Shown here: in pieces, positions 1 to 31,762 of the stretch
How the letters are laid out: the number at the start of each line of letters is the position of its first letter
How positions within the stretch are numbered: position 1 is the stretch's first letter
Assembly (NCBI GenBank): GCA_013393545.1
Contig: JABXHG010000581.1
Span: 1 to 31,762 of the forward strand
Direction of reading: 5' to 3'
Length of the DNA: 31,762 nucleotides
Origin: Alteromonadaceae bacterium
Lineage (GTDB): Bacteria > Pseudomonadota > Gammaproteobacteria > Pseudomonadales > Oleiphilaceae
Notes under the pieces: model-generated
What the model saw: only the letters and a program-made list of their open reading frames with translations
Databases searched by the model: none
Told to the model about the DNA's origin: nothing
Made by a program: the position numbers and the translations under genes

Positions 1-122
1 GGAGGTGGAAATTGAAGTCGGGGTAGGCGTTAGAAATTGGGATGACAGGGATCTGGGTTTTTGCGTTGCAAAGTGGCGGAATAGTTACTTTGGCAAAGTG
101 TCTACTGAGACGGAGAGAAAAA
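1..122. other. Left edge, no recognised gene
   Basis: I recognise no gene here. Base composition is more AT-rich than in the rest of the window. A 28-codon plus frame from ATG 42 ends at TAA 126-128, inside the first core box of the attC site described next, which is where cassette genes often stop. Its product (ends LLRRREKS) matches nothing I know, and the frame is closed upstream by a stop at 24-26. It may be the decayed tail of a cassette whose start lies outside the window. Confidence 0.3.
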
Positions 123-376
123 TCATAACCAATGCAGGCACGGCGACGCCCACTACACTGCGCCTTCGGCTCCATTCCGCAGGCGCGCATGCTGCAAGCG
201 TTGAGGCTGTAGAAAAAGGTCGAAGATCTGTCTTGGGTCGAAATTGTTTAATAAATAAGCTAAAAATAGGGCCTATTCTTAAAATCTGAAGCACTTATGA
301 TTGAAAACACTTCCAGATTTTACGTAGGAACGCGGTCGGACAAAGGGGCGGGAGTTTTTCTACAGCCTCGTTATGG
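123..376 (+). repeat. Integron attC site, interrupted by a MITE-like insertion
   Basis: Removing 203-372 (insert plus one GTT copy) leaves an attC-like fold: R'' box TCATAAC (123-129), 3-nt spacer CAA, L'' TGCAGGCA (133-140), a variable middle with a GCGCC/GGCGC stem (160-164, 182-186), L' TGCTGCA (190-196), 3-nt spacer AGC, and R' GTTATGG (200-202 plus the bases after the insert). CATAAC pairs with GTTATG. L'' pairs with L' except for one extra G in L'', the extrahelical base that marks attC sites. The layout, with a 3-nt spacer and the extra base after five pairs, matches the Vibrio cholerae repeat. The extra base lies in the left half, which points to plus orientation. Without the insert the site is about 84 bp, a usual size. 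It is recognised from structure alone. Confidence 0.72.
203..369. mobile_element. 167-bp MITE-like element inside attC
   Basis: The ends are a perfect 15-bp inverted repeat: GAGGCTGTAGAAAAA (203-217) and TTTTTCTACAGCCTC (355-369). The element is flanked by GTT at 200-202 and 370-372, consistent with a 3-bp target duplication. It is too short to encode a transposase, so it would be a non-autonomous element or a deletion remnant of an IS. The middle holds an AT-rich stretch and an internal palindrome (TAAAATCTG 280-288 with CAGATTTTA 314-322, extended by AAG/CTT across a one-base bulge). The ends recall those of DDE-transposase IS elements ending in TTTTTC(A/T)ACAGCCTC, but I cannot name the parent. 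Confidence 0.65.
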
Positions 377-381
377 GGTAA
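370..381. repeat. 12-bp inverted repeat, left copy (cassette boundary)
   Basis: GTTATGGGGTAA here is the exact reverse complement of TTACCCCATAAC at 883-894. The two copies enclose the toxin-antitoxin pair. A cassette begins with the last bases of its own attC R' box, and its attC begins with the complementary R'' box, so this pairing is expected at the two ends of one gene cassette. The toxin stop codon (TAA on the minus strand) lies within this copy. Confidence 0.6.
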
Positions 382-595
382 CCCGACGCCGCCAGTAGCC
401 TGGCTTTCTTGAGTGGTGGGCAAAAGCAACGACTATGATAGTTCGGTCTTTTTCGATGGTTATGAGCGAGAAAGGGAATCTACGGAGTATAAGCTGTCTC
501 GCCCCGGCTGCTGCGGCCTTGTAGGAAACTGGAACAATTGGCGGATTTGGTTCTTCGAATTCTGTGGCAGCTTCCCTGCTGACTCTTACTTGCAA
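371..595 (-). pseudogene. ParE/RelE-type toxin with internal deletion
   Basis: The 74-residue product has both ends of a ParE/RelE-superfamily toxin: an N-terminus VRVSREAATEFEE, and a C-terminal beta-sheet part with ILRRFPFSL, IVVAFAHHSRKPGYWRRR. Intact relatives have about 95-105 residues. Here the helical hairpin expected between these parts (normally an AxxWYExxxxGLGxxF-type stretch, about 30 residues) is missing, with the reading frame kept. Translation would begin at TTG 595, five bases after the antitoxin stop. The protein is probably inactive because the deleted helices build the fold and the antitoxin contact, but the frame is still open, so a shortened product is possible. The family call rests on motif recognition. 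Confidence 0.7.
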
Positions 596-600
596 AGTGA

Positions 601-837
601 TCAGCCTCCGATTCGAGCCCTGGCGCGGGACAAAACTTCCTTTGGATCAAGTAGCTCTGCTTCTCCTGACTCAATCTGCTGGATTCTTCGACAGATCTCA
701 CGATCCCAGGCCTCTACAACACTGTCCTCTTCAGGGCCGTCTAAACTGGCCATCAGGTCTCTGGCTAAACTAGCACGCTCTTGCTCAGAGAGGGTCAGGG
801 CAGCATTTCTTAGGGTTTCGAGCTCTACCGCAGTCAT
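601..837 (-). CDS. Addiction-module antitoxin (TIGR02574-like)
   Basis: A 78-residue acidic, helical protein of the small stabilisation-protein family that pairs with ParE/RelE-type toxins. Recognisable features are the N-terminal LSEQERASLARDLMASLD segment, the central VVEAWDREICRRIQQIESGEA and the C-terminal DPKEVLSRARARIGG. The start at 837 is chosen because GGAG lies eight bases upstream; the frame also extends to 861. The toxin remnant follows five bases after the stop, the usual antitoxin-first order. In a working pair the antitoxin would bind the toxin and often represses its own operon. Here the antitoxin looks intact while the toxin does not. Confidence 0.82.
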   Translation of the reverse strand: MTAVELETLRNAALTLSEQERASLARDLMASLDGPEEDSVVEAWDREICRRIQQIESGEAELLDPKEVLSRARARIGG

Positions 838-867
838 TTGACACTCCGTGGAGATAGGCATGAGTAA

Positions 868-896
868 ATGATGCAGGATGTTTTACCCCATAACAA
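868..896 (-). promoter_or_regulatory. Possible antitoxin promoter
   Basis: On the minus strand TTGTTA (896-891) and CATCAT (873-868) are spaced by 17 bases, each matching the sigma-70 consensus at four of six positions, about 30 bases upstream of the antitoxin start. The -35 overlaps the right 12-bp repeat. Toxin-antitoxin cassettes usually carry their own promoter. This is a weak, pattern-only call. Confidence 0.3.
883..894. repeat. 12-bp inverted repeat, right copy (cassette boundary)
   Basis: TTACCCCATAAC, exact reverse complement of 370-381. To its right I find no second complete attC fold: the sequence leads through a small hairpin into the 3' end of the phospholipase D gene, so if this was a cassette its far attC is truncated or this edge is the array boundary. 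Confidence 0.55.
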
Positions 897-921
897 GACC
901 AAAGACAGCGACAGCTTTTCC

Positions 922-940
922 GTTGCGGCCTCGCCGCAAC
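922..940. terminator. Hairpin just downstream of phospholipase D gene
   Basis: GTTGCGGC and GCCGCAAC pair over eight bases with a three-base loop. The hairpin starts 19 bases beyond the stop of the minus-strand phospholipase D gene. It could act as a terminator, but there is no T-run on either strand, so intrinsic termination would be weak. Confidence 0.35.
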
Positions 941-958
941 ACAACACACGCCTGCAAA

Positions 959-2515
959 CTAAAGATACTTCGCAATAGGCAGCCAGGACAGAAAACGGGA
1001 CTTCATTCTGGTCCAGAGCCCCACTTGCGGCTCGTGATCATAGCGCTCCTCCCCGGACTGCCAGATCAGGTCATCGTTCTCGTCCAGGCTTACCTGCCAG
1101 CTGTTTTCCGATGCCATGGCGTAGCGGATGTCGTCGGCTACGGTTTGGGCCATTTCCGGGCTGTGGATAATCAGAATCGTCTCTCCATTCAGGTAGATTG
1201 ACCGAAGGTTCACGTTGAAAGAGCCAATGAACAAGGTCTCCCGGTCAAACACCACGGCTTTGGAGTGCAGAGTTATTCCCCCTTGGCGGCAGGCTGCGGC
1301 ATCTGCCACCCAGCGCCAACAGGCGGGCGCATCGGGCCGCAATTCGTACAGCTCAATGCCATGTTCCAGCATCGCCCTGCGCCAGCGGGCGTAGCCCGAG
1401 TGGTTGGTCACCAGATCATTGGTGGCCAGGGAGTTGGTGAAAGCGATCACCGGCACCTCCGGATTGCCGAGGCCACTGGTGCCGTTCAGTTCTTCATCGG
1501 TAAGTATCAGATAAGCCGACTCAATCAGAATCTCGTTCTCGGCCGCATTCGCCAGTCGATACAGCGCCTGTGCGGTGGCTTTCGGGGTGTCGGCATCGAT
1601 TTCCGGATTATCCGGCAGCGGATCAAACACCAGTTCTGCCGGTGCCTGTGTCACTGTTGCCAGCAGCTGATCCAGATAATTCCGTGCCGCGTTCACCGTG
1701 GCCGGCGGTCTGGCCCGCAGGTCTGGTTTGTCGTTGCCCTCAGTTTCGACACTGGCCTGCCATGGCAAGGGTTCCCCCGGTTCCGGCTGGTACAAGCGGT
1801 TTAGCGGATAGGTCCAGGTGTTTTGCCAATAGGCCTGGAAGCTGTCGCCCAGGGCTTCAACCAGCGGGCCAAGCACCAGTACATCCCGGTCGCGGGTGTT
1901 CTGCAGCGGATCCTCGTCGAAATACTCGTCGCCAACATTACGGCCGCCGGCGATACCCGCTTGGCCATCCACCACGAAACTCTTGTTGTGCATGCGCCGG
2001 TTCACCCGATCAAAACTGGCGGCCAAGGAAAGCAGACGGCTAACCCCCGAGCGGGGCCGTACCGGGTTGAAAACACGCACGGTAATACCAGGGTGTGCAT
2101 CCAGCCCGGCAAACAGGGCCTCATTTCCAGCCAGGTTGATGTCGTCCAGCAGCAACCTCACCCGCACGCCCCGGTCAGCAGCGGCCATGAGGCGGCCGGC
2201 AAGGTAACGGCCGGTCTTGTCATCATTCCAGATGTAATACTGGGCATCGATGCTCTGGCTCGCCGCCTCAATCAGTGCCGCTCGGGCCAGAAAGGCCTCG
2301 CGCCCGGTATTGAGCAGGGCAAAGCCAGACTGGCCGCTTTGCGGGTCCAGGTGTCGGGTTCGTTGGTCAAACAAATATGAGTCAGCCACAATGTCAGCTC
2401 CCGAATCCTGGCTGTGTTCCAGCGGCGCCAGGCCGCCGGCGCAACCGGCCAGAAGCCCCGCGAACAGCGTAACCAGACATAGCCTGTATCCGCTGCGGAC
2501 TACCCCGGTGGTCAT
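959..2515 (-). CDS. Phospholipase D-family lipoprotein (cardiolipin synthase C-like)
   Basis: A 518-residue protein with a lipoprotein signal peptide (hydrophobic run from about residue 12, lipobox LAGC with Cys25), so it is likely anchored in an envelope membrane facing the periplasm. It has two HKD catalytic motifs: H176-x-K178-(x)4-D183 (HNKSFVVDG) and H417-x-K419-(x)4-D424 (HSKAVVFD), each followed by the usual G-(S/G)-x-N segment. Two HKD motifs in one chain make a full phosphatidyltransferase/phosphodiesterase active site. Size and layout resemble ClsC (YmdC), which makes cardiolipin from phosphatidylglycerol and phosphatidylethanolamine, but other PLD-type lipases are possible. It starts 16 bases after the stop of the tandem Usp gene, so the two are probably cotranscribed. 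No good Shine-Dalgarno precedes its ATG. Confidence 0.88.
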   Translation of the reverse strand: MTTGVVRSGYRLCLVTLFAGLLAGCAGGLAPLEHSQDSGADIVADSYLFDQRTRHLDPQSGQSGFALLNTGREAFLARAALIEAASQSIDAQYYIWNDDKTGRYLAGRLMAAADRGVRVRLLLDDINLAGNEALFAGLDAHPGITVRVFNPVRPRSGVSRLLSLAASFDRVNRRMHNKSFVVDGQAGIAGGRNVGDEYFDEDPLQNTRDRDVLVLGPLVEALGDSFQAYWQNTWTYPLNRLYQPEPGEPLPWQASVETEGNDKPDLRARPPATVNAARNYLDQLLATVTQAPAELVFDPLPDNPEIDADTPKATAQALYRLANAAENEILIESAYLILTDEELNGTSGLGNPEVPVIAFTNSLATNDLVTNHSGYARWRRAMLEHGIELYELRPDAPACWRWVADAAACRQGGITLHSKAVVFDRETLFIGSFNVNLRSIYLNGETILIIHSPEMAQTVADDIRYAMASENSWQVSLDENDDLIWQSGEERYDHEPQVGLWTRMKSRFLSWLPIAKYL

Positions 2516-2531
2516 ACTGGCGCACTAACCA

Positions 2532-3383
2532 TCAACGCAAAATCACCAGCGGTTTTTCGGAGGTTTTCAACATCTTGGCGGTATTGCTGCCGACAAAAAA
2601 CTCGCGAATACGGGAACGGCCGTAAGCGCCCATTACCAACAGATCAATATTGTGTTCTTCCTGGTACTGATGCAGAACAGGCTCAACGTCGCCGGCCCGG
2701 ATAGCCAGGGTGATTTCCACGTCCAACCCGGACAACATCTGTTCGGCCTTTCGTAGCTGCTCCCAACGGTCAGCTGTGTCCGCACCCACCATTACCAGGT
2801 GCAGCGGCATGCCCTTGAGTACCGGGCTGGAGGAAATCAGTTTTACGCCCTTGAAGGCGGCTTCGCTGCCATCGAAAGCCACCATTGCGGTTTTCGGTTC
2901 GGTGTACTCATCCGGCACCAGCAGAATCGGGCGATGGGCGCTGCGAATCACGGTTTCCAGCTGGCCGCCGGGGTGCAGATCCCGGTCGGAACTGCTCTCG
3001 CCGTGCAGCCCCATCACGAATAGCCGGGTATCTTTTTCCAACGCCTGGATGGATTCCACCAGGGTGCCGTGGCGCTGGCGTTTCACCGCCTCGGTCAAGC
3101 CACTTTCCTGGACCCGTTCTTCGGCCTTGTCCAGCAAATGGTGCCCGTGCTCCCGGGCCAGCTTGGCGCGTTTACGATCCAGCTCCGCTAGCTCATCCAG
3201 CAACTGTTCGCGGCTACCCAGGCCAATGTTGCCCGCCAGATCCGGCTCGGACGGGTATTTTTCCTCGTCCAGCACGTGCAACAGCATCAATGGGGTCTGT
3301 GTGTGCCGGCTGGCCCAGGCACCATAATCACACACCGCCGGGGCCGCGCGGGAATCGTCAATACAGGACACGATTTGCAACAT
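2532..3383 (-). CDS. Tandem-domain universal stress protein
   Basis: A 283-residue protein with two UspA domains in tandem, similar in size to E. coli UspE. The first domain starts at LQIVSCIDDS and the second at KTAMVAFDGSEAA. The C-terminal domain keeps the nucleotide-binding signature G-x2-G-x9-G-S (GAYGRSRIREFFVGS). The N-terminal copy (GLHGESSSDRDLHPGG) is off-register by one residue and may bind nucleotide poorly. I place the start at 3383 because GAGGTGG lies just upstream of that ATG; an ATG at 3398 is also in frame. Usp proteins act in the cytoplasm in stress survival, with no single known reaction. It is the first gene of a likely two-gene unit with the phospholipase D lipoprotein, divergent from the MgtC-like gene. 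Confidence 0.9.
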   Translation of the reverse strand: MLQIVSCIDDSRAAPAVCDYGAWASRHTQTPLMLLHVLDEEKYPSEPDLAGNIGLGSREQLLDELAELDRKRAKLAREHGHHLLDKAEERVQESGLTEAVKRQRHGTLVESIQALEKDTRLFVMGLHGESSSDRDLHPGGQLETVIRSAHRPILLVPDEYTEPKTAMVAFDGSEAAFKGVKLISSSPVLKGMPLHLVMVGADTADRWEQLRKAEQMLSGLDVEITLAIRAGDVEPVLHQYQEEHNIDLLVMGAYGRSRIREFFVGSNTAKMLKTSEKPLVILR

Positions 3384-3535
3384 CTTCCACCTCGCCATGA
3401 AATCACTATGCTTGTTATTGTGGCAGCTAACTTTATGATCTTGCGTTGCTGTGGCACATTTTTTCGCCTTGAATCACAGATATAGTGCCGCAAATCCAGT
3501 CGCTTGCGAACCCAGACCAATTGGAGTTTGAATAC

Positions 3536-4816
3536 ATGGATGATGTCGCCAGCCAGTTCCTGGCCAACAACCAGACTACTTTTCACCTGGCCATTGCCCT
3601 GTTGCTAGGTGCAATTGTCGGCCTGGAGCGGGGCTGGGATGCCCGTGACCAAAAATCCGGTGAGCGCATTGCCGGCATCCGCACTTTTTCGCTGGTCGGT
3701 CTGCTAGGTGGCATATCGGCGCTGCTGGCTGCCGAGATCACCGTCTGGGCCTTTCCGGTACTGCTGCTGAGCGTGGTTGGCATGGGCCTGGTGGCCTACA
3801 GCGAGCGCCTGGAACATATTCGGAATTTCAGCATTACCGGCCTGGTGGGCATGGTACTTACCTTCTGCTTCGGCGCGGTGGCCGTGGCGGTAGACCCGGT
3901 GATTGCCACGGCCTCTGCCGTCGTCACCGCCATCATCCTGGACAACAAAACGGAGATTCACGGCTGGGTGCAGAAGCTGCAATCCCACGAACTGGACGCG
4001 GCACTGAAACTGCTGCTGATCTCTGTAGTGATGCTGCCCCTGCTGCCGAATGAAAAAATGGGCCCGGGCGGCGTACTCAACCCGCGCGAGATCTGGTACA
4101 TGGTGGTGATGATTGCCTCCATCTCGTTTGTTGGCTACTTCGCCATCCGGGTGGCGGGCGCCCGTAAAGGCATACTGTTCACCAGCCTGTTCGCCGGGTT
4201 GAGTTCCTCCACCGCGCTGACTCTTCACTTTTCCCGGCAGGCGGCGAAAAATCCGGATTTCAGCCCGCAATTCGCTGCCGGCATCCTGATTGCCTGCGGC
4301 ACCATGTTTCCGCGCATTCTGATCTACTGCCTGATCATCAACACCGCCCTGCTACCCAGTCTGGTATGGCCGGTGGTAACCATGACAGCCCTGCTCTATG
4401 GCCCGGCCTTTCTGATCTGGCGCCGGCATGCCCGCCAGCTGCAGGTCAGCCAGCCAAGCCTGAGCCAGAACCCGCTGGATTTGTCCTCCGCGCTGGTGTT
4501 TGGTGTACTGCTCACCGGTATTTTGTTGCTGGGCGAGTTTCTCAAGAACAGCTTTGGTGATGCCGGTATTTACGCACTGGCCGCCACCTCCGGTGTGGCC
4601 GATGTGGATGCCATCACCCTGTCGCTGACCCGCATGTCCAACAACAACCTGGCCATGGACGTGGCAGTGATCGGCATTGTCATCGCGGCTGCCGTGAACA
4701 ATCTGGTGAAATCCGGCATGGCCTGGAGCATTGGCAACCGCCAGGCCGGCCTGATGGTGGGTGTTCCGATGGTTCTGTCGTTGGCGGCGGGCCTGCTGGT
4801 GGCTTGGCTGCAGTAG
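3536..4816 (+). CDS. MgtC/SapB family membrane protein with DUF4010
   Basis: A 426-residue integral membrane protein. The N-terminal part carries the MgtC/SapB signature (LLLGAIVGLERGW, then GERIAGIRTFSLVGLLGG) with several transmembrane segments. The larger C-terminal part (LLLISVVMLPLLPN through AVNNLVKSGMAWSIG) is the DUF4010 domain, with about seven more membrane segments. This architecture is common in marine and environmental proteobacteria. MgtC itself affects magnesium homeostasis and F-ATPase activity in pathogens, but the substrate or partner of the DUF4010 form is unknown, so I assign no specific function. The start at 3536 is preceded by GGAG at nine bases; a GTG at 3485 is also in frame. 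The stop lies three bases from the convergent alkB stop. Confidence 0.87.
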   Translation: MDDVASQFLANNQTTFHLAIALLLGAIVGLERGWDARDQKSGERIAGIRTFSLVGLLGGISALLAAEITVWAFPVLLLSVVGMGLVAYSERLEHIRNFSITGLVGMVLTFCFGAVAVAVDPVIATASAVVTAIILDNKTEIHGWVQKLQSHELDAALKLLLISVVMLPLLPNEKMGPGGVLNPREIWYMVVMIASISFVGYFAIRVAGARKGILFTSLFAGLSSSTALTLHFSRQAAKNPDFSPQFAAGILIACGTMFPRILIYCLIINTALLPSLVWPVVTMTALLYGPAFLIWRRHARQLQVSQPSLSQNPLDLSSALVFGVLLTGILLLGEFLKNSFGDAGIYALAATSGVADVDAITLSLTRMSNNNLAMDVAVIGIVIAAAVNNLVKSGMAWSIGNRQAGLMVGVPMVLSLAAGLLVAWLQ

Positions 4817-4819
4817 CTC

Positions 4820-5470
4820 TCAGCCGGCCCGGCGAAACGTCAGGTTGTAACGGTAGGGACCGGTCAGCGAGTGGTCTCCGGCTTTCAGGGTCAAAACCCC
4901 GTGATAGTTGAGCCGCGCCGGCCCGCCCCAGACCAGCACATCGCCGTGTTCCAGCAGAATCCGCCGGGGTTTGTCGCTGCGCCGGCGCCCTCCCATTTGA
5001 AACGCAATGGGCAAACCAAGAGACACCGAGACAATCGGCCAGGCATAGTCCTGCTCATCCCGGTCCTGGTGCAGCCCCATTTTAGCGCCACGCTCATAAC
5101 GGTTAATCAGGCAGGCATCCGGCACAAAACCGGGAAAACCGGCTTCTCTGGCTGCGCTTTCTGCCAGCTCGATGAAACAATCGGGCATGGCGGGCCATGG
5201 CTGGCCCGTTTGCGGGTCTTGTGGCTGGTACCGGTAGCCGGCCCGGTCGGTTACCCAGCCCAGCGGCCCTGCGCAGGTCATGGCGGCCGACATGGCGTGC
5301 CCGCCGGGGGTGATCATCTTGCGAAAGCTCGCCTGGCGGGTGATTTCGGCTATGCTGTCCAGTAAGTCTTTTGCCCTTGCCGAAGCAAAACGGCGCAGAA
5401 CAAAAACACCATCAGCCTCCCGCTCCAGCCACCACTCCGGGGTTTGCGGGTCAAATAAATCCAGCGTCAT
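4820..5470 (-). CDS. alkB: AlkB, 2-oxoglutarate/Fe(II) DNA repair dioxygenase
   Basis: A 216-residue homologue of E. coli AlkB, which oxidatively removes 1-methyladenine and 3-methylcytosine from DNA and RNA. The iron triad is visible as H134-x-D136 (LHQDRDE) and H190 (NYHGVL). The 2-oxoglutarate arginines are R207 and R213 in RYNLTFR. Spacing matches E. coli AlkB (H131, D133, H187, R204, R210) with a constant shift of three. Length is also typical. It stands alone: it converges with the MgtC-like gene and diverges from djlA. I see no Ada-type site that would prove induction by alkylation. Confidence 0.95.
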   Translation of the reverse strand: MTLDLFDPQTPEWWLEREADGVFVLRRFASARAKDLLDSIAEITRQASFRKMITPGGHAMSAAMTCAGPLGWVTDRAGYRYQPQDPQTGQPWPAMPDCFIELAESAAREAGFPGFVPDACLINRYERGAKMGLHQDRDEQDYAWPIVSVSLGLPIAFQMGGRRRSDKPRRILLEHGDVLVWGGPARLNYHGVLTLKAGDHSLTGPYRYNLTFRRAG

Positions 5471-5550
5471 GGTTACTTCCGCTCAGTTACATTGACACGT
5501 TTCAGGATATCGTCTGTCGGCGGGTTCATGAACCTTTGAGCAAAAATCCG

Positions 5551-5556
5551 TATAGT
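5551..5556 (+). promoter_or_regulatory. Possible -10 element for djlA
   Basis: TATAGT lies 32 bases upstream of the djlA ATG in the alkB-djlA divergent gap. No convincing -35 hexamer sits at 16-18 bases, so this is only a candidate. Confidence 0.25.
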
Positions 5557-5587
5557 AGGGCCCTCAAACAACACTCAAGGATTTTCA

Positions 5588-6370
5588 ATGCTGTTTGCCT
5601 TCTTTATCGGCGGCCTGATCGGTTATGCCTTTGGCCGCTTCCCCGGATTTCTGATTGGCGGTGCGCTGGCTGTTTTTCTGGTCAAGCGGATTAAAAGGCG
5701 GGTTATCAACCGCCTGCAGGAAATGCAGGGCGGCTTTGTCGATTCTGTATTCGCCGTAATGGGCGCGCTGTGCAAAGCCGACGGCCAGGTGACGCAGGAT
5801 GAGATCGATACCGCCGAGGCCATGTTCCTGCGCTTTCGCCTGAATGAAGAGCAAAAAGCACGGGCCAAGGCCGCCTTCAACCGGGGCAAATCACCGGATT
5901 TTGATCTGGATGCCGAGCTGGATCATTTCCTGCGCACGTCCGGCCGTCAGCCGGCCTTTTTGCAGATGTTCCTGCAGGTTCAGGTTTCCGCCGTGGCCGC
6001 AGACGGCCAGGTACACCCGGCCGAACACGAGATGCTGGTGCGCATTGCCCGCCGCCTGGGCCTGCCGGAAAGCCAGGTGGACCAGCTGGAAGCCATGCTG
6101 CGCGGTGCCCACGCCGGGCACGCGGGCGGCGCTTCCAACTACTCCAGCACACAACAGATTGATGATGCCTATAAGGTGCTGGGCGTGAGCTCGGACGCAT
6201 CGGATCAGGACATCAAGCGGGCCTACCGCAAGCTAATGAGCGAGAACCACCCGGACAAACTGGCCGGGCGCGGCATGCCTGAAAGCATGCGGGAGATGGC
6301 GGAAGAGCGTACCCGTGAAATCAGCCACGCCTATGACGTGGTGAAAGAAGCCCGTAGCAAAGCGCAATAA
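5588..6370 (+). CDS. djlA: DjlA-like membrane-anchored DnaJ co-chaperone
   Basis: A 260-residue protein in the DjlA order: a short N-terminal membrane anchor (about residues 1-33), a central TerB-like helical domain (about 48-172, with repeats ADGQVTQDE and ADGQVHPAE), and a C-terminal J domain (from DAYKVLGV at 194) with the HPD motif at 221-223. The J domain stimulates the ATPase of DnaK, and the anchor puts it at the inner membrane facing the cytoplasm. E. coli DjlA is linked to envelope stress signalling through Rcs. AAGGA precedes the ATG at a good distance. It is monocistronic: the large palindrome begins 17 bases after the stop. Confidence 0.92.
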   Translation: MLFAFFIGGLIGYAFGRFPGFLIGGALAVFLVKRIKRRVINRLQEMQGGFVDSVFAVMGALCKADGQVTQDEIDTAEAMFLRFRLNEEQKARAKAAFNRGKSPDFDLDAELDHFLRTSGRQPAFLQMFLQVQVSAVAADGQVHPAEHEMLVRIARRLGLPESQVDQLEAMLRGAHAGHAGGASNYSSTQQIDDAYKVLGVSSDASDQDIKRAYRKLMSENHPDKLAGRGMPESMREMAEERTREISHAYDVVKEARSKAQ

Positions 6371-6387
6371 CGACAGATTTGATTCTT

Positions 6388-6496
6388 CCAGCAGGTGGTG
6401 GGCCTTCCCAAAACCGTGCGGAGCCAGGGATGGCGGAGCTCGAGCGCTACAGGGATGTATTCACAGCGTGTTTTGGGAAGGCCCACCACCTGCTGG
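6388..6496 (+). repeat. Large palindromic repeat, copy 1
   Basis: A perfect 27-bp inverted repeat (6388-6414 and 6470-6496) encloses a 55-bp loop. The inner arm is GGCCTTCCCAAAAC and the outer arm is CCAGCAGGTGGTG. The loop holds AGCCAGGGATGGC, a GAGCTCGAGC palindrome and AGGGATGTATTCACAGCGTG. The element fills the gap between convergent genes, 17 bases from the djlA stop and 7 bases from the methyltransferase stop, so it may end transcription from both sides although no T-run follows either arm. A second copy in reverse orientation lies at 14405-14563, which shows this is a dispersed repeat family and not a simple terminator. Confidence 0.85.
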
Positions 6497-6503
6497 ATAG
6501 CCC

Positions 6504-7112
6504 TCAAAACCACCGAGGCACGCGCTGGCGATAAGCCTCGTACTCCTCCCCGAACTGCCGCGCCAGCACCTTCTCTTCTTCCCTCGCCTGCCGGGTAATC
6601 ACCAGCACACCCGCCACCAGGCACACCAACGTGAACACACTGGGCAGCGCCAGGAAAAAGCCGAACTGGCCCGCCATTACCGCCAGAAACAGTGGATTTC
6701 GACTGCGGCCGAAGGGACCACCCGTCACCAGCTTGCGCCGGCCTTCCCCGTCATCAATGCCGGACCGCCAGTCCTCGTGCATGTAAGCCTGCAGATAATT
6801 CACCATGGTGAAAGAAGCCATCAGCACCAGCATGCCGGCCAACAACACCGGCCATTGGTAAAGCAGCGGGAATACACCCAGCCAGGGGTCGATCTCAAGG
6901 CCGATGCGCAACAGGCAGATCAGCAGAATGAAGGCCCGGAACACGTTAAAGATATGGCGATGCCACCAGGTAGCTTTGCCCCGGGCACCGTAGTGGATAT
7001 GGGAGAAGCCCATACGGTCAGACAACCCGATGGTTCGGGCGGAGAACTGCAAGCCTATCATCAGAAAGAAAATGCCCAGAAAGTGGCGGACAAGCGGCTC
7101 TACGAGCTCCAT
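6504..7112 (-). CDS. ICMT-like membrane methyltransferase family protein
   Basis: A 202-residue protein with about five hydrophobic segments and the C-terminal signature of the isoprenylcysteine carboxyl methyltransferase / phospholipid methyltransferase group: GGPFGRSRNPLFLAV, then a late REEEKVLARQFGEEYEAYRQRVPRW. In this superfamily the GP-x2-x-x-RNP loop and the EE/Y segment bind S-adenosylmethionine at the membrane face. Bacterial members are mostly uncharacterised, and possible substrates include lipids or small thiols, so the substrate is not assigned. The gene is separated from truC upstream by 91 bases and ends next to palindrome copy 1. Confidence 0.78.
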   Translation of the reverse strand: MELVEPLVRHFLGIFFLMIGLQFSARTIGLSDRMGFSHIHYGARGKATWWHRHIFNVFRAFILLICLLRIGLEIDPWLGVFPLLYQWPVLLAGMLVLMASFTMVNYLQAYMHEDWRSGIDDGEGRRKLVTGGPFGRSRNPLFLAVMAGQFGFFLALPSVFTLVCLVAGVLVITRQAREEEKVLARQFGEEYEAYRQRVPRWF

Positions 7113-7203
7113 TAACGATTCCGGTTCAGAAAATGAAAGTTCAGCATAAAGCCGGTCGCTTGCTATGGAAAGTGATATCGATCAATCCACAAAATGATAA
7201 ATT

Positions 7204-7965
7204 TTAATGATTATCCAGCCATTGGCGCTGATCGTCCGGGAGCTGATCGAACAAGGTGAGCACCCGGATAAAACTCTGTTCAGGCGCCGAAAACAGATCT
7301 AACGGCTCTCCGTAAACCGGATGCATCAACCGCAGACGGGTCGCGGCCAGCATCAACCGCCCTTCCCCAAACCGCTCAGCAAAATACCGGTTGTGGCGGC
7401 CACGGCCGTGGTTGGCATCGCCAATAATCGGGTGGCTGATGTGCTTCATGTGTCGGCGTAGCTGGTGCTTACGACCGGTCTTCGGTTGCAGCTCAACCAG
7501 GCTATAGCGACTGGTGGGGTAGCGTTCGATGGCAACCGGTATCTCGGTGGTGGCCAGTCGCCGGTAATGGGTCAGCGCCTCGCGCACCGGCTGCGGCTCG
7601 TGCTTTTTGCGCTTGTCGTCCGGCTCCTCACGCAACGGGTGATCAATCACGCCCGACTCCGGTGCCCAGCCCCTTACCATAGCCAGATACGTTTTCGACA
7701 CCTCGCCGGCCATCATCGCCTGCCCCAGCACCCTGGCGGTTTCCGGGTCCCTGGCAAACAGCAACACACCGGAAGTTGGCCGGTCCAGCCGGTGCACCGG
7801 GTATACATGTTCCCCACCGTTCAGCGCCCGAGCGTACTGCAGGGCAAATTCGGTTTCGTGCTTGTCGATCGGGCTTCGGTGCACCAACAAGCCGGCCGGC
7901 TTGTGCACCGCCAGAAGCCACTGGTCTTGATAAATTTCACGCAGTGGATTGGCGAAATCAGTCAT
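7204..7965 (-). CDS. truC: TruC, tRNA pseudouridine(65) synthase
   Basis: A 253-residue RluA-family pseudouridine synthase. It matches TruC closely: YQDQWLLAVHKPAGLLVHRS near the N-terminus, catalytic Asp61 in HRLDRPTSG, GRYPTSRY-type and LVELQPKTGRKHQLRRH segments, then HPIIGDANHG. The enzyme isomerises uridine 65 in tRNA(Ile) and tRNA(Asp). I start at ATG 7965, preceded by GGAG at six bases; a GTG at 7977 is in frame. The start overlaps the last eight bases of the RND permease gene, so translation is probably coupled and truC sits as the last gene of an efflux operon. Confidence 0.93.
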   Translation of the reverse strand: MTDFANPLREIYQDQWLLAVHKPAGLLVHRSPIDKHETEFALQYARALNGGEHVYPVHRLDRPTSGVLLFARDPETARVLGQAMMAGEVSKTYLAMVRGWAPESGVIDHPLREEPDDKRKKHEPQPVREALTHYRRLATTEIPVAIERYPTSRYSLVELQPKTGRKHQLRRHMKHISHPIIGDANHGRGRHNRYFAERFGEGRLMLAATRLRLMHPVYGEPLDLFSAPEQSFIRVLTLFDQLPDDQRQWLDNH

Positions 7966-10900
7966 GCTCGTCTCCACTGCCGATCAGTCTACGAAAGCGC
8001 TGGCCGGAGGCCTCGCCGAGTACCAGCAATACCGGCGTTACCAACAAGGTCAGGAAAGTAGCGAACGCCAGCCCGCCGGCGATGGCACTGGACAGCTGGG
8101 TCCACCATTGGGTGGAAGGAGCGCCCAGACCCAGGCTGGGCGATAGTAGGTCCACGTTAACCCCAAGCACCATAGGCATAAGGCCCAGTACGGTCGTGAC
8201 TGCCGTCAGCAGCACCGGCCGAAAACGCAGGCAACCGGTTTCCAGGGCGGCATCGAACGCGGACTGCCCGTCCTTCCTCATCTGATTGAAGGTGTCGATC
8301 AGAATGATGTTGTTGTTCACGACGATCCCCGCTAGAGCGATGATGCCCATACCCACCATGACCACGCCAAACGGTTGACCGTTGAGCAGCAGGCCCAGCA
8401 ACACCCCGGCGGTGGACAGCACAATGGCGGAAAGCACCAGCAGGGTCTGATACAGGGAATTGAACTGGGTCAGCAGGATCAGCACCATCAGCCCGATGGC
8501 CACCAGGAACGCGGAGGTCAGGAAATTGGCCGCCTGCTGCTGGTCCTCGTTTTCCCCGGCGGCGCGAACGGAAATGCCCTCCGGCGGTTCGGGCATCTGT
8601 GCCTGCAACGTCTGCAACAGTTCGTCCATTTGCCGCCCCGCTGCCACGTCCGACTTGATCGTAATGGTGCGCAGCCCATCCACACGCACCACGGTGCCGG
8701 TCTTGTTGCCGGATTCCAGGGTCACAAACTGGGAAAGCGGCACCTGTCCCCGTGGCGTATTAATGGTTTGTCGCTCCAATTGATCCAGTTCGCGCCACTC
8801 GCGGGGCACCCGCACGGCGATGTCCACTTCATCGCGCACATCTTCCGGGCGGTAGGTGGCCAGCACCAAACCATTGGTCACCAATCTCACGGCGCTGCCA
8901 ACACTCAACACATCGGTACCAAAACGGGCCGCCGCTTCCCGATCCACTTTCAGGCGCCACTCGAGACCGGGCAGGCTGCGGTCATCCTCAATATCCACAA
9001 AGCCGCCGATGGCCCGCATGCGCGCCTCGATCTGGTCTACGTAGTTATCCAAGTCGTTGCCATTGCGGCTACTCACCTGCAATTCGATGGGCTTGCCCTG
9101 GGCGGGCCCGCCTTCCTGTTTTCGGAATTCCAGTTTTATACCGGGAATGTCGGCGGTGCGTTGCTGGAAATCATCCAGGATCTTGCTGGCCGGGCGCCGG
9201 GTGAACCAGTCATTGAACTGGAACTGCAACACGCCAATCACATCCGGCGCCATCTGGTTATCCGCGCTGATCATGGAGCGGGCGTAAAGCGCCTTCACCT
9301 CTGGCATGCCCTGCAGCCGCTGCTCCACTTCCCGGACAATCGCATCCCGCTCCCAGACCGAAAGATCGCCCCGGGCACGCACCTGCACCTGGGCCGAATC
9401 CGGCTCCACGCTGGGGAAGAATTCCACGCCATGGTTGAAGCGGCCATAGGCGGCGTAGATCAGCACGATCAGTACCAATGCCCCCAGCAGTGACAGGCCC
9501 GGCCGTCGCAGCAACACCGCCAGAACCTTACGGTATACGCCCATGGCGCGGCTTTCCAATTCCGGCTGCCGGGCCCGACGACCACCACTGACACCGCCCA
9601 TGACCGGCAGGAACACCAGCGCCATTGCCAGGGAGGCCAGCAGGCAAATCAGCACGGTCATGGGCAGGTACTTCATGAACTCGCCCACCACACCGGGCCA
9701 GAACAGCAGCGGCACAAATACTGCCAGGGTGGTGGCGGTGGAGGCGATCACCGGCCAGGCCATGCGCGAGGCGGCCGCTACCCAGGCGGCCCGGGATGAC
9801 TGGCCTTCGTCCAGGTTACGGTCCGCCAGCTCGGACACCACAATGGCACCATCCACCAGCATGCCGGCAACGAGAATAAGGCTGAACAAAACCACGATGT
9901 TGAGGGTGTGCCCCATGCCCCAGATCACCAGGATGCCGGTCAGGAAGGCACCGGGAATGGTCAGCCCCACCAGCAGAGCCGAGCGCGGCCCCATGGCGGC
10001 AATCACCACGATGATCACCAGCACGATGGCGGTCAGCACGTTGTTAAGCAGATCCGACAAGACATCCTGGACTTCGTCGGACTGATCCATGATGTAGCGG
10101 ATGTCGAGGGTATCCGGCAGGTTGTTCTGCGCCTGATCAATCAGCGCGCGGATCTGGTCCACCGTCTCAATGATATTGGCTCCCGAGCGCTTGGAGACTT
10201 CCAGCACCAGGGCCGGTTCACCGTTGATGCGGGCAAAGCCGGTGGGGTCTTTGAAGGTGCGTTGTAGCATGGCGACGTCACCAAAGGTAATCACAGTATC
10301 GCCACTCACCTTCACCGGCATGGCCATGACATCCTCGATATTCTCGATCACCCCCGGCACTTTCAAGGCCATCCGGCCGTTGCCGGTGTCCAGTGAGCCC
10401 GCCGCTACCAATTGGTTGTTACGGCTGACCAGTGAAGCCAGCTGGTCGAAATCAACGCCATAGCTCTCCAGCACCTGCGGGTCCACCACGATTTCCAGCA
10501 GGTCTTCCCGGTCGCCGCCGATCTCAACTTCCAGCACTTCGGGGATGGCTTCAATGGAATCCTGTAGCCGCCGGGCAATGGTGATCAGCTCTCGCTCAGA
10601 CAAGGGACCCGACAGGCCGATCGACAACACCGGGAACAAGGATACGTTGATCTCGTGCACGCGCGGCTCATCCGCCTCTCGGGGCAGCTTGCTGCGGGCC
10701 GTGTCCACCTTTTCCCGCACGTCCTGCAGGGCCTTGTCCGGATCAAACCCGGCGTCGAACTCCAGCATCACCGAAGCATGCCCTTCGGCGCCGGTGCTGC
10801 GCATCTCTTTGATACCTTCCAGCGAACGCAGCTCCTGCTCCATGGGCCGGATCAACAGCCGCTCGGCGTCTTCCGGGCTGATGCCGTCCAACGTCATGGC

Positions 10901-11044
10901 CACGTAGATCATGGGAATGGTGACGTCGGGGTTCGATTCCTTGGGAATGGTCTGGTAAGCCGCCAGGCCGCCCAGGATAAGGAAGAGAAAAGTCAGCAGC
11001 GTGGTCCGGCTGCGATCCATGGCTGCGGAAATCAGTGCCTGCAT
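7958..11044 (-). CDS. RND-family efflux permease (AcrB/HAE-like)
   Basis: A 1028-residue resistance-nodulation-division transporter with the usual pattern: one membrane helix, a large periplasmic loop, a six-helix block (from about 335), a second periplasmic loop (about 540-850) and a final helical block. The TM4 proton-relay region reads GMLVDGAIVV with Asp398. AcrB has two adjacent Asp residues here; this protein has only the first, followed by Gly, as in other RND subfamilies. It would use the proton gradient to export hydrophobic compounds from the periplasm together with the adaptor encoded just upstream (three-base gap). No outer-membrane channel gene is in the operon, so a TolC-type partner must come from elsewhere. 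The substrate is unknown. Confidence 0.94.
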   Translation of the reverse strand: MQALISAAMDRSRTTLLTFLFLILGGLAAYQTIPKESNPDVTIPMIYVAMTLDGISPEDAERLLIRPMEQELRSLEGIKEMRSTGAEGHASVMLEFDAGFDPDKALQDVREKVDTARSKLPREADEPRVHEINVSLFPVLSIGLSGPLSERELITIARRLQDSIEAIPEVLEVEIGGDREDLLEIVVDPQVLESYGVDFDQLASLVSRNNQLVAAGSLDTGNGRMALKVPGVIENIEDVMAMPVKVSGDTVITFGDVAMLQRTFKDPTGFARINGEPALVLEVSKRSGANIIETVDQIRALIDQAQNNLPDTLDIRYIMDQSDEVQDVLSDLLNNVLTAIVLVIIVVIAAMGPRSALLVGLTIPGAFLTGILVIWGMGHTLNIVVLFSLILVAGMLVDGAIVVSELADRNLDEGQSSRAAWVAAASRMAWPVIASTATTLAVFVPLLFWPGVVGEFMKYLPMTVLICLLASLAMALVFLPVMGGVSGGRRARQPELESRAMGVYRKVLAVLLRRPGLSLLGALVLIVLIYAAYGRFNHGVEFFPSVEPDSAQVQVRARGDLSVWERDAIVREVEQRLQGMPEVKALYARSMISADNQMAPDVIGVLQFQFNDWFTRRPASKILDDFQQRTADIPGIKLEFRKQEGGPAQGKPIELQVSSRNGNDLDNYVDQIEARMRAIGGFVDIEDDRSLPGLEWRLKVDREAAARFGTDVLSVGSAVRLVTNGLVLATYRPEDVRDEVDIAVRVPREWRELDQLERQTINTPRGQVPLSQFVTLESGNKTGTVVRVDGLRTITIKSDVAAGRQMDELLQTLQAQMPEPPEGISVRAAGENEDQQQAANFLTSAFLVAIGLMVLILLTQFNSLYQTLLVLSAIVLSTAGVLLGLLLNGQPFGVVMVGMGIIALAGIVVNNNIILIDTFNQMRKDGQSAFDAALETGCLRFRPVLLTAVTTVLGLMPMVLGVNVDLLSPSLGLGAPSTQWWTQLSSAIAGGLAFATFLTLLVTPVLLVLGEASGQRFRRLIGSGDEHD

Positions 11045-11047
11045 GGG

Positions 11048-12130
11048 TCAGCCCCGGGTTTCGGATTCTGCAACGGGTATTACCCGCTCGCCATCGGCCA
11101 CGAACCCGCCACCCCGCGTAATCAGGCGGATCTCATCCGGCAGGCCGGTCACCCAGGCACCGTCGGTTGAAACGCTCAACAGGGTCACGGGTTCGAACAC
11201 CACCTGGTCCCGGTCATTCACGTATTTCACACCCGGGCGGCCTTCTTCGTTCAGCGAGAGATAAGCCGGGGAGATGAACATCGCCGGCTGTTCCGGCAGC
11301 AAAATTCGCAGGCTGGCCGATCCCCCGGCCACCCGCTTGAGTTCGGGGTTATCCAGCACCGCTTCCACCTGGAAGGTGCGCGTTGTCGGATCGGCGGCGC
11401 TGGCCACAAAACTGACGGTGCCCTTGAGCGTGCCGCCATCCAGCAGGTCCAGCGCCACCGCCTGGCCGGGGGTCACCCGGTGTACCCGCTGCTGGGGCAC
11501 CTGGCCGGTGGCCTTGAGCCTGTCGATTTGCACCAGTTCATACAGCGGGCTACCCACCTGCACCAGCGTGCCGGAATCCACTTCACGAGCATTAATCACG
11601 CCATCGAACGGCGCTTTGGGCTGGAGGTATTGCAGGGTGAGTTCGGCGGCGGTCAGTTCCGCCCGGGCCGCAGCCAGTTCGCTCTGCAACCCCAGGATGT
11701 CAGTTTCCGCCGCCAGGTTGTTGGATCTCAGGCGACGGGCGGCGGCCAGATCCGCCTCCAACTTGCGAACGCTCGCCCGCCAGCGTTCCACCACGGCGTC
11801 CCGACCGTCGTTCGACAGCGTCAGCAGGGGCTCGCCGGCCTCCACTCGCTGGCCCAATTCCACATGCAGTTGTTCAACGGTGCCACCGGCTCGGGCGCTG
11901 ACCATGACCGATTGCCAGGGCTCCAGTTGCCCCTGCAGTTTCAGGGAAGGCTGGTAGGCCTGGGCCTTGAGGGTCTGTACTTCAACTCGGGTGGGTTCGT
12001 CGCTTTCCTGCTCCGGCTCGGGCGGGGGCTCGTCGCTGGCCATCCGGATTTCGCCAGTGGCCATCCAGACAACGAGCGCCACGATTACCAGCAGGGAAAG
12101 ACCAAATGAACTCCATTTTCCTCTAGTCAT
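11048..12130 (-). CDS. RND efflux periplasmic adaptor (HlyD/AcrA family)
   Basis: A 360-residue membrane-fusion protein. It has an N-terminal membrane anchor (about 9-25) without a lipobox, a lipoyl-type half (ARAGGTVEQLHVELGQRVEAGEPLLTLSN), a coiled-coil hairpin (about 110-165, rich in Ala, Glu, Arg and Leu), the returning lipoyl half (APFDGVINAREVDSGTLVQVGSPLYEL), then beta-barrel and membrane-proximal domains. It would bridge the RND permease and an outer-membrane channel in the periplasm. It is the first gene of the adaptor-permease-truC operon and diverges from the ilv leader. No dedicated regulator gene is adjacent. Confidence 0.93.
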   Translation of the reverse strand: MTRGKWSSFGLSLLVIVALVVWMATGEIRMASDEPPPEPEQESDEPTRVEVQTLKAQAYQPSLKLQGQLEPWQSVMVSARAGGTVEQLHVELGQRVEAGEPLLTLSNDGRDAVVERWRASVRKLEADLAAARRLRSNNLAAETDILGLQSELAAARAELTAAELTLQYLQPKAPFDGVINAREVDSGTLVQVGSPLYELVQIDRLKATGQVPQQRVHRVTPGQAVALDLLDGGTLKGTVSFVASAADPTTRTFQVEAVLDNPELKRVAGGSASLRILLPEQPAMFISPAYLSLNEEGRPGVKYVNDRDQVVFEPVTLLSVSTDGAWVTGLPDEIRLITRGGGFVADGERVIPVAESETRG

Positions 12131-12153
12131 TAAAGGCTCGCGTTTAAAAAGTG

Positions 12154-12183
12154 TTGCATCCAGCTAAAAAACTGAGGTAGATT
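12154..12183 (+). promoter_or_regulatory. Candidate ilvGM operon promoter
   Basis: TTGCAT (12154-12159) and TAGATT (12178-12183) are 18 bases apart, each matching sigma-70 consensus at four positions, 45 bases upstream of the leader ATG. A TTATTCGAATCA near-palindrome just downstream (12193-12204) could be a protein site. The position is sensible; the sequence support is modest. Confidence 0.35.
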
Positions 12184-12227
12184 TTACACACATTATTCGA
12201 ATCAATTCAGAGCAGATTGTCGATTTC

Positions 12228-12320
12228 ATGAATTTCAACGCCGTAGTCGTCCTGGTGAAGCTTGTCCTGGTGGTCGTGGTACCGTCCGGGGGCTTTTTCG
12301 TGGACAGACAGGTGAGATAG
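12228..12320 (+). CDS. ilv operon leader peptide
   Basis: A 30-codon frame (ATG 12228 to TAG 12318-12320) encodes a branched-chain-rich peptide containing AVVVLVKLVLVVVVP. Eleven of the 30 residues are Val and three are Leu, ten of the Val codons falling in a 13-codon stretch. It stands before an intrinsic terminator and the ilvG start, the arrangement of ribosome-mediated attenuation as in E. coli ivbL and ilvL. Scarce charged tRNA(Val) or tRNA(Leu) would stall the ribosome here and favour readthrough. The Shine-Dalgarno is weak. The peptide has no Ile codon, so valine and leucine would be the sensed amino acids. Confidence 0.88.
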   Translation: MNFNAVVVLVKLVLVVVVPSGGFFVDRQVR

Positions 12321-12341
12321 CAGATACGACAACCTGACAAG
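12261..12341 (+). promoter_or_regulatory. Attenuator leader hairpin and antiterminator segment
   Basis: CTTGTC, GGT and GTCGT inside the Val/Leu codon run (12261-12277) can pair with ACGAC, ACC and GACAAG at 12326-12341, about 14 pairs with two small internal loops. Between them, CCGGGGGC at 12286-12293 duplicates the right arm of the downstream terminator, so it can instead pair with the left arm (12352-12359) and act as an antiterminator. A ribosome stalled in the codon run would break the first hairpin and free that segment. The pairings are visible in the sequence; the switching logic is inferred. Confidence 0.65.
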
Positions 12342-12351
12342 ACACGACAAG

Positions 12352-12388
12352 GCCCCCGGCACCGCAAGGTTCCGGGGGCTTTTTTTTT
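12352..12388 (+). terminator. ilv attenuator, intrinsic terminator
   Basis: GCCCCCGG (12352-12359) pairs with CCGGGGGC (12372-12379) over eight GC pairs with a 12-base loop, followed by nine Ts (12380-12388). It ends 24 bases before the ilvG ATG, so it must be read through for expression. Confidence 0.94.
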
Positions 12389-12412
12389 GCACCGAAAAAA
12401 AGGGAAACGACC

Positions 12413-14113
12413 ATGAACGGCGCACAGCACATCCTCGACGCGTTCCACCGCCATCACATTGGCACGGTTTTCGGCTATCCGGGCGGCTGCAGCATGCCGC
12501 TTTACGATGCCCTGGTGGATGATGTCGGTGTCGAGCATGTGCTTTGCCGCCACGAGCAGGCCTGTGCCCTGGCCGCCGATGGCTACGCCCGCGCCAGCGG
12601 CAAGCTGGGTGTTTGCATTGCCACCTCTGGTCCCGGCGCCACCAACCTGATCACCGGGGTGGCCAACGCCCACCGGGATTCCATTCCCATGCTGGTGATC
12701 ACCGGCCAGGTGGCCTCCGGCATGATTGGCACCGACGCCTTCCAGGAAACCGACGTACTGGGCATGACCCTGGGTATCGTTAAACACAGCTATCTGGTGG
12801 ATAACGCCGAACAGCTGCCGGCGATCATGGAAGAAGCCATGAGCCTCGCCCAGAGCGGGCGGCCCGGGCCGGTCTGGATCGACATTCCCAAGGACATTTT
12901 GCTGACAGAAGTGACAGCCCCAGCACCGACTGAAGCACAACACGAAGAAAGCCGAACACCGGACATCTCCGAAGCGCTGGCCATGCTTCGCGAGGCCAAA
13001 CGCCCCTTGCTCTACAGCGGCGGTGGCGTTTCTCTGGCCAATGCCGAAGACAGTTTCCGGGCCTTCGCCGACGCCTCGGCCATGCCCGGCGTGGCCACGC
13101 TCAAAGGCATCGGCAATGCCGGCAAGCACAACCCGAACGACTTGGGCATGCTCGGCATGCACGGCTCCCGGGCCGCCAACCGGGCGGTGGAAGAATGCGA
13201 TTTACTGTTCATTGTAGGCGCCCGACTGGACGACCGCGCCACCGGCAAGCTGGACGGTTTTGCGCCCAATGCGCGCACCATTCACATTGACGCGGACGCG
13301 GCGGAAATCAACAAGTTGCGAGCCACGGATGTTGCCCTGCGCGGTGATCTGATCGGCATTCTGGCCGCGTTCACCCGCGAGCTGGAAGCCCAGCCCTTGG
13401 CCATCGACGAGTGGCGGGGCCAGTGCCAGACATGGCGCACCACCGGCGGTTTCCAGGCCGCCGACAACGAAGAACCCCTCGCCCCGATCACCGGCCCGGC
13501 CTTCATCCGACAGCTCTCGCGCATCACCCCCGACAACGCCATCATCGCCTGCGACGTGGGCCAGCACCAGATGTGGGTGGCCCAGCACTACCACTTCGAC
13601 CACCCGCGCCACCACCTGACCAGCGGCGGCCTGGGCACCATGGGCTACGGCCTGCCTGCGGCCATCGGGGCGCAGTTCGCCAACCGGGAAAGCACGGTGA
13701 TCAACGTCACCGGCGATGGCTCGTTCATGATGAACGCCCAGGAGCTGGCCACCATCCGCCGCTACAACCTGCCGCTGAAGTTAATCATTCTGGACAACCA
13801 GTGCCTGGGCATGGTCCGCCAGCAGCAGGAGCTGTTCTACAACAACCGGGAAAGCCAGATCGACCTGGACGACAACCCGGATTTCGTGGCCATGGCGCGG
13901 GCCTTTGATATTCCATCGCTGCACATCGAACGCACCGACCAGATCCGCCGAGGCATCGAAACCATCCTGGCCTACGATGGCCCGATGCTGCTGCACGTGG
14001 CCATCAGCCGCGAAGAGAACGTCTGGCCGATTGTTAAGCCCGGCGCCAGCAACAAGGAAATGATCGACGAACCCAAGCGCACCACCACTGCCAAGAAGGA
14101 ACAGGTAGCATGA
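12413..14113 (+). CDS. ilvG: Acetolactate synthase II large subunit IlvG
   Basis: A 566-residue thiamine-diphosphate enzyme that joins two pyruvates to acetolactate, or pyruvate and 2-ketobutyrate to acetohydroxybutyrate, the first common step of valine, leucine and isoleucine synthesis. The catalytic Glu48 is in CRHEQACALAADGYAR. The FAD/TPP regions show GVCIATSGPGATNL and GTDAFQETD, and the C-terminal TPP/Mg motif is GDGSFMMNAQEL followed by LDNQ. Length fits the IlvG/IlvI/IlvB group. The type II assignment rests on the following ilvM-type small subunit, which is much shorter than IlvH or IlvN partners. AGGG precedes the ATG. Its stop overlaps the ilvM start by four bases (ATGA). Confidence 0.95.
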   Translation: MNGAQHILDAFHRHHIGTVFGYPGGCSMPLYDALVDDVGVEHVLCRHEQACALAADGYARASGKLGVCIATSGPGATNLITGVANAHRDSIPMLVITGQVASGMIGTDAFQETDVLGMTLGIVKHSYLVDNAEQLPAIMEEAMSLAQSGRPGPVWIDIPKDILLTEVTAPAPTEAQHEESRTPDISEALAMLREAKRPLLYSGGGVSLANAEDSFRAFADASAMPGVATLKGIGNAGKHNPNDLGMLGMHGSRAANRAVEECDLLFIVGARLDDRATGKLDGFAPNARTIHIDADAAEINKLRATDVALRGDLIGILAAFTRELEAQPLAIDEWRGQCQTWRTTGGFQAADNEEPLAPITGPAFIRQLSRITPDNAIIACDVGQHQMWVAQHYHFDHPRHHLTSGGLGTMGYGLPAAIGAQFANRESTVINVTGDGSFMMNAQELATIRRYNLPLKLIILDNQCLGMVRQQQELFYNNRESQIDLDDNPDFVAMARAFDIPSLHIERTDQIRRGIETILAYDGPMLLHVAISREENVWPIVKPGASNKEMIDEPKRTTTAKKEQVA

Positions 14114-14391
14114 ACCCGAACCAAGAGAACGCGGCCCCAAGCTACACCCTGAACTGCCGCATGGCGCAGGAAGCCGCCGCCATCGAACGCCTGTGTCAGG
14201 TGGTGCGCATTCGCGGTTTCCGGATTGCCAGCATGGCGGTGGAAACCGCCGGTGACCATTTCGACATTAATCTGACTTTGGAAGGCTCACGGCCGGTGGC
14301 CATGTTGCAGAGCCAGTTGGAGAAGTTGCATACGGTGGCGGAGGTTGCGGTTAAGCAGCCTGCTGAGGCTTTGGCGCGTCACTCAGCCTGA
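14110..14391 (+). CDS. ilvM: Acetolactate synthase II small subunit IlvM
   Basis: A 93-residue protein with a single ACT-like domain (YTLNCRMAQEAAAIERLCQVVRIRGFRIASM through INLTLEG, then MLQSQLEKLHTVAEV). This is the IlvM type of regulatory subunit, which activates the large subunit. E. coli IlvGM is insensitive to valine; whether that holds here cannot be read from sequence. The start overlaps the ilvG stop, giving coupled translation. The operon ends in palindrome copy 2, starting 13 bases after the stop. Confidence 0.9.
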   Translation: MNPNQENAAPSYTLNCRMAQEAAAIERLCQVVRIRGFRIASMAVETAGDHFDINLTLEGSRPVAMLQSQLEKLHTVAEVAVKQPAEALARHSA

Positions 14392-14404
14392 TAGGTCCGT
14401 GCCT

Positions 14405-14567
14405 AAGCAGGCGGGTCGGCCTTCCCAAAACACGCCCGCAAGTACGTCCCTGGCAGATTTATGCTCCTGCAAAATCTGCACTTCCGCCGTCCATGGCGGT
14501 CGTAAGCTTGACTGCAGCCATCCCTGGCTGCAGACAGTTTTGGGAAGGCCTACCCGCCTGCTTTTTT
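14405..14567 (-). repeat. Large palindromic repeat, copy 2, with terminator tail
   Basis: Inverted arms 14405-14431 and 14537-14563 match at 26 of 27 positions around a 105-bp loop. The inner arm is GGCCTTCCCAAAAC, identical to copy 1. Read on the minus strand, the loop begins with the same AGCCAGGGATGGC core and ends with AGGGACGTACTTGCGGGCGTG, matching copy 1 in order, with about 55 extra bases between. The loop holds further hairpins: CTGCAGCCA/TGGCTGCAG (14513-14534), GCAGATTT/AAATCTGC (14453-14479) and CCGCC/GGCGG (14483-14498). The right arm runs into six Ts (14562-14567), so it can end ilvGM transcription. It lies between convergent genes. Confidence 0.85.
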
Positions 14568-14591
14568 CAGACCTCTCAGATATCGCCGGGG

Positions 14592-15674
14592 CTAACCCGG
14601 CAGTATCGTCTTACTATCAGCTGTCGAAAGGTTGTGAGAATGCCGACTCGACAGAATGTGATGGAGACCATCGCATTCCACCATCGGGTCGTCGCAGTTC
14701 ACCACAATGTCCGAGCGGGTGATGACATAGCCCTTGCCGGTAATGCTGTTCTTCACCACCTGGTATTCACCTTCGGTATGCACCGAGGTGAACTCGCCGA
14801 TGAAGCCGGTATTGCGCAGCGATACCGTTTCCAGTTTGTCGCCCGGCTGGATCTTGCCCTGGCAGTTCATCAGCGCCAATCGAGCCGAAGTGCCGGTACC
14901 CGTGGTACTGCGGCAGATGACTCCCGGGTGTACATAGGTGGCTGAGCGGGAGCGGTAATAGCCATCGGCAACCCGCTCCACCGGCCCCATGAAGTGCAGG
15001 AACGGTAGGGGGCCCACGTCGCCCAGGGTGTAGTGGGAGAACCCACGCTCCGCTTTTATCGCTTCAACAATGGCGTGGGCAGTGTTTGCCAGATCCCGTT
15101 CTTCATCCAGGGTCAGGTCAAAGCCCAGTTCTTTGGCATCCACCAGGGCATAGAATCCACCGCTGTAGGCCACGCTATAGGTTACCTCTCCAACACTCGG
15201 CACATTGATGGTGGCCTCGTAGGTGTGAATGTAACTGGGCAGTCCCTCGCAGGTAATCGCTTCCACCACACCGTCGTGTACGGTGGCTTCGATGTTCACC
15301 AGCCCGGCCGGGGATTCCAGCATGAACTGCTGTTTGCCTTCCTGCTTGGGCACGATGCCGGCTTCCAGCACTGCTGTGGCCGTACAAATCGTGTTGGAGC
15401 CGGAATAGATCGGGTAGCCCATCACTTCCATGATGATGTAACCGGCCGCCGCGCGCGGGTCGGTGGCCGGCACCAGCAGGTCCACTGACATTTCCGGGAT
15501 GCCATAGGGCTCTTCCAGCAACAGCCGGCGCAGGCCATCTGCGTCATCCCGCAGGTATTCCATCTGCTCGCGCACGGTCTCGCCCGGCAACAGATCGATG
15601 CCGCCAGTCACAATGCGGCTGACGTCACCGCCGGCGTGGGTGTCCATCAGTTGAATAGTCAGTTCCGGTTTCAT
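14592..15674 (-). CDS. Proline racemase-family protein with Ser/Thr at the Cys positions
   Basis: A 360-residue member of the proline racemase superfamily, which includes 4-hydroxyproline 2-epimerases and trans-3-hydroxyproline dehydratases. The N-terminal DTHAGGDVSRIVTGG and the VHPGVICRS/GTGTSARLA segment are clear. The two catalytic positions are changed: the usual MCGH is YSGS with Ser91, and the usual SPCGTGTSA is STTGTGTSA with Thr258. Known dehydratases have Thr at the second position, which favours a dehydratase or unassigned activity over racemisation. The start at 15674 has GGAGG seven bases upstream and shares a base with the stop of the upstream dehydrogenase (TGATG), so the two genes are coupled and probably act in one catabolic route. 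Confidence 0.85.
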   Translation of the reverse strand: MKPELTIQLMDTHAGGDVSRIVTGGIDLLPGETVREQMEYLRDDADGLRRLLLEEPYGIPEMSVDLLVPATDPRAAAGYIIMEVMGYPIYSGSNTICTATAVLEAGIVPKQEGKQQFMLESPAGLVNIEATVHDGVVEAITCEGLPSYIHTYEATINVPSVGEVTYSVAYSGGFYALVDAKELGFDLTLDEERDLANTAHAIVEAIKAERGFSHYTLGDVGPLPFLHFMGPVERVADGYYRSRSATYVHPGVICRSTTGTGTSARLALMNCQGKIQPGDKLETVSLRNTGFIGEFTSVHTEGEYQVVKNSITGKGYVITRSDIVVNCDDPMVECDGLHHILSSRHSHNLSTADSKTILPG

Positions 15675-16816
15675 CAATTGGCCTCCAGGGCGTAGGGTTG
15701 GCCGTGTTCTGCCCACTGAGAATCCGGCACGATCACGATTTTGCCGAGGTAATTACTGCCCCGGTTCACAAAGTATTCTTCGGCCTTATGCAGTTCCGAG
15801 AGGCGGAAAGCCCCGTGCAACACAGGTTTCAGGTGACCATCCCGTATCCAGGTCATCAGTTGCGCGGCCTCATCCCGGGTGCCGTGGGAAACGCCGAAGA
15901 TCTGTACCTGGTAGAGATAAATACGCGTCCACAGGATTTCGCTGATGTTGCCGCCACTGGCCCCGGCGATGCTCAGGCGCGGGTAGGTGCTGCGGGCGTT
16001 CATGTCGAAGATCATGGCGTCGATGAAGCGGTCGGTCATCTCGCCACCCACCAGGTCCATCACCGCATCCAGCGGCCGGCCGCCGGTCACCGATTTGACC
16101 CGGTCCACGAAAGTGTCCATGTCGCTGCGGTCCAGAACGGCTTCGGCGCCCAGTTCCAGTAACGCCTCCGCCTTGCTCTGCTGGCTAAGAGCATAGGGTA
16201 TGGCGCCGATAATCCGGCAAAGCTGGATCAGCGCCGTGCCCACACCGCCGCTGGCGCCGGTCACCAGCACGTGCTCACCGGCCTGCACATTGGCGGAGGT
16301 GAGCATGTGGTAAGCAGTCTGGTAGGAACACATGCCCATGGCCGCCAGCTCGGCATCAGCCAAATCCGGGTTGGGAATGTGATGAAACTGGTCGGACGGC
16401 AGCGCGACGTATTCGGCAAAGCCGCCATCGGCACCATGGCCATAATAATCTGGCGTCAGGTTGATATCGGTGCGCTCGCTGGCGTAGAGGTTGAAATCCA
16501 GCAGGCCGCGTTCGCCAATGCGGCTGTCGCTCACACCTTCGCCCACCGCAACGACTCGGCCCACAATGTCTGCGCCCTGGATGCGCGGAAAGTTGAGCGT
16601 GGGCTTGCCGCCCATCTGGAACGAGGTCATCTCGCCTTTTTTGGTGGGGTACAGGCCTTCGCGGGCCTTGCGGTCGGTGTTGTTCTTGGCGGTGGCGGTC
16701 ACCTGGACCAGCACTTGCCCCGGGCCTGGCTGGGGCACCGCTACATCCTGGTATTCCAGCTTGTCGATACCACCATGGCCCGTGAGCACCATGGCTTTCA
16801 TGGTTTCTGGTTTCAT
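15674..16816 (-). CDS. MDR-family alcohol dehydrogenase / quinone reductase-like protein
   Basis: A 380-residue medium-chain dehydrogenase/reductase. The N-terminal GroES-like domain starts MKAMVLTGHGGIDKLEYQDV and contains PRIQGADIVGRVVAVGEGV. The Rossmann NAD(P) motif is VLVTGASGGVGTALIQL, followed by LGAEAVLDR. The usual GHExxG zinc site is replaced by QGADIVG, and no four-Cys structural zinc loop is visible, which suggests a zinc-free quinone oxidoreductase-type or enoyl reductase activity. The substrate is unknown. It is the first gene of a two-gene unit with the atypical proline racemase-family gene. GGAGG lies upstream of the ATG, and a tandem repeat that could be an operator lies 30-60 bases upstream. 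Confidence 0.85.
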   Translation of the reverse strand: MKPETMKAMVLTGHGGIDKLEYQDVAVPQPGPGQVLVQVTATAKNNTDRKAREGLYPTKKGEMTSFQMGGKPTLNFPRIQGADIVGRVVAVGEGVSDSRIGERGLLDFNLYASERTDINLTPDYYGHGADGGFAEYVALPSDQFHHIPNPDLADAELAAMGMCSYQTAYHMLTSANVQAGEHVLVTGASGGVGTALIQLCRIIGAIPYALSQQSKAEALLELGAEAVLDRSDMDTFVDRVKSVTGGRPLDAVMDLVGGEMTDRFIDAMIFDMNARSTYPRLSIAGASGGNISEILWTRIYLYQVQIFGVSHGTRDEAAQLMTWIRDGHLKPVLHGAFRLSELHKAEEYFVNRGSNYLGKIVIVPDSQWAEHGQPYALEAN

Positions 16817-16845
16817 CCGCGCACATGCCTCCTGCTGATTGATGG

Positions 16846-16876
16846 TTCACGTTGGTTGAGGATTCATGTTGGTTCA
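16846..16876 (-). promoter_or_regulatory. Tandem 14-bp repeat, possible operator
   Basis: TTCACGTTGGTTGA (16846-16859) and TTCATGTTGGTTCA (16863-16876) match at 12 of 14 positions with a 17-base period, just upstream of the dehydrogenase gene. Direct repeats at this distance from a start are typical of regulator sites. No regulator gene is adjacent, so the binding protein is unknown. Confidence 0.4.
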
Positions 16877-16889
16877 TAACTCTATCCAT

Positions 16890-16907
16890 GCCGGGACGAA
16901 GCCCGGC
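16890..16907 (-). terminator. Hairpin after the AI-2E family gene
   Basis: GCCGGG and CCCGGC pair over six bases with a six-base loop, 68 bases downstream of the minus-strand transporter gene's stop. No T-run follows, so it is at most a weak or Rho-assisted terminator. Confidence 0.3.
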
Positions 16908-16975
16908 CGGAAGTTCCAACAGCATAGGTAAGTTCGCACGGGGTGTCAGGAGGGTATTTCGGGTATCTGCCAGAT

Positions 16976-18079
16976 TCAGCGGGCAATCACTTTATAGACC
17001 GGCTGTAATTTGGGAATCTGTTTGAGGATTACCTGAATCACCGTCATCAAAGGCACCGCCAGCAGCACCCCCACCGGGCCCCAGAGCCAGCCCCAAAAAA
17101 AGATGGAGACGAAGATCACCACCGGGTTGATGGCCATGCGGAAGCCGTGAATCCAGGGCTCCAGGAACAAGCCCACCAGCATCACCAGACCGACAAAACT
17201 CAAGGGCGCAATCGCCATCATCCACAGGCTGTCGAAGGTGATGGCCGAAACCAGCGCCAGCATGCCGATGGTCAGCATGTTGCCCAGGTAGGGAATAAAG
17301 CGCGCCAGGCCGGCCACCAACCCCCAAACCGCCGGGTCTGGCAAATCAATGGCCCAGCAGATCAGCCCGGTTAGCAAGCCAACCGAGACATTATTGAGGG
17401 TCAGCACCGCCAGGAACTGGGCAATCAGGTGCTGAGAATCATGGGTGATGCGCAACACCGTTTTGCGTTCCTGGCGGGGTAACTGTTTGATGAAATTGCG
17501 TATCAACCGGTCACCACTGACCAGCAGAAAATAACTGAGCGCCAACGCCAACGCCAGGCCGGCCAGGCCATTACGCGCCTTGGACATCAGCTGGCTGCGC
17601 CAGGATTCCGTTTGCAGCACCACCGTTGTTGCACCACCCTGGCCCTTCTCTGACAACCCTTCCACGGATTTTTCCACTTCCTGGGCCGAACGACTGACCC
17701 GGTCGAGCTGACGCATGATTTCGCTATCGCCCACCAGCAGGCGGGACAACCCCTGGGGAGCCTTCTCCGCCCATTCCAGCGCCGGTGCAGTTACCGCCGC
17801 GCCCAAACCGGCAATGCCGGCCAGCACGCAGAGAATCAGCACAAGAGCACTCACCACCCGGGGTACACGCCATTTACGATGGGCTTTTTTTACCAGGGGC
17901 GACAGTAACAGGCTGGTCATGATCGCCAGTACAATCGGCAAAACAATCTGGTGCGCCAGGTACAGGGTATAAAGGATGCCCAGGGCGAACAGCCCATAAA
18001 TCGGCGTGGAAAGCTCCCTGACCAGGCGCCTGAGGCCATCATCGCGAGTCTGCACTTGTTCCGGCTTGTTTTCGTCCAT
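16976..18079 (-). CDS. AI-2E family transporter (PerM-like)
   Basis: A 367-residue membrane protein of the AI-2E transporter family (Pfam PF01594). Hydrophobic segments lie near residues 25-60 and 75-100, then after a soluble stretch a long C-terminal block with ALALSYFLLVSGDRLIRNF, the conserved ARFIPYLGNMLTIGM and the late NPVVIFVSIFFWGWLWGPVGVLLAVPLM. Members have been implicated in autoinducer-2 release, Na+/H+ exchange or general permease roles; the substrate here cannot be told. ATG 18079 is used; a GTG at 18085 is nearer to the GAGGT Shine-Dalgarno. Only 159 bases separate its stop from the next minus gene. Confidence 0.88.
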   Translation of the reverse strand: MDENKPEQVQTRDDGLRRLVRELSTPIYGLFALGILYTLYLAHQIVLPIVLAIMTSLLLSPLVKKAHRKWRVPRVVSALVLILCVLAGIAGLGAAVTAPALEWAEKAPQGLSRLLVGDSEIMRQLDRVSRSAQEVEKSVEGLSEKGQGGATTVVLQTESWRSQLMSKARNGLAGLALALALSYFLLVSGDRLIRNFIKQLPRQERKTVLRITHDSQHLIAQFLAVLTLNNVSVGLLTGLICWAIDLPDPAVWGLVAGLARFIPYLGNMLTIGMLALVSAITFDSLWMMAIAPLSFVGLVMLVGLFLEPWIHGFRMAINPVVIFVSIFFWGWLWGPVGVLLAVPLMTVIQVILKQIPKLQPVYKVIAR

Positions 18080-18238
18080 CTGCACAGCCTACCTCGTTTT
18101 ATGACATTCCCGGAAATCGCCGGAATCCGTGAAGATTGGAGCCTATTTGTTATCAAACTGCAAACATCCGCCGAATACACTGAACCAAAAGACGACCGAA
18201 TCACGTAAATGCTGGTAATCACCACACAGGAGTTTGTG

Positions 18239-18601
18239 ATGTCACCTCGCTACGACACCCTGTTCTACGATGGCAGTTGCCCGCTGTGCGCAAAAGAAGT
18301 AGAGACTCTGCGTACGTTACAGCGCGGCAACCTGATCTTTGCCGATATTCACCAGCAGTGGTCCGCCAATGCCGACATCCCGTCCCATGAAACCCTGTTG
18401 CGCCGGTTGCACCTGAAAACCTGGACCGGCGAATGGGTGGTCGGGTTACCGGCCAACGTGCGGGCCTGGTCTCACACCCGTTTTGGTTTTCTGTTCAGGC
18501 CCCTGCTCTGGCCAGGTATCTACCCGGTGGCCAGGTTCATCTACGAGCGCTGGGCCGACCGCCGCTACGAAAAGAAATACGCATGCGCTATTGGCACTTG
18601 A
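18239..18601 (+). CDS. DCC family thiol-disulfide oxidoreductase-like protein (DUF393)
   Basis: A 120-residue protein of the DCC family, named after the DxxCxxC motif. Here it is FYDGSCPLC with Cys14 and Cys17, followed by ADIHQQW and the C-terminal FRPLLWPGIYPVARFIYERWADRRY. The family has a thioredoxin-like fold and a putative redox motif, but few members are studied. The start at 18239 has AGGAG seven bases upstream. It may be cotranscribed with the ODP-type gene 73 bases downstream. Confidence 0.87.
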   Translation: MSPRYDTLFYDGSCPLCAKEVETLRTLQRGNLIFADIHQQWSANADIPSHETLLRRLHLKTWTGEWVVGLPANVRAWSHTRFGFLFRPLLWPGIYPVARFIYERWADRRYEKKYACAIGT

Positions 18602-18666
18602 CCTGCGGCAAGTAGAATCCTGTGGTGATTCTGTAATCTGATTGTTATGTTGCAACACACCGCAGG
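18602..18666 (+). promoter_or_regulatory. 5' leader able to hide the ODP ribosome-binding site
   Basis: CCTGCGG (18602-18608) can pair with CCGCAGG (18660-18666), which contains the start of the AGGAG Shine-Dalgarno of the next gene. An inner hairpin, AGAATC/GATTCT (18614-18619, 18627-18632), lies between. The structure could limit translation. A regulatory role is inferred only from the pairing. Confidence 0.3.
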
Positions 18667-18674
18667 AGAGCTTA

Positions 18675-19475
18675 ATGGCGGCCGAACCGATTGTTTTGTA
18701 TGACGACGGGCATCATAAATGCCTGATGTTCGATTCTCTGGTAACTGGCGAAGGCGTGCAGTCCAACCAGTTTCTGATTGTCGATGGCAAGCACGAAGCC
18801 CTGATTGATCCGGGCGGCGACCTGACCTATACCCCTTTGTCTGTCGCCGCTTCCCGATACATGAATATCCGGGATATGGACTTCGTGTTCGCATCTCACC
18901 AGGATCCCGACATTATTGGATCCATCGATCGCTGGATCATCCATACCCGCGCCAAAATCGTCACCTCCAAGCTGTGGTCCCGCTTCCTGCCCCACCTGGT
19001 ATCCAGCTATGTATCCACACAGCTCAGCGGCAGTGTGTACGACCGGATTATCAGCGTGCCGGACGGTGGCATCAACGTGAATTTCGGCGACACATTTATC
19101 CAGTGCCTGCCCGCTCACTTCATGCACTCGGTGGGCAACCTGCAGTTTTACGATCCGGTCTCGAAAATCCTGTTCTCCGGCGATTTGGGGGCATCTCTCG
19201 GCGCGGAGGAAGATCACAAACCGGTGGAGAATTTCGAGGAACACACCAAACACATGATTGGTTTCCACCGCCGGTACATTGCCTCCAAGCAGGTCTGCCA
19301 GCTATGGGCCAACATGGTGCGCAAGATGGATGTGAAGGCCATCGTGCCCCAGCACGGCAAACGCTTCGAGGGCGCTGAAATGGTCGATAAATTCCTCAAC
19401 TGGGTGTCCAGCGTGGATTGCGGCATTGATCTCGCCACTCAGGACAACTACCGCCAGCCGGTGGATTACGCCTGA
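18675..19475 (+). CDS. ODP-type di-iron metallo-beta-lactamase-fold protein
   Basis: A 266-residue protein like the oxygen-binding di-iron proteins (ODP), relatives of the beta-lactamase-like domain of flavodiiron proteins but without the flavodoxin domain. The N-terminal [15 protein letters not shown] and [13 protein letters not shown] are family-typical. Metal ligands are suggested by [10 protein letters not shown] (His75 to Asp79), AHFMHSVGN and FSGDLGA, with a late QHG. In Treponema the homologue senses oxygen for chemotaxis; here no chemotaxis gene is adjacent, so oxygen or NO handling is possible but unproven. The start has AGGAG six bases upstream. A longer frame from 18642 is less likely. 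Confidence 0.86.
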
Positions 19476-19591
19476 ACTCTTTTCCCCTTGCTTCGCATGG
19501 ACGCGGAGCCCTTCTTCTCAGATATCCCTGTTCCATTGCCCCCGGGTTGAGTAAAATCCCGTCTTTTGATGGAAAACCGAGAGGCACCACG

Positions 19592-20317
19592 ATGGGCAGA
19601 GCGTTCCAGAACCGCAAAGAATCCATGGCCAAGACGGCCGCTGCGAAAACCAAGGTTTACAGCAAATACGGTCGTGAAATCTACGTTTGCGCGAAAGCCG
19701 GCGGCACCGATCCCCAGGCTAACCTGTCTCTTCGCGGTTTGATCGAACGCGCCAAGAAAGACCAGGTGCCGGCCCACGTGATCGAAAAAGCCATCGACAA
19801 GGCCAACGGCGGCGGTGGCGAAGACTACTCAGCGGCCCGCTATGAAGGCTACGGGCCGGGCAACTGCATGGTCATTGTTGACTGCCTGACCGACAATCCC
19901 AACCGCACTTTTGGCGATGTGCGCCTCGCATTCACCAAGACCAAGTGCAAAATTGGCACTCCGGGCGCCGTCACGCACATGTTCGACCATTGCGCCATCT
20001 TTGCCTTTGCCGGCGACGACGAAGAAGCGGTGCTGGAAGCGCTGATGGAAGCTGACGTGGATGTCACCGACATCGAGCAGGAAGACGGCAAGATCACCGT
20101 GTTCACCCCCCACACCGAATACGCCAAGGCCAAGCAGGCGCTGGAAGAAGCATTCGAAGGAATCGAGTTTGATGCCGATGAAATCCAGTTCCTTCCCAAG
20201 ACCACCACTCCGGTGGAAGGCGACGACATTCCGCTGTTCGAGAAGTTCATGGACATGCTGAACGATCTGGATGATGTTCAGAACGTGTACCACAGCGCGG
20301 AATTGCCCGAGGATTAA
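19592..20317 (+). CDS. yeeN: YebC/PmpR family protein, YeeN type
   Basis: A 241-residue protein of the YebC/TACO1 family. It starts [14 protein letters not shown], and the [70 protein letters not shown] and GAVTHMFD segments follow YeeN more closely than YebC, which opens MAGHSKW. YebC proteins were called transcription regulators and are now also linked to translation through difficult motifs such as polyproline; the YeeN branch is less studied. GAGG lies seven bases before ATG 19592; an in-frame ATG further upstream has no good site. Confidence 0.9.
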
Positions 20318-20347
20318 AACGCCGCTCACCGCCACCAGGAGTTTGTC

Positions 20348-21109
20348 ATGACAGCCACAAACCAACCCAGGGTACTGATTCTCAAAACCGGTACCACCTA
20401 CCCGGAAATCCGGCAACGATATGGTGATTTCGATGCGTGGTTTGTAAGGGGGCTGTCTGACGAACTCGACCTGACCGTGGTGGACGTTACCCTTCAGGCA
20501 CCGCCAGGCCAACCAGCGGATTGGGACGGCATCGTGATTACCGGCTCTCCGGCGATGGTCAGTGAACGGCCCGAGTGGAGTGAGAACGCAGCCGCCTGGA
20601 CCCGGCAGGCAGTGGAAGCCCAAGTGCCGGTACTGGGCGTATGCTACGGCCATCAACTGCTGGCTCATGCACTGGGCGGCAAGGTGGGTTTTCACCCCGA
20701 TGGCCGGGAAACCGGCACCAAGCAGGTTACCCTTCTGGAAACCGCCCAAAAAGATCCCCTGTTTAAACACCTGCCGGCGCAATTCCCGGCGCAACTGACC
20801 CACAAGCAATCAGTACTGGAGCTGCCACCCGGTGCCGTACTGCTGGCCAATTCCAGCTTCGAGCCCCACCAGGCGTTTCGGGTGGACAGCAACGCCTGGG
20901 GTGTGCAATTCCACCCGGAATTCACGGATCAGATCATGAAAGCCTATCTGGAAGTTCAGGCGCCAGAACTGGCTGAGGAAGGGCTCGACGCGGCACAACT
21001 ACTGGCCGAAGTGACGCCTGCTCCGGGTGCCAGTCATGTCCTAAGCCTTTTCTCGGAGCTGGTTACGGACCGGTTGAAAGAAACAGGCGGCAACCGGCAA
21101 GACCGCTAA
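20348..21109 (+). CDS. Class I glutamine amidotransferase-like protein
   Basis: A 253-residue protein with a complete GATase1 active site: nucleophile Cys in VLGVCYGHQLLAHALGG, and the His-Glu pair in VQFHPEF. This is the stand-alone GMP synthase-like/YfeJ type, without a synthase domain. It could release ammonia from glutamine or act on gamma-glutamyl compounds; the acceptor is not evident. AGGAG precedes the ATG, and the gene follows yeeN after 30 bases, probably in the same transcript. Confidence 0.88.
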   Translation: MTATNQPRVLILKTGTTYPEIRQRYGDFDAWFVRGLSDELDLTVVDVTLQAPPGQPADWDGIVITGSPAMVSERPEWSENAAAWTRQAVEAQVPVLGVCYGHQLLAHALGGKVGFHPDGRETGTKQVTLLETAQKDPLFKHLPAQFPAQLTHKQSVLELPPGAVLLANSSFEPHQAFRVDSNAWGVQFHPEFTDQIMKAYLEVQAPELAEEGLDAAQLLAEVTPAPGASHVLSLFSELVTDRLKETGGNRQDR

Positions 21110-21141
21110 AATCAGACCCCGACCCTTTAGGCTCGGCTTGC

Positions 21142-21804
21142 TCAAAATTTTTGCAGCAACACGACATCCTTGCGTGGAATCTCCAGGCGCCAGCCATGGT
21201 GATCCGCCAACCACTGAAAGGTCTCTTCGCGGTAGAACACCACGTGGGTTGGGTCCCGGCGATAGTGCCAGTTGTCAAAACGGGCATCATCGGTCTGAAA
21301 GCAGGTCATGATGCCCAGCCAGCCACCGGGTTTAAGCAATACGTTGAACTGATCAAAGACCTTTGCGGGCTCAAACAGGTGCTCGACCACTTCGGTACAG
21401 GTGATGAAATCGTAGCGGGCATCCAGCGCCGCCGGGTCCGGGTGGAAAAACGGGTCGTACAGCGCCATGTCAAAACCGGCTTCGCTGAACATCCGCGCCA
21501 GGGCCGGCCCGGGGCCACAGCCGAAATCCAGCCCTCGAGAACCATCCGGTAGACGTGCCATCAACGGCTCCGCCAGTTTCGACAGGAAACGACGGTAGCC
21601 GGCATCGGCCGGGTTGTTATCATGCAGTTCGTAAATATTTTTCTCTTCCTCGGCCGTCAGCCAGGATTCGGGCGCCATGAACGTGGCCAGACATCCAGGG
21701 CAGCGCAAGTAAGCTTTGTCTTCCAATTGCCGGAAGGCGATTACCTGTTCTGCTCGGCACACCGGACATTGGGCCGGCTTTGTGGCTGTCTGTGTTGCTA
21801 CCAT
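21142..21804 (-). CDS. Class I SAM methyltransferase with zinc-ribbon N-terminus
   Basis: A 220-residue protein. The N-terminus has two Cys pairs, CPVC (13-16) and CPGC (35-38), forming a small zinc ribbon. The rest is a Rossmann-type methyltransferase with motif I GLDFGCGPGPALA, acidic loop YDPFF, then FITCTEVVEHL and LLKPGGWLGIMT. The CxxC-linked layout is like methyltransferases acting on sugars or tRNA-related substrates, but no substrate can be assigned. It converges with the amidotransferase gene (32-base gap). ATG 21804 is preferred over a TTG at 21828. Confidence 0.85.
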   Translation of the reverse strand: MVATQTATKPAQCPVCRAEQVIAFRQLEDKAYLRCPGCLATFMAPESWLTAEEEKNIYELHDNNPADAGYRRFLSKLAEPLMARLPDGSRGLDFGCGPGPALARMFSEAGFDMALYDPFFHPDPAALDARYDFITCTEVVEHLFEPAKVFDQFNVLLKPGGWLGIMTCFQTDDARFDNWHYRRDPTHVVFYREETFQWLADHHGWRLEIPRKDVVLLQKF

Positions 21805-21853
21805 GAATGCTATCGCCTCGGGGCGCAAAAATTAAAAAGAAATGCCCGGTGAG

Positions 21854-22657
21854 TCAGCCTCCCGCTTTAACCAACCGATCCAGCCGCAGCCGCTCCCGGT
21901 CATCAAACAACCGGCGGCTACCCCAGCTCACCGCCATCAACGTGCCAAAGCCGGTGCCTACGGTAATCAGCAGCATCACCAGAATCTGGTATTTTACCGC
22001 CACCGACGGTGGACTGCCCGCCAGAATCTGGCCGGTCATCATGCCCGGCAGGCTGACAATGCCGGCCGCCGCCATGGCGTTGATCGACGGCATCATGCCG
22101 CTGCGCATGGCTTCCATGCGGATACCCTCGATGGCCTCGCGCCAGCTCTGGCCCAGCATCAGCCGGTTCTCGATCACCGCCCGCTGGCTCCAGACCGAAT
22201 CGTTCAGGCGGTCCAGGCTCAACGCCACGCCGGTCATGGTGTTGCCCAGCATCATGCCCAGCAGAGGAATGGCGTATTGCGGGGTATACCAGGGATTGGG
22301 CCCGATAATCACGGTCAATGCCAGGATGGTCACGGCGAAGGAGGAGACAAACATCGCCCCGGTGCCTACGCCAAACGCCCAGAAGCCATGCAGCCGGCGT
22401 TTCTGGCGGGCCATCACCTCCCGCCCGGCAACCAATAACATAATCAGGGACAACAAGGCGATCCAGTACAGCTGTGCCGAAGCAAACAGCGCTTCCAGCA
22501 CCAGGCCAATCAGGGCCAACTGAAGACCGGTTCTGGCCGCTGCCACCAGCAGGCTGCGTGTGACCCCCAGCCGCGCATACAGGCTCACGCCCGCCAGCGC
22601 CAGAATCAACAACGCCGCCAGCCCCATCTTCCACCAGGCCAGATCAATCACTTCCAT
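21854..22657 (-). CDS. fetB: FetB-like ABC transporter permease
   Basis: A 267-residue membrane protein of the UPF0014/FetB (YbbM) family, with about seven hydrophobic segments and the family stretches GPNPWYTPQYAIPLLGMMLGN and SLPGMMTGQILAGSPP. E. coli FetAB helps iron homeostasis and peroxide resistance, probably as an iron exporter. The start at 22657 has GGAG upstream and overlaps the last 14 bases of the fetA-like gene, so the two are translationally coupled. Confidence 0.92.
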   Translation of the reverse strand: MEVIDLAWWKMGLAALLILALAGVSLYARLGVTRSLLVAAARTGLQLALIGLVLEALFASAQLYWIALLSLIMLLVAGREVMARQKRRLHGFWAFGVGTGAMFVSSFAVTILALTVIIGPNPWYTPQYAIPLLGMMLGNTMTGVALSLDRLNDSVWSQRAVIENRLMLGQSWREAIEGIRMEAMRSGMMPSINAMAAAGIVSLPGMMTGQILAGSPPSVAVKYQILVMLLITVGTGFGTLMAVSWGSRRLFDDRERLRLDRLVKAGG

Positions 22658-23252
22658 GAGCTGGCTCCAGGTGATTGTCCACAATGTGCAGGTGCCGGTC
22701 GGCAACCCGCTGAATCTGTGCCTGGTCGTGCGCCACCCAAAGTACTGGCATTTCCTTCTTTCTGATTTCCGAAAGCAGCCAGTTTTCCACGGCAAGGCTC
22801 ATGTCGTGGTCCAGGTTGGCGGTGGGCTCGTCCAGCAGCAACACCCTCGGCTGACCGGCCAACGCCCGCCACAACGCCAAACGCTGGCGCTCGCCCGAAG
22901 ATAAACGGCTGATGGTCCAGTGCATGACTTCCGGCGGAAAGCCCAGCGCTTCCGGCATCGGTTCCTGGCTGCCTTTCGGGAAATGGGCGGCCACTTCATC
23001 AAACCACCACTGGCTATCGGCGGGCACCATCATTACCTGTCGGCGCCAGTCGTGAGCCGGTACGGAGGCCTGTTCGGTGTTGTCCAGATAAACCCACCCT
23101 TGGTGGGGCTCCAGGTCCGCCACCGCCCGCAGCAACCGGCTTTTGCCACTGCCAGACGCGCCCGACAGGCACACCACTTCACCGGCACGCACCGTCATGG
23201 ACACATCGGCCAAAGTACCGATGGCCACGGTGTCCAGACGCATATCTGGCAC
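22644..23252 (-). CDS. fetA: FetA-like ABC transporter ATPase
   Basis: A 202-residue nucleotide-binding subunit. Walker A is GASGSGKS (31-38), the signature is LSSGERQRLAL, Walker B is VLLLDEPT, and the switch His is in VAHDQ. It pairs with the overlapping FetB-like permease, giving an inner-membrane exporter proposed in E. coli to move iron. It starts four bases after the stop of a small membrane protein gene, so all three may form one operon. Confidence 0.92.
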   Translation of the reverse strand: MPDMRLDTVAIGTLADVSMTVRAGEVVCLSGASGSGKSRLLRAVADLEPHQGWVYLDNTEQASVPAHDWRRQVMMVPADSQWWFDEVAAHFPKGSQEPMPEALGFPPEVMHWTISRLSSGERQRLALWRALAGQPRVLLLDEPTANLDHDMSLAVENWLLSEIRKKEMPVLWVAHDQAQIQRVADRHLHIVDNHLEPAHGSD

Positions 23253-23255
23253 GGG

Positions 23256-23645
23256 TTACTGACCTTTGTTTTTCAGAAACCGCCCCATCACGCCTTCAGA
23301 AAGGCACACATGGGCCAGCGCGGGATACGGCAGGTAATGCAGAACCAGGGTCGCCAGGGTAACGGCATCCAGACCTTCACCCAGAAACAGCCAACCGGCG
23401 AAGGCGACAAACAGGGCACCGATAAAACCACCGTAGATCCACAAAAAGCGGGCTTTTTCCTCTTTGGTGGGCACACGTTCCAGTGTTTTGGCCAACGAAA
23501 AGGCCATATACAGAGCGATCAGTGCCGCCAGGATCAAGGATACCAATGGCCCGGTTATCCCCAGCAGGAAGCGAAACAGGTAATTGGCAAGAAAGAACAG
23601 AATAATGCCGGCAACGGCAACGATGGTAGTGCGAACTTTTTCCAT
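23256..23645 (-). CDS. Small four-helix membrane protein, unknown function
   Basis: A 129-residue hydrophobic protein with four likely membrane helices (about 6-26, 33-53, 68-90 and 97-116) and a short basic tail ending KNKGQ. I do not recognise the family. It is the first gene of a probable operon with fetA and fetB (three-base gap), which hints at a role near that exporter but does not show one. The start at 23645 has AGGGA upstream; the frame is open to 23693. Confidence 0.7.
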   Translation of the reverse strand: MEKVRTTIVAVAGIILFFLANYLFRFLLGITGPLVSLILAALIALYMAFSLAKTLERVPTKEEKARFLWIYGGFIGALFVAFAGWLFLGEGLDAVTLATLVLHYLPYPALAHVCLSEGVMGRFLKNKGQ

Positions 23646-23744
23646 GGAATCCCTGAGCTTATTATTTTGAAGGCTGATGGGTTGGCCAGACAATATGGCA
23701 GAGAGTCACGGCCGGTGTCACCCAGACAAAACGCTCAGTCGTGG

Positions 23745-24281
23745 TCACTCCACCAGGGGAAAGCGCTCGATCACCGTGTAAACCGATCCCGAATGGCCCG
23801 GCGTGCTCTCGAACAGTACGAACTCGGTCACCGGCATGGGCCCGAAGTGATCATTGCCATGTTGAGCCAGAAGCGGAGCCACAGAACCTGCCTGTTTGCG
23901 GAACCGGGCCAGGGTGATGTGAGGCTGAAAACCCGAATGGTCGGGCCCAAATCCCTCTTCGGCCAACTGCTTGACCAACCGGCGCTGCAGTTGCATCAGG
24001 GGCGTATCACCCGACACGCCGGCCCAGAGGTTGCGAGGGCTCTCCGCCCGGCCAAAGGTGTTCAGACCCTTCGCCTCCAGCTCAAAAGCTGGCGACTTAA
24101 CCCGAGCCGCAGCCTGGCAAAGTTCCGGCACGCGCTCGTCGTCCACCTTGCCAAGGAACGCCAGCGTCAGGTGTAACTGATTGCAGTTCTGCCATTTAGC
24201 CCCTTTTACTGGCCGCTGAAGCGCCAACAGGCGCTTCTTGACGGCGTCGGGGATTTCGAGCCCGAAGAAGACACGGGGCAT
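23745..24281 (-). CDS. thpR: ThpR, RNA 2',3'-cyclic phosphodiesterase (LigT)
   Basis: A 178-residue 2H phosphoesterase with both HxTx motifs: HLTL starting at His37 and HITL starting at His121. These enzymes open 2',3'-cyclic phosphates to 2'-phosphates on RNA, and E. coli ThpR can also ligate tRNA half-molecules in vitro. Length is typical. ATG 24281 is preferred because AGGAG lies eight bases upstream; an in-frame GTG nine bases earlier is too close to that site. It ends about 100 bases from the small membrane protein gene. Confidence 0.93.
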   Translation of the reverse strand: MPRVFFGLEIPDAVKKRLLALQRPVKGAKWQNCNQLHLTLAFLGKVDDERVPELCQAAARVKSPAFELEAKGLNTFGRAESPRNLWAGVSGDTPLMQLQRRLVKQLAEEGFGPDHSGFQPHITLARFRKQAGSVAPLLAQHGNDHFGPMPVTEFVLFESTPGHSGSVYTVIERFPLVE

Positions 24282-24309
24282 GCCGGGCACTCCTTTTCAG
24301 ATATGCCCT

Positions 24310-24981
24310 TTACCAGGGCAACTCATCGCCGTTGCTGTGCCAGAACGAACCGCTGTTCTCCAGGTTCAGGTTGGCGATGCGCTCGGCCAGGCCCTTGGCG
24401 GATTCTTCCGGAGAGATAAAGCCACCGAAGTTGACCATGCGGGTTTGCACATAGCCCGGGTGCAGCTGAGCCACGGCAATCCCTTTGGGCTTGAGGTCCA
24501 CCGACAGGGATTTGCCGAAGGCGTTCAGTGCGGCTTTTGACGCCCGGTAGCCATACTTGCCACCGGAATCGTTGTCGGCAATGGAGCCCATGCGGCTGGT
24601 GATGTTGCCGATCTTGCTGCCCTCACCCAGTTGCGGCAGCAGTGCGTCAATCACCCGCAGCGGCGCGTAGGCGTTGATTTCCATCTGGGTGCGAATGGAA
24701 TCGAAATCGATCTGGCCCAGCTCTTCGTTTTGCATCAGCCCGGCGTTGTTAATCAACAAACCGATCTGCTTGCCCGCCAGCGCAGTTTTCAGTTTCTCGA
24801 TGCCGGCATCGGTAGTGACATCAACGCCGTCTACCACTTCGGCGGCTACTTCGGCCAGTTCATCGGAAGACTGGCGGCACACGCCGATCACCTGCTGGCC
24901 CTCGCGGGCATAGTGTTTCGCCAACTCCAGGCCGATGCCCCGGTTGGCGCCGGTAATCACTACAACGTTGGATGCGCTCAT
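24310..24981 (-). CDS. Short-chain dehydrogenase/reductase
   Basis: A 223-residue classical SDR. The NAD(P) motif is TGANRGIG from residue 10, NNAG is at 78-81, and the catalytic set is Ser129 (ITSRMGS), Tyr145 and Lys149 (YRASK). The substrate is unknown; the overall look is that of small CsgA- or carbonyl reductase-like SDRs. AGGAG lies six bases before the ATG. It diverges from the alpha/beta hydrolase gene. Confidence 0.9.
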   Translation of the reverse strand: MSASNVVVITGANRGIGLELAKHYAREGQQVIGVCRQSSDELAEVAAEVVDGVDVTTDAGIEKLKTALAGKQIGLLINNAGLMQNEELGQIDFDSIRTQMEINAYAPLRVIDALLPQLGEGSKIGNITSRMGSIADNDSGGKYGYRASKAALNAFGKSLSVDLKPKGIAVAQLHPGYVQTRMVNFGGFISPEESAKGLAERIANLNLENSGSFWHSNGDELPW

Positions 24982-25094
24982 GACTTCTCCTTTGAAATCA
25001 GTTTTGTTGACTGGATGACAACAACCCTATGGGCATAAACTGTAAAACCAAGGCCGCTTATTGGCCAGTGTGAAGGAAAGCTCGGGAGAACAGC

Positions 25095-26150
25095 GTGGAA
25101 ATTGTCGGAATCATTGTCGTTATCGTGACTATCCTGGCCATTGCCCCCCGGTTTCTGTTTAACATCAAGGATCTTTCCTACCTGGATAGCGACCAGCACT
25201 CGGTGCGCGAACAGTCGCCCTCCGATGGCCTGACATCGGTATTGGCACAAATCCGGGAATTGCACCGCACAGTCAAACCGCTCAGGGGCAAGGCCAAGCT
25301 GGAGGCCTTGCGCCACTTCATGGACCACCTGAACGACGATCTGGAAGTGACCGCCGAACTGCGTCAACAGGATAAACCCGCAGGCGAATGGGTACTGGCT
25401 GATGGAGCGGATAGCACCCGCCGCATTCTCTATATCCATGGCGGCGGCTGGATGGTGGGCAGCCCCCGCAGCCACCGAGTTATTACCGAGCGATTGGCGC
25501 AGAAAACCGGCGCTGCCGTGTTCTCGCTGGATTACCGGTTAATGCCGGAACACCGCTTCATGGACGGCGTGGAAGACTGCCGCGAGGCCTACCGCTGGCT
25601 GCTGGAGAACGGCCCCAACGGTCCCGAACCCGCCTCCTTCATGGTGGTAGCCGGTGATTCGGCGGGTGGCAGTCACACCCTGGCGCTGATTGCCTGGCTG
25701 CGCGACCAGGGCCTGCGTCAGGCCGACGCCGCCATAGCACTGGCACCCTCCAGTGACCTTACACTTACAGCGCCCAGCAACCGCGACAACCTGGCCACCG
25801 ATGCCCTGCTCGGCCCCATGGCCGGCCCAATGGGAAAAGTGCCCCGCTGGCTCAGCTGGTGGCTGACGCTGCTCGCCTTCCGGGTGTCGCCCACCAACCC
25901 GGTGGCCTCCCCTCTCAGGGGCAACCTTGCCAACCTGCCGCCCACCCTCATCCACGCCACCGATCAGGAAATGCTTCTGGACAACGCCCGGCGCTACGCC
26001 ACCGGCGCCCGCAACGCCGGTTCACCAGTGAAGCTGCACATCTGGCCGGGCCTGGTGCACGTGTGGCACATGTTCCGCCAGCAATTACCGGAAGCCGAAG
26101 AAGCGTTTGAGGATATTCGCCAGTTCCTTGAACAGGTTGAGTCAGACTGA
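25095..26150 (+). CDS. HSL-type alpha/beta hydrolase with N-terminal membrane anchor
   Basis: A 351-residue esterase/lipase-like enzyme of the hormone-sensitive lipase family. The oxyanion motif HGGGW is at 115-119, the nucleophile Ser189 is in GDSAGG, and the likely Asp and His lie in HATDQEM and GLVHVWH. Residues 2-19 form a hydrophobic segment that may anchor it in the membrane. It would cleave short-chain esters; the natural substrate is unknown. Start is GTG 25095 with GGAG six bases upstream. Its stop touches that of the convergent DUF4442 gene. Confidence 0.91.
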   Translation: MEIVGIIVVIVTILAIAPRFLFNIKDLSYLDSDQHSVREQSPSDGLTSVLAQIRELHRTVKPLRGKAKLEALRHFMDHLNDDLEVTAELRQQDKPAGEWVLADGADSTRRILYIHGGGWMVGSPRSHRVITERLAQKTGAAVFSLDYRLMPEHRFMDGVEDCREAYRWLLENGPNGPEPASFMVVAGDSAGGSHTLALIAWLRDQGLRQADAAIALAPSSDLTLTAPSNRDNLATDALLGPMAGPMGKVPRWLSWWLTLLAFRVSPTNPVASPLRGNLANLPPTLIHATDQEMLLDNARRYATGARNAGSPVKLHIWPGLVHVWHMFRQQLPEAEEAFEDIRQFLEQVESD

Positions 26151-26621
26151 TCACCGCTTCTTGCGCACGTACAGAACCTTGTGAATCCGGGCCACCAGCT
26201 CGCCGTTATCGTCCAGCACGTCTACATCCCAGGTGGGCAGGCATTTTGAGCCGTCGGCAGTCTCCTGGCGCACTTCCTCCAGGCGCTCGTCCGTCAGCTC
26301 GAAGTGGGCGCTGACCGTGCCCCGGCCCGGGCGTACAAAATCAATGTGGGCCAATTTGTCCCACACCACATAGTCATGGCCCAGGCGCTTGACCAACATC
26401 AGCATGTACATGGGGTCTACCATGCTGTAGAGCGAGCCGCCGTAGTGAGTGCCCACGTAGTTGCGGTTCCACCAGCGCAGGCGCATTTGCACGGTGGCGG
26501 TACTGAAGTCTTCGGCCAGATGGGTCACCTTGATGCCCGCGCCAAGATTGGGTGGGTAGAGCGTCAGCATGCGGCGCAAGGCACCAGCAGACGCAAACCA
26601 GCGGCGAAGAGTGGGGGTCAT
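26151..26621 (-). CDS. DUF4442 hot-dog-fold protein (thioesterase-like)
   Basis: A 156-residue protein of the DUF4442 family (Pfam PF14539), related to PaaI/YiiD-type thioesterases. The typical segment is NRNYVGTHYGGSLYSMVDPMYMLML, followed by WDKLAHIDFVRPGRG and a C-terminal HKVLYVRKK. Such proteins may hydrolyse acyl-CoA thioesters, but this group is little tested. The start at 26621 has GGAG nine bases upstream. It lies tail to tail with the hydrolase gene with no gap. Confidence 0.87.
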   Translation of the reverse strand: MTPTLRRWFASAGALRRMLTLYPPNLGAGIKVTHLAEDFSTATVQMRLRWWNRNYVGTHYGGSLYSMVDPMYMLMLVKRLGHDYVVWDKLAHIDFVRPGRGTVSAHFELTDERLEEVRQETADGSKCLPTWDVDVLDDNGELVARIHKVLYVRKKR

Positions 26622-26727
26622 GGCATCAGGCTCCGGTGGCAAAATTGATTCATACGGCCGTTTGAATACTACAATCCCCCAATAGCCAAGTGCAAGGCAA
26701 TCGCTGCTACCGGCAGGCTTTCACGTA

Positions 26728-26756
26728 TTATCCCGGTCACAATGCGCGGCTATAAT
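26728..26756 (+). promoter_or_regulatory. Promoter of the DUF2721 gene
   Basis: A perfect TATAAT (26751-26756) lies 38 bases upstream of the TTG start. A weak TTATCC (26728-26733) sits 17 bases before it. The -10 and position are good, the -35 is poor. Confidence 0.45.
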
Positions 26757-26794
26757 GGTTCCCATCACTTATTGAAAGACAAAAGGAAATTCGC

Positions 26795-27199
26795 TTGGAT
26801 CTAACCACGCCCGCCCTTCTGTTCCCGGCTATTTCATTACTGCTTCTGGCCTACACCAACCGCTTCCTCGTGCTGGCGCAGCTGATTCGCAAGCTGAAGG
26901 ACATGGACACCGAGGAAGATCATGCGCTGATCGAGCGCCAGCTTTCCGCCCTGCGTAAGCGCATTGTGCTGACCAAGCGCATGCAGGCCTTTGGCGTGCT
27001 GAGTTTTCTGCTGTGTACGGTATCGATGTTCCTACTGTTCCTTGAACTGGAACAGCCTGGTGTGGTGGCGTTTGGTGTCAGCCTGATGCTGCTGTCGCTG
27101 TCACTGGTGTATTCGCTGTGGGAAATCCAGATCTCCACCAATGCCATCAACGTGGAGCTGGAGAACTTCGAATGGCGCAAGAGCAAACCGAAGAGCTGA
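26795..27199 (+). CDS. DUF2721 family membrane protein
   Basis: A 134-residue protein with an N-terminal membrane segment (PALLFPAISLLLLAYTNRFLVL), a charged middle (RKLKDMDTEEDHALIERQLSALRKRI) and two further membrane helices, the layout of DUF2721. Its function is unknown. Translation starts at TTG 26795 with AAGGA seven bases upstream; no ATG fits better. It is monocistronic behind its own promoter and converges with the CPBP gene. Confidence 0.84.
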   Translation: MDLTTPALLFPAISLLLLAYTNRFLVLAQLIRKLKDMDTEEDHALIERQLSALRKRIVLTKRMQAFGVLSFLLCTVSMFLLFLELEQPGVVAFGVSLMLLSLSLVYSLWEIQISTNAINVELENFEWRKSKPKS

Positions 27200-27206
27200 A
27201 AAACCA

Positions 27207-27797
27207 TTAGGGGCGGGGTTTTACGCCAAACCAGTGCGGGAAACGCAGCAAGCAGAAAATCGCCACCATGTCGTAAAGGGCGTGCCAGGCCATCACCATC
27301 CCCAGACTGTCCGAGAGCAGATAAGCAGTGCCCATAATCAGCCCCAGGCCGGTGGCCATCAGAAAGTAAGTAAAGGACACATAGTGCACCAGGCCGAACA
27401 GCACCGAGGCGGCAATCACCGCCGTCCAGGGCCCGGTGTGCTGCAACAGCCAGCCTTGCACGGCACCGCGAAACAACAGTTCTTCCCCCACCCCCGCCAG
27501 CACCGACAAGCTCACCAGCACCGGCCAGGAATAACTGCGGGCGAAGTTGTACAGCCCACGCATCTGCCGGTCCAGGTCATCCGGAAACAAGCCCGGGATG
27601 CGGGACACCAGCAGAATCGAAAAGTAGGTGGCCAGGGCACCAAGAAGGCCGAAGAGCAGAATCTCAACAAGCCCCAGGCCGCCCCAGAACAGGGGAATAT
27701 CGAACATCCAGACCGCCACCAGGCCAACCAGCCCGATGCCCGCCTGGAACCCCAGCGCCGCCAGGCTGGAAATGGAAGATTTGCCCAGCTTTGCCAT
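27207..27797 (-). CDS. CPBP family intramembrane glutamic protease
   Basis: A 196-residue Rce1/CPBP-type membrane protease. The three motifs are present: EELLFR at 105-110, FGLVH ending in His138, and a final HALYD near residue 172. It has about six to seven membrane helices. CPBP proteins cleave within or next to the membrane or serve in bacteriocin immunity; the substrate is unknown. Confidence 0.9.
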   Translation of the reverse strand: MAKLGKSSISSLAALGFQAGIGLVGLVAVWMFDIPLFWGGLGLVEILLFGLLGALATYFSILLVSRIPGLFPDDLDRQMRGLYNFARSYSWPVLVSLSVLAGVGEELLFRGAVQGWLLQHTGPWTAVIAASVLFGLVHYVSFTYFLMATGLGLIMGTAYLLSDSLGMVMAWHALYDMVAIFCLLRFPHWFGVKPRP

Positions 27798-27841
27798 TAA
27801 TACCTGCCCATCAACAATATCCCTCCAGACCGCGCCGGGAA

Positions 27842-28696
27842 TCAGTCACTGAACAGCCCTTTGACCGGAAACAGATCGTCGTATTCCGGCGCCTGTTTCT
27901 GGCCCCTGGCCTGGAAGGTTTTCATCATATCCGTGGGCCGGAACATGCCCGCCTGCCAGGTGGCCATGTATTTCAGGCTGTCTTCCACGCTGTGGTCCCG
28001 GCTGAAATTCAGCATCTCTTTGCAGCCGGTGACCGCCAGCGGAGAGTTGGCGGCAATGCTCGCGGCAATGTCCATCACTCCGGCCAGCAAGGCGTCCTGA
28101 TCGTCGAACACGGCATTCACAAAGCCAAGCCGGTAAGCTTCCTCGGCACCGAACTTGCGCCCGGTGTACGCAAGCTCCCGCACCACGCCCTCGGGCATCA
28201 GCTTGGGTAACCGCTGCAGGGTGCCCACATCCGCGGTCATGCCCAGCTCGGTTTCCTTGATGGTGAAATAAGCCTCTTGCGTGCAATAGCGGCTGTCGGC
28301 CGCGCACACCATGTCCAGCGCACCGCCGATGCAGCCGCCCTGCACCGCCGCCAGCACTGGCAGGCGAACTTTCTCCAGCGAGGTGACCGTGTCCTGAATC
28401 TGCAGAACAATTCTTCGCAGGTTTTCCGCCATGCGCCCGGGGTCGCCGGACATGGGCACCGCTTTCGGGTCACTGAACACGCCCAGATCCATGCCGGCGG
28501 AAAAATGCTTGCCGGTGGAGGAAATCACAACCACCCGGGCGTCGGATTCCGACTCAATGTGGCGCAGGCAATCGGGCAGATCCAGCCAGAAGGCCTTGGT
28601 CATGGAGTTCATGGCCTCCGGACGGCACAACTGCACATGGGCAATTTTCTGGTCAATCTCGACCCGGAAACATTCATACTGGGCAAATTCGGCCAC
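27842..28696 (-). CDS. Crotonase, dienoyl-CoA isomerase-like
   Basis: A 284-residue enoyl-CoA hydratase/isomerase-fold enzyme. The oxyanion-hole segments are FSAGMDL and QGGCIGGALDM. The acidic residues fit delta(3,5)-delta(2,4)-dienoyl-CoA isomerase (ECH1): Asp in CAADSRYCTQEAYFTIKE and Glu/Asp in KETELGMTADVGTLQRLPK, the latter nearly identical to the mammalian enzyme. It would shift double bonds when odd-position unsaturated fatty acids are degraded. It stands alone and diverges from rnz. Confidence 0.9.
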   Translation of the reverse strand: MAEFAQYECFRVEIDQKIAHVQLCRPEAMNSMTKAFWLDLPDCLRHIESESDARVVVISSTGKHFSAGMDLGVFSDPKAVPMSGDPGRMAENLRRIVLQIQDTVTSLEKVRLPVLAAVQGGCIGGALDMVCAADSRYCTQEAYFTIKETELGMTADVGTLQRLPKLMPEGVVRELAYTGRKFGAEEAYRLGFVNAVFDDQDALLAGVMDIAASIAANSPLAVTGCKEMLNFSRDHSVEDSLKYMATWQAGMFRPTDMMKTFQARGQKQAPEYDDLFPVKGLFSD

Positions 28697-28787
28697 GGCT
28701 CGGCTCCTTTTTCGTTGTTCTCTGAATACCGTTTATGCTTTGCTTACCATTGGACACGCAACCGACACTACCGCGAAACGAGGCACG

Positions 28788-29762
28788 ATGGAATTTACCT
28801 TTCTGGGCTCCTCCGCAGGCACCCCCACCCGCCAGCGTAACGTGACGGCGCTGGCCCTTGGCCCGAACGGCCCCAAACCCTGGTATCTGGTGGATTGCGG
28901 CGAGGCCACTCAGCATCAGCTGTTGCGCAGCCGCTATTCGGTGATGCAGCTGAAGGCGATTTTCATCACTCACATCCACGGCGACCACATTTTCGGCTTG
29001 CCGGGCCTGCTCACCAGCGCCTCCATGCTGGGCCGGGAAGAACCGCTAGACCTCATCGCCCCGCCGCAGGTGGGCCGCTTCATTCAGGCCGCCATTGAAA
29101 ACAGCGACTCCAGTCTGAGCTTCCCCCTGAACCTGATCAACTCCGAGGCCGAGGACTTTCACTGGCAGGACCGGTATTTCAGTGTCACGACCGTACCGCT
29201 GTCGCACCGTGTGCCTTGCCATGCTTTCGCGTTCACCGAAAGAAACCTGGAGCGCCAGCTGCAACAGGAGAAACTGCAGGCCGACGGCATTGAACCCGGC
29301 CCGGAATGGGGCGATTTGCAAAAAGGCAAAGACGTACAGCTACCCGATGGCCGGTTGCTGAAAGCCGACGACTACACCTGCATTCCCCGGGCCCCACGCA
29401 AACTGATCGTCGCCGGCGACAACGACACGCCAGAATTGCTGGCTGACGCCTGCCAGGGCGCCCAGGTACTGGTACACGAAGCCACTTACACCCAGGATGT
29501 GGCAGAGCGTGTTGGCCCCTGGCCACAGCACAGCAGTGCCGAACAGGTGGCCCGGTTTGCCCGGCGGGTAAAACTGCCCAACCTGGTACTGACCCACTTC
29601 AGCTCCCGTTACCAGTCTGGCCCTGGCGGCGCACCGCACATCAACCAGCTGGCTGCAGAAGCCATGCAGCACTATAAAGGCGAGCTGTTTCTGGCCAGGG
29701 ATTTCGACACCTACCGGCTGGAGAAAGACTTCACCCTGCGCCGGCTGAAAAACGGCGACTAA
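28788..29762 (+). CDS. rnz: Ribonuclease Z
   Basis: A 324-residue metallo-beta-lactamase-fold nuclease. It starts MEFTFLGSSAGTPT, typical of tRNase Z, with the zinc motif HIHGDH at 62-67, then PLSHRVPCHAF, VAGDNDTPEL, VHEATY and LVLTHFSSRY. It trims the 3' end of tRNA precursors and can act as an endo- or exonuclease on other RNAs. ATG 28788 has GAGG five bases upstream; the frame is open well upstream but that part overlaps the divergent crotonase gene. Confidence 0.94.
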   Translation: MEFTFLGSSAGTPTRQRNVTALALGPNGPKPWYLVDCGEATQHQLLRSRYSVMQLKAIFITHIHGDHIFGLPGLLTSASMLGREEPLDLIAPPQVGRFIQAAIENSDSSLSFPLNLINSEAEDFHWQDRYFSVTTVPLSHRVPCHAFAFTERNLERQLQQEKLQADGIEPGPEWGDLQKGKDVQLPDGRLLKADDYTCIPRAPRKLIVAGDNDTPELLADACQGAQVLVHEATYTQDVAERVGPWPQHSSAEQVARFARRVKLPNLVLTHFSSRYQSGPGGAPHINQLAAEAMQHYKGELFLARDFDTYRLEKDFTLRRLKNGD

Positions 29763-29858
29763 TCAACCGCCCGGCCAATTCGGGTTGGCAGATCGGCCGA
29801 ATCAGTGTCACTCTGTAATCATTGGAGAGTTCACTTAATCAGCAAAAGGAGCAATGCC

Positions 29859-30278
29859 ATGTATCACGAGATTATGGTGCCAGTCGACTTGTCTCATCTG
29901 GACAAGCTGGTGAAAGCCCTGAACACCGCCATCGACATGGCCAAGCACTACGACGCCAGGCTCCATTACGTAACAGTGACCAACAGCACACCAGGCCAGG
30001 CGGCACACAATCCGAAAGAGCTGGCAGCCAAGATGGAAGAGTTTGCCGAAGAGCAAGGCAAGGCCCACGGCATCAAGACAGACTCCATGGTGCTGGAATC
30101 GGTGGACACCGCCGTTGAGCTGGACGACAAACTGATTGGCGCCATCAAGGACATCCACGCCGATTTGGTGGTCATGGCTTCCCACCCACCGGGCCTGGGG
30201 GACAAGCTGCACCTGCTGCGCTCCAACGGCGCAGAAATCGTCAAACACACCGACGTCTCGGTTTTCATCGTCCGGTAA
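29859..30278 (+). CDS. Single-domain universal stress protein
   Basis: A 139-residue Usp protein (YHEIMVPVDLSHLDKLVKAL at the start, LVVMASHPPG near the C-terminus). The nucleotide-binding signature G-x2-G-x9-G-S/T is not intact: the loop reads SHPPGLGDKLHLLRSNGAEI. It therefore resembles the variant Usp group that includes TeaD of Halomonas, and ATP binding cannot be assumed. GGAG lies eight bases before the ATG. The following mtfA-like gene starts directly after its stop. Confidence 0.88.
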   Translation: MYHEIMVPVDLSHLDKLVKALNTAIDMAKHYDARLHYVTVTNSTPGQAAHNPKELAAKMEEFAEEQGKAHGIKTDSMVLESVDTAVELDDKLIGAIKDIHADLVVMASHPPGLGDKLHLLRSNGAEIVKHTDVSVFIVR

Positions 30279-31118
30279 GTGCTAGCCTCAAACCCGTTTC
30301 TTTTTGCACTGTTCGCCGTCGGGCTCATCAGCCTGACGGTGTTTTATCTGTTTTTCTTCCAGCGCTGGCGCAGAAGCCATGCACTGCAACAGCCCTTCCC
30401 AAAAGCCTGGCGCAAACTGCTTCGAAAACAGGTTCCCATATACAACCACCTGGAGCCCGGGCGACAACAGCAGCTGGAACGCCGTGTACAGCTGTTCCTG
30501 AATGAAAAATCATTCTACGGCTGCAACGGTTTTGAGGTGGACGACCGGGTAAGGCTCACCATCGCCGGCCACGCCTGCCTGCTGATTCTCGAACGTTCGT
30601 TTTCAGACTACGACGATGTCAGCAGCATTCTTGTCTATCCCGACCTGTATCGGGCCAAAGGTAAAGCCAGCGATGGCCTGGTCGTTAGTGCCCACAATGA
30701 AATTCGCGCCGGAGAAGCCTCCTCTCTTGGGCAGGTTGTACTGGCCTGGCACCAATGCCAGCGTGCCGTCTCCCAACCACACAGCCCACATAACGTCATT
30801 CTGCACGAATTCGCGCATCAGCTGGACTACCTGGACGGCACCGCCGACGGCGCTCCACCCCTTAGCGACGAACAGGCCCGGCACTGGCAACAGACCATGA
30901 CCGAAGCCTGGGACAACCTGCAACACACCCTGGAGCATCACCACAAGCCCTGGCTGGACCCATACGGCGCCACCGAGCCGGCCGAGTTCTTCGCGGTGCT
31001 CACCGAAACCTTTTTCCAGCAACCCCAACACCTGTGGCACGAACAGCCCGAGGTGTACCAGGCGCTGCGCGATTTCTACCGGTTAAACCCCATAGACTTC
31101 ACTGGCCATGACGGCTAA
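30279..31118 (+). CDS. MtfA-like zinc peptidase with N-terminal membrane helix
   Basis: A 279-residue member of the MtfA (YeeI) peptidase family. The zinc motif HEFAH is at 176-180 (VILHEFAHQLDYLDG), and the third ligand is likely the Glu in TEPAEFFAVLTETFF. The FYGCNGFEVDDRVRLTIAGHACLLIL segment is also typical. E. coli MtfA is a soluble aminopeptidase that binds the repressor Mlc and so affects the glucose PTS. Here residues 5-27 add a membrane helix that E. coli MtfA lacks, placing the domain at the membrane. It starts at GTG 30279, the base after the Usp stop, with almost no Shine-Dalgarno, so it probably depends on reinitiation. Confidence 0.86.
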   Translation: MLASNPFLFALFAVGLISLTVFYLFFFQRWRRSHALQQPFPKAWRKLLRKQVPIYNHLEPGRQQQLERRVQLFLNEKSFYGCNGFEVDDRVRLTIAGHACLLILERSFSDYDDVSSILVYPDLYRAKGKASDGLVVSAHNEIRAGEASSLGQVVLAWHQCQRAVSQPHSPHNVILHEFAHQLDYLDGTADGAPPLSDEQARHWQQTMTEAWDNLQHTLEHHHKPWLDPYGATEPAEFFAVLTETFFQQPQHLWHEQPEVYQALRDFYRLNPIDFTGHDG

Positions 31119-31167
31119 CCTCGCCGGATCATTTCACTCCCCATTCTGTTAATCCGGTGCGCTGTTC

Positions 31168-31762
31168 ATGGAAATTAAAGTCAATTATCTCGATAACCTG
31201 CGACTTGAGGCGAAATTCGACGATTTTAACGTTGTGGCAGACCAGCCCATCCGCTACAAGGGCGACGGCTCCGCGCCCGGCCCATTTGACTATTTCCTGG
31301 CATCATCTGCCATGTGCGCCGCCTACTTCGTGAAGGTGTACTTCAACGCGCGGGACATTCCCACCGACAACATCCGCCTGTCCCAGAACAATATTGTGGA
31401 CCCGGAGAACCGGTACAAACAGATTTTCAAAATCCAGGTGGAACTGCCCGAGAGCATCTCCGAAAAAGACCGCCTGGGCATCCTGCGCTCCAACGATCGC
31501 TGCACCGTGAAGCAGGGGGTGCAGACCGGCCCGGATTTCCAGATTGAAGTGGTGGAAAACCTCGACGAAGACGCCCAGGCTCTGCTCACCGCAGCGCCCG
31601 GCGGCGAAGCGAACACCTACATTGAAGGCAAGGACCTGCCGCTTGAGCAGATCATCGCCAACAATACGAAAATCATCGCCGATCCCGGCATGAAGATCGA
31701 AATCGCCCCCTGGCGCAACATCCTGCCCCACGGGTGGTCTCTACACCTCCGCGACGCCGCCG
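31168..31762 (+). CDS. OsmC/YcaO domain protein, 5' part
   Basis: The frame is open from ATG 31168 to the window edge (198 codons). Residues 1 to about 145 form an OsmC-like domain: VVADQPIRYKGDGSAPGPFDYFLASSAMCAAYFVKVY, and RCTVKQGV with the second conserved Cys. From about residue 150 the sequence becomes the start of YcaO: TYIEGKDLPLEQIIANN, then APWRNILPHGWSLHLRDA, like the E. coli YcaO N-terminus. E. coli YcaO helps RimO methylthiolate ribosomal protein S12. The OsmC part suggests peroxide or redox chemistry linked to it. The ATP-binding YcaO core lies outside the window. Confidence 0.88.
   Translation, partial: MEIKVNYLDNLRLEAKFDDFNVVADQPIRYKGDGSAPGPFDYFLASSAMCAAYFVKVYFNARDIPTDNIRLSQNNIVDPENRYKQIFKIQVELPESISEKDRLGILRSNDRCTVKQGVQTGPDFQIEVVENLDEDAQALLTAAPGGEANTYIEGKDLPLEQIIANNTKIIADPGMKIEIAPWRNILPHGWSLHLRDAA

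Follow-up and report, generated by a model that had tools for sequence, protein, structure and literature searches.

The 167-bp element at positions 203–369 of the window (the whole stretch of 31,762 nucleotides analysed here) is very probably a miniature, transposase-less copy from a group of IS1182-family insertion sequences (ISs) that favours integron attC sites and enters them at the R′ core, a reading given a probability of about 0.88. As judged from sequence, the group is characterized by common ends, a 3-bp duplication (GTT) where two cassettes meet, an autonomous partner with an IS1182 transposase, and repeated insertion into attC across genomes, and within the sampled lineage its transposase appears in a single orientation relative to attC. 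The earlier note on this DNA had described an attC site split at the R′ GTT by a short element with terminal inverted repeats; this observation is confirmed by the coordinates of the boxes and by homology to an intact site in Providencia.

The left part of the attC (123–202, plus strand) comprises the R″ box TCATAAC (123–129) followed by the spacer CAA, the L″ box TGCAGGCA (133–140), which carries one extrahelical G, the L′ box TGCTGCA (190–196) followed by the spacer AGC, and the GTT of R′ (200–202), which is also the first copy of the target duplication. The element, located by inverted-repeat search and end-pattern scan and left without strand assignment, begins at the next base, and its ends are perfect 15-bp inverted repeats, GAGGCTGTAGAAAAA at 203–217 on the plus strand and its counterpart at 355–369 on the minus strand. 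The second GTT (370–372) opens the remainder of R′, GTTATGG (370–376, plus strand), where the next cassette begins. The 15-bp perfect ends and the duplicated R′ GTT proposed earlier were thus both found in place. When up to 3 mismatches are allowed, these two are the window's only matches to the repeat, as against a mean of 0.35 in shuffled windows, of which 5/100 reached two matches. An ORF at 5–289 runs across the element, and 167 bp is too short for a transposase. Shortness, terminal inverted repeats, GTT duplication, siblings elsewhere, and an autonomous partner sharing its ends together place 203–369 among the miniature inverted-repeat elements (MITEs).

Removal of the element restored an attC, as had been predicted: in the joined flanks the bottom strand pairs both the R and the L boxes, and window positions 126–202 are identical at 74/77 positions to an uninterrupted attC on the Providencia rettgeri plasmid pCHS4.1-1. 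BLAST of positions 100–420 against plasmids matched the attC part and left the element unmatched; the match to pCHS4.1-1 spans 126–203, stopping at the first base of the element, and the Providencia site runs on into a different cassette. An uninterrupted version of this attC, whose absence the note would have counted against its reading, therefore exists next to another downstream cassette, and an empty site with both of the window's neighbouring cassettes was not found. The folding energy of the joined attC was ordinary (−18.6 kcal/mol, z −1.16 versus shuffles). Folding energy was dropped as proof of attC, being non-significant for the joined, the interrupted, and the known Providencia sites, and the identification of the joined site hence rests on boxes and homology. 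Calls of attC were made by a box-pairing score with controls in place of a covariance model, and the window's own attC scored 7.5. A scan of window positions 1–1000 detected no promoter, and no outward promoter is claimed; three terminators were predicted in the same interval, against a shuffle mean of 1.5. The window gave no Rfam match at gathering thresholds.

Copies of the element at other attC sites, which the earlier note had proposed to search for, were recovered by scanning a genome collection and scoring the flanks. A sibling, L134:424–590 from genome G162, is identical at 143/167 positions over the full element and is followed by a different cassette, and the last 60 bases of its left flank match the window attC at 52/60 positions. 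Locus L144 showed 72% identity to the window element over 182 aligned columns, and three other 167-bp elements (L125, L128, and L093) have little in common with it except the ends. An unbiased scan was performed with a pattern of the two terminal repeats only, set 105–135 bases apart with flanks excluded, so that the detectable lengths were limited by the pattern. It retrieved 17 elements of 140–163 bp on 16 contigs, from beta- and gammaproteobacteria and one record labelled Deltaproteobacteria. Exact GTT/GTT flanks (or AAC/AAC on the other strand) were present in 15 of these 17; the exceptions were L012 (AAC/AGC) and L017, whose AAT/AAT flanks suggest that the target itself is what becomes duplicated. 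In the pooled, de-duplicated set, exact GTT duplication was found in 60/63 paired elements, a set in which one row (L128:396–2334) spans a tandem of MITE and IS; the numbers from the end-only scan are preferred because some pooled loci were found with a GTT-containing pattern. Among 293 genomes of the order of G010, the genome of the Halopseudomonas locus L013, the exact 15-mer repeat occurred in 44 at 112 places, of which 98 adjoin GTT/AAC and 14 do not. Nine genomes held non-GTT matches only, at one place each, and these are probably chance matches.

Beyond the repeats, an internal GATCGTY…ACAG…GAGG arrangement was seen by eye in many of the 156–160-bp elements (L004, L006–L009, L011, L012, and L014–L019); it may represent a cis signal, an RNA, or merely common descent. 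Comparison of the MITE with phage records gave just four weak matches to Acinetobacter phages (16–21% coverage). Four IMG/VR contigs classed as viral (L247–L250) carry a GTT-flanked end, i.e., CGTT plus the repeat. In genomes G012 and G206 several contigs start or stop inside an element, e.g., 81–98 and 105–119 bases from the end. Since contigs end inside elements, the repeats evidently break assemblies of cassette arrays, and such breaks are explained by these elements.

The full-length partner was recognized from repeat pairs lying 1.76–1.85 kb apart that enclose a transposase of ∼510–527 aa; its ends are near-identical to those of the short elements and its target is identical. The transposases of L050 and L052 scored 285.7 and 288.8 bits against the IS1182 HMM NF033551 (cut-off 270) and contain DDE_Tnp_1 and DDE_Tnp_1_6 domains; the decayed L058 fell below the cut-off (90.4 vs 270 bits), and other partners were assigned by 39–100% identity to the L115 transposase, not by NF033551. 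Residues D141, D297, and E460 (L050 numbering), which we take to be the catalytic DDE residues, are invariant in 10 aligned proteins. A route by which MITEs can arise is illustrated by decayed shorter copies (L058 and L060) and by L103, a 399-bp internal-deletion form of the IS in which 341 bases align to a full copy at 80% identity. The complete chromosome of G266 harbors six full IS copies. Two protein searches returned at least 7979 and at least 7923 relatives of the transposase, with Marinobacter, Halomonas, Halopseudomonas, Oceanospirillum, Nitrincola, and Alteromonas among the named hosts in the matches listed. Other IS1182 members that were compared have ends different from those of the GTT-flanked group. 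Phylogenetic analysis parted 12 GTT-flanked transposases from 6 other IS1182 proteins on a branch with 100/100 support, the groups having been picked by their ends and long branches being flagged; L126 and L155 (2/14 proteins) were left out as shorter than 350 aa.

The target was evaluated on 184 distinct ends of the pooled loci, of which 86 adjoin GTT, 80 AAC, and 18 other triplets. The base preceding GTT was C in 83/86 cases, and the base after it was A in 72/80 and G in 8/80. The attC score used here rates the R″/L″/L′ architecture with realistic spacers. Of the 86 flanks on the GTT side, 53 scored ≥6 and 37 scored ≥8; among 3429 random GTTs from these loci, a control that itself includes real attC sites, the corresponding shares were 5.05% and 0.76% (Mann-Whitney p = 3e-22). 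With the control limited to GTTs after C or before a purine, ≥8 was attained by 1.11% of 1975 sites, as compared with 37/86 flanks. An earlier, cruder score was replaced, its contrast being weaker (≥8 in 11/41 vs 2.6%). So that loci would not be selected through their ends, a further search of the 293 genomes started from the L115 transposase, which matched at E ≤ 1e-40 in 39 of them with 39–100% identity; from the 74 match rows listed, 50 loci were taken up, ends were taken as the best repeat match with ≤4 mismatches, and repeated 12-base flanks were removed. In this set, upstream ends lay at GTT in 38/39 cases, downstream ends at AAC in 41/43, and both in 31/33, and 27/36 flanks of sufficient length scored ≥6. 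The repeat varied among these loci (GAGGCTGTAGATTTT, GAAGCTGTCGAAAAA, and CAGGCTGTAGGAAAA) and the target remained constant. As GTT lies upstream and AAC downstream, the transposase reads away from attC, along the cassette direction. Among pooled elements with a transposase sequence, 20/23 share this orientation; the 3/23 that are opposite (L050, L052, and L157, the Catenovulum copy) form one lineage in the tree. The group enters attC repeatedly at the same base, usually in the same orientation.

Flanks scoring <6 (33/86 pooled and 9/36 in the transposase-based set) were a mixture of degenerate attC sites missed by the crude score, as in L134, which scored 3.0 despite its 52/60 identity to the window attC, and of true exceptions. 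The flanks of L117, L118, and L127 contain nothing attC-like and show GGCGTTR-like sites, so attC is a preferred and not an obligatory target. The association with integrons was also visible at the genome level. Integron integrase (TIGR02249, E ≤ 1e-30) was detected in 158 of the 293 genomes, namely, in 30/35 of those with a GTT/AAC-flanked end and in 128/258 of the others (Fisher p = 2.9e-5, kinship ignored). At a stricter E-value near the TIGR02249 cut-off (128 genomes, or 129 by the search's own count), the proportions were 26/35 and 102/258 (p = 9.8e-5, kinship likewise ignored). At E ≤ 1e-30, 5/35 carriers had no integrase match. Three elements lie near the integrase gene in the arrays of G091 and G266, and the G091 array beside intI contains 8 scored attC sites on one strand, 2 of them with an IS at the GTT.

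The presence of GTT on both sides of the element at the integrase crossover position, as for an inserted cassette, would also fit an ORF-less mini-cassette placed by the integron integrase. This explanation is highly improbable, since a DDE-type transposase of the IS1182 family is encoded in the full-length forms, which share the target and have near-identical ends, the ends of the element are true 15-bp inverted repeats, and some copies are located at GTT outside recognizable attC (L117, L118, and L127); no CGTT site in the window scored ≥8, a threshold that also misses weaker sites, the window's own attC (7.5) among them. The insertions of these three loci at GGCGTTR-like sites would instead be expected of an IS1182 group that seeks GTT or palindromes in general, attC being enriched because it is a hairpin ending in CGTTR, and IS1272 of the same family seeks stem-loops of unrelated sequence (PMC5678879). 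Such general seeking is considered unlikely, as attC-like flanks were far more frequent than among random GTTs of the same loci, including C-preceded and purine-followed ones, and as the orientation is fixed relative to attC.

For the preferred reading, insertion of an attC-preferring IS1182 MITE, the following course can be proposed. A transposase supplied in trans would excise the element and cut the attC hairpin at its foot, the two strands being opened 3 nt apart on either side of GTT (C^GTT in the top strand), with probable recognition of the folded site plus CGTTR. Recognition of structure is suggested by the poor conservation of attC outside R′ and by the targeting of a stem-loop by IS1272 (PMC5678879). 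The integron integrase cuts between G and TT of that same GTT (PMC8876359). With the duplicated GTT and the terminal GAG, the upstream cassette would retain a core site; the element would then be expected to move with the downstream cassette, as its 5′ leader, and cassette mobility would not be abolished.

The junctions were analysed in 37 paired elements having GTT on both sides and an attC score ≥6, with L068, a 60-bp pairing, left out. Because the element starts with GAG, the left GTT reads on as GTTGAG, which fits GTTRRR. R′ positions 4–6 were all purine in 35/37 cases at the element junction versus 17/37 with the natural neighbour, and the full GTTRRRY was found in 3/37 versus 13/37. The mean R″/R′ pairing at positions 4–7 decreased from 1.84 to 1.11 of 4 at the element junction (p = 0.005), and that of the window from 3 to 1 of 4. 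The attC may hence be weakened, as the seventh base rarely fits and the R″/R′ pairing falls, and a GTTGAG site at the junction, even if weaker, would not necessarily be inactive. Two elements in tandem with a single GTT between them were observed in L128 (396–2334) and L230. We tentatively propose, at somewhat less than even odds, that these transposons live in integrons without breaking them: GTT duplication and GAG would rebuild the GTTRRR core, the upstream attC would stay usable, the element would serve the downstream cassette as a mobile 5′ leader, spread both by the integron integrase and by its own transposase, and the attC would be open to further insertions, as the tandem cases hint. 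The opposite outcome, proposed in the earlier note, is that insertion locks the cassette by parting the halves of the hairpin, and it is an equally tentative possibility. R′ bases 4–7 are indeed displaced by 167 bp, and the drop in R″/R′ complementarity is in agreement with a lock; to this extent the predicted separation held. It did not hold for R″, L″, L′, and GTT, which remain whole on the left of the element. The duplicated GTT keeps L″, L′, and GTT together and GTTRRR is retained in 35/37, the intact site of Providencia also pairs poorly beyond GTT, hardly better than the split one, and the tandems L128 and L230 would fit continued use of the target.

Short transposase-less elements near integrons are known by title from Gillings 2009, which reportedly concerns MITE-like structures flanking and mobilising a class 1 integron, and from the TIMEs study, said to deal with elements derived from Tn3 transposons; going by these titles, both differ from the present element in being non-IS1182 and in lying outside the attC core. 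Insertion sequences of the IS1111-attC group were reportedly treated by Tetu and Holmes in 2008 and by Post and Hall in 2009. IS1111-attC elements are not known to produce a target duplication. They are insertion sequences that likewise target one end of attC and, according to PMC11187229 and PMC12444791, possess a seekRNA-guided DEDD transposase and subterminal inverted repeats. The present group differs in its DDE-type IS1182 transposase and in terminal repeats beside a 3-bp duplication; membership in IS1111-attC was rejected, the partner bearing DDE_Tnp_1/DDE_Tnp_1_6 and the repeats being terminal. The group IIC-attC introns resemble it as mobile elements entering at attC, but according to PMC8876359 they are retroelements with a ribozyme; this assignment was discarded as no intron ribozyme was detected at Rfam gathering thresholds. 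In IS1272, of the IS1182 family, the target stem-loop or inverted repeat is replaced and no duplication is formed, according to PMC5678879. The likeness lies in the IS1182-family transposase (NF033551) and in a target that is a potential hairpin. In contrast to IS1272 as depicted there, one position in one hairpin class is targeted here, GTT is duplicated, and all attC boxes are present across both sides with no visible loss of attC, and stem-loop replacement of the IS1272 type was rejected on the duplicated GTT and the retained boxes. In PMC9137128, IS1182 appears alongside attC and integrons in a list of elements.

Searches of open-licence papers brought up no IS1182 group with MITEs that targets attC, and the present group could still correspond to a named ISfinder member; no ISfinder element name was among the names shown for the 120 transposase relatives listed, where names are partial and most rows nameless. 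Elements of other families that target attC and IS1182 members that target hairpins are already known, and what is apparently new is the combination of the two with MITEs. Integron arrays would thus host a further class of specialised parasites besides IS1111-attC elements and IIC-attC introns, and attC targeting would have arisen more than once since the IS1182 transposase family is unrelated. The group raises the questions of how a hairpin, folded from a single strand or present as a cruciform, is located by a DDE transposase and of whether insertions freeze cassettes or ride along with them. Programs that search for attC will overlook or misplace sites split in this manner.

The cassette downstream of the element extends over 370–894 (plus strand), its own R″ CCATAAC (888–894) mirroring the cassette start as an inverted repeat (TTACCCCATAAC at 883–894 vs GTTATGGGGTAA). 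It shares 82–83% DNA identity with a cassette on contig 13 of G293 (L082). In front of that cassette, at the identical base, a full-length element of the IS1182 type ends, its transposase C-terminus being followed by TTTTTCTACAGCCTC and then GTTATGGGG. Since L082 has a full-length IS where the window has a MITE, two different members of the group were inserted before one cassette type. At ∼1000–1080 of L082, a second right-end piece of an IS joins the next cassette (GTTATGCAG) with no left end; a deletion has apparently removed most of an IS along with a portion of an attC. On the minus strand of the window, against the cassette direction, positions 601–837 encode a 78-aa Unstab_antitox protein (PF09720, E 8.8e-11), an addiction-module component for which no partner was recognized within the downstream cassette. 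In the region 883–960, the R″ of the downstream cassette's attC (888–894) is present, and no matching L′/R′ was recognized before the phospholipase-D-like gene (959–2515); the cassette array of the window seems to end in a truncated attC. The window, which is very probably of Marinobacter origin, begins within a cassette array and continues with ordinary chromosomal genes, among them that of an MgtC/SapB-like protein (3485–4816), whose closest named relative is from Marinobacter persicus (94%).
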